Source of the DNA: Terrabacter sp. MAHUQ-38
Lineage (GTDB): Bacteria > Actinomycetota > Actinomycetes > Actinomycetales > Dermatophilaceae
Assembly (NCBI RefSeq): GCF_014518425.1
Contig: NZ_JACVCU010000004.1
Coordinates: forward strand, 124,001 to 188,000
DNA: 64,000 bases
Direction: 5' to 3'
Part shown: positions 1-64,000 of the stretch, in pieces
Layout: every line of letters starts with the position of its first letter
How positions within the stretch are numbered: the first letter of the stretch is position 1
The notes under the pieces: model-generated
Databases searched by the model: none
What the model saw: only the letters and a program-made list of their open reading frames with translations
Told to the model about the DNA's origin: nothing
Program-made: the position numbers and the translations under genes

Positions 1-129
1 GTTGGCGATCGCCTCGGCTACGAGGTTTTGCCGCAACTCAGGGATCTTGGGGGAATCCCACCCTTCCCGGTGCACCGTTCGCGCGAGCATCGTGGTCGCG
101 GCGTGCAGTGCCTTGCTCTTTCTTGCCAT
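1..129 (-). CDS. Partial hypothetical protein of the integrated element
   Basis: An open frame begins with ATG at 129 on the minus strand and runs off the left edge of the window (43 codons visible). The visible peptide starts MARKSKALHAATTML and looks like an ordinary amphipathic helical protein, rich in Ala, Arg and Glu; I do not recognise a family. A purine-rich stretch (AGGAAG) about 12 bases upstream could be the ribosome binding site. It lies downstream of the serine recombinase on the same strand, so it would be the next gene inside the same mobile element. Third-position G/C bias is weaker than in the host genes further right. Being partial and unrecognised, it could be spurious. Confidence 0.35.
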   Translation of the reverse strand, partial: MARKSKALHAATTMLARTVHREGWDSPKIPELRQNLVAEAIAN

Positions 130-376
130 CTCTGGCGCTGCTTCCTGCGCTGCTTGCCCGAGCTCGCCGCTCGTGCAGGAGGTTGGTCAACACTTCTCAG
201 GCCCGCCGAACCCCCACCCTCCAAGGAAGTCCGGACTTGGGGTTCCAGCCCCAAAGCCTTTCGATAGGCACAACGGTACGTCTCCCTACCGACGCTCCCC
301 ATCAATGGAGGTGGCAGGGCGTGTCGTCGATTCCCTTGCTACCAAAGGTGATTGTAAATTCCGTTTACATCCGACC
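130..376. other. Non-coding stretch behind the recombinase gene
   Basis: No convincing gene is seen here. Open frames exist on both strands but none has a recognisable product or good codon bias. The stretch holds a weak hairpin (TTGGGG at 237-242 with CCCCAA at 249-254) and the AT-rich palindrome listed separately at 353-369, which lies just past the recombinase stop codon. Confidence 0.5.
353..369. repeat. AT-rich 6+5+6 inverted repeat after the recombinase stop
   Basis: TGTAAA (353-358) and TTTACA (364-369) are perfect inverted arms around a 5-base centre. The repeat lies 8 bases past the recombinase stop codon and is strikingly A/T-rich for this genome. It could be an operator, a recombination-related site or a weak terminator; the sequence alone does not decide. 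Confidence 0.5.
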
Positions 377-1801
377 TCAGGCTCCCGAAGGCCCTCTCCT
401 CGGCTTGATGCTCACAAGCTCGGGGTCGTAAATGTTGCCGCGTCGTGCGGACGGAAGCACCGTCACGGTCATGAGCTCACGCACAACGGCCCGCCTCCGG
501 TCCAGCGCCAACGTTGCCCAAACCGGTTGCGGATCACGTCCCACGAACTGCGCCAGTGCGGATCCGCGAGTCGAATCGGCTAGGGCCGCCTCCACTTGGT
601 CCAGCAGCCGCTGAGTCTCCTCGCTGATCTGGGCCAGCTGGGAGCCGGTGATCCTGCCCTTGATGAACAGATCGGCAGCTTCGCTCTGGCGCTCCCTCAG
701 GCTCATGGCCTCCACCCGCAGAGCCTCCGTGTCCTCCGGTGCTGGGCCGTCCGCAAACACCGTCAGGAAGTCCTCGCGGCTCAGCAGGCCCAGCAGCACA
801 CCCTCCACGTGCTCGTCCACGGCGTTCGCGCTGCGGGCCACATGGCCACCCCCGCCAGCCGGGCAACGGTAGACCGTTCGGGTGGTGCCCTTGCTGCGGT
901 TGCGAGCTGCGGTTGCCGACTTCAGTGGTTGCCCGCACCCTGCCTTGCCGCATACGGCGATTCCCGCGAGCAACCACTTGGCCCGGTTGGTCACTGATCG
1001 TCGGCGGGCAGGGTCGCTCAGCAGCTTCACCACCGCTCGGTGGGTGTCCTCGCTGATGATCGCAGGCCAGGTGAGCCGCCCCAACACCTCACCGTTGAGC
1101 ACCGACAGGCCCGCGTTGCGCGGTCGGGTCAGCACCTGACGCAGGCTCGTGTAGTTCCACGGCCTGCCTGTGGAGGTGCTGACGTTGCGGGCGTTGAGGT
1201 CCGCGACGATGGAGCCAAGAGAAGCCCCGGCCAGCAGCGCCTTGCACGCACCCTGAATCTCGCGGGCCTCGGCGCGGTTCAGGGTGGCCGACCCGTCAGG
1301 CCGGATGTTCCAGCCGAACGGGGGAGCGCCGCCCAGCCAGCGCCCATCCCGCGCCGCTTGGAGCTGCGCCCGCTTCACTCGCTCGGCCTTGTGCTCGCTC
1401 TCCTGTCGGGCCACCGCCCCACGGATGCGAGCGGTCAGCCGGCCGCTGGACGTGGTGAGGTCCAGCTCGCCAGCCTGCGCAAACCGGGTCACGATCGCTC
1501 GGGGCTCGCAGGCCTCGATGTAGTCCTCCAGCTCGCGGGGAGACCGGTGCAGCCTGTCCTCGTGCCAAGCCAGCACGGCGTCCACCCTGCCGTGTCGAAT
1601 GGCTTCCAGCACGGCTGCGTACCCCTGACGCTTCTTGCCGCTGTAGGCGCTCGTGTCGTTGTCGGATTCAACCTGGACCACCTCCCAGCCGAGCCGAGCG
1701 GCGAGCCTCTCGCAGTCCTCGCGCTGACGTGCCACTCCGAGGCCTGCCCCGGTGCGGTCTTGGCTGATCCGGCAGTAGATCACTGCTCGCTTCTTGGTCA
1801 T
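377..1801 (-). CDS. Large serine recombinase (phage/ICE-type integrase)
   Basis: A 474-residue site-specific recombinase that would integrate and excise the element. The N-terminal resolvase domain opens with AVIYCRISQDRTG; the serine at about residue 13 is the expected nucleophile. It is followed by a recombinase (DNA-binding) domain at roughly 160-260, a zinc-ribbon-like Cys cluster at about 285-325 (CGKAGCG...YRCP) and a coiled-coil stretch near 360-410. This order and length are those of large serine integrases such as phiC31/Bxb1. ATG at 1801 is preferred; the frame stays open to a TTG at 1822. The gene begins almost exactly where interrupted cpaF coding sequence begins on the other strand, so its 5' end sits at the element/host junction. 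Codon bias is weaker than in host genes. Confidence 0.93.
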   Translation of the reverse strand: MTKKRAVIYCRISQDRTGAGLGVARQREDCERLAARLGWEVVQVESDNDTSAYSGKKRQGYAAVLEAIRHGRVDAVLAWHEDRLHRSPRELEDYIEACEPRAIVTRFAQAGELDLTTSSGRLTARIRGAVARQESEHKAERVKRAQLQAARDGRWLGGAPPFGWNIRPDGSATLNRAEAREIQGACKALLAGASLGSIVADLNARNVSTSTGRPWNYTSLRQVLTRPRNAGLSVLNGEVLGRLTWPAIISEDTHRAVVKLLSDPARRRSVTNRAKWLLAGIAVCGKAGCGQPLKSATAARNRSKGTTRTVYRCPAGGGGHVARSANAVDEHVEGVLLGLLSREDFLTVFADGPAPEDTEALRVEAMSLRERQSEAADLFIKGRITGSQLAQISEETQRLLDQVEAALADSTRGSALAQFVGRDPQPVWATLALDRRRAVVRELMTVTVLPSARRGNIYDPELVSIKPRRGPSGA

Positions 1802-1840
1802 GTACTCATTGTGACCTAACAAAATGCGGTGTGCCGGGGA
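1802..1840. other. Candidate attachment-site junction (attL/attR) inside cpaF
   Basis: Upstream of about 1826 the sequence is A/T-rich and reads as no part of CpaF. From GGT-GTG-CCG-GGG-ATG (1828 on) it reads GVPGM, which leads straight into the conserved CpaF motif CTVHANS. The recombinase ATG is at 1801. The crossover point must therefore lie close to 1822-1835. The other half of cpaF and the second att site would be outside the window to the left. That this is an att site is inference from gene layout. Confidence 0.6.
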
Positions 1841-2181
1841 TGTGCACCGTGCACGCCAACAGCGCCCGCGAGGCCGTGACGAAGATGTGCACCCTGCCGT
1901 TGCTCGCCGGAGAGAACGTGTCGAGCCGCTTCGTCGTGCCGACGGTGGCAGCGGCGGTCGACGTCGTCGTGCACGTCGCCCTCGAGCGGGATGGAGTTCG
2001 CCGCGTGCGTGAGATCGTCGCGGTGCCCGGTCGAGCCGAGGGAGACGTGATCGAGGTCGCTGACCTCTTCGTCACGAGGGATGGTGCGCTGCGCCGTGCG
2101 GACGGCTTCCCCCCGCACCGCGAGGCCTTCGAGCGGGCCGGCTACGACGTGGCCGCCCTTCTGGCGCAGATGGACTCATGA
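1828..2181 (+). pseudogene. cpaF: 3' fragment of tad pilus ATPase gene (cpaF/tadA), interrupted by the element
   Basis: The last 117 codons of a type II/IV secretion ATPase of the TadA/CpaF class, which powers Flp/Tad pilus assembly at the inner face of the membrane. The fragment starts GVPGMCTVHANSAREAV, matching the conserved His-box region of CpaF, and continues with LPLLAGENV and a VDVVVHV strand to a normal C-terminus. Walker A and the N-terminal domain are missing, and no credible start codon or ribosome site precedes it. The stop overlaps tadB by four bases (ATGA), so it was the promoter-proximal gene of the tad operon. Truncation coincides with the serine recombinase gene, so interruption by the element is far more likely than random decay; the 3' part shows no frameshift or stop. 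Confidence 0.85.
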
Positions 2182-3047
2182 TGTCCCCGCTCGCGATCGG
2201 CCTCCTCCTCGGCGTCGGGGTCTTCTTCGTCTACTGGTCGTTCTGGCCGCAGGAGCAGACGCCGGAAACGACCGGCCGCGGCGGGTTCATGGTGGGGCTG
2301 CGCGACCACCTCACACAGGCGGGCTACACCTCCGTGACGCCGGCAAACGTCGTCGTCGGCTCCGCCGTGCTCTTCGCCGTCGCATTCGTGCTCGTCCTCG
2401 CTGTGGTGCGCGTCGTACCCATCGCCCTGTGCTTCGCGGGGATGGCCGGAGCCGTGCCCCTCGCACTCGTCCGCGCACGGGCACGCAAGCGGCGCAGCAA
2501 GCTTCGCGACCTGTGGCCTGACGTCGTCGACAACATCACGTCCGGGGTCCGCGCTGGGCTGGCGCTGCCCGAGGCGCTCTCGCAGCTCGCTGCGCGTGGC
2601 CCTGCCGAGCTGCGGCCGGCCTTCGCGGCGTTCGCCGAGGACTACCGCACGACCGGCCGCTTCCACGACTGTCTCGACCGGCTCAAGGACCGGCTCAGCG
2701 ATCCAGTCGGCGACCGGATCGTCGAGTCGCTCCGCATCGCGCGGGAGGTCGGTGGAAGCGATCTCGGCAAGCTGCTGCGGACCCTGTCGTCGTTCCTGCG
2801 GGAGGACGCCCGCACCCGGGCCGAGCTCGAGACCCGCCAGAGCTGGACGGTCAATGCCGCCCGGCTGGCGGCGGGTGCGCCCTGGGTCATCCTGGGCCTG
2901 CTCGCCCTCAACGGGGGCTCCCTCGCGGCGTACTCCTCCCCGACGGGCTGGGTGGTCCTCGCCGTGGGTGCGGGACTCTGCATCGTGGCCTACCGGGCGA
3001 TGATCTGGATCGGACGTCTGCCCGAGGAAGAGCGGGTGCTGCGATGA
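2178..3047 (+). CDS. tadB: Tad pilus inner-membrane platform protein TadB
   Basis: A 289-residue type II secretion F-family protein. With TadC it forms the inner-membrane platform on which the Tad ATPase acts during Flp pilus assembly. Hydrophobic segments lie at roughly residues 5-17 and 55-95, followed by the cytoplasmic GspF-type domain (LRDLWPDVVDNITSGVRAGLALPEALSQLAARGP) and C-terminal membrane helices at about 235-280. The gene overlaps the cpaF fragment and tadC by four bases at each side, so translation is coupled throughout. Two consecutive ATG codons (2178, 2181) are possible starts. Because cpaF is interrupted just upstream, its transcription now depends on whatever promoter the element end supplies. 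Family assignment is firm; the loss of expression is inference. Confidence 0.9.
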   Translation: MMSPLAIGLLLGVGVFFVYWSFWPQEQTPETTGRGGFMVGLRDHLTQAGYTSVTPANVVVGSAVLFAVAFVLVLAVVRVVPIALCFAGMAGAVPLALVRARARKRRSKLRDLWPDVVDNITSGVRAGLALPEALSQLAARGPAELRPAFAAFAEDYRTTGRFHDCLDRLKDRLSDPVGDRIVESLRIAREVGGSDLGKLLRTLSSFLREDARTRAELETRQSWTVNAARLAAGAPWVILGLLALNGGSLAAYSSPTGWVVLAVGAGLCIVAYRAMIWIGRLPEEERVLR

Positions 3048-4021
3048 ACGCGGCCGCCCACTGGGACTCGGAGCTGCTTGGCGACGGCTGGTCCTGGGTC
3101 GGCGCAACGGCAGGTGTGCTCATGGCGGCCGGGCTCGCGCTCGTGGTGGCCGGACTTCCATCGAGCCGCCGTCCCACCCTGGACGACCGGCTCGAGCCCT
3201 ACCTGCGTGACACCCCGCGACCGTCGAGCCTGCTGTCACGGCCGGCGCCGGCGCGCGGACCCTTCGGCTTCGGTGAGCTCTTCGCGCCATACGTGGGCCG
3301 TCTCGGCGCCCGGGTCGGAGCGGTCCTCGGTGGCGCGCCCTCGGTGGCGCGCCGTCAGCTCCGGGCAGGACTCCCGGCGGACGTGGACCGCTTCCGGGCC
3401 GAGCAGGTCCTGTTCGGGGCGCTCGGCGGCCTCGGCGGACTCGTCTTCACCGCGGTGGTTGCCGTGGCCCAGCAGCGCTTCCCCGTGCCGGTCCTGGTCG
3501 CGATGGTTCTCGTGGGCGTCCTCGGTGGCGTCGCAGCCCGTGACTACGCCCTCAGCCGGGCCGCGGCACGGCGGGAGGCACGCATGCTCACGGAGTTCCC
3601 CACGGTCGCCGAGCTGCTCGCGCTCGCCGTGAGCGCCGGGGAGGGCGCGGTCGGGGCGCTCGAACGCGTCTGTCGCCTCTCGCACGGGGAGCTCTCCGAC
3701 GAGCTGAGGCGATGTCTGGCCGACGCCCGCGCCGGCGCCAACCTGCCGACGGCCCTCCAGGGTCTCGCCGACCGAACCGGTCTGATGAGCCTGACGCGCT
3801 TCGTCGACGGGATCGTCGTTGCTGTGGAGCGCGGCACGCCGCTCGCCGAGGTGCTTCGAGCCCAGGCCCAGGACGTGCGTGAGGACGGACGCCGCGCCCT
3901 GATGGAGGAGGGGGGCCGCAAGGAGATCTACATGATGGTCCCGATCGTCTTCCTCACCCTCCCGGTCACGGTCCTGTTCGCGCTCTACCCGGGCCTCAGC
4001 TTCCTCCGCTTCAGGCTGTGA
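3044..4021 (+). CDS. tadC: Tad pilus inner-membrane platform protein TadC
   Basis: A 325-residue second GspF-family platform protein. It has an N-terminal membrane helix (about 18-38), paired helices near 125-170, the conserved cytoplasmic stretch EFPTVAELLALAVSAGEGAVGALERV and a last helix ending in the pattern VFLTLPVTVLFALYPGLSFLRF. The length and helix layout fit actinobacterial TadC (Rv3657c-like). ATG at 3044 overlaps the tadB stop. The adjacent order tadB-tadC-pilin-TadE-TadE-TadG matches the mycobacterial Rv3658c-Rv3654c block, which supports the assignment. No defect is visible. Confidence 0.9.
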   Translation: MNAAAHWDSELLGDGWSWVGATAGVLMAAGLALVVAGLPSSRRPTLDDRLEPYLRDTPRPSSLLSRPAPARGPFGFGELFAPYVGRLGARVGAVLGGAPSVARRQLRAGLPADVDRFRAEQVLFGALGGLGGLVFTAVVAVAQQRFPVPVLVAMVLVGVLGGVAARDYALSRAAARREARMLTEFPTVAELLALAVSAGEGAVGALERVCRLSHGELSDELRRCLADARAGANLPTALQGLADRTGLMSLTRFVDGIVVAVERGTPLAEVLRAQAQDVREDGRRALMEEGGRKEIYMMVPIVFLTLPVTVLFALYPGLSFLRFRL

Positions 4022-4080
4022 GACACGGGGCCGGTCCACACACACGACACCCGCACGTCCACCACAGGGAGACAGAAGAA

Positions 4081-4296
4081 ATGAACCGCATCATCACCGC
4101 TCACGTCCGGACGCGCGCCGCTGTCGCGAACGCCATCGCCCGCCGGGTCGCCGGCCCGCGAGACCGTGGCGACGTCCCGGGCTGGGTCCTCGTCACGATC
4201 ATGACCGCCGGACTCGTCACAGCGCTCTGGGCGATCGCGGGCCCGCAGCTGGGCGACCTCTTCAGCGACGCCATCTCGGACGTCAAGGGACCGTGA
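4081..4296 (+). CDS. Flp/Tad-type small pilin
   Basis: A 71-residue protein with a charged leader (MNRIITAHVRTRAAVANAIARRVAGPRDRGD) followed by one hydrophobic segment, PGWVLVTIMTAGLVTALWAIAGP, and a short polar tail. This is the form of the Flp-like pilin next to tadC in actinobacteria (Rv3656c-like). The usual E/Y pair of Flp prepilins is not evident, so the processing site is uncertain. ATG at 4081 has a purine-rich upstream GGGAGACAGAAGA. A longer frame from 4018 exists but lacks such a site. The stop overlaps the next start (GTGA). Confidence 0.82.
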   Translation: MNRIITAHVRTRAAVANAIARRVAGPRDRGDVPGWVLVTIMTAGLVTALWAIAGPQLGDLFSDAISDVKGP

Positions 4297-4829
4297 GGCC
4301 GCGAGGCCACGGCAGGGCACGGGCCCGCTCGGGGTGGCAGTTCCAGCCGCTCCAGGGTCTCGAGCGCTGGGCCGCCCGCTCATCGCGTCTTGGTGACAGG
4401 GCGCTGGCCGGTCGCACCGCCATGGCAATCCACAGGTGCGAACGCGGCTCTGCCGTAGCGGAGTTCGTCATGGTTGCGGCCTTGCTGCTGTTCGTCGCCA
4501 TGGGTGTGTTCCAGCTAGGACTGGCCCTCTACGTGCGCAACACGTTGATCTCGGCGGCATCGGAGGGGGCACGATTCGGGGCACGGGCAGACGCCCAGCC
4601 GGCCGACGGGACGGCGCGCGCGGAGTCCCTCATCACCAACGCGCTTGGCAGCTCCTTCGCCCAGGACGTCAGCGCCTCGCGCTCCGTCACGGCCTCCGGG
4701 GTCCGCGTGGTCGAGGTGAGGGTGTCGGCCCCACTGCCCGTGATCGGTCCGCTCGGACCGTCCGGCTCGCTCACGGTGTCCGGTCGGGCCTTCAGCGAGG
4801 AGCAGGTGGTCGCGGGGGACCAGCCGTGA
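4293..4829 (+). CDS. tadE: TadE-family pilus assembly protein
   Basis: A TadE-like minor pseudopilin. The recognisable core is ERGSAVAEFVMVAALLLFVAMGVFQLGLALYVRNTLISAASEGARFGARA, the glutamate-bearing N-terminal segment and single membrane helix of the TadE family, followed by a soluble beta-rich domain. The annotated start is GTG at 4293, which overlaps the pilin stop. That start leaves 43 extra Arg-rich residues before the core; ATG at 4422 would give a more typical 135-residue protein and is a real alternative. It is embedded in the coupled tad operon. Confidence 0.85.
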   Translation: MRPRGHGRARARSGWQFQPLQGLERWAARSSRLGDRALAGRTAMAIHRCERGSAVAEFVMVAALLLFVAMGVFQLGLALYVRNTLISAASEGARFGARADAQPADGTARAESLITNALGSSFAQDVSASRSVTASGVRVVEVRVSAPLPVIGPLGPSGSLTVSGRAFSEEQVVAGDQP

Positions 4830-5305
4830 TGGGAGCGGAGCTGCTGGTCAGGCGTGTCTCGCGCGGGCGACGCACCAAGGTCGCCGCCGCAGACGAGGGC
4901 CGCGCCATCCTCGAGTTCATCTTCCTCGGGGTCCTGCTCCTGCTTCCGCTCACCTACCTCGTCCTGACCGCTGCTCGTATCCAGGCCGCCTCCTTCTCCG
5001 CATCTCTCGCCGGCCGCGAGGCCGGCCGTGCCTTCGTCACGGCGCCGGACGATGGCGAGGCCTTCGGCCGGGCCCGGGCGGCTGCCTTCCTCGCGTTCGA
5101 CGACTTCTCCTTCGACACGGGAGCATCGGTCGATGTCAGCTGCGACGGCACACCCTGTCTGAGGCCCGAGGGGTCCGTGACCTCCACGGCCACCATCGTG
5201 GTCCAGCTGCCCCTGGTGCCCGACTTCATCGCCGACCACGTCCAAGCCTCGGTGACGATCTCGTCGACGCACGTCGCCACCGTCGACCGCTTCGTGGCCC
5301 GATGA
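4829..5305 (+). CDS. Second TadE-like pilus protein
   Basis: A 158-residue TadE-like protein. A basic N-terminus is followed by ADEGRAILEFIFLGVLLLLPLTYLVLTAARIQAASFSASLAGREAGRA, again with a conserved Glu at the head of a membrane helix, and a C-terminal periplasmic domain with two cysteines (SCDGTPC), perhaps a disulfide. ATG at 4829 shares one base with the previous stop (TGATG), and the 3' end overlaps the next gene by four bases. It probably acts with the preceding TadE as a minor pilin or in pilus maturation; the exact role in actinobacteria is not established. Confidence 0.8.
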   Translation: MGAELLVRRVSRGRRTKVAAADEGRAILEFIFLGVLLLLPLTYLVLTAARIQAASFSASLAGREAGRAFVTAPDDGEAFGRARAAAFLAFDDFSFDTGASVDVSCDGTPCLRPEGSVTSTATIVVQLPLVPDFIADHVQASVTISSTHVATVDRFVAR

Positions 5306-5808
5306 GCAGGTATGCCGTGTGGCTCGTCGGCAGGGGCCGCCACCTCACCACTCGTCCCGGTCTCGATCGGCGGAGCGACGCGGGGCAGATCGGCATCCTC
5401 GTCCTCGGCCTGTTCGTGCTCGTCTCACTTCTCGTCCTGGGCGCCATCGACGTCACGGCAGCCCAGCTCGCGCGGATGCGTCTGCTCGACGCGGCCGACT
5501 CCGCCGCCCTCGACGCCGCGGACGCGCTCGACGAGCGTGCCGCGTACGAGCACGGTGTCGTCGACCGGCTCTCGCTCACCGACGCGTCGGTGGCCGAGGC
5601 GGCCGCATCCCACCTCGCCCGGACCCCGCTGCCACCCGGCATCACGTCCTGGTCGGTCGTGCCGGACACCGGCGTCGCCGACGGGTCGACGGCGGTGGTC
5701 ACGGTCCAGGCCACCGCGACCCTGCCCATGAGCGGCTGGGTGCTCGACTCCCTCGGCGGCAGCGTCACGATCACCGTCACGTCGCGAGCGCGCGCACCGC
5801 TCGGCTGA
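5302..5808 (+). CDS. TadG-like/Rv3654c-like membrane-anchored pilus protein
   Basis: A 168-residue protein with the motif SDAGQIGILVLGLFVLVSLLVLGAIDVTAAQLARMRLLDAADSAALDAADAL. This is the actinobacterial TadG-like (Rv3654c-like) pattern: one N-terminal membrane helix followed by an Ala/Asp-rich region and a small extracytoplasmic domain. ATG at 5302 overlaps the preceding gene. It is the last gene of the coupled tad operon, with a hairpin about 140 bases further on. Function is known only by association with Tad pili. Confidence 0.8.
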   Translation: MSRYAVWLVGRGRHLTTRPGLDRRSDAGQIGILVLGLFVLVSLLVLGAIDVTAAQLARMRLLDAADSAALDAADALDERAAYEHGVVDRLSLTDASVAEAAASHLARTPLPPGITSWSVVPDTGVADGSTAVVTVQATATLPMSGWVLDSLGGSVTITVTSRARAPLG

Positions 5809-5947
5809 GGCCGGAGGCCCCGAGGTCACGCAAATCTGGCAAAAGGGTCACGCCCGTGTCGATTCCGCAATACCGTCCGTCCACGACGCCCGCGCCGCCT
5901 CAGCACGTCCAATGCCGGTGGCGCGCCCGCGTTTCAGACAGGGAGCG

Positions 5948-5975
5948 GTGGCGCCGTCCTGGCGGGCGGCGCCAC
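5948..5975. terminator. Hairpin downstream of the tad operon
   Basis: GTGGCGCC (5948-5955) and GGCGCCAC (5968-5975) form a perfect 8-bp stem with a 12-base loop and no T-run. It sits between the last tad gene and the next secreted-protein gene, so it could end the tad transcript. Confidence 0.45.
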
Positions 5976-6021
5976 ACGCGTTGCCGCGCGGCCAACCGCC
6001 GCGACGATCGACAGGAACACA

Positions 6022-6528
6022 GTGCGCACCTTCACCATCACGCCGGCGACCGAGGCAGCGGCCACGTTGGCCTCCAAGGCCGCCACCAAGGCGCTGGTCG
6101 CCGCGACCGCAGCCGGCCTCGCCGTGGCGGCCCCGATCGCGACCGCGAGCTCGGCCCAGGCTCTGCCCGCGATCATGATCTACAAGGTCCAGTACGACTC
6201 ACCCGGCTCCGACACCGGCAGCAACACAAGCCTCAATGCCGAGTTCGTCGTCATCAAGAACACCACACGCAGCAATCGGGTCCTCACGGGATGGACCTTG
6301 CGTGACAAGACGGGGTACACCTACAAGTTTCCCGCGTTCACGCTGAAGGCCGGAGCAGTGGTCACCATCCACACCGGACGCGGGACGGCGAGCTCGACGC
6401 ACCGCTACTACAACAGGGCCTGGTACGTCTGGAACAACACCGGCGACACGGCCTACCTGCGCAACGCCTACGGCACGACCGTCGACACGTGCTCGTGGTC
6501 GCGCTCCGGCACCGCCACCTACTGCTGA
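6022..6528 (+). CDS. Secreted lamin-tail-domain (LTD) protein
   Basis: A 168-residue exported protein. Residues 1-48 form an atypically long Ala/Thr-rich signal region ending in ASSAQALP; the mature part fits a single lamin-tail domain, with IMIYKVQYDSPGSDTG, AEFVVIKNTT, LTGWTLRDKTGYTYKFP, TLKAGAVVTIHTGRG and a closing WNNTGDTAYLRNAYGT strand. LTD modules are Ig-like beta folds found on bacterial surface proteins and nucleases; here nothing else is attached, so the role is unknown. GTG at 6022 is chosen because CAGG lies about 10 bases upstream and no other start precedes the hydrophobic segment. It is followed by a strong hairpin. Confidence 0.75.
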   Translation: MRTFTITPATEAAATLASKAATKALVAATAAGLAVAAPIATASSAQALPAIMIYKVQYDSPGSDTGSNTSLNAEFVVIKNTTRSNRVLTGWTLRDKTGYTYKFPAFTLKAGAVVTIHTGRGTASSTHRYYNRAWYVWNNTGDTAYLRNAYGTTVDTCSWSRSGTATYC

Positions 6529-6560
6529 GCACGCCGCCGCTCCGCGGCACACCGACCGTC

Positions 6561-6595
6561 GATGGCCCGCCCCAGTCACCCGGGGGGCGGGCCAT
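6561..6595 (+). terminator. Strong hairpin terminator after the LTD gene
   Basis: GATGGCCCGCCCC (6561-6573) pairs with GGGGCGGGCCATC (6583-6595), a 13-bp stem with a 9-base loop. It lies 33 bases after the LTD stop codon. There is no U-tract, as is common in high-GC actinobacteria. Confidence 0.7.
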
Positions 6596-6726
6596 CGGCC
6601 GTCTCCGGCAGTCGCATGGGCCTGTGAGCAAAACCAAGAAACACCCAACAAAGGTCAAGAAATCGTCAAAAAAGCCTCAACAATGGATAAGTCCGGTTAA
6701 TTTGGACAAACAGCGCCAATACCCCT

Positions 6727-6755
6727 CGAGACCACTTCCCGTACCGGTGGTCTCG
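6727..6755. repeat. Inverted repeat upstream of the matrixin-like gene
   Basis: CGAGACCAC (6727-6735) and GTGGTCTCG (6747-6755) are perfect 9-base arms around an 11-base centre, about 80 bases upstream of the protease start. It may be an operator or a leader hairpin. Confidence 0.5.
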
Positions 6756-6835
6756 GCGTCTGTCCCAACAGGAACCCGCATGGAGCCACATCAGAGCTGA
6801 GCCCCCAGCAGAACCCCCACAGCAGGAGAAGGCAC

Positions 6836-7360
6836 ATGAAGCGGATCATCTTCGTCGTACTCGCAGCAGTCGGCCTCGCCCTCGCGGTGGCCGCCCCGAC
6901 CCAGGCTGCCAAGCCAGCCCCGACCGCAGCGGTCGCGGCGTACTGGGGCCACTGGGTGTCCCCGGCCCTCGTCTACGACGGCACCGGCGGCAACAACTCC
7001 TACAAGGTGTCCGAGGCGGTGTCCGAGTGGCGCAAGTCCGGGTGGAACGTCTCCATGACCAGCGACTCGGCCAGGGCCAACATCAAGGTGTCCGCCGCGA
7101 TGTCGACGATCGACGGTGCAGTCGGTGACGCGAGCGTCGTGTCGAGCGGCGGCGTCATCACCGCGTGCACCGTCCGCCTCGACCCGCTGTTCATGTCGCT
7201 CAACGCCGGCGAGCACCTCGCCATCCACGAGCTCGGCCACTGCGGCGGCCTGCCGCACTCGACGTCGACCAAGAGCGTCATGTACCCCTCGACCAACTCC
7301 AACACCGCCCTGACGCGTCCCACCGCCGCGGACATCCGCTGGATGGCCGGCAACTACTGA
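6836..7360 (+). CDS. Secreted matrixin-like zinc metalloprotease
   Basis: A 174-residue exported protein with a clean signal peptide (MKRIIFVVLAAVGLALAVAAPTQA). The active-site motif is HELGHCGGLPHS, the HExGHxxGxxH zinc site of metzincins, followed by a Met-turn, SVMYPS. Three zinc histidines and the catalytic Glu are present. It is small for a matrixin, with no propeptide or extra domain visible. An unusual cysteine sits inside the zinc motif, with another in ITACTVRLDP; the two could form a disulfide or latch. ATG at 6836 follows a good GGAGAAGG site. It is convergent with the next gene across a 15-bp hairpin. Substrate unknown. Confidence 0.8.
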   Translation: MKRIIFVVLAAVGLALAVAAPTQAAKPAPTAAVAAYWGHWVSPALVYDGTGGNNSYKVSEAVSEWRKSGWNVSMTSDSARANIKVSAAMSTIDGAVGDASVVSSGGVITACTVRLDPLFMSLNAGEHLAIHELGHCGGLPHSTSTKSVMYPSTNSNTALTRPTAADIRWMAGNY

Positions 7361-7401
7361 CCTGACGCGCGATCTGCTCGGGGGAGCTTGCACCGCAACC
7401 A

Positions 7402-7435
7402 CATCGGGGCCACGGCTGATGCCGTGGCCCCGATG
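7402..7435. terminator. Bidirectional terminator between convergent genes
   Basis: CATCGGGGCCACGGC (7402-7416) pairs perfectly with GCCGTGGCCCCGATG (7421-7435): a 15-bp stem with a TGAT tetraloop. It lies between the stop codons of the protease gene (+) and the secreted-protein gene (-) and can serve both. Confidence 0.8.
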
Positions 7436-7484
7436 TCGTGGCTCGATGTCGCGCCTGAATGTCGTGGCTGGATGTCCTGCCTGC
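7432..7484. repeat. Degenerate 12-14 bp tandem repeats
   Basis: Four imperfect copies of a GATGTCGTGGCT-like unit follow the terminator stem directly (GATGTCGTGGCTC, GATGTCGCGCCTGA, ATGTCGTGGCTG, GATGTCCTGCCTG). The first copy shares bases with the terminator arm, suggesting local slippage. Confidence 0.5.
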
Positions 7485-7507
7485 GTGTGTCGCTCAGCGG
7501 CCGGTCC

Positions 7508-8434
7508 TCACGGCGTGAGGGCCGTGAGGTACGCGTGCTGGAAGCGGAACTGCCGCATCGTGCCGTCCTGGTACTGGTCGGATCCCGACTCGAAGTTGAC
7601 GTAGACCCAGTCGCTGACCGGTCCCGCCGAGCCGCGGGGCACGTTGACGATTCCCTCGCTCATCGGCGGGATCTCGATCTGGCGTCCGTAGCTGCCCGTG
7701 CTGATCTTCTTGAACTTCAGCCTGCTGTAGCAGTGCCGGCCGTAGCTCGTGCTGAAGATGTAGTGGCCGTCGGCGACGACCGCGCCCTGCACCCGGGTCG
7801 GAGTGCTGATCGCGACCGGCGTGCCCGTGGGTGCCTGCGTCGACGACAGCTTGTAGCGCCACATCGTCGACGAGCCGGTCAGGGCGTCGCTGAACGTGCC
7901 GACGTAGAGGTAGCCACCGGCCGCCGTGTTGTACGAGCTCGCCTTGACGGCGAACGAGCCGTTCGTCTTCAGCGCGGTGTTGTGCGGCGCCAGTTCGAGT
8001 GCACGCAGCGAGAACCGGAACAGGTTCCTGTCGCCGGAGCTCGTCGACAGCAGGAGGCTGCCGCCCGCCACGGAGACGCCACCCATGTGGCCCTTGATCT
8101 CCGCGCCGCTCGAGTACTGCACGAAGACGCGCTTGACGAGCGCGCCCGTCGACCGGTTCTTCACGGCGAGCATGTTGCGACCCGGCAGCCAGGTGTCGTC
8201 GTTGAGCGACGTGATGAGCCAGTCCTTGGCCGGCCAGTAGGCCAGGCCCTGTGAGACGTAGTCGGTGTTCGTGTACGGGATCGTGGTCCCGGCGTCGAAG
8301 TTGTTGGTGAACCACGTCAGGCCCAACCGCGGCGGACACGTCACCGCCTCTGACGTGGTGGCTGTGACGACACCCATCGGCACGACGAGCCCGACGACCG
8401 CGAGCAGCCGCACGAGCGCAGCACGAATGCGCAT
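7508..8434 (-). CDS. Secreted protein, possible beta-propeller
   Basis: A 308-residue exported protein. ATG at 8434 follows a GGAAGGA site; a much longer frame upstream of it on this strand is only prfB antisense. The signal peptide MRIRAALVRLLAVVGLVVPMGVV is followed by a mature chain with repeated short blocks (VSQGLAYWPAKDWLITSLND, MLAVKNRSTGALVKRVFV, GGVSVAGGSLLLSTSSGDR, GGYLYVGTFSD, VQGAVVADGHYIFSTSYGR). This alternation of Gly-rich turns and hydrophobic strands suggests a beta-propeller, but I cannot name the family. Two cysteines are visible (early TCPP and RHCYS). The neighbours are other secreted proteins; the function is unknown. Confidence 0.75.
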   Translation of the reverse strand: MRIRAALVRLLAVVGLVVPMGVVTATTSEAVTCPPRLGLTWFTNNFDAGTTIPYTNTDYVSQGLAYWPAKDWLITSLNDDTWLPGRNMLAVKNRSTGALVKRVFVQYSSGAEIKGHMGGVSVAGGSLLLSTSSGDRNLFRFSLRALELAPHNTALKTNGSFAVKASSYNTAAGGYLYVGTFSDALTGSSTMWRYKLSSTQAPTGTPVAISTPTRVQGAVVADGHYIFSTSYGRHCYSRLKFKKISTGSYGRQIEIPPMSEGIVNVPRGSAGPVSDWVYVNFESGSDQYQDGTMRQFRFQHAYLTALTP

Positions 8435-8570
8435 AGCCCTGTCCTTCCCTGGAATCCCTCGAGTCCGGACGGGACGTCCGGTGCCCGCATCCTCACCCGG
8501 CAACCCGCCGTTGTCGATGGGGAGCTCTGCCCGGCAGACCCACGCGTACGCCGGCGCCGTCGTGCTGCCG

Positions 8571-8576
8571 TAGGCT
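8571..8576 (+). promoter_or_regulatory. -10 box of prfB (leaderless)
   Basis: TAGGCT ends 8 bases before the GTG start of prfB, so transcription would begin at or next to the start codon. No ribosome binding site lies between. Confidence 0.5.
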
Positions 8577-8584
8577 GATCCATC

Positions 8585-9697
8585 GTGGCTGTTGACTTCA
8601 CGCAAGAGATCAAGGACCTGCGCGCGACGATGGACTCCGTGCGCGGGGTCACCGACCTCGACGTGCTCGCCAAGACCATCGACGACCTCGAGCAGCAGGC
8701 CTCCGCCCCCGACCTCTGGGACGACCCCGACAAGGCGCAGCAGGTGACGAGCGCGCTGAGCCGCGCCAACTCCGAGCGCGACCGTGTCGTCGAGATGGAC
8801 CAGCGAGTCGAGGACCTCGAGACCCTCGTCGAGATGGGCCAGGAGGAGAACGACGCCGCCACCCTCGAGGAGGCCGAGCGCGACCTCGCCAAGCTGAAGA
8901 AGGACATCGGCGAGCTCGAGGTGCGCACGCTGCTGTCGGGGGAGTACGACGAGCGCGAGGCCGTCGTCACGATCCGCTCCGGCGCCGGTGGCGTCGACGC
9001 CGCCGACTTCGCCGAGATGCTCATGCGCATGTACCTGCGCTGGGCCGAGCGTCACGGCTACCCGACCAAGGTCATGGACACCTCGTACGCCGAGGAGGCC
9101 GGCCTCAAGTCCGCCACCTTCGAGGTCAACGTTCCGTACGCGTTCGGCCACCTCTCCGTCGAGGGCGGCACGCACCGTCTCGTGCGGATCAGCCCGTTCG
9201 ACAACCAGGGTCGCCGTCAGACGAGCTTCGCGGCTGTCGAGGTCATCCCGCTCATCGAGAGCGACGACTCCATCGAGATCCCCGAGAACGAGCTGAAGAT
9301 CGACGTCTTCCGCTCGAGTGGCCCGGGCGGCCAGAGCGTCAACACGACCGACTCGGCCGTGCGGATGACGCACCTGCCGACCGGCATCGTCGTCTCGATG
9401 CAGAACGAGAAGTCGCAGATCCAGAACCGCGCCGCCGCCCTGCGCGTCCTCCAGTCCCGCCTGCTCCTGCAGCGCAAGGCGGAGGAGGCCGCGGTCAAGA
9501 AGGAGATGGCCGGCGACGTGAAGGCGAGCTGGGGCGACCAGATGCGCTCGTACGTGCTGAACCCGTACCAGATGGTCAAGGACCTGCGCACCGAGTTCGA
9601 GACCGGCAACCCGACCGCTGTCTTCGACGGCGACATCGACGGCTTCATCGAGGCCGGCATCCGCTGGCAGATCGCGCAGAAGCGCGCCGAGGTCTGA
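8585..9697 (+). CDS. prfB: Peptide chain release factor 2 (RF2)
   Basis: A 370-residue class I release factor that reads UGA/UAA stop codons and triggers peptide release. The N-terminal coiled-coil domain (about 1-110) is followed by the RF core, [19 protein letters not shown], and the catalytic loop [17 protein letters not shown], whose GGQ enters the peptidyl-transferase centre. The recognition segment SPF near residue 205 ([16 protein letters not shown]) is the RF2-type tripeptide. The frame is continuous with no internal UGA, so the autoregulatory +1 frameshift of E. coli prfB is absent. GTG at 8585 is supported by a leaderless-type -10 box. It heads the conserved prfB-ftsE-ftsX-smpB neighbourhood. 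Confidence 0.97.
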
Positions 9698-9859
9698 CAT
9701 CCGGACGTTCTCCGGTTTTCGACGGGCGAAGCGGGCCCGGCGCTCGTAGGGTCGCGGGGTCGGCTCCACCCGACGGTGGTCCGCGGCTTGACCGACCTCC
9801 CGGTGAGCTCCGCCCACGGTGGGTCGGCGCAACTCACGCTCCGCCCGAGAGGTTCCTCC

Positions 9860-10378
9860 ATGCCTGCCCTCCACCGCATCCTCACGACGCTGGCCGCCGC
9901 TGTCGCCACCGCGCTCATGACCTTCGCCCCGACCGTCTCCGCCGCGGCGTCCACCCTGTCCACCACGTCCTCCACGTCCTCCACGGTCGCCGTCGCTGCC
10001 GTCAGCTCGACGTCCGTGCCGTGCAGCAGCGTGCGCCAGATCGGTGACCGGAAGGTCGTCTCCGACCTCGGCATGTCGGCCTTCACCGTGCGTCAGTTCA
10101 TCGGTTGGTGCACTGACGCGAGCGGCTCAGCGTGGATGAACTTCGCCTCCGTCTACGTCTGGGACCAGTACCACGACCGCGGCTTCGCCTACCGGTCGTA
10201 CGCCGGCATCGCGGTCCGCGGCGAGCCGGAGACCCGCGGCTTCACCGCGAGCGCCATCCGCCAGCAGCTGAGCTACTCGACCCCGGTCCGCACGACTGCC
10301 AGGTGCACGCAGGGGTGGGGCAAGCTGTACCGCTCGGGCGCGGAGTCGGCGCAGGGCCTCACGAGCCTCGTCTGCTGA
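9860..10378 (+). CDS. Small secreted cysteine-containing protein
   Basis: A 172-residue exported protein of unknown function. ATG at 9860 follows a GAGAGG site; the frame extends upstream to 9776 without a better start. The signal peptide (MPALHRILTTLAAAVATALMTF) is followed by a Ser/Thr-rich linker and a compact domain with four cysteines (PCSS, WCTD, RCTQ, a final LVC), likely two disulfides. The cysteine-free middle contains SVYVWDQYHDRGFAYRSYAG. It sits between prfB and ftsE, which is not part of the usual conserved order, so it looks like an insertion of a secreted-protein gene into that block. Confidence 0.7.
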   Translation: MPALHRILTTLAAAVATALMTFAPTVSAAASTLSTTSSTSSTVAVAAVSSTSVPCSSVRQIGDRKVVSDLGMSAFTVRQFIGWCTDASGSAWMNFASVYVWDQYHDRGFAYRSYAGIAVRGEPETRGFTASAIRQQLSYSTPVRTTARCTQGWGKLYRSGAESAQGLTSLVC

Positions 10379-10430
10379 CCCAGGCGGGGATGGGTGGACC
10401 GCCACGCCGGACCTGCCGTTTTCCGGTGGT

Positions 10431-10461
10431 TTGACCCCTGCCCGACGTAGCCTCGTAGGCG
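10431..10461 (+). promoter_or_regulatory. Possible promoter upstream of ftsE
   Basis: TTGACC (10431-10436) and TAGGCG (10456-10461), spaced 19 bases, resemble a sigma-70 promoter. It lies about 90 bases before the ftsE start in the only spacer available to drive ftsEX. Confidence 0.35.
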
Positions 10462-10550
10462 GTCCCTGAGCGCGCCGACGTATGCCGGCACGCGCGGGCC
10501 CAGCCCAGCCGCAGTCCCGCTGATGCCCAGAACGAGTCGAGGCCCGACGC

Positions 10551-11465
10551 ATGATCCTCTTCGAGAACGTCACGAAGACCTACCCGCGGACGACCCGTCC
10601 GGCGCTCGACGACGTCAGCCTCGAGATCCCGCGCGGCGAGTTCGCCTTCGTCGTCGGCACCTCCGGCTCCGGCAAGTCGACGATGATGCAGCTCGTCATG
10701 AAGGAGCAGGACGTCACCCGGGGTCGCATCCTCGTCGCGGGCCGGGAGCTCGACCGGCTCCCCGAGCGCAAGGTGCCGGCACTGCGCCGCGAGATCGGCT
10801 GCGTCTTCCAGGACTTCCGGCTGCTGCCCAACAAGACCGTGTTCCAGAACGTCGCCTACGCGCTGCAGGTCCTCGGCAGCAGCCGCGCCCGCATCCGCCA
10901 GACGGTTCCCGAGACGCTCGAGCTGGTGGGCCTCGCCGGCATGGAGAAGCGGATGCCGCACCAGCTGTCCGGTGGTGAGCAGCAGCGCGTTGCGATCGCG
11001 CGCGCCTTCGTGAACCGCCCCCCGATCCTGCTGGCCGACGAGCCGACGGGAAACCTCGACCCCGACACGAGCCTCGGCATCGTGCAGCTGCTCGACCGGA
11101 TCAACCGCACCGGCACGACCGTCGTCATGGCGACCCACGACACCGTCACCGTCAACGCCATGCGCAAGCGCGTCATCCGCCTCGACCGCGGCGTCCTCGT
11201 CAGCGACATGGAGGCCGGCGACTACACGACGGGCAGCATCCCGCGGATCCGTCTCGACGAGGAGACGGGCTCCCCGCGCCGCGCCGACGAGCCCGAGGTG
11301 GCCGACGGCTACGACGACGCCGACCCGACGGCATACGACGAGGCCGACGAGGATGACGAGGACGACCCCGACGCCCTGCCGCCCATCGGTCGGGACGCCG
11401 ACGCGCCGCGCCCGAAGGGCGGAATCTTCCGCCGGCGCAAGGCCGTCCAGACGACTGACCGCTGA
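10551..11465 (+). CDS. ftsE: Cell division ABC ATPase FtsE with acidic C-terminal extension
   Basis: The ATPase of the FtsEX complex, which couples division to activation of a cell-wall hydrolase outside the membrane. Walker A is GTSGSGKST (residues 36-44), the signature is LSGGEQQ (about 143) and Walker B plus H-loop are LLADEPTGNLD and MATHD. The core ends near residue 225. A further tail of about 75 residues is first strongly acidic (DEADEDDEDDPD) and then basic (FRRRKA); typical FtsE proteins are about 225-230 residues. ftsX follows after 24 bases, and a coupled M23 hydrolase gene comes next. Confidence 0.96.
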   Translation: MILFENVTKTYPRTTRPALDDVSLEIPRGEFAFVVGTSGSGKSTMMQLVMKEQDVTRGRILVAGRELDRLPERKVPALRREIGCVFQDFRLLPNKTVFQNVAYALQVLGSSRARIRQTVPETLELVGLAGMEKRMPHQLSGGEQQRVAIARAFVNRPPILLADEPTGNLDPDTSLGIVQLLDRINRTGTTVVMATHDTVTVNAMRKRVIRLDRGVLVSDMEAGDYTTGSIPRIRLDEETGSPRRADEPEVADGYDDADPTAYDEADEDDEDDPDALPPIGRDADAPRPKGGIFRRRKAVQTTDR

Positions 11466-11489
11466 GCGCGAGACGGAGCGAGACACGAC

Positions 11490-12395
11490 ATGCGATTCCA
11501 GTTCCTCCTCGGTGAGATCGGCAACGGCCTGCGACGAAACCTGTCGATGGCGGTGTCGGTCGTCATCGTCACGATGATCTCGATGTACCTCCTCGGCCTC
11601 GGCCTCATGGGCCAGCGGCAGGTCGACACGATGAAGGACTACTGGTACGACCGCGTCCAGGTCACGGTCATGCTCTGCGCCGAGAAGACGCGGTTCACCA
11701 ACTGTGCCGGCGAACCGACGACCGATGCCCAGCGGACGGCGATCAAGGCGGAGCTCGAGGCGCTCAAGCCGACGGTCAAGGAGGTCTACTACGAGTCGCG
11801 CGACGAGGCGTACGAGCGGTTCAAGCAGACCTACAAGAACTCCCCGCTGGCGCGCGCGGGGGAGTCGTACTTCGCCGACTCCTACCGCGTGAACCTCAAT
11901 GACCCCAACAAGTTCGACGTCGTGGCGAGCTCGATCAAGGGCATGCCGGGTGTCGCCGACGTCCAGGACCAGAAGAAGCTCCTCGAGAAGTTCTTCACCT
12001 TCATGAACACCGTCTCGTGGGCCGCCATCGCGCTGTCCTCGCTCATGGTCCTCGCTGCGGTGATGCTCATCTCGACGACGATCCGCCAGACCGCCTTCAG
12101 TCGCCGGCGCGAGACGGGAATCATGCGTCTCGTCGGCGCCTCGAACTTCACGATCCGGTTCCCGTTCGTCATGGAGACGGTCCTCGCGAGCGTCCTCGGC
12201 GCGGTGCTCGCGATGGGCATGCTGTGGGCCACCGTCCGCTACGGCGTTGTCGGGTTCCTCAGCCAGACCCTCACCGACACGGCTTTCATCGGCGTCCCGG
12301 ACGTCTACCACGTCGCGCCGTTCATCGTCGTCGGGGTCGTCGTGCTGTCGAGCCTCACGTCGTGGGTCACGCTGCGCCGCTACCTGCGCGTCTGA
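11490..12395 (+). CDS. ftsX: Cell division protein FtsX
   Basis: A 301-residue membrane subunit of FtsEX. A first helix at about 20-40 (NLSMAVSVVIVTMISMYLLGLG) is followed by a large extracytoplasmic loop (about 45-165, with a cysteine pair CAEKTRFTNC) and three more helices (about 172-195, 222-250, 268-290), the FtsX/MacB topology. The loop normally contacts the hydrolase partner; the M23 protein encoded just downstream is the obvious candidate. ATG at 11490 follows GAGACGGAGCGAG. It shares an operon with ftsE. Confidence 0.96.
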   Translation: MRFQFLLGEIGNGLRRNLSMAVSVVIVTMISMYLLGLGLMGQRQVDTMKDYWYDRVQVTVMLCAEKTRFTNCAGEPTTDAQRTAIKAELEALKPTVKEVYYESRDEAYERFKQTYKNSPLARAGESYFADSYRVNLNDPNKFDVVASSIKGMPGVADVQDQKKLLEKFFTFMNTVSWAAIALSSLMVLAAVMLISTTIRQTAFSRRRETGIMRLVGASNFTIRFPFVMETVLASVLGAVLAMGMLWATVRYGVVGFLSQTLTDTAFIGVPDVYHVAPFIVVGVVVLSSLTSWVTLRRYLRV

Positions 12396-12525
12396 GCGCC
12401 AGATTTCTGCAAGATTTCCCCAATCGGGAGAATCCGCGGCGGTCGTCGAGCATTCTGGTCCGGTCGCGCTCGGCGCCCCTCGCACGGGCTCGCCGGGCAT
12501 CCATTACTCGAGGGAGCAGAACGTG

Positions 12526-12591
12526 ATGATCGTGCTAAATCTCCCGCACAAGAGTGACCTGTGGTACCAATGGAACATATGTGGCTCATGA
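12526..12591 (+). CDS. 21-codon leader ORF overlapping the M23 hydrolase start
   Basis: A short frame starts at ATG 12526 behind a good ribosome site (GGGAGC, about 10 bases upstream) and ends TGA at 12589-12591. It overlaps the hydrolase ATG (12588) in the coupling arrangement ATGA. The peptide begins MIVLNLPHKSD and ends in a Trp/Tyr/Cys-rich tail (LWYQWNICGS). The hydrolase start itself has no ribosome site, so ribosomes finishing this ORF would be expected to reinitiate there. It could be a regulatory leader peptide or only a coupling device. It is too short for compositional tests. Confidence 0.55.
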   Translation: MIVLNLPHKSDLWYQWNICGS

Positions 12592-14090
12592 GGCGTTCTG
12601 AGAGGGGCCGGCCCGCGACCAAGCTGACGGCCGCTGGGCTCGTCATCGCCTGCTCGGTCTCCGTGGGCTCGGCGCTCGTGGCGCGGGCCGACTCGGTCTC
12701 CGACCAGAAGAAGAAGAACGACAAGAAGATCGCGCAGCTCGGGCAGCAGCTCGAGGGGACCAAGGCCTCGCTCGCCCGTGCCTACGTCAATCTCGAGCGC
12801 ACCAACGCCGCGATGCCGCTCGCACAGCAGCGCGTCGTCGCAGCGCAGGGGGCACAGGCCCGTGCCGAGGCCGCGCAGGCCGCCGCCGAGGCCACCGAGG
12901 CCCGCGCCATCGCGGCCGAGGGCAAGGCCCGCGCCCACAACGAGGCCGTCGCGCAGAAGCTCGCGGTCGCCCTCGCCAACGAGCAGCGTGCCAAGGAGCA
13001 GCTTGCCAAGAGCGGGGCCGAGCTCGTCACGAGCCAGGATGCCCTCGACTCGTACGCCGCCGAGGTCTTCCAGGGCTCGGGTCAGGAGTCCCAGCTCGGC
13101 ATGGTGTTCGGCTCGACCTCACCCGAGGACTTCGCCAACCGTCTCCTCATGGCCGACACCGCGAGCGCCGTCGCCAGCGACACCATCGACAAGCTTGCGG
13201 CCATGACGGCCGACAACACCTCGACCCGTTCCTACCTCACGTCGGTGCGCGGCGAGATCGCCGAGCTGAAGCGCCAAGCCGAGGCCGCGCTCAAGGCGGC
13301 CGAGGCCGCGGCTGCCGCAGCGACGCAGGCCAAGAACCAGGCCATCGTCGCCAAGAACAACGCGGTCATCGCCGCGCAGAACGCCGTCGCGGCGAAGGCG
13401 CAGCTCGACCAGCTGAAGTCCAAGCAGTCCGCCTACGCCGCTGACCTCGCCGTGCAGCGCAAGAGCGAGGCCGCGGCCCTGGGCTCGGCCCGTGCCGAGT
13501 CCTCCCGCCTCCAGGCGATCCTCGTCGAACGCGCCCGCCAGGCCCGCATCGCCGAGCAGAAGCGCCTCGCCAAGCTCCGCGCCGAGCGCGCGGCGAAGAT
13601 CCGCGCCGAACGGGCCAAGGCGGCCGCCGCCAAGAAGCGCGGGCAGGTCTACGTCCCGAAGACGCCTCCACCGGTGCAGAGCGACTCGACACCGTCGAAC
13701 TACCTCAGCTACCCCGCCATCGGCCCGACGACGTCGGGCTTCGGCATGCGCTGGCACCCGGTGCTGCAGAAGTGGATGCTCCACGACGGCCTCGACTGGG
13801 GCATCGCCTGCGGCACGCCGGTGTATGCCGCCGCGCCGGGTGAGGTCATCCGCGCCGGCTGGCGCGCGAGCGGTTGGGGCAACCAGATCCTCATCGACCA
13901 CGGCATCCATCGCGGCATCGACCTGGTGACCAGCTACAACCACCTGTCGAGCATCGTGAAGTGGGGCGGCTCGGTCAGGCGTGGCCAGCTCATCGGGTAC
14001 TCCGGCACCACCGGTTACTCGACGGGCTGCCACCTGCACTTCGGCACCTACGAGGACGGCACGCCGGTCAACCCGCGCAACTGGCTCTGA
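12588..14090 (+). CDS. M23 peptidoglycan endopeptidase with coiled coil (FtsEX partner)
   Basis: A 500-residue exported cell-wall hydrolase. A signal anchor (about residues 13-35) precedes a long Ala/Lys/Glu-rich coiled coil (about 40-340), as in EnvC/PcsB-type FtsEX partners. The C-terminal LytM/M23 domain has GFGMRWHPVLQKWMLHDGLDW and CHLHFGTYEDG, supplying the zinc His/Asp and the HxH motif, so it should be active. The start at 12588 is supported by overlap with the leader ORF; in-frame starts further upstream (12561, 12570, 12579) cannot be excluded. The location directly behind ftsEX argues that FtsEX gates its activity at division. No defect is seen. Confidence 0.9.
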   Translation: MRRSERGRPATKLTAAGLVIACSVSVGSALVARADSVSDQKKKNDKKIAQLGQQLEGTKASLARAYVNLERTNAAMPLAQQRVVAAQGAQARAEAAQAAAEATEARAIAAEGKARAHNEAVAQKLAVALANEQRAKEQLAKSGAELVTSQDALDSYAAEVFQGSGQESQLGMVFGSTSPEDFANRLLMADTASAVASDTIDKLAAMTADNTSTRSYLTSVRGEIAELKRQAEAALKAAEAAAAAATQAKNQAIVAKNNAVIAAQNAVAAKAQLDQLKSKQSAYAADLAVQRKSEAAALGSARAESSRLQAILVERARQARIAEQKRLAKLRAERAAKIRAERAKAAAAKKRGQVYVPKTPPPVQSDSTPSNYLSYPAIGPTTSGFGMRWHPVLQKWMLHDGLDWGIACGTPVYAAAPGEVIRAGWRASGWGNQILIDHGIHRGIDLVTSYNHLSSIVKWGGSVRRGQLIGYSGTTGYSTGCHLHFGTYEDGTPVNPRNWL

Positions 14091-14138
14091 CCCGCGGACG
14101 CCGACGAGCGCGCGGCCGTGCACGCCGTCGCGCAAAAC

Positions 14139-14151
14139 CGACTCTGAGTCG
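14139..14151. promoter_or_regulatory. Perfect 13-bp palindrome upstream of smpB
   Basis: CGACTCTGAGTCG is a perfect 6+1+6 palindrome about 100 bases before the smpB start, just downstream of an AAAA run. It may be an operator; no regulator can be assigned. Confidence 0.35.
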
Positions 14152-14247
14152 AGCCGTTCTTCGGGGTAGCGTTGGTGCGCTGACCGCACGGCGCGGTCGC
14201 GCAGGCGCGAGAGGTCGCGCGTACACCCGAGTCGGAAGGACGGTCAG

Positions 14248-14721
14248 GTGCCCAAGGAGAAGGGGCGGTCGCTCATCGCGAGCAACCGCAAGGCCCGGCA
14301 CGACTACCTCATCGAGGACACGTTCGAGGCGGGCATCGTCCTCTCCGGCACCGAGGTCAAGGCGCTGCGGATGGGACGCGCCTCACTCGTCGACGGCTTC
14401 GCCATGTTCACCGGCGACGAGCTCTACCTCGAGAACGTCCACATCCCTGAGTACCTCAACGGCACGTGGAACAACCACGCGCCGCGGCGCAAGCGCAAGC
14501 TGCTGCTCCACCGTGCCGAGCTCGAGAAGATCGCGCACAAGACCCGCGAGAGCGGGCGCACCATCGTGCCGCTGTCGCTCTACTTCAAGGACGGACGCGC
14601 GAAGGTCGAGATCGCCGTCGCGACCGGCAAGAAGGAGTACGACAAGCGCCACGCGCTGCGCGAGCGCCAGGACAGGCGCGAGGCCGACCGTGCGATGAGC
14701 GCTGCCAACCGTCGGCGCTGA
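14248..14721 (+). CDS. smpB: SsrA-binding protein SmpB
   Basis: A 157-residue tmRNA partner that delivers tmRNA to stalled ribosomes. The family core is complete: [61 protein letters not shown] and [16 protein letters not shown], followed by a basic tail that enters the mRNA channel. GTG at 14248 follows GGAAGGA. The tmRNA gene, often near smpB, is here 10 kb downstream on the same strand. Confidence 0.97.
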
Positions 14722-14829
14722 AGGAGGCCGACGCCGCTGCGACACGCAGGGATCGCAGCCCGGAACCGGGCGTCCACCCGCCGCGTCCGGTGTCAGGATG
14801 CAAGGGACCAACGACGTGGAGGGACCCCG

Positions 14830-16818
14830 ATGGGCGGATCGATCGGATCGAGCGTGATGCGCGGCCGGCGCCTGGGGGCGCTGGGACTCCTGCTCGGGGC
14901 ACTGCTGCTCCTCGCCGGGGTCGTCGCCCCGGCGGGCGCACACGCGGCCGGCGACGAGGGCATGGACTCGTTCGTCGCCGTCTACGACCTCCAGCGCGAC
15001 GGCAGCATGAGGGTCACCGAGACGATCACCTGGCGATTCCCGGCCGGTGAGCAGCGGCGCGGGATCTTCCGCAACATCGTCGTGCGGATGGGTTACGACG
15101 ACGAGGCGGGCCGCTACCGCTACTACGACCTGACCGACGTCGCCGTGACGAGCCCGAGCGGCGCCCCGGACGCGTTCAGGGTCAGCGACAACGGTGCCGC
15201 CAAGGAGATCCGCATCGGCGACCCGGACCAGTACACGAGCGGCACGCAGGTCTACCGCGTCAGCTACACCCTCCACGACGTGCTCAACCCGATCACCGCC
15301 GACGGCACGCCGGCGACCGGTGCGCCCCCGACCGGCACAGCGCCGGCCGACACCGTCGAGCTCAACTACAACGTCTTCGGCGCCAACGAGTTCACCGAGC
15401 GCGACCGCGTCTCCGTGACGGTCAACGCGCCCGCCGCCGCGACCAAGGTCCTGTGCTTCGAGGGCGAGCAGAGGTCCGACACTCCGTGCCAGGGCTCGCC
15501 GGGCGACCCGTCGCGCTTCTCGGCGACGAGCCTGCGCCCCGGCGAGGCGATGACCGTCATCGCGTCCTACCCCGCCTCGGCCTTCGGTGACGTCCGGCCC
15601 GACGTCCGCCAGGGCGATGCGGACTCCTCTATCGGCTCCGACGCCGCGCCCGCTGCGAATGCCGCCGCCTGGGTGGGTGGCATCGGAGCCCCGGTCCTCG
15701 CGCTCGCCGTCATGGGCACGCTCGTGTGGACGCGCGGGCGCGACGAGCGCTACGCCGACCTCACGCCCGGCCTCACGCCGTCGTTCGGCACGGGCGCCCC
15801 CGGTGACGGCACCCCGGGGGCGGTCACGACCCGCTCGGGCAGCACGACGGTCGCCGTGCAGTTCGCGCCGCCACAGGGCGTTCAGCCGGGCATGGTCGGC
15901 ACGATCATCGACGAGACGGCCAACCCCATCGACGTGTCGGCGACGGTGATCGACCTCGCGGTGCGCGGCTTCCTGCGCATCGAGGAGAGCGACTCCGGCG
16001 GCATGTTCAGCCGCACCGACTGGACCCTGACCCGGCTCCCGCCACCGGCGACCGAGCACCTGCTGCCCTACGAGGCTCTGCTGCTCGACGGGATCTTCTC
16101 CGGCCGGGGTGACGTCGTGCGTCTCTCGGAGCTGAAGAACACCTTCGCGAGCACGCTCAAGCGCGTCCAGTCGTCCATGTACGCCGAGGTCGTACAGCGC
16201 GGCTGGTTCCGCTCCTCGCCGCAGACCCAGCGCGGGGTGTGGCAGGGCCTGGGCCTCGTCATCGCCGTCCTCGGCGGCCTCGTGCTCTTCTACGGCCGCC
16301 CGGCCGTGAGTGCGATTCTCCGTGGAGGCTTCGGCGGGGGCGTGGCGCTCGGCGTGGGGCTCGTCGTGGCGGGTCTCATCGTGTGGTTCCTGGGCGGCCG
16401 GATGGCGGCCAAGACGGCCGACGGTTCTGCGGTGCTCGCCCAGTCCCTCGGGTTCAAGGAGTACCTCACGACCGCCGAGGCGGGGCAGATCGAGTTCGAG
16501 GAAGCGAGCAACATCTTCAGCCGCTACCTCCCGTATGCCGTCGTCTTCGGGGTCGCCGACCGGTGGGCCACGACGTTCGCCGAGGTCGCGAAGGCGGCCG
16601 AGGCTGCGAACCACCCACTGGCGATGCCGACCTGGTACGTCTGGAGCGGCAGCGCCTTCCCCGACTTCACGAGCATCGCCGACGGCGTCGACTCTTTCTC
16701 GACGACCTCGACCGGCACCTTCACGTCGACGCCGGGCTCGTCCGGCTCGTCGGGGTTCTCCGGCGGTGGCGGCTTCTCCGGCGGCGGTGGCGGCGGGTCG
16801 TCGTCCGGCTCCTGGTGA
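14830..16818 (+). CDS. DUF2207 membrane protein
   Basis: A 662-residue membrane protein. A signal peptide (about 15-40) leads to an extracytoplasmic DUF2207 domain (SFVAVYDLQRDGSMRVTETITWRFP, RRGIFRNIVVRM), a membrane helix near residue 285, a cytoplasmic domain (about 340-465) and a pair of helices near 475-520. The tail is Ser/Gly-rich, ending SGGGGFSGGGGGGSSSGSW, a hallmark of this family. The function of DUF2207 proteins is not established. ATG at 14830 follows GGAGGGA. It stands alone between smpB and the LigD-like gene. Confidence 0.88.
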   Translation: MGGSIGSSVMRGRRLGALGLLLGALLLLAGVVAPAGAHAAGDEGMDSFVAVYDLQRDGSMRVTETITWRFPAGEQRRGIFRNIVVRMGYDDEAGRYRYYDLTDVAVTSPSGAPDAFRVSDNGAAKEIRIGDPDQYTSGTQVYRVSYTLHDVLNPITADGTPATGAPPTGTAPADTVELNYNVFGANEFTERDRVSVTVNAPAAATKVLCFEGEQRSDTPCQGSPGDPSRFSATSLRPGEAMTVIASYPASAFGDVRPDVRQGDADSSIGSDAAPAANAAAWVGGIGAPVLALAVMGTLVWTRGRDERYADLTPGLTPSFGTGAPGDGTPGAVTTRSGSTTVAVQFAPPQGVQPGMVGTIIDETANPIDVSATVIDLAVRGFLRIEESDSGGMFSRTDWTLTRLPPPATEHLLPYEALLLDGIFSGRGDVVRLSELKNTFASTLKRVQSSMYAEVVQRGWFRSSPQTQRGVWQGLGLVIAVLGGLVLFYGRPAVSAILRGGFGGGVALGVGLVVAGLIVWFLGGRMAAKTADGSAVLAQSLGFKEYLTTAEAGQIEFEEASNIFSRYLPYAVVFGVADRWATTFAEVAKAAEAANHPLAMPTWYVWSGSAFPDFTSIADGVDSFSTTSTGTFTSTPGSSGSSGFSGGGGFSGGGGGGSSSGSW

Positions 16819-16916
16819 CGCCGGGGATCGTGCGCAACGGGTCGCGCGACGCGCCGCAGGGGCTGCCGCTGTAGCGGCGCCCGAGCCCGGACCCGCGGAC
16901 CGGGTATGCGCTGGAC

Positions 16917-18530
16917 ATGGCGAAGGCCAAGACGTCCGACCCGCTCGAGCCGTACCGGCAGAAGCGTGACTTCTCCCGCACGGCCGAGCCGGTCGGCGGA
17001 GTGCCGGCCGCGGAGGCGGACGGTCGGCGCCGGTTCGTGGTGCAGCGTCATCGGGCTCGACGGTTGCACTACGACTTCCGACTGGAGATCGACGGCGTCC
17101 TCGTCAGCTGGGCGGTGCCCAAGGGCCCGACCCTCGACCCGGACGTGCGCCGGCTGGCCGTGCACGTGGAGGACCACCCGATCGAGTACGAGTGGTTCGA
17201 GGGGATCATCCCCGGAGGGGAGTACGGCGGCGGGGACGTCATCGTGTGGGACCGCGGCACGTGGGAGCCGCACGGCACCGACGACCCCGGTCGGGCGGTC
17301 CGCGACGGCGAGCTCCACGTGGACCTGACGGGCGAACGCCTGCTGGGCCGCTTCGCGCTGGTGCGTAGTGGCCAGCCGGCGTCGGGCTCGGCCAAGGAAC
17401 AGTGGCTCCTCGTGCACAAGCACGACAGGTATGCGAAGAAGGGTTGGGATCCCGAGTCCCTCGACACCTCGGTCCTGAGCGGTAGGACCAACGACGAGGT
17501 CAAGGCGGCGCCGGATGCCGTGTGGCACTCCGACGAGCCGCCGTCCGAGGCCGCGCACGCGGTGGAGGGGTCGACGGGGCGGCCGCTGTCCGACGAGGAG
17601 CTCGACGAGCTCGCCGGACTGGGCGCAGAGGGCCGCTGGAGCGTCTTCGACCGGACGCTGCGCGTCACCAACCTCGACAAGGTGCTCTTTCCGGGGCGGA
17701 ACGGCGAGGCCCCGGTGACGAAGCGTGAGCTCCTCGCGTACACGGCGCGGATCGCGCCGGTGCTCTTGCCGTACCTGCGCGGCAGAGCGCTCAACCTCCA
17801 TCGGTACCCGGACGGAGCGGATGCGAAAGGCTTCTGGCACAAGGAGGTTCCCGAACGTGCCCCGGCATGGCTGCCTCGCTGGGACAACCCGGACGCCGAT
17901 CCGGGGGAGACTCGGACGTATCTCGTCGTGGACGAGCCCGCTGCGCTGGTCTGGGCGGCCGGGTTCGGCGCGCTCGAGTGGCACCCCTGGACGTCGCCGA
18001 CGCGTGCCCCCCAGCGCCCCGACTACGCGCTCTTCGACATCGACCCGGGCCAGCGGACGTCGTGGCCCGAGATCCTGGAGCTCGCGCGCCTGCACCGCAC
18101 TGCCTTCGAGCACCTCGGGGTCAGTGCCTACCCCAAGCTGACAGGACGACGTGGGCTGCAGGTGTGGGTGCCGATTCGCTCGGGTCCTGGCTTCGACGAG
18201 ACGCGCGAATGGGTGGAGCGGGTGTCGAGGACCGTCGGAGCGGTCCTTCCGGACCTCGTGAGCTGGAAGTGGCAGAAGAGCCAGCGCGGCGGTCGCGCTC
18301 GTCTCGACTACACGCAGAACGCCGTGAACAAGACGCTCGTGGCTCCGTACAGTCCCCGCCCGGCTCCCGGGGCGCCGGTCTCGGCGCCGATCACGTGGGA
18401 GGAGCTCGACGACCCGGACCTGCGCCCGGACCGCTACACGATCCGGACGGTGCTCCAGCGGCTGGAGGAGCGAGGGGACGTGTTCCGCGGCGTGCTTGCC
18501 CACGACCAGGTCCTGCCGCGCGTCACGTGA
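16917..18530 (+). CDS. LigD-like protein: phosphoesterase plus polymerase domains, no ligase
   Basis: A 537-residue non-homologous end-joining type protein. Residues about 10-190 match the LigD 3'-phosphoesterase domain (FVVQRHRARRLHYDFRLEIDGVLVSWAVPKGP, VEDHPIEYEWFEGIIPGGEYGGG). Residues about 245-530 match the LigD polymerase/primase domain (LDKVLFPG, YALFDIDPG with the paired metal-binding Asp, KLTGRRGLQVWVP, TQNAVNKTLVAPYSPRP). No ATP-dependent ligase domain is present, and no ku or ligase gene lies in the window. It would clean 3' ends and fill gaps, with ligation done by another protein. ATG at 16917 has a TATGCG box six bases upstream. Confidence 0.92.
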   Translation: MAKAKTSDPLEPYRQKRDFSRTAEPVGGVPAAEADGRRRFVVQRHRARRLHYDFRLEIDGVLVSWAVPKGPTLDPDVRRLAVHVEDHPIEYEWFEGIIPGGEYGGGDVIVWDRGTWEPHGTDDPGRAVRDGELHVDLTGERLLGRFALVRSGQPASGSAKEQWLLVHKHDRYAKKGWDPESLDTSVLSGRTNDEVKAAPDAVWHSDEPPSEAAHAVEGSTGRPLSDEELDELAGLGAEGRWSVFDRTLRVTNLDKVLFPGRNGEAPVTKRELLAYTARIAPVLLPYLRGRALNLHRYPDGADAKGFWHKEVPERAPAWLPRWDNPDADPGETRTYLVVDEPAALVWAAGFGALEWHPWTSPTRAPQRPDYALFDIDPGQRTSWPEILELARLHRTAFEHLGVSAYPKLTGRRGLQVWVPIRSGPGFDETREWVERVSRTVGAVLPDLVSWKWQKSQRGGRARLDYTQNAVNKTLVAPYSPRPAPGAPVSAPITWEELDDPDLRPDRYTIRTVLQRLEERGDVFRGVLAHDQVLPRVT

Positions 18531-18551
18531 GCCACCCGTCGGTCGTGTCGC

Positions 18552-19748
18552 CTACCGTTGCAGAGTGGTGCCGACGCGGTCGTGCGCGGGCGAGGTGACC
18601 CGCGCGGACGCCAGCGCGAGCAGGGCTCCCACGCCGGCCACGACGCCACACAGGGGCCAGAGCAGACCCGGCTGGGCGGCATACACGATCCCGCCGAGCG
18701 GCGCCGACAGCATCGTGCCGCTCGTGGCGGCACCGGTGTAGAGGCCCTGGTACTGCCCGACGAGGTGTGCCGGGGCGGCGTCGAGGACGTATGCCGTCGC
18801 CGTCGTCTTGTAGAGGATCTCGCCGGCGGTGAGGACGACCATGGCCACGACCGCGGAGACCGCGACGCCCAGCCACGTCAGGCCGAAGACGACGAACCCG
18901 ACTGCCACGAGGGCATATCCGGTCGCGATGATCGGGATGGCTGGTCGGTGGCGCAACCACAGGGCAACCGGGATCTCGAGCGTGAGGATCAGGCCGGACC
19001 CGATCGCGACCAACGCCGTGTAGAGGGCGAGGGGCTGACCGTGGTCGCGCAGGTGGAGCGGCAGGGTCGAGTAGAGCTGCCGGTAGACGACGTCGACGAG
19101 GACGACGCCGGGCAGGAGCAGCCACAGCGACCGGTCCGCCCGGACCGCACGCCAGAGGCCTGCGGGGGCGTCGGGCTCACGGGCGACCGGCGCCTCGTCG
19201 GGCAGGAAGCGTGACGTGACGTGGCGCAGCGCGAGCGTCAGGACGCCGTCGACGACGAAGAGCGTGTCGTAGCCGTGCGTCGCGAGCAGGGCCCCGATCG
19301 GCGGGCCGATGACGAAGCCGGCGTTCGAGGCGGCACGGCTCACCGCGACAGACGACCGGCGCGAGCCCGACGGCACGGCGAGCGCCGCGAGGGCGCCCTG
19401 GCTCAGTGAGGCGACGGCGCCGAGGTAGCCGGTGAAGGGCATGGTCACAGCCAGCAACCAGACCGGCTGCCAGGGGATCAGCATCGTGAGGACGCCGACG
19501 ACGCTCGCGGTGAGGAGCAGCACGCGCCGGTGGCCGTGCCGGTCGCCGAAGCGCCCGCCGGTGACGTTGCCGAGCAGAGCGCCGACTCCGTTCGACCCGG
19601 CGATGACGCCCGCCGGCACGACGTCGAGCCCGCGCGGACCCGTGAGGTAGAGGACGAGGAAGAGCATGAGGAACGAGCTCGCCGAGCTGACGAACCGACC
19701 CGCGGCCAGCACCCAGACGACTCGGGGCAGGTCTCTCAGATCTCGCAC
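18552..19748 (-). CDS. Major facilitator superfamily transporter
   Basis: A 398-residue membrane protein with about twelve predicted helices and MFS signatures: GNVTGGRFGDRHGHRRVLLL in the loop between helices 2 and 3, and a related pattern in the C-half. It probably exports small molecules; the substrate is unknown. GTG at 19748 follows GGCGGA. It is transcribed divergently from the HxlR-peroxiredoxin fusion gene with only 53 bases between starts, so that regulator is the likely controller. The 3' end is convergent with the LigD-like gene, 21 bases apart. Confidence 0.88.
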   Translation of the reverse strand: MRDLRDLPRVVWVLAAGRFVSSASSFLMLFLVLYLTGPRGLDVVPAGVIAGSNGVGALLGNVTGGRFGDRHGHRRVLLLTASVVGVLTMLIPWQPVWLLAVTMPFTGYLGAVASLSQGALAALAVPSGSRRSSVAVSRAASNAGFVIGPPIGALLATHGYDTLFVVDGVLTLALRHVTSRFLPDEAPVAREPDAPAGLWRAVRADRSLWLLLPGVVLVDVVYRQLYSTLPLHLRDHGQPLALYTALVAIGSGLILTLEIPVALWLRHRPAIPIIATGYALVAVGFVVFGLTWLGVAVSAVVAMVVLTAGEILYKTTATAYVLDAAPAHLVGQYQGLYTGAATSGTMLSAPLGGIVYAAQPGLLWPLCGVVAGVGALLALASARVTSPAHDRVGTTLQR

Positions 19749-19762
19749 TCCGCCATCACACC

Positions 19763-19795
19763 ACAGTCAGTCTCTTTTTGAAACTCAGTTACGAT
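19763..19795. promoter_or_regulatory. Divergent promoter/operator region of the HxlR-Prx and MFS genes
   Basis: The spacer contains AGTCTC (19769-19774) and GAAACT (19780-19785), an imperfect inverted pair around a T-run, and a -10-like TACGAT (19790-19795) six bases before the fusion gene's ATG, giving a leaderless start. HxlR proteins usually bind inverted repeats in such divergent spacers. Confidence 0.4.
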
Positions 19796-19801
19796 GAACG
19801 A

Positions 19802-20662
19802 ATGACGAGGCGGCCGGCCCGTGCCGACGACCCCTGCGGCATCGCGCAGGCCGTCGGGGTCCTGGGCGACCCGTGGAGCCTGCTCGTGCTGCGGGGCGTC
19901 GCGGGGGGGCGCACCCGGTTCGACCAGCTCGTCGCCGAGACCGGCATCTCGCGCAAGGTCCTGACCCAACGGCTCGAGGCGCTCGTGGCCGACCGACTGC
20001 TCGAGCGCCGTGCCTACTCCGACCGGCCGCGGCGGCACGAGTACGTCCTCACCGACCTCGGCCGCGGAGCGCTGCCGGTGCTCAGTGCCCTCCAGGAGTT
20101 CGGCGACACCTGGTTGCTCGGCGATGGGCTGCCGAGAGCCGGTGCCGACGCAGACTCCAACGAGGTGGCCCGCGTGAGAGCCCTTGTCGGAGAGACGATT
20201 CCGCAGCTGCACGGCCTCGACCCCGTCACCGACCGCCCGCTCACGGTCGTGTACTGCTACCCCGGCAACGCGTTCCCGGGCGCGGATGAGGTCCCGGGCG
20301 GTGTGGGCTGCACCCTCGAGTCGTGCACCTACCGCGACCGGCTCGGCGAGTTCGCGGACCTCGGCGCGGGCGTCGTCGGGGTCTCGACGCAGCGTCCCAG
20401 TGAGCAGAGCGCCTTCGCCGAGGCGAACGGCATCCGCTTCCCGCTCGCCTCCGACGCCGACCTCGAGCTGACGACCGCGCTCCGCCTGCCGACGTTCCGG
20501 GTGGGGGGCACGACGCGGCTCAAGCGACAGACGCTCGTCGTCGACCGCGACCGGGTCGTGCGCGCCACGCTCTTCCCGATCCCCGACGTCACGGGCTCGG
20601 TCGACGACGCCCTCCGGGTCGTCCGCGGGATCGTCTCACGCCCGGGCAGGTCCCCCGGCTGA
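19802..20662 (+). CDS. HxlR-type regulator fused to a peroxiredoxin-like domain
   Basis: A 286-residue two-domain protein. Residues about 12-105 are a winged-helix HxlR domain (CGIAQAVGVLGDPWSLLVLRGVAGG, ISRKVLTQRLEALVADRLLERR, HEYVLTDLGRGALPVL), with Cys12 at the position of the redox-sensing N-terminal cysteine of HypR-like HxlR proteins. Residues about 140-286 resemble an AhpC/TSA peroxiredoxin (VVYCYPGNAFPGA, GCTLESCTYRD with Cys170 and Cys175, then strands to the end). The likely role is an oxidant-responsive repressor or activator of the divergent MFS gene, with the peroxiredoxin half sensing peroxide and relaying oxidation. ATG at 19802 fits the upstream TACGAT box; a TTG at 19778 is an unlikely alternative. 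Confidence 0.85.
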   Translation: MTRRPARADDPCGIAQAVGVLGDPWSLLVLRGVAGGRTRFDQLVAETGISRKVLTQRLEALVADRLLERRAYSDRPRRHEYVLTDLGRGALPVLSALQEFGDTWLLGDGLPRAGADADSNEVARVRALVGETIPQLHGLDPVTDRPLTVVYCYPGNAFPGADEVPGGVGCTLESCTYRDRLGEFADLGAGVVGVSTQRPSEQSAFAEANGIRFPLASDADLELTTALRLPTFRVGGTTRLKRQTLVVDRDRVVRATLFPIPDVTGSVDDALRVVRGIVSRPGRSPG

Positions 20663-20680
20663 GCGAGCGAGACGGCCCGG

Positions 20681-20950
20681 TCAACGCTCCGGCACGCGCG
20701 GGGCCGGCACGGGCGCAGGGGCCGGTGTGAGCACGACGAACGACGCCGAGTCCACGGCGGTCCGCTGGACGGCCGGCCCACGCCCTGGGCCGGGCTCCGG
20801 CGCTAGGAACGTCGTGAGGAGCGTCATGACGACGACGATCGTCACGGCCGCCACCGTGGTGATGAGGATCCACCCGACCGTCGTGTGGCCATGATGTGGC
20901 GTGCCACCGGGTGACACCGGCGGCCCGATCGGTCCTGCGTGTTGGGCCAT
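20681..20950 (-). CDS. Small single-pass membrane protein
   Basis: An 89-residue hypothetical protein. A Pro/Gly/His-rich N-terminus precedes one membrane helix (VGWILITTVAAVTIVVVMTLLTTFLA, about residues 25-50) and a Pro-rich tail (TPAPAPVPAPRVPER). ATG at 20950 follows AGGTGCC. It lies 130 bases downstream of the pyruvate carboxylase gene on the same strand and may be cotranscribed. No family recognised. Confidence 0.55.
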   Translation of the reverse strand: MAQHAGPIGPPVSPGGTPHHGHTTVGWILITTVAAVTIVVVMTLLTTFLAPEPGPGRGPAVQRTAVDSASFVVLTPAPAPVPAPRVPER

Positions 20951-21079
20951 GAGGCACCTGCTCTGACTGCCCCGACGACAGAAAGCCTAGCGACGCGGTG
21001 GTGCCACCACAGGAGAACCCGGCGTATGCCGCCGCGCGGGCGCGCGGCCTACGTGGGCAGTGTCGTGCCGGATCGCTGT

Positions 21080-24000
21080 TCAGCCGATGACGACGAGCAG
21101 GTCGCCGCCCTCGACCTGCTGGTGCGTGCCGATGGCGACGCGCGAGACCGTGCCTCCCGTGGCGCTCGTGATGTTGGCCTCCATCTTCATCGCCTCGATC
21201 GTCGCGACGACCCCGCCGGCCTCGACCGTGTCGCCCTCGGCGACGGCGAGGGTCACCACGCCCGCGAACGGGGCCGCGACGTGGCCGGCCGCGCCCGGGT
21301 CGGCCTTTTCAGCGGATTTCACGTCTGCCTCGACCGAGCGGTCACGGACCTGGATCGGGCGGAACTGGCCGTTGAGGGTGCACATGACGGTCCGCATGCC
21401 CTTGGAGTCGGCCTCGCCGACCGACTGGACGCCGATGAGCAGCCGCTTGCCCTGCTCGATCTCGACCTCGTACTCCTCGCCCTGCTCGAGGCCGTGGAGG
21501 AACTCGACCGTGCCGAGCACCGACAGGTCGCCGTAGGACTCGCGTGAGCTCTCGAACTCCTTCGTCGGGCCCGGGAAGAGCAGCTGGTTGAGAGTCCGGC
21601 GGGGCTCCTCGACGAGGGCCTGCTCCTGCCCGGGCGTCAGCTCCGTGAGGCGCGGCCTGGACTGGCGACCGGCGAGCGCCTTGGTGCGGAACGGCTCGGG
21701 CCAGCCACCGGGCGGGTCGCCCAGCTCACCGTTGAGGAACCCGATGACCGAGTCGGGGATGTCGTACCTCTGCGGGTCGTGCTCGAAGTCCTCCGGGTCG
21801 GCGCCGGCCCCCACGAGCGCAAGGGCGAGGTCGCCGACGACCTTCGAGCTCGGCGTCACCTTGACGACGTTGCCGAGGATGCGGTTGGCCGCGGCGTACA
21901 TGTCCTCGATGGCCTCGAAGCGGTCACCGAGGCCGAGGGCGATTGCCTGCTGGCGCAGGTTGCTCAGCTGGCCACCGGGGATCTCGTGGAAGTAGACGCG
22001 GCCGGTGGGGGAGTCGAGGCCCGACTCGAAAGGCTTGTAGAGGTGGCGCACGGCCTCCCAGTACGGCTCGAGCGCGAAGACGTTGCCGATGTCGAGCCCG
22101 GTCGGGCGCTCGGTGTCGTCCGTCGCGGCGACGAGGGCCGAGAGGGAGGGCTGGCTCGTCGTGCCGGCCATCGTCGCCGTCGCGGCGTCGACGGCGTCGA
22201 CCCCCGCGCCGATGGCGGCGAGCAGCGTGCCGATCTGACCGCCCGCGGTGTCGTGGGTGTGCAGGTGCACCGGCAGGTCGAACCGCTCGCGCAGCGCGGT
22301 GACGAGACGGGCTGCGGCCGGCGCGCGGAGCAGCCCGGCCATGTCCTTGATCGCGAGGACGTGCGCGCCGGTGCCGACGATCTGCTCGGCGAGGCGCAGA
22401 TAGTAGTCGAGCGTGTACAGCTTCTCGCCGGGCGACATGAGGTTGCCGGTGTAGCAGAGCGCGACCTCGGCGACGGCCGTGTTGGTCTCGAGCACGGCCT
22501 CCACCGCCGGGCGCATCTGGGACACGTCGTTCAGCGAGTCGAAGATGCGGAAGATGTCGAGACCGGTCTGGGCGGCCTCGCGCACGAAGGCGTCGGTGAC
22601 GGCGGTCGGGTAGGGCGTGTAGCCGACGGTGTTGCGGCCGCGGAGCAGCATCTGGAGCGGGATGTTCGGCATCGCCTCGCGCAGGGCCGCAAGGCGCTCC
22701 CACGGGTCCTCGGCGAGGAAGCGGAGAGCGACGTCGTAGGTCGCCCCGCCCCAGGCCTCCATGGAGAGCAGCTGGGGTGTCAGGTGCGACACGTGCCTGG
22801 CGACGTGGAGCAGGTCTCGGGTGCGCATCCGCGTCGCAAGGAGCGACTGGTGCGCGTCGCGGAACGTCGTGTCGGTGACCGCGACCTCGCTCTGCGCCCG
22901 CAGCGAGCGGGCGAAGCCCGCGGGGCCCTGCGCGAGGAGACGGTCGCGCGCACCTTCGGGCACGGCGGCGTTCGGCAGGGCGGGCAGCTTGGAGCGCGGC
23001 CGTACGCGCGTCGTGACCGGTCCGTTCGGCTGGTTGACGGTGATGTCGGCGAGGTACGTCAGCAGCTTCGTCGCGCGGTCGGCGCTGACCCGGGCCGAGA
23101 GCAGCTCGGGTCGCTCGTCGATGAACGACGTCGTGGCGAGGCCCTGCTGGAAGACGGGGTCGGCGAGCACCGCCTCGAGGAAGGGGATGTTCGTCGAGAC
23201 GCCGCGGATGCGGAACTCCGCCAGGGCGCGCTGGGCTCGACGCACCGCGATCGGGAACGTCATGCCCCGGCAGGTGAGCTTGACGAGCATCGAGTCGAAG
23301 TGGGCGCTGATCTCGGCGCCGACGAAGACCGTGCCGCCATCGAGCCGCACGCCGCTGCCGCCCGCCGACCGGTAGACGGTGATCGTGCCGGCGTCCGGGC
23401 GGAACCCGTTGGCGGGGTCCTCGGTCGTGATCCGGCACTGCATGGCGAAGCCCTTGGTGCGGATGTCCTCCTGCCGCAGGCCCATCGACGCGAACGTGTC
23501 ACCCGACGCGATCTGCATCTGGGTGACCACGAGGTCGATGTCGGTGACCTCCTCGGTCACCGTGTGCTCGACCTGGATGCGGGGGTTCATCTCGATGAAG
23601 ACGTAGCGGCCGTCCTCGCCGAGGAGGAACTCGACGGTGCCGGCGTTGACGTAGCCGATCGAGCGCGCGAACGCGACGGCGTCGGCGCACATGCGCTCTC
23701 GGATCTCGGTGTCGAGGTTGGGCGCCGGCGCGATCTCGACGACCTTCTGGTGGCGCCGCTGGAGCGAGCAGTCACGCTCGAAGAGGTGGACCACCTCGCC
23801 GGTGCGGTCGGCGAGCACCTGGACCTCGATGTGCCGTGGGTTGACCACAGCCTCCTCGAGGTAGAGCGTCGGGTCGCCGAATGCCGACTCGGCCTCGCGC
23901 TGGGCGGCCTCGAGGGCCTCGCGGAGGGCCTCCTTGGTCTCGACGCGGCGCATGCCGCGGCCGCCACCGCCGCTGACCGCCTTGACGAAGACGGGGAAGC

Positions 24001-24454
24001 CGATCGCGTCGGCCGCGGCCTCGAGTGCGTCGAGGTCGGTGCCGGGCTCGGAGCCCTGCAGCGTCGGCAGGCCCGCGTCGCGGGCGGCCGCGATGGCGCG
24101 CGCCTTGTTGCCGGTGAGGTGGAGCACGGAGGCGGGCGGGCCGATGAACGTGATGCCGGCGGCGTCGCACGCCTCGGCGAGGAGCGGGTTCTCCGAGAGG
24201 AAGCCGTAGCCGGGGTAGATCGCGTCGGCGCCGGCAGCGACGGCCTGCGCGACGATCGCCTCGTGGTCGAGGTAGGCGCGGACCGGGTGACCCGGCTCGC
24301 CGATCTGATAGGCCTCGTCGGCCTTGAGGCGGTGCTCGCTCTTGCGGTCCTCGTAGGGGAACACGGCGACCGTGCGGGCGCCGAGCTCGGTCGCGGCCCG
24401 GAAGGCTCGGACGGCGATCTCGCCTCGGTTGGCGACGAGAACCTTGCGGAACAT
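21080..24454 (-). CDS. pyc: Pyruvate carboxylase
   Basis: A 1124-residue biotin enzyme that carboxylates pyruvate to oxaloacetate to refill the TCA cycle. The biotin carboxylase half starts FRKVLVANRGEIAVRAFRA and has the ATP-grasp loop KAVSGGGGRGMRRV and EMNPRIQVEHTVTEEVTDIDLV (to about 450). The carboxyltransferase barrel (about 530-800) has DTTFRDAHQSLLATRMRT, EAWGGATYDVALRFL and HLHTHDTAGGQ. A linker domain follows, and the C-terminal biotinyl domain has EAMKMEANI, whose Lys carries biotin. Length is that of the single-chain enzyme. ATG at 24454 follows GGAGGT. Confidence 0.97.
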   Translation of the reverse strand: MFRKVLVANRGEIAVRAFRAATELGARTVAVFPYEDRKSEHRLKADEAYQIGEPGHPVRAYLDHEAIVAQAVAAGADAIYPGYGFLSENPLLAEACDAAGITFIGPPASVLHLTGNKARAIAAARDAGLPTLQGSEPGTDLDALEAAADAIGFPVFVKAVSGGGGRGMRRVETKEALREALEAAQREAESAFGDPTLYLEEAVVNPRHIEVQVLADRTGEVVHLFERDCSLQRRHQKVVEIAPAPNLDTEIRERMCADAVAFARSIGYVNAGTVEFLLGEDGRYVFIEMNPRIQVEHTVTEEVTDIDLVVTQMQIASGDTFASMGLRQEDIRTKGFAMQCRITTEDPANGFRPDAGTITVYRSAGGSGVRLDGGTVFVGAEISAHFDSMLVKLTCRGMTFPIAVRRAQRALAEFRIRGVSTNIPFLEAVLADPVFQQGLATTSFIDERPELLSARVSADRATKLLTYLADITVNQPNGPVTTRVRPRSKLPALPNAAVPEGARDRLLAQGPAGFARSLRAQSEVAVTDTTFRDAHQSLLATRMRTRDLLHVARHVSHLTPQLLSMEAWGGATYDVALRFLAEDPWERLAALREAMPNIPLQMLLRGRNTVGYTPYPTAVTDAFVREAAQTGLDIFRIFDSLNDVSQMRPAVEAVLETNTAVAEVALCYTGNLMSPGEKLYTLDYYLRLAEQIVGTGAHVLAIKDMAGLLRAPAAARLVTALRERFDLPVHLHTHDTAGGQIGTLLAAIGAGVDAVDAATATMAGTTSQPSLSALVAATDDTERPTGLDIGNVFALEPYWEAVRHLYKPFESGLDSPTGRVYFHEIPGGQLSNLRQQAIALGLGDRFEAIEDMYAAANRILGNVVKVTPSSKVVGDLALALVGAGADPEDFEHDPQRYDIPDSVIGFLNGELGDPPGGWPEPFRTKALAGRQSRPRLTELTPGQEQALVEEPRRTLNQLLFPGPTKEFESSRESYGDLSVLGTVEFLHGLEQGEEYEVEIEQGKRLLIGVQSVGEADSKGMRTVMCTLNGQFRPIQVRDRSVEADVKSAEKADPGAAGHVAAPFAGVVTLAVAEGDTVEAGGVVATIEAMKMEANITSATGGTVSRVAIGTHQQVEGGDLLVVIG

Positions 24455-24597
24455 CGGACCTCCAGGGTGCGGGGGCGACTGCGTGCGCGGTCGTGCTCGG
24501 CGTCGGCGTCGGCGTCGACCACCGGGGGCAGCCTAGTGGCGGGCTCGCACACGCCGGGCTCGGTGTCCCGATCCCGGACGCACTCGACGGGAATGGC

Positions 24598-24628
24598 TTG
24601 GACCGCTGGAGCGTTGCTCCTGCATACT
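24598..24628 (+). promoter_or_regulatory. Candidate ssrA promoter
   Basis: TTGGAC (24598-24603) and CATACT (24623-24628) are spaced 19 bases and lie about 60 bases upstream of the mature tmRNA 5' end. This would give a short precursor for 5' processing. Confidence 0.4.
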
Positions 24629-24690
24629 GATGGCTCCACCTCGGTGGACCGCAGGATGACAACTCAACAGCGTGACGTGGACACCCCCAT

Positions 24691-25057
24691 GGGGGTGATC
24701 GGTTTCGACGGTGGTCGACACACCAGGGGAAGCGGGTCGAGGATGCAGGGTTATCTCGTTAACGCTCCTTGCAAAACAATAGGTGCCAACTCCAAGCGCA
24801 CCGACTTCGCCCTCGCCGCCTGAGCGAGCCTCGAAGTCCGTCAGCCTGAGCTAGTTCCCGACTCAGTGCCTGGCGTCAGCTAGGGGACTTGCTGCGCAGT
24901 CATGTTGAGGGGCTGCGCGGGACTCTTACTCAACTGGGCCTGTCAGGGGACGTGTGCGTGCGAGCCCTGGGGCCGAGAAAAGCCGTAGCGCACTGCACCC
25001 GGAGAAGCCCTGGTTTCTCGTCATCGGACGCGGGTTCAATTCCCGCCACCTCCACCA
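24691..25057 (+). ncRNA. ssrA: Transfer-messenger RNA (tmRNA)
   Basis: About 367 nt. The 5' end GGGGGTGATCGGTTTCGACGG is the hallmark of tmRNA, and the acceptor stem GGGGGTG pairs with CACCTCC (25047-25053), followed by encoded ACCA. The T-loop GGTTCAATTCC lies at the 3' end. The tag frame resumes at GCC 24785, right after AATAGGT (compare AATAGTC before the E. coli resume codon), and reads ANSKRTDFALAA before TGA (24821-24823). Pseudoknot regions fill the rest. With SmpB it frees stalled ribosomes and tags the product for proteolysis; ALAA is the degradation signal. Confidence 0.97.
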
Positions 25058-25092
25058 CTTCGTGGTGGCCACGTCACGCTGTCGTCGTCAGC

Positions 25093-25124
25093 AGGAGGGC
25101 GTCCCGTTCGCGGGGCGCCCTCCT
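25093..25124 (+). terminator. Terminator after tmRNA
   Basis: AGGAGGGCG (25093-25101) pairs with CGCCCTCCT (25116-25124). The inner CCCG-TTCG-CGGG extends the stem and closes with a stable TTCG tetraloop. It lies 36 bases past the tmRNA CCA. Confidence 0.75.
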
Positions 25125-25174
25125 CGCGTATGCCGTACGACGGATGTTCGTGTCGCTGACCGGGCGCGTCGCGC

Positions 25175-25180
25175 TAGGTT
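25175..25180 (+). promoter_or_regulatory. -10 box of the GNAT gene (leaderless)
   Basis: TAGGTT ends six bases before the GTG start at 25187, the spacing expected for a leaderless transcript. Confidence 0.5.
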
Positions 25181-25186
25181 CGGCGC

Positions 25187-25672
25187 GTGACAGCGACGGT
25201 TCGAGTGGTCGAGGCCGGCGCCGACTTCGGGGCGTGGCCCGCCGTGCTGCGGCTCATCCGTGATGCCTTCGCCTCGATGGACGGGGTCATCGACCCGCCG
25301 TCGTCGGCGCACCGCCTCACGCCGGAGTCCCTGGCCGACAGGGCCAGGGTCGAGATGTGCCTGCTCGCCCTCGACGGCGAGCGGCTCGTCGGCTGCTGCT
25401 TCGTGCGCCGCGAGAGCGAGGCGCTCTACCTCGGCAAGCTCGCCGTCGACGAGACGGTCCGCGGTCGTGGCGTCGGGCGAGCCCTGCTCGCGTCCGTCGA
25501 GGAGCGGGCCCGCGCGCTCGGCGTGAGCCGGCTGCGCCTGGAGACCCGGGTCGAGCTCGTCGGCAACCACGCGACGTTCGGGGCCTGGGGGTTCGTGCGG
25601 ACGGCCGTCAACAGCCACGAGGGCTACGCGCGCCCGACCTCGGTGGAGATGACGAAGCACCTGCCCGTGTGA
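25187..25672 (+). CDS. GNAT-family N-acetyltransferase
   Basis: A 161-residue acetyl-CoA-dependent acetyltransferase. The acetyl-CoA motif A is LYLGKLAVDETVRGRGVGRALLASVEERA, with the Q/RxxGxG/A-type loop RGRGVG, followed by LRLETRVELVGNHATFGAWGFV. The substrate cannot be told. GTG at 25187 follows a TAGGTT box six bases upstream. The last five codons and stop lie inside a 17-bp hairpin shared with the convergent thioredoxin gene. Confidence 0.85.
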   Translation: MTATVRVVEAGADFGAWPAVLRLIRDAFASMDGVIDPPSSAHRLTPESLADRARVEMCLLALDGERLVGCCFVRRESEALYLGKLAVDETVRGRGVGRALLASVEERARALGVSRLRLETRVELVGNHATFGAWGFVRTAVNSHEGYARPTSVEMTKHLPV

Positions 25673-25690
25673 GACGGGCAGGTGCTTCGT
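25652..25690. terminator. Bidirectional terminator overlapping the GNAT stop codon
   Basis: ACGAAGCACCTGCCCGT (25652-25668) and ACGGGCAGGTGCTTCGT (25674-25690) are perfect 17-bp arms with a GTGAG loop. The left arm encodes the C-terminus of the GNAT protein and its TGA stop is in the loop. It also ends the convergent thioredoxin transcript (stop at 25703). Confidence 0.85.
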
Positions 25691-25702
25691 GGTCCGGACG
25701 GG

Positions 25703-26101
25703 TCAGGCCTGCTCGGAGGGAGTGGAGCCGGCACCAGCTGCCTCGGCGGCCATCTGCTCCTTGATCGGAGCCATGTCGAGCGCCTTGACCTGCTCGATGA
25801 CGTCCTGCAGCGCCGACTGCGGCAGGGCGCCCGGCTGGGCGAAGACGAGCACGCCCTCCTTGAACGCCATGAGCGTCGGGATCGAGGTGATGTTGGCAGC
25901 CGACGCGAGCGCCTGCTCGGCCTCGGTGTCGACCTTGCCGAACACGATGCCGTCGTTCTCGCCCTTGCTCGACGCGGCGTCGTAGACCGGGGCGAACTGG
26001 CGGCACGGGCCGCACCAGGAGGCCCAGAAGTCGACCAGGACGATGTCGTTGTCGAGAACGGTCTTCTCGAAGGACTGCGCGGTCAGGTCAGTGGTAGCCA
26101 T
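25703..26101 (-). CDS. trxA: Thioredoxin
   Basis: A 132-residue thioredoxin with active site WCGPC (Cys30, Cys33), preceded by VLVDFWAS and followed by the cis-proline loop TSIPTLMAFKEG. The fold is complete by about residue 105; a further 25 residues (KALDMAPIKEQMAAEAAG...) form an extra helical tail. It reduces disulfides in the cytosol and could serve the Bcp peroxiredoxin encoded at 56901. ATG at 26101 follows GGGAGAGAC. Confidence 0.93.
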   Translation of the reverse strand: MATTDLTAQSFEKTVLDNDIVLVDFWASWCGPCRQFAPVYDAASSKGENDGIVFGKVDTEAEQALASAANITSIPTLMAFKEGVLVFAQPGALPQSALQDVIEQVKALDMAPIKEQMAAEAAGAGSTPSEQA

Positions 26102-26182
26102 GTCTCTCCCAACGGATCGGGCGCTGCAGCTATTCCGGTCACGGGGTGCGTGCCGCCTCCCGGCCGGCACGACGCGCGCCCC

Positions 26183-26806
26183 TCAGATCAGCTCCCAGGT
26201 CACCGTGACGCTCGCGCCGAGGTCCAGGTCGCCACCCTCGACCGGCATGCCGCCGGCGGAGTCCGCGGCCATCGCCATCATCTTCATCCGGCGTCCCTCG
26301 AGCGGCACCGCACCGGCCTCGGCCACCCCGAGGACCGAACCCAGCTCCGCGCCGGAGAGCGCGGCATACTGCTGCGCCTTGTCCCGGGCGTCGGCGAACG
26401 CCGCGTCGCGCGCCCGGCGCAGCCCGCCCGAGCGGTCGGAGACGTCGAGACGCACGGAGTCGACGAGCAGCGCGTTGCCGACGGCCCCGGCGGCGGCCGC
26501 GAGGATCTCGCCGACCGACTGCAGTCGGCGCACCGTCACGGCGAGCCGCTGCTGCGCGGTGAAGCCGACGGCAACCCCGGTGTTGTCCCAACGCTGGCTG
26601 ACGCCGGCGTCGAGGGTGCGGATGTCGGCGTCGGCGACGCCGTGGTCGCGCGCGACGGCCCCCACCTTCGTGATGACCTCCGTGGCCCCGGCAAGGGCGG
26701 CGGCCACGTCGTCGGCGTCGTGACCCACCCGCAGATCGAGGCGCACGACGTCTGGCGAGACCGGGGCCCGACCGCTGCCGTTGACGGTCACCGTGCGCTT
26801 TGCCAT
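26183..26806 (-). CDS. SIMPL/DUF541 domain protein
   Basis: A 207-residue protein matching the SIMPL domain: it starts RTVTVNGSGRAPVSPDVVRLDLRVGHDADDVAAAL, then has VGFTAQQRLAVTVRRLQSVGEIL, RDAAFADARDKAQQYAALSGAELGSVLGV and ends in a strand with VTVTWEL. No signal peptide is visible, although many family members are exported. Function is unknown. ATG at 26806 follows GAGAGGAAACCC. Confidence 0.85.
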   Translation of the reverse strand: MAKRTVTVNGSGRAPVSPDVVRLDLRVGHDADDVAAALAGATEVITKVGAVARDHGVADADIRTLDAGVSQRWDNTGVAVGFTAQQRLAVTVRRLQSVGEILAAAAGAVGNALLVDSVRLDVSDRSGGLRRARDAAFADARDKAQQYAALSGAELGSVLGVAEAGAVPLEGRRMKMMAMAADSAGGMPVEGGDLDLGASVTVTWELI

Positions 26807-26862
26807 GGGTTTCCTCTCGTCGTGGCCCCGGACGCACCGTCGGGGCCTCGTCGCAACCTACC

Positions 26863-26868
26863 TAGACT
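26863..26868 (+). promoter_or_regulatory. -10 box of the VanZ-like gene (leaderless)
   Basis: TAGACT ends eight bases before ATG 26877. The gene has no ribosome binding site at this start, consistent with a leaderless transcript. Confidence 0.45.
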
Positions 26869-26876
26869 GCCGTGTC

Positions 26877-27236
26877 ATGACGAGCCTTCGAGAGCGCGCC
26901 GGCGGCCGCGCAGCCGGGTTCGCCGTGCTGGCGGTCGTGGTGCAGCTGCTCGTCCTCTACTGGCCTGCCGTCACCGTCGACGTGCCCGTGAGCTGGACCG
27001 ACAAGGTCGTCCACCTGGTCGTGTTCGCCGTGCCCACGTATGCCGTGGCGCGTGCGCTCGGGTCCGTGCGGGCTGCGGTCCTCGTCTTCACGCTGCACGC
27101 TCCTATGAGCGAGCTCGCGCAGCACTTCCTGCTGCCGGGACGCTCCGGAGACGCGTGGGACGTCCTGTTCGACCTCACGGGCGTGGTGCTCGGGGCAGCG
27201 GCCTTCATGGTCGGAGCACGCCTTCGCCGCTGGTAG
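26877..27236 (+). CDS. VanZ-like small membrane protein
   Basis: A 119-residue protein with about four hydrophobic segments (FAVLAVVVQLLVLYWPAV, VHLVVFAVPTYAVARAL, AAVLVFTLHAPMSELAQ, DLTGVVLGAAAFMVG). The pairing of WTDKVVHLVVF with ELAQHFLLPGRSGDAWDVLFDLTGVVLG is the VanZ-family pattern. In VanA clusters VanZ gives slight teicoplanin resistance, but most homologues have no known role. ATG at 26877 fits the upstream TAGACT box; the frame is open back to 26781. Confidence 0.75.
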   Translation: MTSLRERAGGRAAGFAVLAVVVQLLVLYWPAVTVDVPVSWTDKVVHLVVFAVPTYAVARALGSVRAAVLVFTLHAPMSELAQHFLLPGRSGDAWDVLFDLTGVVLGAAAFMVGARLRRW

Positions 27237-27523
27237 GCTAGGGGCCATCCGACTCCGAGGTCTCCTCGGATCACGACGGGGGAGATGGCGCCGGTGATGC
27301 CCGGTGGGCAGGCTCCTCCGACGAGGTGACACCCCACCGGAAGCCCGTGCCAGAAGGCGTGGCCCGGCACCGACGCGGAGCGGATCCGATCACCGGACGG
27401 CACAGATGCCGGGCACCGGTACACATGGGGCGCCACCGTTGCGCCTGAGGCTCGTCTGCATGGTCGTGTTTGTGACTCACGGCTCGAGGCGAAGTCTGCT
27501 CGAGTCAAGAGAGTTGAATACGT
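27237..27523 (+). other. Structured 5' leader of the DEAD-box helicase gene
   Basis: No gene is seen in this 287-base stretch. It starts with a small terminator-like hairpin (CCGAGG 27255-27260 / CCTCGG 27264-27269). CCGGTGGG (27301-27308) pairs with CCCACCGG (27333-27340) and encloses a nested CCTC-CGAC-GAGG hairpin; complementary G/C blocks continue to about 27440. Two CTCGAG palindromes lie near 27484 and 27500. It probably includes the promoter and a folded untranslated leader. Confidence 0.5.
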
Positions 27524-29824
27524 ATGCCCAAGCACACCTCCTCCGGCGCGCCCAAGAAGGCCCGCTGGACCACCGAGAAGAAGTCGGCGGCCGCCAAGAA
27601 GCCGCACCGCGGCCAGAAGCCCGGCGCCGCCGGCAAGAGCTCGCGCCCCGCCTCGTCGAGCACGGCCCACGTCGGTGGCCGAGAGTGGCGCGCCCCGCGC
27701 GACGAGCACCGCTCGTTCGACCGCCGTGATGACCGCCGTGACGACCGCCGTGACGACCGTGGTGACCGTGGCTTCCAGCGCCGTGACGACCGCCCGTCGT
27801 TCGACCGTCGCGATGACCGCGGTGGCGACCGGAGTGGCTTCCAGCGGCGTGACGACCGTGGTGACCGTGGCTACCAGCGCCGTGACGACCGCCCGTCGTT
27901 CGACCGTCGCGATGACCGCGGTAGCTACCAGCGTCGCGATGACCGCCCCTCGTTCGAGCGCCGTGACGACCGTGGTGACCGTGGTGACCGTGGCTTCCAG
28001 CGCCGTGACGACCGCCCGTCGTTCGACCGTCGCGAGGACCGCGGTGGCGACCGGGGTGGCTTCCAGCGTCGCGAGGACCGTGGTGACCGTGGCTTCCAGC
28101 GCCGTGAGGACCGCCCGTCGTTCGACCGTCGCGAGGACCGCGGTGACCGTGGCTTCCAGCGCCGTGACGACCGCCCGTCGTTCGACCGTCGCGAGGACCG
28201 CGGTGGCGACCGCGGTGGCTTCCAGCGCCGTGACGACCGCGGTGATCGTGGCTTCCAGCGCCGTGACGAGCGTCGCTCGTTCGACCGTCCCCGCTTCGAC
28301 CGGGACGCCGACCGCGCTCCCGTGAGCTTCGAGGACGCCGAGGCCGAGCGCATGGACGCCGACAACTGGACCAAGGCCACCCGCGCCGACGTGTCCGACG
28401 GCCCCGTCGAGGTCGCGGCCGACAACGGCTTCGCGGCCCTCGGCCTGCCTGAGCGCATCGTCGAGCGCCTTGCCCGTGAGGGCATCACCTCGCCGTTCCC
28501 GATCCAGACCGCGACGATCCCCGACGCCCTCGCGGGCAAGGACGTCCTCGGCCGCGGCCAGACCGGCTCCGGCAAGACGCTGGCGTTCGGCCTTCCGGTC
28601 ATCACGCGTCTGCTCGAGGCCCAGGCCCCGCGCAACCCGCGGCGTCCGCACGCGTTGATCCTCACGCCGACGCGCGAGCTCGCGATGCAGATCTCCGACG
28701 CGCTCGAGCCGCTCGTGCACGTCGTCGGGCTGCGGCACAAGCTCGTCGCCGGAGGCCTCAGCTACACGACGCAGATCAACGCGCTGAACAAGGGCGTCGA
28801 CATCCTCATCGCGACGCCGGGCCGCCTCAACGACCTGCTCGAGCGCGGCGCCGTCGAGATGGACGACATCGCGATCACGGTCCTCGACGAGGCCGACCAC
28901 ATGGCCGAGATGGGCTTCATGGCCGAGATCACGACGACCCTCGACCGGATCCCCGCCGACGGCCAGCGCCTGCTGTTCTCGGCGACGCTCGACCGCGGCA
29001 TCGACGCCCTCGTCGAGAAGTACCTCACCGATCCCGTGACCCACTCCACGAACGACGCCACCGCGTCGGTCGAGGGGATGGACCACCACGTGCTCCTCAT
29101 CGACCCGCAGCACAAGAAGGTCATCACCGCGGAGGTCGCCAACCGCGACGGTCGCACCGTCGTCTTCTGCCGCACCAAGCTCGGCGCCGACCGCATCGCC
29201 CTGCAGCTGCGAGAGCAGGGCGTCATGGCGGCCGCGCTCCACGGCGGCCTCAACCAGGGTGCGCGCAACCGCGTCCTCGGCGCGTTCCGTGACGGCACGC
29301 TGCCGGTCCTCGTCGCCACCGACGTCGCCGCACGCGGCATCCACGTCGACGACGTGTCGGTCGTGCTGCAGGTCGACCCGCCGGCCGACCACAAGGACTA
29401 CCTGCACCGCTCGGGCCGCACGGCCCGCGCGGGTGACAAGGGCACCGTGGTGACCCTCGCTCTGCCGCACCAGCGCCGCACCATGGAGCGCCAGCTCAAG
29501 GACGCCGGCCTCGACATCGCGCCCGTCAAGGCCTCGCCGGGAGACGCGATCATCGCGGCCACCGGCGCCGTGGCCCCGACCGGCGTGCCGATCGCGGAGG
29601 ACGACTTCCAGCGCCTCATCGCCGGCCCGAAGCAGCACCGTCGCGGCCCGGCCGGCGCGCGTGGCCCGCGCCAGGGTTCGCGCGGCGGGTTCCGCCCCCA
29701 CCACGGTGGCGGTGGCGACGACCGTCGCGACGACCGTCGTGGACGCCGCAACGACCGAGGCGACGGCCTCGTGTCCCGTTGGGGCGACGACGAGCGCGGG
29801 GCGCGCCGGGGCGCTCGCTTCTGA
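27524..29824 (+). CDS. DEAD-box RNA helicase with long Arg/Asp-rich repeat tail
   Basis: A 766-residue ATP-dependent RNA helicase. Residues about 62-265 are a low-complexity array of RRDDRGDRGFQRRDDRPSFD-like units. The helicase core follows: Q motif FPIQTATIP, motif I GRGQTGSGKT, PTRELAMQ, motif II DEAD, SAT, then the second RecA domain with TDVAARGIHVDD and HRSGRTARAG. The C-terminus is again RGG-like (GPRQGSRGGFRPHHGGG...). Such tails bind RNA and promote condensates in other systems. ATG at 27524 is in MPKHTSSGAPKKARW; a long structured leader precedes it. Probably involved in cold-shock or ribosome/RNA turnover. Confidence 0.93.
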   Translation: MPKHTSSGAPKKARWTTEKKSAAAKKPHRGQKPGAAGKSSRPASSSTAHVGGREWRAPRDEHRSFDRRDDRRDDRRDDRGDRGFQRRDDRPSFDRRDDRGGDRSGFQRRDDRGDRGYQRRDDRPSFDRRDDRGSYQRRDDRPSFERRDDRGDRGDRGFQRRDDRPSFDRREDRGGDRGGFQRREDRGDRGFQRREDRPSFDRREDRGDRGFQRRDDRPSFDRREDRGGDRGGFQRRDDRGDRGFQRRDERRSFDRPRFDRDADRAPVSFEDAEAERMDADNWTKATRADVSDGPVEVAADNGFAALGLPERIVERLAREGITSPFPIQTATIPDALAGKDVLGRGQTGSGKTLAFGLPVITRLLEAQAPRNPRRPHALILTPTRELAMQISDALEPLVHVVGLRHKLVAGGLSYTTQINALNKGVDILIATPGRLNDLLERGAVEMDDIAITVLDEADHMAEMGFMAEITTTLDRIPADGQRLLFSATLDRGIDALVEKYLTDPVTHSTNDATASVEGMDHHVLLIDPQHKKVITAEVANRDGRTVVFCRTKLGADRIALQLREQGVMAAALHGGLNQGARNRVLGAFRDGTLPVLVATDVAARGIHVDDVSVVLQVDPPADHKDYLHRSGRTARAGDKGTVVTLALPHQRRTMERQLKDAGLDIAPVKASPGDAIIAATGAVAPTGVPIAEDDFQRLIAGPKQHRRGPAGARGPRQGSRGGFRPHHGGGGDDRRDDRRGRRNDRGDGLVSRWGDDERGARRGARF
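27713..28300 (+). repeat. Tandem repeats coding the helicase N-terminal Arg/Asp tail
   Basis: Near-identical blocks such as CGCCGTGACGACCGCCCGTC and GTTCGACCGTCGCGA recur many times, with unit spacings of roughly 60-100 bases, encoding RRDDRPSFDRRDDRGG variants. High nucleotide identity between units suggests recent expansion and likely length variation between strains. Confidence 0.8.
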
Positions 29825-29853
29825 GACGATGCCGGTGTGGAAGGCTGGGCCCC

Positions 29854-30414
29854 GTGAGCTCGACGTTCCACACCGGCCGCCTCCTCGTGGCGACTCCGTC
29901 TGTCGGGGGCGACGTGTTCCACCGGTCCGTCATCCTCCTGCTCCATCACGATGACGGCGGTGCCCAGGGTGTCGTGCTCAACAAGCCCCTGTCGGCCGAG
30001 GTGGACTCGGTCCTGCCGGGCTGGCAGCGCGTCGTGACCGCACCGCACGTCCTCTTCCAGGGCGGGCCGGTGTCGACGTCGTCGGCGCTCGGCATCGTCA
30101 CGGTGCCGGGCGACGAACCCGAGCCGCTCGGGGTCAAGCGCCTCTTCGGCTCGATCGGCCTCGTGGACCTCGACGTGCCGACGCCCGTCGTGGCTGCCGA
30201 GCTCGCCGGCCTGCGGATCTTCGCCGGCTACTCCGGCTGGGAGTCCGGCCAGCTGGAGAACGAGATCCGGCGCGGCGACTGGTACGTCGTGGATGCCGAG
30301 GTGCGCGACGCGTTCACCCCCGAGCCCGAGCGTCTCTGGCACCAGGTGCTGCGCCGCCAGCGGGACAGCCTCGCCTACGTCGCGAACTTCCCCGACGACC
30401 CGTCGATGAACTGA
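29854..30414 (+). CDS. YqgE/AlgH (UPF0301) family protein
   Basis: A 186-residue member of the AlgH/UPF0301 family: GRLLVATPSVGGDVFHRSVILLLHHDDGGAQGVVLNKPL, FQGGPVS, RIFAGYSGWESGQLENEIRRGDWYVV and LWHQVLRRQ are the conserved blocks. The biochemical role is unknown. GTG at 29854 follows GGAAGG; the frame continues upstream to 29779 into the helicase gene. The next gene starts two bases after the stop, so the two are likely cotranscribed. Confidence 0.9.
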   Translation: MSSTFHTGRLLVATPSVGGDVFHRSVILLLHHDDGGAQGVVLNKPLSAEVDSVLPGWQRVVTAPHVLFQGGPVSTSSALGIVTVPGDEPEPLGVKRLFGSIGLVDLDVPTPVVAAELAGLRIFAGYSGWESGQLENEIRRGDWYVVDAEVRDAFTPEPERLWHQVLRRQRDSLAYVANFPDDPSMN

Positions 30415-30415
30415 C

Positions 30416-31261
30416 GTGGACGTCGTGGACGTCCCGAGCGGCGAGGGCAGCACCGGCGAGCCGAGGCCCGAGGGCCCGCGGTCGACCAGGCGAGTTGCCT
30501 TCGTCGACAGCGGTCTCGGTCTCCTCGGCTATGCCGACGCGCTGCACACGCTGCGCCCGGACCTCGGGCTCGTCCTGGCGCTCGACCCCGACAACATGCC
30601 CTACGGGCCACGCACGCCCGACGAGGTGCAACGCCTCATCCTCGCCTCGGCCCGAGCCACTCTGCCCTACCGTCCCGACGCGATCGTCGTCGCCTGCAAC
30701 ACCGCCTCGGTGCACGGCCTCGACGCGTTGCGGGCCGAGCTCGAGCCCGGCGTGCCCGTCGTCGGCACCGTGCCCGCCATCCGGCCCGCGGCCGCAGGCG
30801 GTGGCCCTGTCGCCGTCTGGGCGACGGCGGCCACGACGTCCAGCGACTACCTGCGTGGGCTGGTCGACGCCTTCGCCGTCGACGTCGAGACGTATGCGGT
30901 CGCAGCCCTCGGACTCGCCGAGGCCATCGAGTCCGGCGAGGACCAGGCCATCGACGACTGCATCGCGTATGCCGCGTCGCAGACCCCTCCCGGCGTGCGT
31001 GCCCTCGTGCTCGGCTGCACCCACTACGGGCTCGTCGTCGACCGGGTCGTCGCTGCCCTGGGTGCGGGTGTCACCGTGTTCGACTCACCGGTCGCGGTGG
31101 CCCGACAGACGCTGCGACGCATCGGTCTCGAGCCCGACCCGTCGGCGCCCGAGGCGGGCGTCGACGCGGTCCTGATGAGTGGCAGGCCCGGTTCGTTGCC
31201 CGCCTCGTGGGCAGCCTTCCCGGCAGGCCAGCGCCTCCTGGCCACCTCAGTCCACCCATGA
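30416..31261 (+). CDS. Glutamate racemase-like (Asp/Glu racemase family) protein
   Basis: A 281-residue cofactor-independent racemase-type protein. Both catalytic cysteine motifs are present: IVVACNTASVHGLDALR and LVLGCTHYGLVVDRVV. DSGLGLL replaces the usual DSGxGGL of MurI and YGPRTPDEV replaces YG-K/T. It may supply D-glutamate for peptidoglycan or be a MurI-like paralogue; the altered N-terminal motif leaves some doubt. The other markers of the mycobacterial murI-Rv1339-rph-rdgB block are far away at 52-54 kb. A 27-residue N-terminal extension precedes the fold. GTG at 30416 is two bases after the AlgH stop. Confidence 0.8.
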   Translation: MDVVDVPSGEGSTGEPRPEGPRSTRRVAFVDSGLGLLGYADALHTLRPDLGLVLALDPDNMPYGPRTPDEVQRLILASARATLPYRPDAIVVACNTASVHGLDALRAELEPGVPVVGTVPAIRPAAAGGGPVAVWATAATTSSDYLRGLVDAFAVDVETYAVAALGLAEAIESGEDQAIDDCIAYAASQTPPGVRALVLGCTHYGLVVDRVVAALGAGVTVFDSPVAVARQTLRRIGLEPDPSAPEAGVDAVLMSGRPGSLPASWAAFPAGQRLLATSVHP

Positions 31262-31325
31262 CGCGAGCCTTTCGGGGCACGCGGGGGGCGCGGGCCCGCC
31301 AGGGCCGTGAGCTCCCGTGGGTGAA

Positions 31326-31331
31326 TACACT
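31326..31331 (+). promoter_or_regulatory. -10 box of the DUF3039 gene (leaderless)
   Basis: TACACT ends six bases before ATG 31338; no ribosome site is present between. Confidence 0.45.
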
Positions 31332-31337
31332 CTCGTC

Positions 31338-31673
31338 ATGAGCACGATGCCTCCTGACCCTTTCGAGCCCGAGCCGCAGCCGCTGCGTCGAACGAGCACG
31401 GCCACGATCGAGCGTGAAGAGGTCCGCGAGGAGCTCCAGGAGCCAGGAGACCACGAGCGCTTCTCGCACTACGTGCGCAAGGAGAAGATCCTCGAGAGCG
31501 CGCTGTCGGGTGAGCCGGTCGTCGCGCTCTGCGGCAAGATCTGGGTGCCCAACCGCGACCCGCAGAAGTTCCCCGTGTGCCCCGTGTGCAAGGAGATCTA
31601 CGACGGTCTGCGCGAGCCGCAGGACGGCGGCGGCGACAACAGCGGTGGCGGGGGTGGTGGCGCCGGGTCCTGA
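31338..31673 (+). CDS. DUF3039 protein
   Basis: A 111-residue actinobacterial protein of unknown function. The conserved core reads HERFSHYVRKEKILESALSGEPVVALCGKIWVPNRDPQKFPVCPVCKEIYDGL; its three cysteines (LCGK, VCPVC) with the nearby His look like a zinc knuckle. The C-terminus is Gly-rich. ATG at 31338 is supported by TACACT six bases upstream; the frame is open back to 31317. Confidence 0.85.
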   Translation: MSTMPPDPFEPEPQPLRRTSTATIEREEVREELQEPGDHERFSHYVRKEKILESALSGEPVVALCGKIWVPNRDPQKFPVCPVCKEIYDGLREPQDGGGDNSGGGGGGAGS

Positions 31674-31816
31674 CGGACGCTCGCGGCACCGAGCGCGTGA
31701 CTTCCCTTTCCTGACGGGTTCTTTACCCGGCTGGGCGCCGCCCATGGTCTTCGCGTACCTACAGTCGCTGGGGTCGACGCCCGATCGGGGGTCGCGTGGA
31801 TCGAGAAAGGTCACCC

Positions 31817-32782
31817 ATGAAGCTTCGCTCCCTGCTGCTCGCGGCGCCGCTCGCGCTCGCCGCGGCCTCGCTCACGGCGCCGGCGCACGCCTCGCCCGTG
31901 CTCGACGGCAACGGCTCCGTCCCCTGCGTCGACCCGCACGAGGTGGGCGCCGTCGGTGCCCGTGGTGCGCACGGCACGGCCAAGGACCCGCACGAGCTGA
32001 CCGACGCGCAGGTCCGCGCGCAGGAGGCCGCCCTCACGAGGGCGCTCGCGGCCAAGGGCCTGACGCGCGACTCGTCCGGCAAGGTCGTGAGGGACGGGGC
32101 AAAGGGCAAGCCGGGCACGGAGGCGTTCGCCCCGACGACGGTCAGGGTCTACTGGCACACGATCACGAACGGCACGCAGGGCGCGGTCAGCAGCAGCACG
32201 ATCAACAGCCAGGTCAACGTCCTCAACAACGCCTACGCCGGCACCGGCCTCAGCTTCTCGCTCGCCGGTACCGACTCGACGAGCAACGCCTCCTGGTACA
32301 CGGTCACCCCGGGCTCGTCGGCGGAGCGCACCATGAAGTCCACCTTGCGCAAGGGCACGATGGCCGACCTCAACCTCTACTCGGCCAACATCGGCCAGGG
32401 CCTGCTCGGCTGGGCGACCTTCCCGAAGAGCAGCTACGACGTCATGGACGGCGTCGTCGTCCTCACCGGCTCGCTGCCCGGCGGCAGCGCGGCGAACTAC
32501 AACCAGGGCGACACCGCGACGCACGAGGTGGGCCACTGGGTCGGTCTCTACCACACCTTCCAGGGCGGCTGTAAGGGCAACGGCGACTACGTCAGCGACA
32601 CCCCGGCCGAGGCCAGCCCGGCCTACCAGTGCCCGACGGGCCGCGACACGTGCACCAGCCCCGGCCTCGACCCCATCAAGAACTTCATGGACTACACCTA
32701 CGACTCGTGCATGAACACCTTCACCGGGGGCCAGGTCACGCGCATGCAGGCCCAGTGGACGGCCTACCGCGCCGGCAGCTGA
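31817..32782 (+). CDS. Secreted M43-type (pappalysin-like) zinc metalloprotease
   Basis: A 321-residue exported protease. Signal peptide [25 protein letters not shown]; a propeptide-like region to about residue 110; then the catalytic domain [31 protein letters not shown] and the zinc motif [14 protein letters not shown], followed by a disulfide-rich stretch ([27 protein letters not shown]) and Met-turn [11 protein letters not shown]. This order is that of M43 metalloproteases. Catalytic Glu and all three His are intact. ATG at 31817 follows GAAAGG. It probably digests proteins outside the cell. Confidence 0.9.
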
Positions 32783-32866
32783 CGCGGCATTGAGCCCGCA
32801 CGCGCCTGACCGAGCCGCGAATCCCGCTCTGCGGCATACGAACTGAAGAGCCATACCAAACGAACG

Positions 32867-32893
32867 GGGGCCCCGCCAACTTGGCGGGGCCCC
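32867..32893. terminator. Strong GC hairpin terminator
   Basis: GGGGCCCCGCCA (32867-32878) pairs with TGGCGGGGCCCC (32882-32893), a 12-bp stem and 3-base loop, 85 bases after the protease stop and just before the next gene. Confidence 0.75.
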
Positions 32894-32917
32894 GGCATGT
32901 CGCCAGGGGTGACCGGC

Positions 32918-32923
32918 TACCGT
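32918..32923 (+). promoter_or_regulatory. -10 box of the SF2 helicase gene
   Basis: TACCGT ends nine bases before ATG 32933, suggesting a leaderless or nearly leaderless transcript starting right after the terminator hairpin. Confidence 0.35.
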
Positions 32924-32932
32924 GGGCGGCCT

Positions 32933-34693
32933 ATGAGTTCAGGGGCCGCATTCCACCTCCCACCCGCCTTTCCGGAGCGGGCGGCCTGGGGTACCGCCAG
33001 CAAGCTGCGCGCGTGGCAGCAGGAGGCCCTCGACCTCTACCTGGCCAGGTCGCCGCGCGACTTCCTCGCCGTCGCGACGCCGGGCGCCGGCAAGACGACG
33101 TATGCGCTGCGTGTGGCCACCGAGCTGCTGGGCGCCGGTGTCGTGGAGCGCATCACGGTGGTCGCCCCGACCGAGCACCTCAAGACCCAGTGGGCCGACG
33201 CGGCCGCGCGGGTCGGCATCAGCCTGGACCCGAAGTTCAGCAACAGCGTCGGCCGGCACAGCGCGGACTACCACGGGGTGGCCGTGACGTACGCGCAGGT
33301 CGCGTCGCGTCCCACCCTCCACCGCGAGCTGACCACCTCACGCCCGACGCTGGTCATCCTCGACGAGATCCACCACGGCGGCGACAGCAAGAGCTGGGGT
33401 GACGGCATTCGCGAGGCGTTCGAGCCCGCCACCCGCCGCCTCAGTCTCACCGGTACGCCGTTCCGCTCGGACACCTCGCCGATCCCGTTCGTCACGTACG
33501 AGCTCGACAGGGAGGGCACGCTGGTCAGCTCGTCCGACTACACCTACGGCTATGCCGAGGCCCTGCGCGACAGCGTCGTGCGGCCCGTCCTCTTCATGGC
33601 CTACGGCGGCAGCATGCGGTGGCGCACCAAGGCCGGCGACGAGCTCGAGGCGCGCCTCGGCGAACCGATGACGAAGGACTTCGTGGCGCACGCGTGGCGC
33701 ACCGCGCTCGACCCCAAGGGCGAGTGGATCCCGGCCGTGCTCGCCGCCGCCGACCGGCGCCTCACCGAGGTCCGCCGCCACGTCGAGGACGCGGGCGGGC
33801 TCGTCATCGCCTCCAACCAGACCCAGGCGAGGGCGTATGCCGCCATCCTGCGTCAGCTGACCGGCGAGGCTCCCACCGTGGTGCTCTCCGACGACCTCGG
33901 CGCGAGCAAGCGCATCGAGGACTTCGGCGCCAGCGACGAGCGGTGGATGGTCGCCGTGCGCATGGTGTCCGAGGGGGTCGACGTGCCACGCCTCTGCGTC
34001 GGTGTCTACGCGACGTCCACCTCCACGCCACTGTTCTTCGCCCAGGCCGTCGGGCGGTTCGTGCGCGCCCGCAAGCGCGGCGAGACGGCCTCGGTATTCC
34101 TCCCGTCGGTGCCCGTCGTGCTCGACCATGCGTCGCGGCTCGAGGAGCAGCGCGACCACGCGCTCGACCGCAAGCCCAACCCTGACGACATCGGTCAGGT
34201 GTGGGCGGAGGAGCAGGCCCTCATCGACGAGGCCAACCGCGACGCCAAGGCTGGGGCGGGGCTCGACGAGGGGGCGTTCGAGGCGCTCGAGTCCGACGCG
34301 CACTTCGACCACGTCCTCTTCGACAAGCAGCAGTGGGGCATGCACGCCCAGATCGGTTCGGAGGACGAGGAGGAGTACCTCGGCCTGCCCGGTCTGCTCG
34401 AGCCCGACCAGGTGTCGGCGCTCCTGCGCGAGCGGCAGAGCCGCCAGGTCAGGAAGGCGCCCCAGGGCGCCGAGGCGCCGGTGCCGGTCGCGGCCCACCG
34501 CGCCCTCGCCGCGCAGCGCAAGGAGCTCAACAAGCTCGTCGCGACCTACGCGCGGCAGAAGGGCCTGCCGCACGCCAACGTCCACATGGACCTGCGCCGC
34601 GCCTGCGGCGGGCCCGACCTCGCAGCCGCGTCGTCCGACCAGGTCTCCGACCGCATCGACAAGATCCGGCTCTGGCTCGTCGGTCGTCGCTGA
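32933..34693 (+). CDS. SF2 DEAD/DEAH-type helicase
   Basis: A 586-residue superfamily 2 helicase related to the Res/UvrB-type ATPase core. Motif I is TPGAGKTTYALRVA, motif II is ILDEIHHGGD (DEIH), motif III LTGTPFR; the second RecA domain has VRMVSEGVDVPRLC and motif VI FAQAVGRFVRAR. The C-terminal 150 residues are charged and have no recognised domain. There is no methylase or specificity gene nearby, so it is not an obvious restriction subunit; single genes like this occur in many actinobacteria with unknown role in DNA metabolism. ATG at 32933 is preferred over 32897, which lies next to the terminator stem. Confidence 0.87.
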   Translation: MSSGAAFHLPPAFPERAAWGTASKLRAWQQEALDLYLARSPRDFLAVATPGAGKTTYALRVATELLGAGVVERITVVAPTEHLKTQWADAAARVGISLDPKFSNSVGRHSADYHGVAVTYAQVASRPTLHRELTTSRPTLVILDEIHHGGDSKSWGDGIREAFEPATRRLSLTGTPFRSDTSPIPFVTYELDREGTLVSSSDYTYGYAEALRDSVVRPVLFMAYGGSMRWRTKAGDELEARLGEPMTKDFVAHAWRTALDPKGEWIPAVLAAADRRLTEVRRHVEDAGGLVIASNQTQARAYAAILRQLTGEAPTVVLSDDLGASKRIEDFGASDERWMVAVRMVSEGVDVPRLCVGVYATSTSTPLFFAQAVGRFVRARKRGETASVFLPSVPVVLDHASRLEEQRDHALDRKPNPDDIGQVWAEEQALIDEANRDAKAGAGLDEGAFEALESDAHFDHVLFDKQQWGMHAQIGSEDEEEYLGLPGLLEPDQVSALLRERQSRQVRKAPQGAEAPVPVAAHRALAAQRKELNKLVATYARQKGLPHANVHMDLRRACGGPDLAAASSDQVSDRIDKIRLWLVGRR

Positions 34694-34830
34694 CGGTTCA
34701 CGATCCCGCCCCTCTCTGGCCCCATTCGGGCGGAGATGTCGGGTTAAGGTCATGCCTTGCGCCTCGGGGGCGAGCCGCGCACCTGTGAACGGGACTGCTC
34801 CGATCGAGCACCTGACAGACGAAGGACGAC

Positions 34831-36681
34831 ATGAGCACTGACTCCACCCCAGACCTCCTCGGCTCCGCCGCGACCCGGCGCCAGCTGCTGGCCCTCGCCG
34901 CCGTCGGCGGTGCCGGCCTCGCCTCCGTCGCCTCCGCTGCGTCGGCCGACGCCGCCCCGGCCGCCACCGGTCCCGGCAGCAACGGTGAGGTGGTTCGCCT
35001 GACCGTGCTCGGCACGACCGACCTGCACGGCAACGTCTTCAACTGGGACTACTTCAAGAACGCCGAGTTCACCGACTCCGGCAACAACGACATCGGCGTG
35101 GCCAAGGCGAGCTCGATCATCAAGGCCCGCCGCGCGGAGGTGGGCGCGGCGACGACGATCACCCTCGACGCAGGCGACACGATCCAGGGCACGCCGCTCG
35201 CGTACTACTACGCCAGGATCGACCCGATCACGGGCGGCTCGACCCACCCGATGGCGGCAGCCATGAACGAGGTCGGCTACGACGCGGCCGCCCTCGGCAA
35301 CCACGAGTTCAACTACGGCCTCGACACCTTGCGCGCGTTCGAGAAGCAGTGCACCTTCCCCCTCCTGTCGGCCAACTCCGTCGACTGGAACACCGGGGCT
35401 CCGGTCTTCAAGCCATGGGTCATCCGGACCGTGAAGCTGCCGGACACGAAGGCGATCAAGGTCGGCATCCTCGGCCTCGTCACGCCGGGCGTCGCGATCT
35501 GGGACAAGGCCAACGTCGAGGGCCAGGTGAGGTTCCCGGGCATCGTCGAGCAGGCGAAGGTCATGGTGCCGCGCCTCAAGGCAGCGGGGGCCGACGTCGT
35601 CATCGTCTCGTGCCACTCGGGCACCAACGGCCAGTCGTCGTGGGGCGACGCACTGCCCTACGTCGAGAACGCGAGCGCCATCCTCGCCGAGGAGGTCCCC
35701 GGCATCGACGCGATCCTGGTCGGCCACGCCCACGTGGAGGCCGCCGAGCGCCGGGTCACCAACAAGGTCACCGGCCAGCAGGTGCTCCTGTCCGAGCCGC
35801 TGTTCTGGGGCAAGCGCGTCACGGAGATGTCGCTCGACGTGCAGAAGGTCCGTGGCGAGTGGAAGGTCGTGGCGTCCTCGGCCCTGCTCTACAACTCGAA
35901 CGTCGCGCCAGAGGACCCGGCGGTCGTCGCGGCGGTGAAGGCCGCGCACGAGAAGGTGCTCGGCTACGTCAACGGCGTCGTCGGGACGTGCACCCAGGCG
36001 ATGTCGGCGGCGACGTCACGCTACGAGGACACCCCGGCGATGGACTTCGTCAACCACGTCCAGGCGGGTGCCGTCAAGGCCGCCCTCGCCGGCACGCCCG
36101 AGGCAACCCTGCCGGTCCTGTCGATCGCCGCGCCGTTCAACGCGCTTGCCGCGATCCCGAAGGGCGACGTGACGATCCGCGACGTCGCGGGGCTCTACAT
36201 CTACGACAACACGCTGCTCGGCATCCTCCTGACGGGTGCGCAGGTCAAGGACTACCTCGAGAAGAGCGCGAGCTACTTCAGGCAGGTGAGCGGTACGGGG
36301 CCGTTCGCAGCCGCCGACGTCACCAACGCCAACGGGACGCCCGACTACAACTACGACATCATGGGCGGACTCGACGCCGACCTGACCTACGACATCGACA
36401 TCGCCAAGCCGGTGGGCTCACGCGTCGTGGGGCTGTCGTACGCCGGGTCGCCGGTCGCGCCGGACGCCCGGTTCGTCATCGCCATCAACAACTACCGCCA
36501 GTCGGGTGGGGGCGGCTTCCCACACGTGACCTCGGCGCCGGTCGTCTACAACCGGCAGATCGAGATCCGCCAGATGCTCATCGACTGGGCGACGGCCAAC
36601 ACGGTCATCGACCCGGCGACCTTCTCGAGCCTCGACTGGAAGCTCGTCAGCAACGGCAGCCCGGTCACCGTCACGGGCTGA
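34831..36681 (+). CDS. Tat-exported 5'-nucleotidase/cyclic phosphodiesterase (UshA-like)
   Basis: A 616-residue bifunctional metallophosphoesterase. The N-terminus ATRRQLLALAAVGGAGLASVA is a twin-arginine signal. Metal-binding motifs are in order: TTDLHGN, LDAGDTIQG, LGNHEFNYG, SCHSG and GHAH. The C-terminal 5'-nucleotidase domain (about 390-600) has the DFVNHVQAGAVKAAL and NNYRQSGGGGFP segments that form the substrate pocket. It would dephosphorylate nucleotides outside the cell to recover phosphate and nucleosides. ATG at 34831 follows GAAGGACGAC. It ends close to a hairpin shared with the convergent kinase gene. Confidence 0.92.
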   Translation: MSTDSTPDLLGSAATRRQLLALAAVGGAGLASVASAASADAAPAATGPGSNGEVVRLTVLGTTDLHGNVFNWDYFKNAEFTDSGNNDIGVAKASSIIKARRAEVGAATTITLDAGDTIQGTPLAYYYARIDPITGGSTHPMAAAMNEVGYDAAALGNHEFNYGLDTLRAFEKQCTFPLLSANSVDWNTGAPVFKPWVIRTVKLPDTKAIKVGILGLVTPGVAIWDKANVEGQVRFPGIVEQAKVMVPRLKAAGADVVIVSCHSGTNGQSSWGDALPYVENASAILAEEVPGIDAILVGHAHVEAAERRVTNKVTGQQVLLSEPLFWGKRVTEMSLDVQKVRGEWKVVASSALLYNSNVAPEDPAVVAAVKAAHEKVLGYVNGVVGTCTQAMSAATSRYEDTPAMDFVNHVQAGAVKAALAGTPEATLPVLSIAAPFNALAAIPKGDVTIRDVAGLYIYDNTLLGILLTGAQVKDYLEKSASYFRQVSGTGPFAAADVTNANGTPDYNYDIMGGLDADLTYDIDIAKPVGSRVVGLSYAGSPVAPDARFVIAINNYRQSGGGGFPHVTSAPVVYNRQIEIRQMLIDWATANTVIDPATFSSLDWKLVSNGSPVTVTG

Positions 36682-36710
36682 CGGGCCGGCACCGCTTCCG
36701 CAGGATCGGC

Positions 36711-36740
36711 CGCCGACGCCGTCAGGCTGCGGCGTCGGCG
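36711..36740. terminator. Hairpin overlapping the phosphotransferase stop codon
   Basis: CGCCGACGCCG (36711-36721) pairs with CGGCGTCGGCG (36730-36740), an 11-bp stem; the stop codon of the minus-strand gene (36722-36724) is in the loop. It lies between convergent genes and probably terminates both. Confidence 0.75.
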
Positions 36741-37642
36741 AGGACGTTATGCAGGCGGCGGAGGCACTCGTCGACGAACGCCGGGTAGGTGTCCCAGTAG
36801 TAGGGGACGCCGCTGACCCCGACGGCGAGCGCCCAGGCCCGGGCGCGTCGCCAGGTGAGGTCCTCGAGGCCCAGCCGTTCGCGGTAGGCGTCGCGGGCGG
36901 GCGCAGGCAGGTCCCACTGGGGCGCGTGCTCGGCGTCCGGGTGCCCGATCGAGAGGCCGCCGAAGTCGATGACCGCGGCGAGTCGCCCGTCGCGGACCAG
37001 CAGGTTCGTCGGCTTGAGGTCGCTGTGCAGCCACACGTGCTCCGAGGCGGGTGCGGGCAGCCCGACCGCGTCCCGCCACAGCGCCTCGAGCCGGTCCACG
37101 TCGAGCGCCAGACCCTCGTGCTCGACGAGGAGGCGGCAGCCGGCCAGCGACCCGCGCACGAAGCCGTCGATGTCGGCCGGCGCGCCGCCGCGGTACGAGC
37201 TGAGGTCGCCGGCGCGTCGCGCGCCCATGAGGTCGACCGACTGGAGGGCCGCGACGAAGCCCGCGAGGTCGCGGCCCAGCGCGGCCCAGTCCTCGACCGT
37301 GTCCTCCCGGATCTCGTCACCCTCGATCCACCGGTAGACCGACCACGCGAGCGGGTAGCCAGGGCCTGGCCGCCCCTCGTGCACCGGCTCGGGCACGGCG
37401 ACCGGTAGGTCGGGTGCGAGCCGGGGCAACCAGCGCTGCTCCTTCGCCACCGCCCCCGCGGTCCCCGGAGTGCGCGGGAGACGGAGGAGCAGGTCGTCGC
37501 CGAGCCGGTACAGGCTGTTGTCCGTGCCCGCCCCGGCCGGCGCCAGCGGGAGCTCCGCCCACTCGGGACGCTGCTCGCGCAGGAGGCCTCGGATGACGTG
37601 CTCGCCCAGGGCCACCTCGTGGTCGTGCAGGCTGGAAGTCAC
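36722..37642 (-). CDS. Aminoglycoside-phosphotransferase-family kinase
   Basis: A 306-residue APH/choline-kinase-fold enzyme. The N-lobe has GTDNSLYRLGDDLLLRLPR, the hinge and catalytic loop is WLHSDLKPTNLLV (Brenner-type HxDxxxxN) and the metal-binding motif is AVIDFGGLSIGHPD. Residues for ATP transfer are intact. Members phosphorylate aminoglycosides, macrolides, sugars or other alcohols; no neighbour identifies the substrate, so resistance should not be assumed. GTG at 37642 follows GAAGGG. Upstream is the hairpin-rich spacer. Confidence 0.85.
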   Translation of the reverse strand: MTSSLHDHEVALGEHVIRGLLREQRPEWAELPLAPAGAGTDNSLYRLGDDLLLRLPRTPGTAGAVAKEQRWLPRLAPDLPVAVPEPVHEGRPGPGYPLAWSVYRWIEGDEIREDTVEDWAALGRDLAGFVAALQSVDLMGARRAGDLSSYRGGAPADIDGFVRGSLAGCRLLVEHEGLALDVDRLEALWRDAVGLPAPASEHVWLHSDLKPTNLLVRDGRLAAVIDFGGLSIGHPDAEHAPQWDLPAPARDAYRERLGLEDLTWRRARAWALAVGVSGVPYYWDTYPAFVDECLRRLHNVLADAAA

Positions 37643-37731
37643 GTCACGAACCCTTCAGCAGACCCGCGCCCGACGCCAGTGGATATCGAGCAGCCCGGAC
37701 CTCTTCACCCCGCGCCCCCGCTGGCACCGCG

Positions 37732-37773
37732 CAGGAGCGTCCAGCCGGTTGGGAGGACGACGGGACGCTCCTG
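37732..37773. repeat. Inverted repeat A (11-bp arms)
   Basis: CAGGAGCGTCC (37732-37742) and GGACGCTCCTG (37763-37773) are perfect inverted arms with a 20-base loop. Confidence 0.75.
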
Positions 37774-37778
37774 GGCGA

Positions 37779-37803
37779 GCCGACCGACGGGTGGGGCGTC
37801 GGC
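37779..37803. repeat. Inverted repeat B (6-bp arms)
   Basis: GCCGAC (37779-37784) and GTCGGC (37798-37803) form a short stem between the two longer hairpins. Confidence 0.5.
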
Positions 37804-37805
37804 GC

Positions 37806-37851
37806 AGGGGCGTACCCGCCGGGACAGGGGAGCACCGACGGGTACGCCCCT
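37806..37851. repeat. Inverted repeat C (13-bp arms)
   Basis: AGGGGCGTACCCG (37806-37818) and CGGGTACGCCCCT (37839-37851) are perfect 13-base arms with a 20-base loop, the longest repeat in the spacer. Confidence 0.8.
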
Positions 37852-37933
37852 CCATCTTCCCGGATCGGGGCCGTCGCGTCCCCCCTTTCGGCGTGAACGC
37901 GTCATGATTCGGCACCTCGATCGTCTATCACGT

Positions 37934-37998
37934 GACGGCACGAGACCTCAGTGCCGTCTGGGGCCTCGGGTTGCTCGTGGAGGGGTGCCCGAGGCCCC
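37934..37998 (-). terminator. Tandem terminators behind the alpha-amylase-family gene
   Basis: GGGGCCTCGGG (37960-37970) pairs with CCCGAGGCCCC (37988-37998), then GACGGCAC (37934-37941) with GTGCCGTC (37951-37958). Read on the minus strand, the first stem begins 12 bases after the amylase-family stop codon. Confidence 0.7.
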
Positions 37999-38010
37999 GC
38001 CGTCGTGGCC

Positions 38011-39321
38011 TCAGTCCCCGACGAGCACCTGGTGCCCCCAGGCCGGGAGCGCGTACTCCTGGCCCTGGGCGAGCTCGACCGGCTCGCCGGTGAAGGCGTC
38101 TCGCCACGACCCCTGCTGGGGTCCGTCGCCGAGGGTCACGGTGCGGTTCTCGGGCGAGAGGTTGAACGCCGCGAAGACGCGGTCGTCGCGGACCGCGCGC
38201 ACGAAGGCGAGGACCGCCTCCTCTGCCGAGTTCGGCACCCGCACCATCCGACCGCCGGCGGCGCCGTTCCACAGGGCGGGGTGCTGCTTCTTCAGGGCCA
38301 GCAGGCGGCGGTACAGCTCACCCTGCTCGTCCTCGCGCCACTCGATCTCGTCCTTGTCGAAGAAGACGAGGCGGCGGTCCTGGCCCGCCTCCTGCCCGTT
38401 GTAGATGAGGGGCATGCCCTCACTGACGACGGACAGCACGATGGCCGGCACGAGGGCGTGACCGAACTGCTCGTACTCGGTGCCCTCCCACGCGTTCTTG
38501 TCGTGGTTGCTGACGAACAGCATGCGGTACGCGTCGCGCTGGTAGAAGCGGTCGTTCCAGGCGTAGTAGACCTTGAGCGCCTCGACGTCGGCCCTGCCCT
38601 GCGCGATCTTGTGCAGCGCCTCGTTCCAGCTCCACCCGTACGTCGTGTCGAAGGCCCGCACGTGCAGGTCGCGCGACTCCCACTCGGCGAGCATGAAGAC
38701 CGGCTTGATCTCGTCGAGCTCCCGGCGGACGTTGTCCCAGAAGTCGACGGGCACGAATCCGGCTACGTCACAACGAAACCCGTCCACATCCGCCTCTCGG
38801 ACCCAGTACTTCATGGCGTCGGTCATGTACTCCCGAAGTCCCGGCTTCGAGTAGTCGAGGTCGATGATGTCGTCCCAGTCCCACCACGGGGTCGGGCGGA
38901 AGTCGCCCTTCCAGTCGCGGGCGTACCACTCCGGATGCTCCTCGACGAGGCGGTTGTCCCACGCCGTGTGGTTCGCGACCCAGTCGAGGATCACGTGCAG
39001 GCCGAGGTCGTGCGCCGTCGCCACGAAGTGGCGAAGGTCCTCGAGCGTCCCGAACTCGGGGTTGACCGCGTAGTAGTCCTTGACGGCATACGGGCTTCCG
39101 AGGCGGCCCTTGCGGTTGCGCTCGCCGATCGGGTGCACGGGCATCAGCCACACGATGTCGATGCCGAGGTCACGCAGTCGGGGCAGGTGCGCCTCGGCAG
39201 CCCGGAAGGTGCCCTCGGCCGTGAAGTGGCGCTGGTTGACCTGGTAGATCGCCGCGCTGCGGCTCCACTCCGGGTGGGTCACCTCGATCTCGGGCCTCGG
39301 CAGGTAGGGGCTGGTGGTCAC
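38011..39321 (-). CDS. Alpha-amylase-family (GH13) glycoside hydrolase
   Basis: A 436-residue cytosolic GH13 enzyme. The barrel regions are LGIDIVWLMPVHPIG, VILDWVANHTAWD, DGFRCDVAGF (nucleophile Asp), FMLAEWES (acid/base Glu) and FVSNHDKNAWEG (transition-state Asp), followed by a small beta domain. No signal peptide is seen. It probably acts on alpha-glucans, maltodextrin or trehalose-type sugars in the cytosol; exact specificity cannot be read. GTG at 39321 is chosen because CCAGGAGAC lies just upstream; the frame continues open to 39393. Confidence 0.92.
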   Translation of the reverse strand: MTTSPYLPRPEIEVTHPEWSRSAAIYQVNQRHFTAEGTFRAAEAHLPRLRDLGIDIVWLMPVHPIGERNRKGRLGSPYAVKDYYAVNPEFGTLEDLRHFVATAHDLGLHVILDWVANHTAWDNRLVEEHPEWYARDWKGDFRPTPWWDWDDIIDLDYSKPGLREYMTDAMKYWVREADVDGFRCDVAGFVPVDFWDNVRRELDEIKPVFMLAEWESRDLHVRAFDTTYGWSWNEALHKIAQGRADVEALKVYYAWNDRFYQRDAYRMLFVSNHDKNAWEGTEYEQFGHALVPAIVLSVVSEGMPLIYNGQEAGQDRRLVFFDKDEIEWREDEQGELYRRLLALKKQHPALWNGAAGGRMVRVPNSAEEAVLAFVRAVRDDRVFAAFNLSPENRTVTLGDGPQQGSWRDAFTGEPVELAQGQEYALPAWGHQVLVGD

Positions 39322-39395
39322 GGGCGTCTCCTGGTCAGGGTCGAGGGCAGGGATGGCGGGATGGGGTCGGCGCAGCCGGGTCGAGCGTGTCAACG

Positions 39396-41246
<1,851 letters not shown>

Positions 41247-41303
41247 CCGCGTGAGCCGCCACGCCTCGGCGGAAGAGGCGCCGCCGCATGGCAGAGTTGG
41301 GGC

Positions 41304-42122
41304 ATGAGCCAGCAGCCCTCCGGGTGGTACGACGACCCGAGCAACCCCGACATGCTCCGCTACTGGGACGGCGTGACGTGGACCAACCACACCGCGCCGC
41401 GGAAGTCGCCGACTGCCTCGCAGAGCACGATCGGACTGCCGCAGCAGAGCCAGCCGGGTTCGGTGCCGCCCGACCGCACGGGGGCCGGCGCCCCGACGCC
41501 GACGACCCCGATGCCGCAGGGCAGCGGGTGGCAGAGCCAGTCGCAGGCTCCGCAGCAGTACTACCAGCAGGCACCACCCAGCGCCCAGTGGATGCACAAC
41601 ATCCGCGTGACGGCCGACGGGGTGCCGCTCGCCAGCTGGGGCAAGCGGTTCGGGGCCTGGCTCCTGGACGGCATCATCCTCGCTGTCGTCGGCGGTATCC
41701 TCGGCTGGATGGCCACCCCGCGCCTCGGCGAGCTCTTCGACGAGATGATGACCGCCGGCCAGGCTGCCGACCAAGCCCGCCTCGTGGAGCTCCAGAACGA
41801 GATGACCGGTCCGGCCGTCCAGTTCTCCATCGTCCTGTGGCTCGTCACGTCCGCCTACTGCCTCATCTTCTGGACCACGACCGGTCAGACGCCGGGCAAG
41901 ATGGCACTCGGGATCAGCGTGCGCCGCGCCGACCAGCCGGGCCCGCTGCCGCTCGGCACGGCCGTGCTGCGCCGGCTCGTACCGCTCGCGAGCCAGGTCG
42001 TGCCGTTCCTGTCGCTGCTCGACGGCCTGTGGCCGCTGTGGGACGACAAGCGTCAGGCCCTGCACGACAAGGTGGCGAGGACGCAGGTCGTCGAGGGCAA
42101 GCAGCCACGCCGACAGGGCTGA
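41304..42122 (+). CDS. DUF2510-RDD membrane protein
   Basis: A 272-residue protein with an N-terminal DUF2510 motif (PSGWYDDPSNPDMLRYWDGVTWTNHTAP), a long Gln/Pro/Ser-rich linker (about 30-95) and a C-terminal RDD domain: SWGKRFGAWLLDGIILAVVGGI, then further membrane segments and GQTPGKMALGISVRR. RDD proteins are membrane proteins of mostly unknown function; some are linked to ion transport. ATG at 41304 begins MSQQPSG. A strong hairpin follows. Confidence 0.88.
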   Translation: MSQQPSGWYDDPSNPDMLRYWDGVTWTNHTAPRKSPTASQSTIGLPQQSQPGSVPPDRTGAGAPTPTTPMPQGSGWQSQSQAPQQYYQQAPPSAQWMHNIRVTADGVPLASWGKRFGAWLLDGIILAVVGGILGWMATPRLGELFDEMMTAGQAADQARLVELQNEMTGPAVQFSIVLWLVTSAYCLIFWTTTGQTPGKMALGISVRRADQPGPLPLGTAVLRRLVPLASQVVPFLSLLDGLWPLWDDKRQALHDKVARTQVVEGKQPRRQG

Positions 42123-42143
42123 GCCACAACGCCCCTCGGGGAT

Positions 42144-42176
42144 GCCGGGTCGGTCGTCGCGGACGACCGGCCCGGC
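42144..42176 (+). terminator. Terminator after the RDD gene
   Basis: GCCGGG-T-CGGTCGTC (42144-42158) pairs with GACGACCG-G-CCCGGC (42162-42176), a 15-bp stem with one G-T pair and a 3-base loop, followed by TTCGTCGTCC. Confidence 0.75.
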
Positions 42177-42322
42177 TTCGTCGTCCCTCGGTGGCGGTCA
42201 GCCACGGGCAGAAGTCGGTTGCGCCACTGTCAGGGGTCGGCGCCAGAATGGAGGCTGCCCGGGCAGTCCCGCGGCCGCGGCTACGACGCCGTCCCCACCT
42301 CTGAAGAAACTCGGAGTCCACC

Positions 42323-43885
42323 TTGTCTGCTACAGCAGCACCACCTGTCGGTTCGGGGCATCCCGACAAGCTCGACGGCGCCGTCCTCAAGGTCGCCGGA
42401 GTCATCGTCCTCGGCGCCATCATGTCGATCCTCGACATCACGGTCGTCAACATCGCGCTGACGAAGTTCCAGACCGTGTTCGCGAGCAACCCGTCCGAGC
42501 CGCTCGCCTACTCGACGGTCGCCTGGACGGTCACCGCGTACACCCTCGCGCTCGCCACCGTCATCCCATTGACGGGCTGGGCGGCCGACCGTTTCGGCAC
42601 CAAGCGGCTCTACATCCTCGCCGTCATTCTCTTCACAGCCGGTTCGGCGCTGTGCGCCACGGCCGGTTCCATCGAGGTGCTCATCGCCTACCGCGTGCTC
42701 CAGGGCCTCGGCGGCGGCATGCTCATGCCGCTCGGCATGACGATCATGACCCGTGCCGCAGGGCCCGAGCGCATGGGCCGCCTCATGGCGGTGCTCGGTA
42801 TCCCCATGCTCCTCGGGCCGATCTTCGGCCCGATCCTGGGTGGCTGGCTGATCGACAACTACACGTGGCACTGGATCTTCCTCATCAACGTGCCGATCGG
42901 AGCCGTCGCCGTCGGCTACGCCTTCTGGGCACTGCCGAGCGACCGCCCGGAGCCGTCCGAGTCCTTCGACGTCGTCGGCATGCTGCTCATGTCGCCGGGC
43001 CTGGCGCTGTTCCTCTACGGCGTCAGCTCCATCCCGGGCGAGCGCACGGTCGGCTCCACCAAGGTGCTCGTGCCTGGGTTCGTCGGGCTCGCGATGATCG
43101 CCGTCTTCGTCGTCTACAGCTTCAAGCCGAAGCACCCCCTGCTCGACCTGCGGCTCTTCTCGAACCGTCGCCTGACGGTCGCGATCATCACGATGTTCCT
43201 CTTCGCCGCGGCGTTCTTCGGCGGGCTGCTGCTCGTGCCGCAGTACCTCCAGCAGGTGCGGGCCGAGACCCCGCTCCACGCGGCATACCTCATGGTCCCG
43301 CAGGGCGTCGGCGCGATGCTGACGATGCCGATCGCGGGCGCGCTCGCCGACCGGATACCCGTCGGGCGCATCGTGCCCTTCGGCCTCGCGGCCATCGTCG
43401 TCGGCATGTTCATGCTGACCAACGTCGGGCCCGACACGTCCTACTGGGGCTACCTCATCCCGGTGCTGTTCCTCATGGGCCTCGGCATGGGCGGCACGAT
43501 GATGCCGATCATGACCTCGGCCCTCAAGACGTTGACCCACCACCAGGTCGCACGGGGCTCGACCTTGCTCAACATCACGCAGCAGATCGCCAGCAGCATC
43601 GGTGTCGCCGTCATCTCCGTGGTCTTCACGAACTACCTCAACGGCACACAGCGCGCGGGGGCGGTGCTCGCGGCCCAGTTCGACCCGACCATCAAGGAGA
43701 AGCTGGGCGAGCAAGGGCTGACGGCAGCCGTCGCCGAGCTCGCCGACGTCTACGGCAAGACGTTCCTCGTCGCGGCGATCCTGTGCGCCGCGACCCTCGC
43801 CGCGGCGTGGTTCCTGCCGCGACGCCACGAGGAGTCGCGACTGCTCGAGGACGACCAGGCCGCAGCACCCGTCGTGACGCACTGA
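42323..43885 (+). CDS. DHA2-family (EmrB/QacA) MFS multidrug exporter
   Basis: A 520-residue proton-driven exporter with about fourteen helices. Markers are MSILDITVVNIALTKFQ (motif D1 in helix 1), GWAADRFGTKRLYI (motif A) and PMLLGPIFGPILGGWLIDNYTWHWIFLINVPIG (antiporter motif C). The substrate is unknown; the family exports drugs, dyes and antibiotics. The start is TTG at 42323, placed behind GGAG; no better start exists. No regulator is adjacent. The 3' end is convergent with the DinB-fold gene. Confidence 0.93.
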   Translation: MSATAAPPVGSGHPDKLDGAVLKVAGVIVLGAIMSILDITVVNIALTKFQTVFASNPSEPLAYSTVAWTVTAYTLALATVIPLTGWAADRFGTKRLYILAVILFTAGSALCATAGSIEVLIAYRVLQGLGGGMLMPLGMTIMTRAAGPERMGRLMAVLGIPMLLGPIFGPILGGWLIDNYTWHWIFLINVPIGAVAVGYAFWALPSDRPEPSESFDVVGMLLMSPGLALFLYGVSSIPGERTVGSTKVLVPGFVGLAMIAVFVVYSFKPKHPLLDLRLFSNRRLTVAIITMFLFAAAFFGGLLLVPQYLQQVRAETPLHAAYLMVPQGVGAMLTMPIAGALADRIPVGRIVPFGLAAIVVGMFMLTNVGPDTSYWGYLIPVLFLMGLGMGGTMMPIMTSALKTLTHHQVARGSTLLNITQQIASSIGVAVISVVFTNYLNGTQRAGAVLAAQFDPTIKEKLGEQGLTAAVAELADVYGKTFLVAAILCAATLAAAWFLPRRHEESRLLEDDQAAAPVVTH

Positions 43886-43943
43886 CGACGGCGCCGCCAC
43901 GAGCGGCCCGGGCGCGATCGCCGGACCACCTGCCGACGCGGGT

Positions 43944-44019
43944 CAGTGGCCACCCACGCCAGTGGCCACCCACGCCAGTGGCCACCCACGCCAGTGCCCA
44001 CCCACGCCAGTGCCCACCC
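43944..44019. repeat. 16-bp tandem repeat array feeding a terminator arm
   Basis: Three copies of CAGTGGCCACCCACGC (43944-43991), one CAGTGCCCACCCACGC (43992-44007) and a partial fifth copy CAGTGCCCACCC (44008-44019). The last copy is the left arm of the hairpin at 44007-44042. Confidence 0.9.
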
Positions 44020-44042
44020 GGTCCACGCCGGGTGGGCACTGG
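44007..44042. terminator. Bidirectional terminator between MFS and DinB genes
   Basis: CCAGTGCCCACCC (44007-44019) and GGGTGGGCACTGG (44030-44042) form a perfect 13-bp stem with a 10-base loop, ending 15 bases from the DinB-protein stop. Upstream tandem copies can pair with the same right arm with at most one mismatch. Confidence 0.8.
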
Positions 44043-44057
44043 TGTGTCAGGGCCGCG

Positions 44058-44879
44058 CTAGCGGTTCGTGGCGGTCGGCGCGACGTCGGTGGGCGGGGTC
44101 GGCGTCGGGCGTGGCTCGAGCGCGTCCAGGTCACGCTCGGCGAAGAGGCGGTGGTGCCACTCCTCGTTGAGCACGACGAGGAGGCACTCCCGCACCGGGA
44201 ACGACTCCCCGGGCGGCGGCCAGCCCGGTGCGTCCACGGGCGCGGTGAGCCGGTCCAGCTCGTCGGACGTGAGCTCGTCCACCACCTGCCTGACGGTCGC
44301 CATCCGGTCGTGCCGCAGCTCGAGCGCCTCGGCGAGAGTCGGTCGCACCGTGCGGTCCCGTGGGACTTCCGGAGTGTCCTGCATGCCGTCCCACGGCAGG
44401 TCCAGGGGATGCCAGGGCGCGGGGTCGCCGAGGACACCGCGCCTGACCCAGGCGTCCGTGGCGAAGGCGAGGTGGCGCAGCGTCTCGATGAACGACCACT
44501 CGCCGCCGACCGACTCGTGGAGCAGCTCCGGGTCGAGCCGGCGGGCGTGCTCGACGGTGCCGGCCCAGAGCCGCTCGACGAGGTCCCAGGCCGCTCGGAA
44601 GCCGTCGGGATCGGTGGGGCGCATCCTCGGCCGGTCCGGATCGCGCCGGTCGAGCTCGGCCTCGACGAGGGGCGCCACGTCGACCCCGTTGATCCGCACG
44701 TTGAGCAGCTCGCCGGAGATCTCGACATCCTCGAGCTCGACGCCGCGCATCGTGACGTGGCGCATCGACGCGTCCCGGAACCGGGTGTGGGCGAGGTCGG
44801 CCGAGGAGAACTCCGACCCCGTGAGGTCGACGCGGTGGAAGCGCGAGTTGCGCAGGTCCTGGCCCGAGAAGTCGCTCAT
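44058..44879 (-). CDS. Pentapeptide-repeat plus DinB-fold protein
   Basis: A 273-residue two-part protein. Residues about 3-55 are pentapeptide repeats (FSGQDLRNSRFHRVDLTGSEFSSADLAHTRF). Residues about 95-250 are a DinB-type four-helix bundle: GEWSFIETLRHLAFATDAWV, LELRHDRMATVRQVVDELT and LLVVLNEEWHHRLFAERDLDAL, with histidines where the fold binds metal; one ligand of the usual HxxxH appears as Glu. DinB-fold enzymes in actinobacteria include mycothiol-dependent isomerases and transferases. It lies directly downstream of fumarylacetoacetase on the same strand but has its own leaderless-type start at 44879 (TAGCCT upstream). Substrate unknown. Confidence 0.82.
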   Translation of the reverse strand: MSDFSGQDLRNSRFHRVDLTGSEFSSADLAHTRFRDASMRHVTMRGVELEDVEISGELLNVRINGVDVAPLVEAELDRRDPDRPRMRPTDPDGFRAAWDLVERLWAGTVEHARRLDPELLHESVGGEWSFIETLRHLAFATDAWVRRGVLGDPAPWHPLDLPWDGMQDTPEVPRDRTVRPTLAEALELRHDRMATVRQVVDELTSDELDRLTAPVDAPGWPPPGESFPVRECLLVVLNEEWHHRLFAERDLDALEPRPTPTPPTDVAPTATNR

Positions 44880-44886
44880 GCCGCCG

Positions 44887-44892
44887 AGGCTA
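44887..44892 (-). promoter_or_regulatory. -10 box of the DinB-fold gene (leaderless)
   Basis: On the minus strand TAGCCT ends seven bases before ATG 44879, the spacing seen at other leaderless starts in the window. Confidence 0.45.
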
Positions 44893-44967
44893 GTCGCGGT
44901 CCCGGACGTTCGACGCCCGGAAGGGCCGCGAGGTCGACGGCGTTCAGCGGGCCGGTCAGCGTGCCGG

Positions 44968-46206
44968 TCAGCGTGCCGGGCGAATGGTGCCGGTGCACTC
45001 ACCGAGCCCGACTCGCGCCCCGTCGGGCCCGGGCGCCCAGGCCGTCATCGTGACCGTGTCGCCGTCCTCGAGGAACCCGCGCGTCGTGCCGTCGTCGAGC
45101 GTGAGCGGCTCGGCGCCGTTCCACGTCAGCTCGAGCAGGGACCCCCGCGTCTCCCGGCTGGGACCGCTGATGGTGCCGGAGCCGAAGAGGTCGCCGTCGC
45201 GGATCGAGGCGCCGTTGACGGTCAGGTGGGCCAGCATCTGCGCGGGGGACCAGTACATGCCCGCGTGTTCCGGGCGCGAGACCAGTGAGCCGTTGAGGCG
45301 GACCTCGACGTGCACGTCGAGGCCGAACGCGTCGCCGGTGAGGTAGGGCAGGACCCGTGGGTCCGACTGTCCGGGAAGGGGGACGCGGGCAGTCTGGAGG
45401 GCGTCGAGGGGCGTGACCCAGGCCGAGATCGAGGTGGAGAAGGACTTGCCGAGGAAGGGGCCGAGCGGCACGTACTCCCAGGCCTGGAGGTCTCGGGCGC
45501 TCCAGTCGTTGAGCAGGACGACGCCGAAGAGGTGGTCGGCGGCCTCGTCGACCGACACCCGTGAGCCGATCGCGGTCGACCCGCCCACGACGTAGCCGAG
45601 CTCGGCCTCGATGTCGAGGCGGATGCTCGGGCCGAAGACCGGCGCCGGGTCCTTGGGGCCCTTGCGCTGGCCTGTCGGACGCACGACGTCGGTGCCCGAC
45701 ACGACGACGGTTCCGGACCGGCCGTGGTAGCCGATGGGCAGGTGCTTCCAGTTCGGGGGGAGGGCGGCGTTGTCGGGGCGGAAGATCTGCCCGACGTTGC
45801 TCGCGTGGTCCTCGCTGGCGTAGAAGTCGACGTAGTCGCCGATCTCGACCGGAAGGTGCAGCACGACGTCGTCGAGGTCGTGCAGGTGCGGCTCGATCCC
45901 GGAGCGGAGGGACTCGTCCGACAGGGCCGTGGTGACCCAGGCCCGGGCGTTCGTCCATCCCGGGCGGCCAAGGGCCAGAAGGGAGTTCAGGGTGGGCGAG
46001 CGGAACGCTTCCGTGACGGCGGGGGAGTCGCCGGTGCCCCCGCACGCCTCGGCGGCGGCGCCGAGGTCGAGCACCCGGTCACCGATGCGGACACCGAGTC
46101 GATGTCGGCCGGGCCCGTCGGCCGTGCTGAAGACGCCGTAGGGGAGGTTGGCGATGCCGAACGGGTGGTCGGCGGGGAGGTCGAGCCACGTGCTCCGGGT
46201 CGTCAC
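44968..46206 (-). CDS. fahA: Fumarylacetoacetase
   Basis: A 412-residue enzyme hydrolysing fumarylacetoacetate to fumarate and acetoacetate, the last step of the homogentisate route. The N-terminal domain (FGIANLPYGVFSTADG) is typical of the two-domain FAH. Metal and catalytic residues lie in YVDFYASEDHASNVGQIFRP, DIEAELGYVVGG and LNDWSARDLQAWEYVPLGPFLGKSF. GTG at 46206 overlaps the stop of the upstream gene by four bases (GTGA), so translation is coupled. hmgA is divergent on the other side of that gene. Confidence 0.96.
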   Translation of the reverse strand: MTTRSTWLDLPADHPFGIANLPYGVFSTADGPGRHRLGVRIGDRVLDLGAAAEACGGTGDSPAVTEAFRSPTLNSLLALGRPGWTNARAWVTTALSDESLRSGIEPHLHDLDDVVLHLPVEIGDYVDFYASEDHASNVGQIFRPDNAALPPNWKHLPIGYHGRSGTVVVSGTDVVRPTGQRKGPKDPAPVFGPSIRLDIEAELGYVVGGSTAIGSRVSVDEAADHLFGVVLLNDWSARDLQAWEYVPLGPFLGKSFSTSISAWVTPLDALQTARVPLPGQSDPRVLPYLTGDAFGLDVHVEVRLNGSLVSRPEHAGMYWSPAQMLAHLTVNGASIRDGDLFGSGTISGPSRETRGSLLELTWNGAEPLTLDDGTTRGFLEDGDTVTMTAWAPGPDGARVGLGECTGTIRPAR

Positions 46207-47063
46207 TGCTGGCGCTCCTTCGTCGGGATGAGGCCGAGGGCCTCGAGCTCGGTCAGGGGGTCGAGGACGCCGCAGCAGCCGTAGGCGGTGAAGCTCTCGC
46301 GGACGCGTTCGGCGTCGAGGGTGCCGAGGCCCGACACCGCCGTGACGAGCACCTCGGCGTCCTCGCGGGCCAGCTCGCCTGCGAGGTCGTTCGCCTCGGC
46401 GCCGTGAACGGCTTCGTGGGTGGCGAGGAGGACGTTGAGCAGACCGTGCATCGGCTCGCCGTCGTAGCTTCCGCGCACCGCGTGGTGCAGTCCGCCGGTC
46501 AGCTTGAAGGGCAGCGCCCGCAGGACGACGGCGTCGAGGAACCCCGCAAGCACGCGCTCGTCGGGCCAGTGCCACGTCGGCGTCGCGCCGGTGCGGAACT
46601 TGGCCGTGACGTCATGGTCGTCGTCGACGGCCGCCGCGAGGTCGTCGAGGGCGCGCTCCTGGTCCTCACGGAGCCCGACCTCCACCACGACGGGAACCTC
46701 GGCCGCGAGGAGCTGCCGCCACTCGTCGGACCAGCCGAGCTCGCCGGCCGTCACGAGCACGCGGGTGTCGTCCCGGAGCGTCTCGAGGGCCTCGAGCAGC
46801 GGCTGCACCGGGCTGCCGGGACGCACCACGAGGCCGACCTCGAGCGGGGCGCCTTCGGTGCGCTCGTCCGCCGCGGCGAGCTCGGCAAGCTCAGCCGCGC
46901 TGGTCGCCGGCACGAGGAGGGGGCCGATGTGGGCGGCATACGGCCCGGTGCGGCGGTCGAGGTGGTCGCGCACGGCGGCCTCGAGGGGCGCCTGGCCGGG
47001 TGGGAAGACCGCGGCGTCGTCGACGAGGCGGTCGAAGAGCGGCGCGAACGGCGTCCTTGACAT
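46203..47063 (-). CDS. Uncharacterised protein coupled to fumarylacetoacetase
   Basis: A 286-residue soluble protein of a family I cannot name. It starts TPFAPLFDRLVDDAAVFPPGQAPL and carries blocks that look catalytic: DVTAKFRTGATPTWHWP, LPFKLTGGLHHAVRG, MHGLLNVLLATHEAVHG and AYGCCGVLDPLTELEALGLI. The alternation of helices and short beta strands (VEVGLVVRPG, TRVLVTAGEL, VPVVVEVGL, VVLRALPFKLTGG) suggests a TIM barrel. It is the first gene of a two-gene unit with fahA (GTGA overlap) and faces hmgA across an 82-base spacer, so a role in homogentisate breakdown is likely. ATG at 47063 is used; a TTG at 47090 also exists. Confidence 0.85.
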   Translation of the reverse strand: MSRTPFAPLFDRLVDDAAVFPPGQAPLEAAVRDHLDRRTGPYAAHIGPLLVPATSAAELAELAAADERTEGAPLEVGLVVRPGSPVQPLLEALETLRDDTRVLVTAGELGWSDEWRQLLAAEVPVVVEVGLREDQERALDDLAAAVDDDHDVTAKFRTGATPTWHWPDERVLAGFLDAVVLRALPFKLTGGLHHAVRGSYDGEPMHGLLNVLLATHEAVHGAEANDLAGELAREDAEVLVTAVSGLGTLDAERVRESFTAYGCCGVLDPLTELEALGLIPTKERQQ

Positions 47064-47103
47064 GACCGGGAGCGTACTCCACTGTTGCAATAGTGATACA
47101 TCA

Positions 47104-47122
47104 GCGTCCGTTTATCGGACGC
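47104..47122. promoter_or_regulatory. Palindromic operator between fahA unit and hmgA
   Basis: GCGTCCG (47104-47110) and CGGACGC (47116-47122) are perfect 7-base arms around TTTAT. The palindrome lies 24 bases before the hmgA start and within the divergent spacer; the IclR regulator encoded after hmgA is the natural candidate to bind it. Confidence 0.65.
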
Positions 47123-47145
47123 ATCCGAAGGAGAGGCACTCGCCC

Positions 47146-48417
47146 ATGGCGCACTACCAGGCCGTCGGGAGCATCCCGCCCAAGCGGCACACCCAGCACC
47201 GCCGACCCGGCAAGGGCCCGACGCCCGGCGAGCTCTACTACGAGGAGCTCATGGGTGAGGAGGGCTTCTCCTCCGACAGCTCACTGCTCTACCACCGCAA
47301 CATCCCGTCGACCACGATCGGCGCCGCGGTGTGGGACCTGCCCGACCTGTCGACGACGCCCAACCACCCGCTGACCCCGCGCCACCTGAAGCTCCACGAC
47401 CTGTTCGACCCCAAGGCGATCCGCGGCACCGACGTCGTCACCGGACGTCGTCTCGTGCTGGGCAACGGCGACGTGCGCATCTCGTATGCCGTTGCCGCAC
47501 AGGTGAGCCCGTGGTACCGCAACGGCATCGGCGACGAGTGCGTGTACGTCGAGCGCGGTCGCGCCCGCGTCGAGACCGTCTTCGGCTCCTTCGAGGTGGC
47601 CGAGGGCGACTACGTCATCATCCCGCGCGCCACGACGCACCGCTGGATCCCCAAGCGCTCGACGAAGGACCCGCTTCGCGTCTACTGCATCGAGGCGAAC
47701 AGCCACATCGCGCCGCCGAAGCGCTACCTCTCCAAGTACGGCCAGCTCCTCGAGCACGCGCCCTACTGTGAGCGCGACCTGCGCCAGCCCGCCGGACCCC
47801 TGCTCGCCGAGAACATCGGCGCGACGGCCGACGAGGAGACCGACGTCTACATCAAGCACCGCGGCAACGGCCCGGGTGGAATCGTGGGCACGATCCACAC
47901 CCTCCCGTTCCACCCCCTCGACGTCGTCGGCTGGGACGGCTGCCTCTACCCGTACGTCTTCAACGTGCGGGACTTCGAGCCGATCACCGGTCGCATCCAC
48001 CAGCCGCCGCCGGTTCACCAGGTCTTCGAGGGCTGGAACTTCGTCATCTGCAACTTCGTGCCGCGCAAGGTCGACTACCACCCGCTCGCCATCCCCGTGC
48101 CGTACTACCACTCGAACGTCGACAGCGACGAGATCATGTTCTACGTCGACGGCGACTACGAGGCCCGCAAGGGCTCCGGCATCGGGAAGGGGTCTGTCTC
48201 GGTGCACCCCGGCGGCCACGCCCACGGCCCGCAGCCGGGCGCGAGCGAGGGGTCGATCGGCGTCGAGCGCTTCGACGAGCTCGCCGTCATGGTCGACACG
48301 TTCCGCCCGCTCGAGCTCGGCGAGGGCGGTCGTGCCGTCGACGACGGGCTCTACGCGTCGTCGTGGTCCAAGGGGCTGGACCGGCCCGCTCCCGGTGGCG
48401 TCCACTCCGAGGGCTGA
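47146..48417 (+). CDS. hmgA: Homogentisate 1,2-dioxygenase
   Basis: A 423-residue Fe(II) dioxygenase that opens the homogentisate ring to maleylacetoacetate. It has the cupin-like N-domain (VYVERGRARVETVFGSFEVAEGDYVIIPRATTHRW) and the C-terminal iron site region (DEIMFYVDGDY, VSVHPGGHAHGPQPGASEGSIG). ATG at 47146 follows AAGGAG. It is cotranscribed with the IclR regulator four bases downstream and faces the fahA unit. With hppD at 40014 it gives the tyrosine-to-maleylacetoacetate steps. Confidence 0.95.
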   Translation: MAHYQAVGSIPPKRHTQHRRPGKGPTPGELYYEELMGEEGFSSDSSLLYHRNIPSTTIGAAVWDLPDLSTTPNHPLTPRHLKLHDLFDPKAIRGTDVVTGRRLVLGNGDVRISYAVAAQVSPWYRNGIGDECVYVERGRARVETVFGSFEVAEGDYVIIPRATTHRWIPKRSTKDPLRVYCIEANSHIAPPKRYLSKYGQLLEHAPYCERDLRQPAGPLLAENIGATADEETDVYIKHRGNGPGGIVGTIHTLPFHPLDVVGWDGCLYPYVFNVRDFEPITGRIHQPPPVHQVFEGWNFVICNFVPRKVDYHPLAIPVPYYHSNVDSDEIMFYVDGDYEARKGSGIGKGSVSVHPGGHAHGPQPGASEGSIGVERFDELAVMVDTFRPLELGEGGRAVDDGLYASSWSKGLDRPAPGGVHSEG

Positions 48418-48421
48418 CCCG

Positions 48422-49093
48422 GTGGCCGGCTCCGACGGCGCGCCGAGGGCCGAGACCTCGCAGACGCTCGACCGCGGCATCCGCGTGCTCGAGGTTCTCG
48501 CCGGCGGGGAGTCGGCGGGCCTCACGGTGACCGAGCTCGCCGCCGCCCTCGGCGTCGGGCGGCCCGTCGTGTACCGCCTCGTCACGACGCTCGAGGAGCA
48601 CCGCCTCGTGTCACGGTCCGCTGACGGGCGCGTGCGCCTCGCGCTCGGCGTCAGCCGTCTCGCCTCGGCCGTGACGCCGATCGTGCGGAGCGAGGCTCGG
48701 CCGGTGCTGCGCGAGCTGGCCGACGCCGTGGGCGCCACCGCCCACCTGACGATCGCCGAGGGCGACGAGGCGCTCGCCCTCGTGGTCGTCGAGCCGTCGT
48801 GGACCGACTTCCACGTGGCCTACCGCTCGGGCGCCCGCCACCGGCTCGACCAGGGTGCGGCGGGCCGGGCCATCCTCGCGGGTCGCGCGGGCGAGCCCGG
48901 CCCCGTCGCGACGGACGGCGAGCTCCAGGCCGGCGCGCACGGGCTCGCCGTGCCGCTCGCCGTCGGAGCGGGGGCCACACCAGGTGGCGTGGAGGCGTCG
49001 GTCGGGGTGGTGTCCCTCGGGCCGCTCGACGCGCGCACTGTCGGTCCGCGACTCGAGCGCGCGGCCCGCGCCCTCCGAGCCGTCCTCCGCTGA
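48422..49093 (+). CDS. IclR-family transcriptional regulator
   Basis: A 223-residue regulator. The winged helix is SQTLDRGIRVLEVLAGGESAGLTVTELAAALGVGRPVVYRLVTTLEEHRLV; the C-terminal effector domain has LRELADAVGATAHLTIAEGDEALALVVVEP and RHRLDQGAAGRAILAGR, shorter than many IclR proteins. GTG at 48422 lies four bases after the hmgA stop, so it is expressed with its probable target. It likely senses an aromatic intermediate and binds the palindrome at 47104. Confidence 0.9.
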   Translation: MAGSDGAPRAETSQTLDRGIRVLEVLAGGESAGLTVTELAAALGVGRPVVYRLVTTLEEHRLVSRSADGRVRLALGVSRLASAVTPIVRSEARPVLRELADAVGATAHLTIAEGDEALALVVVEPSWTDFHVAYRSGARHRLDQGAAGRAILAGRAGEPGPVATDGELQAGAHGLAVPLAVGAGATPGGVEASVGVVSLGPLDARTVGPRLERAARALRAVLR

Positions 49094-49183
49094 CCTCGGC
49101 CGCCGACGCCACCGAGCCGGTCGAGGTGCCGGCGCGCGGCCCGGCGCGACGGCATACCTCGGCCGCGGGCGGCCGGATCGTGG

Positions 49184-49798
49184 TCAGCCGGTCACGGTGG
49201 GTGCGCCACGGAGGCGGACGCCGACGTCCGCCAGCTGCGACAGGGCGGCATCGGTCGTCGTCCGGGCGACACCGGCCGTGAGGTCGAGCAGCACAGTCGT
49301 CTCGAACCCCTCGCGGTGTGCGTCGATCGCGGTCGCCCGCACGCAGTGGTCGGTCGCGATGCCGACGACGTCGACGTGCCGGACGCCCCGCTCCTTGAGC
49401 CAGGCCGCCAGCCCGGACCTCTCGTCGTCGTCGGACCTGCCCTCGAAGCCGCTGTAGGCCGCCGCGTGCTCGCCCTTGCGGAAGACCGCCTCGACGTGGC
49501 CGAGCGCCCCAGCCAGACGAGGGTGGAACTCGGCTCCCTCGCTGCCGGCCACGCAGTGGACGGGCCACGTGTCGACATAGTCCGGGTTCGTCGCGAAGTG
49601 GTCGCCCGGGTCGACGTGCCAGTCGGCCGTGGCGACGACGTGGTCGTAGTCCGCCGCGTGCCGGCTCACGTGCTCGCTGACCTCGCGCGCCACCTCGGCG
49701 CCACCGGCGACGGCGAGCGACCCGCCCTCGCAGAAGTCGTTCTGGACGTCGACGATGATCAACGCCCGGTGGGTGTCGGATGCCGTGGGCTCGGCCAT
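49184..49798 (-). CDS. pncA: Nicotinamidase
   Basis: A 204-residue cysteine hydrolase converting nicotinamide to nicotinate. Catalytic triad: Asp in IIVDVQNDFCEGG, Lys in VFRKGEH and Cys in IATDHCVRATAIDA; the metal site histidines are in ADWHVDPGDHF. It is three bases downstream of pncB, which uses its product, so the two form an NAD-salvage operon. ATG at 49798 begins MAEPTAS. Such enzymes activate pyrazinamide in mycobacteria; nothing here addresses drug response. Confidence 0.95.
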   Translation of the reverse strand: MAEPTASDTHRALIIVDVQNDFCEGGSLAVAGGAEVAREVSEHVSRHAADYDHVVATADWHVDPGDHFATNPDYVDTWPVHCVAGSEGAEFHPRLAGALGHVEAVFRKGEHAAAYSGFEGRSDDDERSGLAAWLKERGVRHVDVVGIATDHCVRATAIDAHREGFETTVLLDLTAGVARTTTDAALSQLADVGVRLRGAPTVTG

Positions 49799-49801
49799 GG
49801 C

Positions 49802-51115
49802 TCAGTCCTCCTCGTAGATCGTGGGGATGACGGGCTCGCCCCGCGACAGCTGTGTCGCGACGCGGGGAAGCTCGGCTCGGGAGGCGCTGTGCCGGGCACG
49901 TGCCTCGTGGATGTCCTGGTGGTCGACGACCGCACCGGCGCGCACCAGCTCGACCATGAGCGGGCGGTCGTCGCCGTCGTCACGCGGTCTCTCGCCGATG
50001 CCGATCACCTCGGCCTGCGCGACGCCGGACTCGTCCCGGCGGCGCATCGCCCACTTGCGGCCGCCGACCGACAGCTTGTCCTTGCTCTTCTTCGCGACGC
50101 CCTGCATCTGGCCGGAGGCGTCCTCGCGCTGCACGAGCTTGTAGACCATCGACGCCGTCGGTGCGCCGGAGCCGGTGACGAGCGCCGTTCCCACGCCGTA
50201 GCCGCTCACGGGCCCGGCCGCGAGGGCAGCGATGGCGTACTCGTCGAGGTCGGAGGTCACGAGGATGCGGGTCTCGGTGTTGCCCGCGGCGTCGAGCTGG
50301 GCGCGCACCTCGCGGGCCTGGATGAGCAGGTCGCCAGAGTCGAGCCGGACGGCGCCGAGCCCCGGCCCGGCGATGTCCATCGCGAGGTCGACGGCCGTCT
50401 TCACGTCGTAGGTGTCGACGAGGAGCGTCGTGCCCTTGCCGAGCGACTCGACCTGGGCCGTGAACGCCTGCTTCTCGGAGTCGTAGAGGAGGGTGAACGC
50501 GTGGGCTGCGGTGCCCGCGGTCGGAACGCCGTGGCGCAGCCCCGCCTCGAGGTTGCTCGTCGCGACGAATCCCGCCACGTATGCCGCGCGGGCCGCCGCG
50601 ACCGCCGCGCCCTCATGCGTGCGTCGGGATCCCATCTCGATGCAGGGCCGGTCACCGGCGGCACTGGTCATGCGCGAGGCAGCCGAGGCGATCGCCGTGT
50701 CGTGGTTGAGGATCGACAGGACGAGGGTCTCGAGGAGGACCCCCTCGGCGAAGGTGGACTCGACCACGAGCACGGGCGACTGCGGGAAGTAGCACTCGCC
50801 CTCCGCGTAGCCGCTGATGTCGCCGGAGAAGCGGTAGGACTCGAGCCAGTCGAGCGTCGGCCTGTCGACGACGCCGGCGTCGGCGAGGAAGCGCAGCTCG
50901 TCGTCGCCGAAGCGGAAGTTCTCGAGCGCCTCCAGGACGCGGCCCGTGCCGGCGATGACGCCGTAGCGGCGGCCGTCGGGCAGTCGCCGGGCGAACGCCT
51001 CGAAGACACACCGGCGGTGCGCCTCACCGGAGGCGAGGGCGGCCTGGAGCATCGTCAGCTCGTAGTGGTCGGTCAGCAGCGCCGTGCTCGCGGCGCGAGG
51101 GCTCGTCGGGCTCAC
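49802..51115 (-). CDS. pncB: Nicotinate phosphoribosyltransferase
   Basis: A 437-residue enzyme joining nicotinate to PRPP to give nicotinate mononucleotide. Family blocks: ALLTDHYELTMLQAAL, CVFEAFARRLPDGRRYGVIAGTGRVLEAL, EMGSRRTHEGAAVAAARAAYVAGFVATSNLEAG, LVDTYDVKTAVDLA and VRLDSGDLLIQARE. Start GTG 51115 is fitted by TAGGCT seven bases upstream (minus strand), so the message is probably leaderless. It is divergent from clpS with only 70 bases between starts, and pncA follows. Confidence 0.95.
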   Translation of the reverse strand: MSPTSPRAASTALLTDHYELTMLQAALASGEAHRRCVFEAFARRLPDGRRYGVIAGTGRVLEALENFRFGDDELRFLADAGVVDRPTLDWLESYRFSGDISGYAEGECYFPQSPVLVVESTFAEGVLLETLVLSILNHDTAIASAASRMTSAAGDRPCIEMGSRRTHEGAAVAAARAAYVAGFVATSNLEAGLRHGVPTAGTAAHAFTLLYDSEKQAFTAQVESLGKGTTLLVDTYDVKTAVDLAMDIAGPGLGAVRLDSGDLLIQAREVRAQLDAAGNTETRILVTSDLDEYAIAALAAGPVSGYGVGTALVTGSGAPTASMVYKLVQREDASGQMQGVAKKSKDKLSVGGRKWAMRRRDESGVAQAEVIGIGERPRDDGDDRPLMVELVRAGAVVDHQDIHEARARHSASRAELPRVATQLSRGEPVIPTIYEED

Positions 51116-51122
51116 GCCACTC

Positions 51123-51128
51123 AGCCTA
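51123..51128 (-). promoter_or_regulatory. -10 box of pncB (leaderless)
   Basis: TAGGCT on the minus strand ends seven bases before GTG 51115. Confidence 0.5.
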
Positions 51129-51173
51129 GGTGGACGGGCGCTCCCGGGCCGCCTGCCCGGTGCCGGCTGGACC

Positions 51174-51179
51174 TAGGGT
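51174..51179 (+). promoter_or_regulatory. -10 box of clpS (leaderless)
   Basis: TAGGGT ends six bases before GTG 51186. It and the pncB box lie within 60 bases of each other, facing opposite ways. Confidence 0.55.
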
Positions 51180-51185
51180 GGCTCT

Positions 51186-51491
51186 GTGACCGCACCGACT
51201 CTCTCCCTCGCTCCCGTCGAGCAGGAGGTGACCTCCACCGAGGAGGTCGCAGCCCCGGACGTGCCCTGGGTGACCATCGTGTGGAACGACCCCGTCAACC
51301 TCATGACGTACGTGACATGGGTCTTCGAGACGTACTTCGGGTACCAGCGGCCCAAGGCGGAGAAGCTGATGATGGACGTCCACGTGAAGGGCAAGGCAGT
51401 GGTCTCCAACGGCCCTCGCGAGTCGATGGAGCGGGACGCCGAGGCGCTGCAGGGCTACGGCCTCTGGGCGACGTTCGAGAAGGACGAGTGA
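51186..51491 (+). CDS. clpS: ATP-dependent Clp protease adaptor ClpS
   Basis: A 101-residue adaptor that brings N-degron substrates to ClpAP/ClpCP. The binding-pocket segments [26 protein letters not shown] and [16 protein letters not shown] are intact, with the N/D pair and the conserved His. The N-terminal tail is about 25 residues and acidic. The next gene overlaps the stop by one base (TGATG), giving the conserved clpS-DUF2017 pair of actinobacteria. Confidence 0.94.
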
Positions 51492-52222
51492 TGGCGCGGG
51501 CCTTCCTGCGAGAGGACGGTGGCTACGTCGCGCTGCTCGACCCGACCGAGCGCACGGTGCTCAGAGGTCTCATGGAGCAGACCCGGGCCCTGTTGTCGCC
51601 TGAGGTCGAGTCGACCGGCGACGCGTTCGACGACCTCGTCGCCTCGATGGGGGTCTCGCTCGGTGCGGCCGACCAGGTCTCGGGCGAGCCTGCCGCACGG
51701 CCGGGTTCGGACGGTCTGACCGATCGTGACCCCGCCCTCGACCGCCTGCTCCCCACGGCACACCGCGGTGACGACGAGATCGCGTCGGAGTTCCGGCGGC
51801 TCACCGAGGAGGGACTGCGCCAGCGCAAGAGCGGCAACCTCGACGTCGCGGTCGGCGCGCTCTCGGCCGCGACCGGGAGCCGGATCGCGCTGGACGAGCG
51901 CCAGGCGCCGGCGTTCCTGATGGCCCTCACCGACGTCCGCCTGCTGCTCGGCGAGCGGATGGGCATGCGCACCGAGGAGGACGCGGAGGCGCTGCATGCG
52001 GCGATGGACGACATCGACGACGACGACCCGCTCGGCTACGCCATGGCGTGGTACGACTTCCTCACCTGGCTGCAGGAGACCCTGACCCACGCGCTCATGG
52101 GCACGGACCTCGGGGAGGCCGAGACGGCATACGCCGACGACGACGCGGACGACGACGACCTCGACGGTCTCGATGACCTCGACGACGTGGATGGCGACGG
52201 GCCCGGTCGCGGGGCGGTGTGA
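51491..52222 (+). CDS. DUF2017 protein
   Basis: A 243-residue actinobacterial protein always found next to clpS (Rv1332-like). Conserved regions are ALLDPTERTVLRGLMEQTRALL, DEIASEFRRLTEEGLRQRKSGNL, AFLMALTDVRLLLGERMGM and MAWYDFLTWLQETLTHAL. The C-terminus is a long Asp run (DDDADDDDLDGLDDLDDVDGD). Function unknown; coupling to clpS suggests a role in regulated proteolysis. ATG at 51491 shares a base with the clpS stop. Confidence 0.88.
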   Translation: MARAFLREDGGYVALLDPTERTVLRGLMEQTRALLSPEVESTGDAFDDLVASMGVSLGAADQVSGEPAARPGSDGLTDRDPALDRLLPTAHRGDDEIASEFRRLTEEGLRQRKSGNLDVAVGALSAATGSRIALDERQAPAFLMALTDVRLLLGERMGMRTEEDAEALHAAMDDIDDDDPLGYAMAWYDFLTWLQETLTHALMGTDLGEAETAYADDDADDDDLDGLDDLDDVDGDGPGRGAV

Positions 52223-52266
52223 CACACCCGACGTGCCAGTCCCCGGCCGGCGTCGGCCCCCTCACC

Positions 52267-52272
52267 TAGGCT
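52267..52272 (+). promoter_or_regulatory. -10 box of the metallo-hydrolase gene (leaderless)
   Basis: TAGGCT ends seven bases before GTG 52280. Confidence 0.5.
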
Positions 52273-52279
52273 CGACATC

Positions 52280-53047
52280 GTGGACGTCACGATCGTCGGG
52301 TGCTCGGGATCCTTCGCCGGGCCATGCTCGCCCGCCTCGTCCTACCTCGTGCGCACCGAGCACGAGGGCCGCACGTGGAGCATCGTCCTCGACCTCGGCA
52401 ACGGCGCGCTCGGCTCCCTCCAGCGGCACATCAAGCCGTATGCCGTCGACGCCGTGCTGCTCAGCCACCTGCACGTCGACCACTGCATCGACATGTGCGG
52501 GCTCTACGTGATGATGCGCTACGTGCCCGGTGGTCCGGGTCGCGAGCAGATGCCGGTGTGGGGCCCGGTCGGCACAGGCACCCACCTCGCGCGCGCCTAC
52601 GGGGGCGGAGACACCGAGGACGTCCTCGGTGTCTTCGACTTCCACGACATCAAGCACCGCGAGTCGATCACCGTCGGGCCGTTCACGGTCACACCCGTCC
52701 GGGTCAACCACCCGATCGAGGCCTACGGCTTCCGCGTCGAGGCCGACGGTCGCACGCTCGTCTACACCGGAGACACCGACACCTGCGACGAGCTCACCGA
52801 GCTCATGACGGGGGCCGAGCTCGTGCTGGCCGACTCGGCGTTCGTCGACGGCCGCGACACCGTCCCCGACATCCACCTGTCCGGCCGCCGGGCGGCCGAG
52901 GCGGCGGTCCGTGCCGGCGGAGTGCGGCGTCTCATGCTCACGCACATCCCGGCCTGGAACGACCCTGAGGTGTGCCGCGAGCAGGCGGCGGCCGTGTGGC
53001 CGGGCGAGGTCGAGCTCGCCGAGCCGGGCGCGACCTACACCGTCTGA
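52280..53047 (+). CDS. Metallo-beta-lactamase-fold hydrolase, Rv1339-like cyclic nucleotide phosphodiesterase
   Basis: A 255-residue MBL-fold enzyme. Metal motifs: HLHVDHCIDM (HxHxDH), VNHPIEAYGFRVEADGRTLVYTGDTDTCDEL and MLTHIPAWND. The order with rph and rdgB directly downstream is that of Rv1339-Rv1340-Rv1341 in Mycobacterium tuberculosis, where Rv1339 was reported to degrade cAMP. Function here is inferred from this synteny and fold; an RNase Z-like or other phosphodiesterase role is possible. GTG at 52280 fits the TAGGCT box seven bases upstream. Confidence 0.85.
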   Translation: MDVTIVGCSGSFAGPCSPASSYLVRTEHEGRTWSIVLDLGNGALGSLQRHIKPYAVDAVLLSHLHVDHCIDMCGLYVMMRYVPGGPGREQMPVWGPVGTGTHLARAYGGGDTEDVLGVFDFHDIKHRESITVGPFTVTPVRVNHPIEAYGFRVEADGRTLVYTGDTDTCDELTELMTGAELVLADSAFVDGRDTVPDIHLSGRRAAEAAVRAGGVRRLMLTHIPAWNDPEVCREQAAAVWPGEVELAEPGATYTV

Positions 53048-53109
53048 GACCGGTCTTACGGTCTGCGAACGTCGCGGCCCGAGTCGGCCCCGCCCCCGCG
53101 GTTGAGGCC

Positions 53110-53115
53110 TAGCGT
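53110..53115 (+). promoter_or_regulatory. -10 box of rph (leaderless)
   Basis: TAGCGT ends six bases before ATG 53122, which decides that start over ATG 53140. Confidence 0.5.
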
Positions 53116-53121
53116 TGACCC

Positions 53122-53880
53122 ATGGCTAGCCTCGTGGGCATGACTGACCGACATGACGGCCGTGCCCCCGACCAGACCCGCGAGGTGCGGATCACGCGCA
53201 ACTGGCTCGACCACGCGGAGGGGAGCGTCCTCGTCGAGTTCGGGCGCACCCGAGTGCTCTGCGCGGCATCGTTCACCGAGGGTGTGCCGAGATGGCTCAA
53301 GGGGAAGGGCACCGGCTGGGTCACGGCGGAGTACGCGATGCTGCCGCGCGCGACCAACACCCGCTCCGACCGCGAGAGCGTCAAGGGACGCATCGGCGGG
53401 CGCACGCACGAGATCAGCCGTCTCATCGGCCGCAGCCTTCGCGCCGTCATCGACACCAAGGCGCTCGGCGAGAACACCATCGTCCTCGACTGCGACGTCC
53501 TGCAGGCCGACGGCGGCACCCGCACCGCTGCGATCACCGGCGCCTTCGTCGCCCTCGCCGACGCCATTGAGGACGCCCGAGCCAAGGGGCTCATCAGCAG
53601 GACCGCCCAACCGCTCACCGGTTCCGTCGCGGCGGTCTCGGTCGGTGTCGTTGGTGGCCAGGCCGTCCTCGACCTCGACTACCCAGAGGACGCGACGGCC
53701 GACACGGACATGAACGTCGTCATGACCGGCGACGGGCGCTTCATCGAGGTGCAGGGCACCGCCGAGGGCGAGCCCTTCGACCGTGACCTGCTCGGCCAGC
53801 TCCTCGACCTCGCGACGAAGGGCTGCGCCGACCTCACCGACCGACAGCAGGCCGCGCTGCGCGAGGGGGCGACCCTGTGA
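53122..53880 (+). CDS. rph: Ribonuclease PH
   Basis: A 252-residue phosphorolytic 3'-to-5' exoribonuclease that trims tRNA 3' ends. Family blocks: [72 protein letters not shown] and [22 protein letters not shown]. Length is typical once the seven-residue extension (MASLVGM) is allowed; the upstream TAGCGT box favours ATG 53122. Its stop overlaps rdgB (GTGA), giving the conserved rph-rdgB operon. Confidence 0.96.
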
Positions 53881-54497
53881 CGAAGGTCGTCCTCGCCACT
53901 CGCAACGCCCACAAGGTCGAGGAGCTGCGCGAGATCCTCGCCGACGTCAGCGCCGATCTCGGACTCGACATCGTCGGGCTCGACGGGTTCGCCGACGCGC
54001 CCGACGTCGTCGAGGACGGGGTGACGTACGAGCAGAACGCGATCCTCAAGGCGGCCTCGGCCGCCCAGGTGACCGGCCTGCCGGCGCTCGCGGACGACTC
54101 GGGGCTCGCGGTCGACGTGCTCGGCGGGTCGCCGGGCATCTTCAGCGCCCGGTGGTCCGGCGGCCGCGGTGACCGCGCCAACCTCGAGCTGCTCCTCGCG
54201 CAGCTCGGCGACGTCCGCGACGAGCACCGTGCGGCCGCGTTCGTCTGCGCGGCGGCCCTCGTGCTGCCGGACGGGCGGTCGGCCGCCGAGCTCGGCCGGT
54301 TCCCGGGCACCGTCGCACGCGAGCCGCGCGGCACCAACGGGTTCGGCTACGACCCGATCTTCGTACCGTGCGACCAGCCGGACGGCGGCGAACGCACGTT
54401 GGCGGAGTACGACGCCGACGAGAAGAACCACGTCTCGCACCGGGCGCTCGCCTTCCGTGCACTCGTGCCACATCTGAAGGAGCACCTGAGGCCATGA
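53877..54497 (+). CDS. rdgB: RdgB/HAM1 non-canonical purine NTP pyrophosphatase
   Basis: A 206-residue house-cleaning enzyme that hydrolyses dITP/XTP to monophosphates. Motifs: [18 protein letters not shown] (nucleotide binding), [26 protein letters not shown] and [45 protein letters not shown] at 53877 overlaps the rph stop and its own stop overlaps the molybdoenzyme start (ATGA), so all three are coupled. Confidence 0.96.
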
Positions 54498-56059
54498 CCA
54501 CAACCAGCCCGGCCACGGTTCCATCGACCACCCCGCCCGCGGCGCCCCGTCCGGCCTGGTGGGGAGCGCTCGACGGGGTCGTGGCCGGGCTGCTCACCGT
54601 CGGTCTCGCGACGCTGGCTGCCTCGTTGCTGACCGCCCTCGGCGAGTCGACGGGCCAGCCGGCGCCGATCGCGGCGGTCAGCGGCGCGTTCATCGACCGG
54701 ACGCCGCCGTGGCTCAAGGACTTCGCGATCGCGACGTTCGGCACCAACGACAAGCGCGCCCTGCTCGCCGGCACAGTCGTCGTGCTGTCGCTCGCCTGTG
54801 CGTCGCTCGGCGTGCTGGCCGCCCGGCGCCTCGTCCCGGCCCTCGTGGCGTTCGCGGTCCTGGGCGCTGTCGGCGCGGCCGCCGTGCTGTCGCGGCCGGC
54901 TGCCGGTCCGCTCGACGTCGTGCCGACGGTGCTCGGCACCGCCGCCGGTGTGTGGTTCCTCAGCCGCGCCGCGGCACCCGCAGCGCGCGTTCCCGGCGCG
55001 GCGAACCCCGGCCGCCGCTGGCTCATCGGGGGAGCGGTCGGTGCCGTGGCGGCATACGTCGGCGGCTACCTCTCGGGTGACTCCGCGGCGGCCACGGTGT
55101 CGCGCGACGCGCTCAGGTCGACGCCGCTCAAGGGCACGAGGCTCGCCATCCCCGACGGCGCAGACCTCAAGATCCCCGGCTTGACGCCCTACATCGTCCC
55201 CAACGCCGAGTTCTACCGCATCGACACCGCCATCGTCGTGCCCCGCGTCGACGCCAACGAGTGGAGGCTCACGGTCACGGGCATGGTCGACCGCGAGGTC
55301 GAGATCGACTGGAAGACGTTGCAGAGCAAGCAGATGCAAGAGGCGCTCGTCACGCTGACGTGCGTGTCCAACGAGGTCGGCGGCGACCTGATCGGCAATG
55401 CCGTGTGGACCGGTTGGCCCGTGCGCGAGCTGCTCAGGATGGCCGGGCCCAAGCCCGGCGCGGACATGGTGCTGCAGACGAGCATCGACGGGTTCACGGC
55501 GTCGACGCCGCTCGCCGCGCTCACCGACGACCGCAACGCTCTCCTCGCCATCCGGATGAACGGCGAGCCACTGCCCTTCGAGCACGGCTTCCCGGTGCGG
55601 GTCGTCGTGCCGGGGCTCTACGGCTTCGTGTCCGCCACGAAGTGGGTGACCGAGCTCAAGGTCACGACGTACGCCGACGACGTCGCCTACTGGACGCCGC
55701 GCGGCTGGTCGCCGACCGGGCCGATCAAGACGGCGTCACGCATCGACGTGCCCAAGGCCGGCGCGGTCGTCAAGGCCGGCAAGGTCGCCGTCGCGGGTGT
55801 CGCCTGGCACCAGCACACGGGGATCTCGAAGGTCGAGGTGCAGGTCGACCAGCAGCCGTGGGCCGAGGCGCGGCTCGCCGTCGACGCGAGCATCGACACG
55901 TGGCGCCAGTGGGTCTACGAGTGGGACGCGGCCCCGGGCAGCCACGACCTCCGCGTGCGCGCCTACGACGCGTCGGGCGAGGTGCAGTCACCGCTGGAGG
56001 CGCCACCCGCACCCGATGGGGCGACCGGCATCCACGTCGTCAACGTCCGGGTCGAGTGA
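54494..56059 (+). CDS. Membrane-anchored sulfite-oxidase-family molybdoenzyme
   Basis: A 521-residue molybdopterin oxidoreductase. The first 190 residues contain four to five membrane helices, an unusual anchor seen in actinobacterial members. The molybdenum domain follows (about 240-400): YRIDTAIVVPRVDANEWRLTVTGMV, VTLTCVSNEVGGDLIGNAVWTGWPV (Cys is the Mo ligand), GFTASTPLAAL and FPVRVVVPGLYG. The C-terminal dimerisation domain has GVAWHQHTGISKVEVQVDQQPW. It probably oxidises sulfite or reduces a sulfoxide outside the membrane. ATG at 54494 overlaps rdgB. Confidence 0.9.
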   Translation: MTTTSPATVPSTTPPAAPRPAWWGALDGVVAGLLTVGLATLAASLLTALGESTGQPAPIAAVSGAFIDRTPPWLKDFAIATFGTNDKRALLAGTVVVLSLACASLGVLAARRLVPALVAFAVLGAVGAAAVLSRPAAGPLDVVPTVLGTAAGVWFLSRAAAPAARVPGAANPGRRWLIGGAVGAVAAYVGGYLSGDSAAATVSRDALRSTPLKGTRLAIPDGADLKIPGLTPYIVPNAEFYRIDTAIVVPRVDANEWRLTVTGMVDREVEIDWKTLQSKQMQEALVTLTCVSNEVGGDLIGNAVWTGWPVRELLRMAGPKPGADMVLQTSIDGFTASTPLAALTDDRNALLAIRMNGEPLPFEHGFPVRVVVPGLYGFVSATKWVTELKVTTYADDVAYWTPRGWSPTGPIKTASRIDVPKAGAVVKAGKVAVAGVAWHQHTGISKVEVQVDQQPWAEARLAVDASIDTWRQWVYEWDAAPGSHDLRVRAYDASGEVQSPLEAPPAPDGATGIHVVNVRVE

Positions 56060-56067
56060 CGCTCGAC
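56051..56067. terminator. Hairpin with the molybdoenzyme stop codon in its loop
   Basis: GTCGAG (56051-56056) and CTCGAC (56062-56067) pair around TGACG, which contains the TGA stop. It precedes the convergent RidA gene; two CCGCGG palindromes follow at 56084 and 56095. Confidence 0.5.
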
Positions 56068-56100
56068 GCCGTGAGCGACTACTCCGCGGCTATCCCGCGG

Positions 56101-56487
56101 CTACTCCGCGCCGATGATCGCCTCGGCCTCGATCTCGACGAGCAGGTCCGGGTCGATGAGGGCGGCCACCTGCACCATCGTCGACGCGGGCCGCACCTCG
56201 GCGAAGACCTCGCCGTGCGCGCGCCCGACCTCCTCCCAGACCCCGATGTCGGTGACGTAGATGCGGGTCCGCACGACATCTGCCGAGGTGGCCCCGCACT
56301 CGGCGAGGGCCGCGACGATGATCTCGAGCGCGACCTTCGCCTGGGCGTACGCGTCACCCGGGGCGACGACCGTCCCGTCGCGCATCGCGGTGGTCCCGGC
56401 CACGTGAACGACGTCGCCCACCCGGACGGCGCGCGAGTAGCCGACGACACCCTCCCACGGACTCCCGGTGCCGACAGTGCGTCTCAT
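56101..56487 (-). CDS. RidA-family (YjgF/YER057c) protein
   Basis: A 128-residue small trimeric-fold protein of the Rid superfamily. Blocks: YSRAVRVGDVVHVAGTTAMRDG, AYAQAKVALEIIVAALAECGATSADVVRTRIYVTDI and RPASTMVQVAALIDPDLLVEIEAEAII. True RidA deaminates enamine/imine intermediates; the Arg in VVRTRIYVTD is the conserved position, but subgroup cannot be set by eye. ATG at 56487 has TAGCCT six bases upstream (leaderless). Confidence 0.88.
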   Translation of the reverse strand: MRRTVGTGSPWEGVVGYSRAVRVGDVVHVAGTTAMRDGTVVAPGDAYAQAKVALEIIVAALAECGATSADVVRTRIYVTDIGVWEEVGRAHGEVFAEVRPASTMVQVAALIDPDLLVEIEAEAIIGAE

Positions 56488-56493
56488 GGGCGC

Positions 56494-56499
56494 AGGCTA
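56494..56499 (-). promoter_or_regulatory. -10 box of the RidA gene (leaderless)
   Basis: TAGCCT on the minus strand ends six bases before ATG 56487. Confidence 0.5.
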
Positions 56500-56569
56500 G
56501 CCCCCGTCGGGTGCCCTTCGTCCCAGCCGTGCTCGCGCGGCTGCGTGCCGGTGCAATCGCCCGCCTGAC

Positions 56570-56575
56570 TACAGT
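56570..56575 (+). promoter_or_regulatory. -10 box of the tRNA-Leu gene
   Basis: TACAGT lies 16 bases before the tRNA 5' end. No clear -35 is seen. Confidence 0.4.
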
Positions 56576-56591
56576 GGGGCCCGCACCCCGA

Positions 56592-56672
56592 GCGGACGTG
56601 GTGGAACTGGTAGACACGCAGGATTTAGGTTCCTGTGCCTCAGGTGTGCGGGTTCGAGTCCCGCCGTCCGCA
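56592..56672 (+). tRNA. tRNA-Leu (anticodon UAG)
   Basis: Acceptor stem GCGGACG pairs with CGTCCGC (56665-56671), discriminator A; the anticodon stem CAGGA/TCCTG encloses TTTAGGT with anticodon TAG at 56626-56628. A class II variable arm precedes the T-arm GCGGGTTCGAGTCCCGC. CCA is not encoded. It reads CUA/CUN leucine codons. Confidence 0.96.
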
Positions 56673-56700
56673 CCCAGGTCTGCCGGCCGGCACGTCCAGC

Positions 56701-56723
56701 GCGGCGGCCGGCCGGGCCGCCGC
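56701..56723 (+). terminator. Terminator after tRNA-Leu
   Basis: GCGGCGGCC (56701-56709) pairs with GGCCGCCGC (56715-56723), a perfect 9-bp stem with a 5-base loop, 28 bases past the tRNA. Confidence 0.65.
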
Positions 56724-56900
56724 CCACGCAGTGGCCGTGACGTCCCGACGATGTGCGCAACACGTGCCCGTGAGGCGCCCGAGGCGGGTACGAGACGTAC
56801 CGATACGATGCCCGAAGGCATTCGTCCAGCGCGAGATACGTGCGCGTCCGGCCTCCACGGCCGCAGCTGAGCCACGCGCGCCGACCCGAAGGAGCACCCC

Positions 56901-57374
56901 GTGACGTCCAAGCTCGAGCCCGGAGACCAGGCCCCCAGCTTCAGCCTCACCGACGACACGGGCGCGACCGTCAGCCTCGGCGACTTCGCCGGCCGCAAGG
57001 TCATCGTCTACTTCTACCCGGCGGCGATGACCCCGGGCTGCACGAAGCAGGCCTGCGACTTCAGCGAGTCCCTCGACTCCCTGAAGAAGGACGGCTACGA
57101 GGTGGTCGGCATCTCCAAGGACGCCCCGGCCAAGCTGGCGAAGTTCCGCGAGCGCGACAACCTCACCCTCCCGCTGCTGAGCGACGAGGACCTCGCGGTC
57201 CACACGGCATACGGCGCGTGGGGTGAGAAGAAGCTCTACGGCAAGACGGTCGAGGGTGTCATCCGCTCGACCTTCGTCGTCGACGAGGAGGGCAAGGTCA
57301 GCCACGCGTTCTACAACGTCAAGGCGACCGGCCACGTGGCCAAGCTCCGCCGTGACCTCGCCATCGCCGACTAG
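56901..57374 (+). CDS. bcp: Thioredoxin-dependent peroxiredoxin (Bcp/PrxQ)
   Basis: A 157-residue thiol peroxidase. The active site is YFYPAAMTPGCTKQACDF: peroxidatic Cys47 and resolving Cys52 five residues on, the PrxQ/Bcp spacing that uses thioredoxin. GDQAPSFSLTDDTGATVSL and TFVVDEEGKVSHAFYNVKATGH complete the fold. GTG at 56901 follows GAAGGAG. TACGAT (56804-56809) upstream is a possible -10 box with a leader of about 85 bases. It may be reduced by the thioredoxin at 25703. Confidence 0.93.
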   Translation: MTSKLEPGDQAPSFSLTDDTGATVSLGDFAGRKVIVYFYPAAMTPGCTKQACDFSESLDSLKKDGYEVVGISKDAPAKLAKFRERDNLTLPLLSDEDLAVHTAYGAWGEKKLYGKTVEGVIRSTFVVDEEGKVSHAFYNVKATGHVAKLRRDLAIAD

Positions 57375-57401
57375 AGTCTGACCGTCCCCGAAAGGAAGCC
57401 A

Positions 57402-57653
57402 ATGAGCGACACCGCACGGATCGAGCAGGACATCCAGGCCGCCCGCGCGCGCCTCGAGGGCACGGTCAACGAGCTGGCCTACCGCGCCCAGCCGCAGGTC
57501 ATCGCGCAGCGTCAGCTCCAGGGTCTGCGGCTTCGCCTCGACGCTGCGACCCACACCGATGACGGTGAGCTGCGCATCGAGCGCATCGGGGCCGTCGTCG
57601 CCGCAGCCGTCGTCGTCGTGGTCGCCATCGGGCTCCTGCGCCGCCGGCGCTGA
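57402..57653 (+). CDS. DUF3618 protein
   Basis: An 83-residue protein: IEQDIQAARARLEGTVNELAYRAQP is the DUF3618 signature, followed by one C-terminal membrane helix (RIGAVVAAAVVVVVAIGLLRRRR). Function is unknown. ATG at 57402 follows AAAGGAAG, 27 bases after bcp, so the two are probably cotranscribed. Confidence 0.88.
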   Translation: MSDTARIEQDIQAARARLEGTVNELAYRAQPQVIAQRQLQGLRLRLDAATHTDDGELRIERIGAVVAAAVVVVVAIGLLRRRR

Positions 57654-57693
57654 GCCCGGCGCGCCGAGACACCACCCACACCACTCCCGCGCC

Positions 57694-58026
57694 ATGGCCA
57701 AGAAGACCTCCGCCGACAAGCTCCCCGTCCGGATGCTGCACGACCGCGTCCTCGTCTCCCTCGAGTCCGAGGGGGAGCGGCGTTCCGGCGGCGGCATCCT
57801 CATCCCCGCGACGGCATCCGTCGGCAAGCGGCTCGCCTGGGCCGAGGTCGTCGCGACCGGCGCCAACGTACGCCAGGTGCAGCTGGGCGACCGCGTGCTC
57901 TTCGACCCCGAGGACCGCGGCGAGGTCGAGCTGCACGGCAAGGACTATGTCCTGCTGCGCGAGCGTGACATCCACGCCGTGGCGGCACAGCGCGTCGAGG
58001 ACGGGCAGACCGGCCTCTACCTCTGA
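57694..58026 (+). CDS. GroES-like co-chaperonin family protein
   Basis: A 110-residue Cpn10-fold protein: VRMLHDRVLVSLESEGERRSGGGILIPATA and RLAWAEVVATGANVRQVQLGDRVLFDPEDRGEVELHGKDYVLLRERDIHAV. The mobile-loop region is present but altered, and no groEL is adjacent, so this is more likely a divergent second GroES-like protein than the main co-chaperonin. ATG at 57694 is used; no strong ribosome site is seen. It is convergent with the next gene after only 13 bases. Confidence 0.85.
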   Translation: MAKKTSADKLPVRMLHDRVLVSLESEGERRSGGGILIPATASVGKRLAWAEVVATGANVRQVQLGDRVLFDPEDRGEVELHGKDYVLLRERDIHAVAAQRVEDGQTGLYL

Positions 58027-58039
58027 CGCGTCGGCTCGT

Positions 58040-58861
58040 TCAGTCGGGTCGCAGCCCGAGGTGGCGCAACAGCCCTGGCCCGGGCCAGACCGGTTTCGAC
58101 GGCAGCGGCCACTTCTTCGGGTCCTTCTTGTTGAGCATCGCGTACTTGTCGAAGCAGACCTGCTGCGCGACGGGGCCGTAGAGGTCGGCGGCCTCGCTCA
58201 TCCAGGCCTTCTGGTGAGCGGCGCGGTAGTCGGCGGGCATCGAGTCCCACAGCGCCTTGTTGAAGCGCCGGACGGCCGCGTTGCGCTTGCCCGGGCGGAT
58301 CGCCTCGTCGTCGATGGCAGCGCCGCCGCCGGCTGGCCCGGTCGCCGAGATCGACGCCCCCATCTCGAGGCCCGGGATCGGTACGCCGGCGAAGTCGGAC
58401 GACCATCCGCGGTACGGCTTGTTCCACGCGCGCGTCAGCCTCTCGATGGACACCTCGCCCACCACGCCCTTGTCCGGCCAGTCGGTCGAGCGGACCCTGC
58501 CGCCGCCGACCGACAACGCGATGTGGCCGAACTTGCCGCCGCCCCAGTACACCGGTGCTCCAGCGGGCGCGTCCATGTCCGGGTGCCGGTTCTTGGCTCG
58601 ATCCCACGCCTCGAGCGCGTGGTCGAGCCCGAAGTGGCGTGGTGCCGCGAGGCAGTTCCACACGAAGCGTGTGCACATGTCGACCTTGAACGTGGTGAAC
58701 CGTCGGGCGAGGGGGACGCTCTGGGCCGGCCCCCGCACGTCGATGCCGCGATCGCCCTGGCGCGGGTCGTCGCCGGGGACGTCGGGCTCGACGATGACCT
58801 CGACCTCGACGTCCTTTCCGCCTTCCTTCTCGGTGGACTTGCCGGTCTCGTGAGTACTCAT
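58040..58861 (-). CDS. CHAP/NlpC-like cysteine-His domain protein without signal peptide
   Basis: A 273-residue protein. A charged N-terminal region (STHETGKSTEKEGGKDVEVEV) precedes a domain with DMCTRFVWNCLAAP (candidate nucleophile Cys), PAGAPVYWGGGKFGHIALSVGGG (candidate His) and STDWPDKGVVGEVSIERL, the layout of CHAP/NlpC-P60 amidases. A C-terminal helical region ends in PKKWPLPSKPVWPGPGLLRHLGL. No signal peptide or membrane helix is visible, so if it acts on cell wall it must be exported otherwise or resemble a phage lysin or toxin. ATG at 58861 follows GGGAGCTGC. Confidence 0.65.
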   Translation of the reverse strand: MSTHETGKSTEKEGGKDVEVEVIVEPDVPGDDPRQGDRGIDVRGPAQSVPLARRFTTFKVDMCTRFVWNCLAAPRHFGLDHALEAWDRAKNRHPDMDAPAGAPVYWGGGKFGHIALSVGGGRVRSTDWPDKGVVGEVSIERLTRAWNKPYRGWSSDFAGVPIPGLEMGASISATGPAGGGAAIDDEAIRPGKRNAAVRRFNKALWDSMPADYRAAHQKAWMSEAADLYGPVAQQVCFDKYAMLNKKDPKKWPLPSKPVWPGPGLLRHLGLRPD

Positions 58862-59069
58862 CGCAGCTCCCTGGTAACGGGGACGCGGCCACCCGCGCCC
58901 CGGCCGTTCTTCCATCGTCCAAGGGAGGGCGGCACCTGTCAGCCCGATACACGGATTGGGTGTGGAGGGCTCTCGGTCAGCTGCGAGGAGCCCCGATGGT
59001 GACGTCCGTCCACTGTGACGTAGCCACGGTCTTGACCCTCGGGTAGCCCGAGGCGTCAGGGTGGGTGCC

Positions 59070-59810
59070 ATGAACGACGACGAGCTGGTCCCGATCGGCC
59101 GCTTCGCCCGACTGACTGGGTTGTCCATCCACGCTCTGCGGCACTATGACGAGGTCGACCTCCTCCGGCCTGCCGAGGTCGACCCGGACAACGGCTATCG
59201 CCGCTATGCCGGTGGCCAGACCCAGACCGCCCGACTCATCGCAGACCTGCGCTGGCTGGATCTCCCGATCGAGGAGATTCGCGTCGTGCTCGCCGATCCC
59301 GACGGCGCAGACGCGTCAGCCGTGCTCCGACGGCATCGCGACCGGTTGCAGCGGTCCTACGTCCAGCTCGGCCGCCAGCTCGGCAACACCACCCGCTATC
59401 TGACCGAGGGGATTCCCATGCCCACCACCGCCACCACCATCGTTCCAAGTCTGCTCAAGATCGCGGTCGAGGACATCGACCAGGCCCGCCGCTTCTACCG
59501 GGAGGCCTTCGGCTTCGAGGAGCAGGTCGCCCGGCACACTGATGATCAGGACTTTCGCGGGTTCACCTTCGGCACCTACGGCCAGCCGGGCTTCTTCCTG
59601 ATCTTCCTGACCCAGGTCGACTGGAACGAGCTGGATCGCCCCGGCCCGTCGACGTTCGGTCTCCTCGTGCCCGATCTGGACGAGGCCCACGCCCGTGCAC
59701 TGGCTGCGGGAGCGATCGAGGCGTACTCCCCACGCGATGCCCAGGGCATGCCACGGCACTCGGCGGTGAAAGACCCCAGCGGCAACTGGGTCACGCTCTT
59801 CCAGGGTTGA
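59070..59810 (+). CDS. MerR regulator fused to a glyoxalase/VOC domain
   Basis: A 246-residue fusion. Residues 1-105 are a MerR HTH (LVPIGRFARLTGLSIHALRHYDEVDLLRPAEVDPDNGYRRY) with its coiled coil. Residues about 125-246 are a VOC domain (LLKIAVEDIDQARRFYREAFGFEEQ, GFFLIFLTQVD, FGLLVPDLDEAHARALAAGA, RHSAVKDPSGNWVTLFQG) probably serving as ligand sensor. ATG at 59070 follows AGGGTGG; a GTG at 59061 is possible. Tyr codon TAT is used several times here, unlike the neighbours, a hint of separate ancestry. Targets unknown. Confidence 0.88.
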   Translation: MNDDELVPIGRFARLTGLSIHALRHYDEVDLLRPAEVDPDNGYRRYAGGQTQTARLIADLRWLDLPIEEIRVVLADPDGADASAVLRRHRDRLQRSYVQLGRQLGNTTRYLTEGIPMPTTATTIVPSLLKIAVEDIDQARRFYREAFGFEEQVARHTDDQDFRGFTFGTYGQPGFFLIFLTQVDWNELDRPGPSTFGLLVPDLDEAHARALAAGAIEAYSPRDAQGMPRHSAVKDPSGNWVTLFQG

Positions 59811-59868
59811 CCCGGTCGCCCACATCGGACGCTGCCGGTGCGCCGCCCTGAGCTGTGGGTGGGGCCCG

Positions 59869-60017
59869 TTACGAGCGGACGTAGCCGGCGGCAGGCAACC
59901 CTGGCGTGTCACGTCGATGGCGAAGGCGCTGCCGGAGAGCCCGACCTCGCCGGGCAGTAGTCCGTAGGTCGCCGTCGTCACGAACAGGCGGAGCCCGTCC
60001 GGACCTCCCAGGCATGG
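59869..60017 (-). pseudogene. Relic of an SMP-30/gluconolactonase-family gene
   Basis: On the minus strand about 49 codons read CLGGPDGLRLFVTTATYGLL and GSAFAIDVTRQG, the C-terminal signature of SMP-30/gluconolactonase/LRE proteins. A one-base shift after TRQG would restore the expected LPAAGYVRS and a stop at 59869. No upstream part of the gene is present before the LacI stop at 60091. It looks like the tail end of a sugar-lactone hydrolase gene lost by deletion, next to the sugar locus. Confidence 0.55.
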
Positions 60018-60090
60018 CGTCGCTGGGCCGTGAGGGGGTGTCCTGTGTGTCGCGCTCCGAAAGAAGCTGTGCTGCAAGCAGGTTCGCGCC

Positions 60091-61185
60091 TCAGACAGGC
60101 GCGGGACCGGTGGACGCGCGAACGACGAGCTCGGACGCGAGCACGGGGAAGCTCGGTGCGGTCTCCCCGTTGACCCGAGCGAGCAGCTCCGCAACGGCGG
60201 CGCGTCCCTGGGCCAGGAAGTCCACCCGCAGGGTCGTCAGCGGCGGTGCGAAGAACTCGGCCTCGGGTATGTCGTCGACGCCGGTGACGCTGACATCGCG
60301 CGGCACCTGGAGTCCCAGCTGCGACAGGGCCAGCATGGCGCCCAGGGCCATCTGGTCGTTGGCTGCGACGACGGCGGTCGCTCGGACCTCGCCCGACAGG
60401 CTCTTGACAGCGTCGTATCCCGACCGGGCCGACCAGTCCCCGTGAACGATGCCCACGGAGTTCAGGCCACGCACCTCGATCGCCTCCTCGTAGGCGCGCA
60501 CTCGGTTGCGCGCCGCAGACCAGGTCGTCGGTCCGGCGATGTGCAGGAAGCTCCTGTGGCCGAGACCTGCCAGGTGGTCGACGAGCGCCGGGAATCCAAC
60601 GCTGCTCAGCTCGGACCGGTGCTCGCCGACCACGTCGTCGGCCTCGACGGCGATGAAGGCGGGGACGCGGAAGCGTGTCTTCTCGAAGGCCCTCGTCATC
60701 TCGTCGGTGCTGGCCAGCGCGAGTACGCCGGCAAGGTCGTGCTGCTGAACCAGCGAGACTGCGTTCGCGATCGCGGACCGGTTGCTCATGTCCAGGGTGA
60801 TGATGTCGAGGAGGTATCCCGCTTCGCGCGCCGCGGCACTTGCCCCCTGGGCGATCTTGCTCGGTCCGACCTGGTCGATCTCGTGGGTCAGTGCCCCGAT
60901 CCGGTGTGACCGCCCCGTCGTCAGGGAGCGTGCCGTGAGGTTGGGTCGGTAGTCCACCGCGTCCAGCGCCTGGGCGACCCTCTCCCGGGTCTCGGGGCGG
61001 ATGCCGGCGTATCCCTTGAGGAAGCGGCTGACGGTCTGGTGCGACACACCGGCGACGCGGGCGACGTCGTAGATGGTGGCGGGTTTCGCCTCCACGCCAG
61101 GTTCGGGTGACCTGGCCGGCGCCTTCGTGGCCGCTCCGGTCGGCGTCTGCGCCGGCCCGGCATTCGCACCGAGGGTCCCGCTCAA
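60091..61185 (-). CDS. LacI-family transcriptional regulator
   Basis: A 364-residue repressor. A 36-residue Ala/Pro-rich extension precedes the HTH (ATIYDVARVAGVSHQTVSRFLKGYAGIRPETRERV), then the hinge (DYRPNLTARSLTTGRSHRIG) and a periplasmic-binding-protein-like sensor domain (VAANDQMALGAMLALSQLGLQVPRDVSVTGVDDIPEA). It is divergent from the GH42 gene, and twin 16-base palindromes between them are its probable operators, so it should repress both itself and the sugar genes until a galactoside binds. ATG at 61185 is used; a later start near the HTH is possible. Confidence 0.94.
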   Translation of the reverse strand: MSGTLGANAGPAQTPTGAATKAPARSPEPGVEAKPATIYDVARVAGVSHQTVSRFLKGYAGIRPETRERVAQALDAVDYRPNLTARSLTTGRSHRIGALTHEIDQVGPSKIAQGASAAAREAGYLLDIITLDMSNRSAIANAVSLVQQHDLAGVLALASTDEMTRAFEKTRFRVPAFIAVEADDVVGEHRSELSSVGFPALVDHLAGLGHRSFLHIAGPTTWSAARNRVRAYEEAIEVRGLNSVGIVHGDWSARSGYDAVKSLSGEVRATAVVAANDQMALGAMLALSQLGLQVPRDVSVTGVDDIPEAEFFAPPLTTLRVDFLAQGRAAVAELLARVNGETAPSFPVLASELVVRASTGPAPV

Positions 61186-61270
61186 CTCTGCCTCCTGGAT
61201 CTGACGCCGACTCGTGCGGAGCCTTTCACGCGGTGTCGTCCCCGGACCCGCGTGACCTGCCCAACGCTAC

Positions 61271-61286
61271 ATGTTGTCGGTAACAT
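61271..61286. promoter_or_regulatory. LacI-type operator O1
   Basis: ATGTTGTCGGTAACAT is a near-palindrome of the LacI-family type (TGTTNCCGGNAACA-like). It shares 15 of 16 bases with O2. Confidence 0.8.
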
Positions 61287-61301
61287 TCTCGGACAGGGGC
61301 T

Positions 61302-61317
61302 ATGTTGCCGGTAACAT
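61302..61317. promoter_or_regulatory. LacI-type operator O2
   Basis: ATGTTGCCGGTAACAT, 31 bases centre to centre from O1 (about three helical turns), so two dimers could bind on one face. It lies about 55 bases before the GH42 start and probably overlaps the promoter. Confidence 0.8.
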
Positions 61318-61372
61318 TTGGGCTAGCGTGCTCCTCACTCGCCCTCGGATGACAACGGAGTACCAAGGCCCA

Positions 61373-63478
61373 ATGGACGCGCCAGAGCAGTCGTACCAGC
61401 CCAGCGGACTCCTCTTCGGAGCCGCTTACTACGCCGAGTACCACGGCGATGACCGAGTCTCGAAGGACCTCGATCTGATGGTGGGCGCCGGCTTCTCGGT
61501 CATCCGGGTGGGGGAGTCGGTGTGGTCCACCTGGGAGCCTCGCGACGGTGAGTTCGAGCTCGATTGGCTTGCGCCGGTGCTCGACGGAGCCCACGACCGC
61601 GGCATCAAGGTCATCCTCGGCACGCCCACGTATGCCGTCCCGCCGTGGCTGCAGACCGCCCACCCGGAGATCGCGGCTGAGCGCCGGTCAGGTGAGCGCG
61701 TCCCGTGGGGCGCGCGGCAGGAGATCGACTACTCCCACCCGGCATTCCTGTTCCACGCCGAGCGCGTCGTCCGGGCGGTCCTGGGCCGCTACGCCACGCA
61801 CCCCGCAGTCATCGGGTTCCAGGTGGACAACGAGCCCGGACTCGAGCTGCTCCACAACCACGGTGCGTTCACGCGGTTCGTCCGCCGGCTCAAGCAACAG
61901 TACGGCGACGTCGAGACCCTCAACCGTGAGTGGGGACTGACCTACTGGTCCCACCGGATCAACGACTGGTCCGAGCTCTGGCGGCCGGACGGGAACTCCT
62001 TTCCGCAGTACGACCTGGCCTGGCGCCGGTACCAAGCCGACGTCACCCGCGAGTTCATCTCCTGGCAGGCAGGCATCGTCGCCGAGTTCCGGCGACCGGA
62101 CCAGTTCGTCACCACGTGCCTCCAGTACCCGCGTCGTGGTCTCCAGGACGACCAGCTCTTCGCCGGGCTCGACGTCGTCGCCGGCAACCCGTACTACGGC
62201 ATGCAGGACCACCTCGACGCCGGCAAGGAGCGACAGCAGCCGAACTACTGGACGACGACCGGCGTCGCGGGACTGCTGCGTCAGGCCGACCGCATGTACT
62301 CGTCCAAGCAGGCGCGCTACCTCGTCACGGAGACCAACGCCCAGTCGATCGGCCCGGCCGACAACAACTTCCCGCCCTACCCCGGGCAGCTCAAGCAGGC
62401 GGCATACGCCTTCATCTCCCGGGGGGCCGCCATGATCGAGTACTGGCACTGGCACACCATCCCCTACGGCACGGAGACGTACTGGGGCGGTGTGCTCCCG
62501 CACAGCCTGGTCCCCGGTCGGGTCTACGACGAGGTGTCCGAGATCGGTGCCGAGCTCAAGGCCCTCGCCACCACCCTCGACGGGTTCGAGCCTGACGCGG
62601 ACGTGGCGATTCTGTGGTCCAACGAGAGCCGCTTCGCGTTTCAGTACATGCCTCCGTTCAGCGTCGACGGGCAGCCGGACGAGGAGTCGTACGAACGCAT
62701 CGTCGACGCCTTCCACCGAGGTGTCGTCGACGCCGGTCGACAGGCGCGGGTCCTGCACGTCGAGCAGGCCACGGCGATGGGGGCGGCCGAGCTCGCTCGG
62801 CGGTTCCCCGTCCTCGTCGCCGCCGGGGTCTACATCGCCTCGGACGAGGACCTGGACGTGCTCCGCGAGTATGCGGAAATGGGCGGCCACCTCGTCGTGG
62901 GAGTGCGGACCGCCTACGCGGACAAGGAGGCCCGCGCTCGCGTCGCGGTCGCACCCGACCGGCTGCGCGAGGCGGCAGGAGTCCGGTACGAGGAGTACTC
63001 GAACCTCGAGCGGGACGTCACGGTCGTGACCAGAGGAGAGCTCGAGCTCACCATCGACTCGACCGCCCAGCTCTGGATCGACGGTCTCATCGTCGAGGAC
63101 TGCGAGGTGCTGGCCGGCTACGAGCACCCGCGATTCGGCGACTTCCCGGCCGTGAGCACGCGTGCCTGCGGCCGTGGTCGGGTGACCGTGGTCGGCTGCG
63201 TTCCCTCGTCGGGCCTCGCAGCCGCAGTCATCCGCTGGGCCACGCCCAGTCCCGTCAGCGCGAGCCTGACGCACGACGAGGCGTCGCTGCCACTCACCGT
63301 GGCGTCCGGGTCGCTCCCGGGCGGACGACGCTGCTGGTTCGTCTCCAACTGGGGCTGGGACGCCCGGGAGATCCGCCTGGCGCGACCTGTCACCAACGCA
63401 GTCACCGGCGAGTCCTACGACGCCGGCGTCACACTCCCCTTCGGCAAGTGGGCCACGCTGGCGCTGCTCGACGGGTGA
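61373..63478 (+). CDS. GH42 beta-galactosidase
   Basis: A 701-residue cytosolic glycoside hydrolase. The family opening LLFGAAYYAEYHGDDRVSKDLDLMVGAGFSVIRVGESVWSTWEP, acid/base Glu in FQVDNEPG (E154) and nucleophile Glu in LVTETNAQS (E320) are present; trimerisation and C-terminal beta domains follow. It should cleave beta-galactosides imported by the ABC system that starts just downstream. ATG at 61373 is preferred because AAGG and GGAG lie upstream; the open frame extends to 61271 but crosses both operators, and ATG 61349 is an alternative. Confidence 0.93.
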   Translation: MDAPEQSYQPSGLLFGAAYYAEYHGDDRVSKDLDLMVGAGFSVIRVGESVWSTWEPRDGEFELDWLAPVLDGAHDRGIKVILGTPTYAVPPWLQTAHPEIAAERRSGERVPWGARQEIDYSHPAFLFHAERVVRAVLGRYATHPAVIGFQVDNEPGLELLHNHGAFTRFVRRLKQQYGDVETLNREWGLTYWSHRINDWSELWRPDGNSFPQYDLAWRRYQADVTREFISWQAGIVAEFRRPDQFVTTCLQYPRRGLQDDQLFAGLDVVAGNPYYGMQDHLDAGKERQQPNYWTTTGVAGLLRQADRMYSSKQARYLVTETNAQSIGPADNNFPPYPGQLKQAAYAFISRGAAMIEYWHWHTIPYGTETYWGGVLPHSLVPGRVYDEVSEIGAELKALATTLDGFEPDADVAILWSNESRFAFQYMPPFSVDGQPDEESYERIVDAFHRGVVDAGRQARVLHVEQATAMGAAELARRFPVLVAAGVYIASDEDLDVLREYAEMGGHLVVGVRTAYADKEARARVAVAPDRLREAAGVRYEEYSNLERDVTVVTRGELELTIDSTAQLWIDGLIVEDCEVLAGYEHPRFGDFPAVSTRACGRGRVTVVGCVPSSGLAAAVIRWATPSPVSASLTHDEASLPLTVASGSLPGGRRCWFVSNWGWDAREIRLARPVTNAVTGESYDAGVTLPFGKWATLALLDG

Positions 63479-63526
63479 ACCAAGACCGCAACCGCAGGTC
63501 TCCGCGCAACAGAGAAAGAGCAACCA

Positions 63527-64000
63527 ATGAACAAGGCACCAAAGGCGGCGCTGACGTTGGCGGCCGCGGCAGTCAGCACCTCACTCGTGCTGTCCGGCTG
63601 CAGCTCGGCGGCCGGTACGACAGGTGGCGGCGGCGCCGCCGCCGCACCCCTCGGGCAGGACGCCATCACCAAGGCGCTCAACACCCCGACGACCCTCACC
63701 TTCTGGACGTGGGTCCCGGACATCGACAAGCAGGTCAAGCTCTTCCAGGCCAAGTACCCCAAGATCAAGGTCAAGGTCGAGAACGTCGGGCAGGGTCTCG
63801 AGCACTACCAGAAGGTGCGCACCGCCGTGAAGTCCGGCCAGGGGGCGCCTGACGTCGTGCAGATCGAGTACCAGTTCATCTCCTCGTTCACCCTGACGAA
63901 GTCCCTCCTCGACCTGGCCCCATACGGGGCCGACGACCTCGAGGGCGACTATGTGCCGTGGGTGTGGAACCAGGTCAAGCAGAACGGCGGCATCTACGCC
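63527..64000 (+). CDS. ABC sugar transporter substrate-binding lipoprotein (partial)
   Basis: The first 158 codons of an extracellular solute-binding protein (family 1, CUT1-type); the gene runs off the right edge. A lipobox LVLSGCSS follows the signal helix. The fold opens with LTFWTWVPDIDKQVKLFQAKYPKIKVKVENV, then GQGAPDVVQIEYQFISSFTLTKSLLDLAPYG, standard for oligosaccharide binding proteins. ATG at 63527 follows GAAAGAG, 48 bases after the GH42 gene, so both belong to the LacI-controlled operon. Permease genes should follow outside the window. Confidence 0.92.
   Translation, partial: MNKAPKAALTLAAAAVSTSLVLSGCSSAAGTTGGGGAAAAPLGQDAITKALNTPTTLTFWTWVPDIDKQVKLFQAKYPKIKVKVENVGQGLEHYQKVRTAVKSGQGAPDVVQIEYQFISSFTLTKSLLDLAPYGADDLEGDYVPWVWNQVKQNGGIYA

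Follow-up and report, generated by a model that had tools for sequence, protein, structure and literature searches.

A phage-like element inserted in the Flp/Tad pilus ATPase gene of Terrabacter: a probable instance of host transformation disabled by a mobile element

The stretch of DNA analyzed here (the window, 64,000 nucleotides corresponding to G000:C13:124001-188000, G000 being the window genome, Terrabacter sp. MAHUQ-38) carries close to its left edge a large serine integrase gene on the minus strand (380..1801, with the ATG at 1801 and the stop at 377-379). Searches with Pfam and PHROGs found both the Resolvase and the Recombinase domains in its product (PF00239, 1.4e-26; PF07508, 1.7e-10; phrog_95 integrase, 1.6e-96). 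The gene is the right end of an element of 8,733 bp (the distance between the inferred crossover dinucleotides), most of which lies to the left of the window. Next to it, on the plus strand, begins the 3' part of the gene for the Flp/Tad pilus ATPase, cpaF/tadA (1831..2181, residue 297 to the stop); CpaF starts here in mid-protein beside the recombinase, as a preliminary description of this DNA had noticed. The 5' half, which that description proposed to look for left of the window, ending at a common core, was found on the same contig (C13:116210-117097, locus L006), and it runs up to the element's left end.

The left junction (...AACAGCGGGGTACCAAAAATTG...) and the right junction (...AAAATGCGGTGTGCCGGGGATG...) share the codon register, reading Gly-Val-Pro (residues 296-298). 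In attR an element arm (half of attP) covers 1806..1830 of the plus strand, followed by the putative crossover dinucleotide GT at 1831..1832, which is also present in attL at C13:117098-117099, and by the host arm (half of attB) at 1833..1857 of the same strand, corresponding to cpaF codons 297-305. The element arm and its counterpart on the left side of the element form an inverted repeat, the two ends carrying GTGACCTA and TAGGTCAC. By computation, the attP arms were inverted around the GT at 16 out of 25 positions and the attB arms at 10 out of 25; among 100,000 random arm pairs taken from the element, 14 scored 16 or more. Shifting the axis of the attP inverted repeat raises its score up to 17/25, and other dinucleotides of the short common stretch would give the same joined protein as the GT. 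Direct repeats between the element ends were in our search limited to short words (the longest of 10 bases), as expected for serine integrase sites. The site as a whole has a short common core (a GT, by inference), dissimilar attB and attP and inverted attP arms. When the cpaF flanks were joined in silico, a single open frame of 413 aa resulted, identical to the intact CpaF of the relative G170 over the 104 codons tested. The proposal that a serine recombinase element occupies a protein-coding attB within the Tad ATPase gene is thus borne out by the two cpaF parts with their common codon register, and the idea that precise excision would restore the frame agrees with the joined gene.

Regarding the gene content of the element, beside the integrase there is a 72-aa ORF on the minus strand whose N-terminal part is at 1..129 and which runs on left of the window (L006:12911-13129). 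By its position it is a candidate directionality factor, with no match in Pfam or PHROGs. Phage genes, also looked for to the left following the preliminary description, appeared within the element: an HK97-type major capsid protein (phrog_10, 4.8e-36), a replication initiator (phrog_270) and an HNH nuclease (best PHROGs match phrog_1872). There are, besides, a gene for a bPH/SHOCT protein, another for a protein of 502 aa with a sub-threshold match to AlbA_2 and no PADLOC hit, and small ORFs. No terminase or portal match was found among the ORFs scanned with Pfam and PHROGs, some of the small ones being outside the scan. The best matches among phage records were 39% identical for the integrase and 29% for the capsid. 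The element is probably a phage satellite or remnant.

On the other side of the insertion the tad operon continues on the plus strand with tadB (2178..3047; T2SSF PF00482, 1.2e-10), tadC (3044..4021; T2SSF, 2.1e-17), targeted by integrases at its 3' end in relatives, a small Flp-like pilin candidate (4018..4296), tadE (4419..4829; PF07811, 8.5e-13), a TadE/F-like candidate (4811..5305) and a TadG-like gene (5302..5808; PF13400, 1.1e-7). Both candidates were assigned by position, the first being conserved between tadC and tadE in relatives, and gave no Pfam hit. The tadB, tadC, tadE and TadG-like genes are open frames with Pfam matches, so that the operon does follow cpaF without decay, as had been described. 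Elsewhere in the genome there are two further intact T2SSE ATPases (C12:751478 and C12:712696), the counterparts of the first in relatives being 38-43% identical to CpaF, and ComEC is present as an open frame.

We have compared both parts of the interrupted cpaF with six intact relatives. The dN/dS values were 0.041-0.070 for the 5' part (0.033-0.075 between intact pairs) and 0.025-0.065 for the 3' part (0.021-0.054 between intact pairs). The idea of an old pseudogene found no support, given that both parts stay near the intact pairs, a result that a recent insertion would give as well. These low values fit equally a recent insertion and a continued use of the gene after excision. The second case would correspond to a reversible pilus switch, a form of active lysogeny comparable to that of the comK phages, in which conditional excision would restore cpaF and the pili, to be followed by reintegration. 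The frame restored in silico, the intact integrase, the low dN/dS of both parts and the open downstream operon are all compatible with it. However, a recent insertion predicts the low dN/dS just as well, no directionality factor is found among the identified genes of the element, and the repeated insertions by different elements described below need no benefit to the host. We consider such a switch quite improbable.

An uninterrupted cpaF was sought in relatives, and six of the nine genus genomes (G170, G171, G172, G174, G175 and G176) have an intact gene that reads across the insertion site, i.e. an empty attB. In the other three (G000, G173 and G177) the gene is split, each time by a different element. 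The preliminary description had also considered that relatives might carry the same truncated fragment without the recombinase; what the other two interrupted genus genomes carry are elements of their own. In G173 the split is at codon 297, as in G000, and was produced by a distantly related integrase belonging to another deep clade. In G177 (Terrabacter tumescens JCM 1365) it is at codon 210, in the Walker A motif. The 10-kb element within the cpaF of G173 contains a Pycsar cyclase with a membrane effector (L080, 10946-12522).

At the level of the family, 162 of the 186 genomes retain the 3' end of cpaF (E to 1e-15), and 16 of these 162 showed a same-contig split, i.e. the two parts were in the same orientation on a single contig, with one insert of roughly 4 to 74 kb between them (G000, G164, G173, G177, G099, G160, G100, G147, G139, G080, G007, G111, G123, G075, G004 and G162). 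The insertions were located near residues 84-92, 113, 143, 167, 210, 231-236 and 297, in conserved parts of the protein like Walker A. A serine integrase was found beside cpaF in 11 of the 16, and the inserts of G123, G075, G004 and G162 contained PF00589 tyrosine recombinases. In the remaining one, G080, one of the two insert proteins scanned was an IS110 transposase and the serine integrase query gave no match. For every one of the nine serine integrase genomes scored, joining the two parts produced a stop-free cpaF that keeps the register of intact CpaF, G173 and G147 being left out of the scoring; the joins of G147 show stops because the tested stretch enters a second insertion. This last genome (Pedococcus sp. 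5OH_020) has two elements within a single cpaF (L088 and L069), the one at codon 210 measuring 4.6 kb and encoding a SIR2-domain protein, the other, at codon 236, about 74 kb. The integrase of G164 (L067) is 67% identical to that of L006 and is found at the same cpaF codon, with the two elements oppositely oriented relative to the gene. Two apparent cases were not counted: in G051 the two contigs overlap by 55 bp to give an uninterrupted sequence, and in G130 the supposed insertion looks like a frameshift instead. Also outside the 16, having cpaF on two contigs or as a single piece, were G016, G044, G045, G058, G064, G073, G074, G121, G124, G167 and G180.

As a control we have used a TadA paralogue. 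Among the matches listed, no same-contig split was found in 67 full-length rows from 66 genomes, counted at E below 1e-200, a level under which a split copy would rank. The further rows listed (to E about 1e-71, a level that shorter fragments would not reach) included three partial matches with 66-80% identity, two of them at contig edges and one (G181) in a single frame. The comparison of 16/162 splits in cpaF versus 0/67 in the paralogue, among the matches listed, gave a Fisher p of 0.004, a value that ignores kinship and serves only as a guide.

In order to see what related integrases lie beside, we carried out a census of the 67 found by similarity to the window integrase among the 186 family genomes. 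The first 1.5 kb of the start-side flank was compared with the tad-operon proteins, CpaF, ComEC, ComM, DprA and YraN, and ten flanking proteins were checked with Pfam. Slightly more than half (35/67) were within 0.5 kb of cpaF, tadC/flp, comM or comEC. Specifically, 15 were beside cpaF, seven at the 3' end of tadC or in the gap to flp, eight beside comM and five beside comEC. One more adjoined a CpaF paralogue, and the other 31 were next to different genes (e.g. luciferase-like genes, DUF222, M24 peptidase or MPG). Among the cpaF cases are G045 and G058, in which the integrase adjoins cpaF, and G086, where cpaF is intact and the integrase adjoins a separate fragment. Five of the seven tadC/flp cases (G150, G084, G184, G043 and G003) have the cpaF of that operon on the same contig as well. 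In G025 tadC is divided between two contigs, and in G068 (L027) the flp/tadE side adjoins the integrase and no cpaF, tadB or tadC was found within 57 kb on the other side, so that an insertion in tadC is here an unproven assignment. The comM cases include G172, in which the integrase is between the end of comM, about 7 kb off at the far end of the insert, and dprA, which starts 254 bp from the integrase. In the five comEC cases the gene is cut near residue 30 of PF03772 and a short N-terminal match appears 28-89 kb away; in G068 this match is below the Pfam cut-off, and in G067 it is weak (E 0.08).

Several of these loci deserve individual description. In G067 (L144 and L145, contig C6) the comEC parts, with the weak N-terminal match just mentioned, are 89 kb apart and there are two identical serine integrases some 44 kb from each other, as if two related prophages were placed in tandem. 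G160 has both cpaF and comEC interrupted, each beside a serine integrase (L157 and L086). The ComEC domain of G095, G102 and G146 is in two adjoining pieces, a pattern that resembles a frameshift rather than an insertion. Six near-identical integrases (L149, L151, L153, L154, L155 and L158) were found in four genera, four of them beside a luciferase-like gene (identified by eye, and by Pfam in L154).

The census is biased toward the kin of the window integrase, since the search began from one that targets cpaF, and the share beside these genes decreased with the identity to it (13/15, 12/20 and 10/32). PF07508 was found at 144 places in the 186 genomes, among them the 67 of the census; the 35/144 that results (24%) is a floor, since the other 77 places are outside the census. 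Taking the family data together, an alternative is that cpaF is just a neutral landing pad, a conserved and dispensable sequence in which the loss of the pilus costs little and from which the element gains nothing. The location of the insertions in conserved sequence, Walker A among it, is what would be expected, and so are the 31 census integrases beside unrelated genes. Against it, the TadA paralogue showed no same-contig split in the 67 rows among the matches listed, separate integrase lineages as well as tyrosine recombinases reach cpaF at different codons, and two further targets are the 3' end of tadC and comEC, whose product is not known to be a P-loop ATPase. We regard a neutral pad as rather unlikely.

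Beyond the family, we searched named genomes with an alignment of cpaF-associated integrases, a query with a similar bias, and analyzed the best 80 of 320 loci, four of which repeat genomes of the family set. Among these best 80, 51 were within 400 bp of transformation-pathway genes, in 11 named families, the targets being CpaF (37), ComM (9), ComEC (2), DprA, TadC and Flp (one each). The CpaF was a more distant one in 11 of the 37 cases within the best 80 of 320 (ten Streptomyces and one Nocardia). In the ten Streptomyces loci (L190, L193, L197-L200, L202, L204, L207 and L208) the integrase adjoins a CpaF-like gene that has 39-47% identity to the query and aligns with it from Walker A onward (residue 209-211). 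The equivalent scan of viral contigs gave 80 loci, 54 of them with at least 300 bp of start-side flank; five had a CpaF-like gene within 400 bp of the integrase and one ComEC, numbers that say little either way because many provirus records begin at the integrase.

We have grouped 143 integrases by single linkage at 50% identity, resulting in 54 clusters. Cases at cpaF, tadC/flp, comM or comEC appeared in 26 of them, 25 had other targets only and three a cpaF paralogue. The cluster of the window integrase included 10 cpaF cases, nine of comM (one via the neighbouring dprA) and seven others. In a tree of 66 integrases several separate lineages reach cpaF: codon 297 is used by two, 210 by at least two and 236 by one (98*), with single rows at codons 84, 87 and 92. 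This tree comes from a quick, short search in which some forks are left open, and L087 (G100) was left out for its length.

Natural transformation in Actinobacteria has been the subject of few studies so far. In the account given for Micrococcus luteus, Flp/Tad pili are needed for transformation, which was abolished by gene deletions in either tad cluster, both being necessary, with the exception of tadB, whose deletion gave a drop of over 100-fold (Angelov 2015, PMC4322843). The correspondence of the G000 cluster to a M. luteus tad cluster was judged by gene order (separate tadB and tadC) and not by sequence. It has been argued that insertions in competence genes (comYC, comFA, comK and comM) let elements avoid deletion by transformation (Croucher 2016, PMC4774983), and competence genes are described as strongly enriched among serine integrase targets, with a Mg-chelatase homologue in the lead (Durrant 2022, PMC10083194). 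In the family analyzed here ComEC was found in 180 of the 186 genomes, so near to universal that its presence says little, and we discarded it as uninformative for a co-occurrence link. The Mg-chelatase homologue that heads the published targets we take to be ComM.

Our main explanation, which we consider probable, is that the cpaF insertion of G000 is an instance of host transformation being disabled by mobile elements. The 8.7-kb phage-like integrative element would have recombined its attP with the coding attB at codon 297 of cpaF/tadA, and the truncated ATPase would lose its ability to power the Flp/Tad pilus. Judging from M. luteus, an actinobacterium whose DNA uptake depends on pili of this type, natural transformation would then be blocked, and with uptake blocked the element could no longer be removed by homologous recombination with element-free DNA. 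The gene may then be a favoured landing site whose inactivation protects the resident element, and the same protection would account for elements found next to comM, comEC and tadC. If this integrase excised the element again, cpaF would be repaired exactly. Regarding the preliminary description as a whole, the element in a coding attB, the reading frame and the open operon all hold; its pilus switch, understood as beneficial to the host, fits less well than disabled transformation, since many elements hit cpaF, comM, comEC and tadC.

Tad pili serve as phage receptors in some bacteria, and the element might remove the pilus to exclude competing phages. Defence genes are present in some of the cpaF elements (those of Pycsar in G173 and of the SIR2 protein in G147, for example), but the insertions of related integrases in comM and comEC would be irrelevant to a pilus receptor. 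We find superinfection exclusion very unlikely. Returning to disabled transformation, a wider proposal, on which our opinion is evenly divided, is that the Tad ATPase, tadC, comEC and comM are a common battleground across Actinobacteria, where many integrase lineages have evolved landing sites and switched among them since silenced transformation protects them. If this were true, there would be genomic evidence of a wide DNA uptake through Flp pili in Actinobacteria that threatens the resident elements, and related integrases shifting between comM and cpaF inside one pathway would be evidence of selection on target function. The natural knock-outs and their sister strains are on hand for the idea of an intragenomic conflict, and the analysis also yields a collection of serine integrases whose coding attB sites are orthologous.

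The phiRv1-type small prophages or satellites are around 9 kb and have a serine integrase, an HK97-type capsid, a replication gene and an HNH nuclease. By content the G000 element is like them in all these features and in size, differing in that its capsid is 29% identical to the best match in phage records. Listeria comK prophages are the case in which a serine integrase element sits in a coding attB and its regulated excision restores the host gene. The G000 element shares the coding attB and the precise excision that would restore the host gene, although the gene is another one and in size the element falls far short of a full phage. Elements that disable transformation genes are of a kind already known (comK, comYC, comFA and comM). 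In open-licence literature (titles and starts of abstracts) we found no insertion in cpaF/tadA, and within that literature, supplements apart, the Tad ATPase as a target, its several sites and the recurrence across actinobacterial families appear to be new. As in the competence gene insertions of PMC4774983, as presented there, different elements repeatedly interrupt transformation genes at conserved sites; here, unlike in those cases, the target is the actinobacterial Flp/Tad pilus ATPase, hit at several codons, and the main text of that article has no occurrence of tad, Flp or Actinobacteri. The main text of PMC10083194 has likewise no occurrence of 'pilus' or 'tad'. With the comM-targeting serine integrases treated in it, our cases have in common the choice of competence genes as targets, and there are integrases, clustered with that of the window by single linkage at 50% identity, that adjoin comM.
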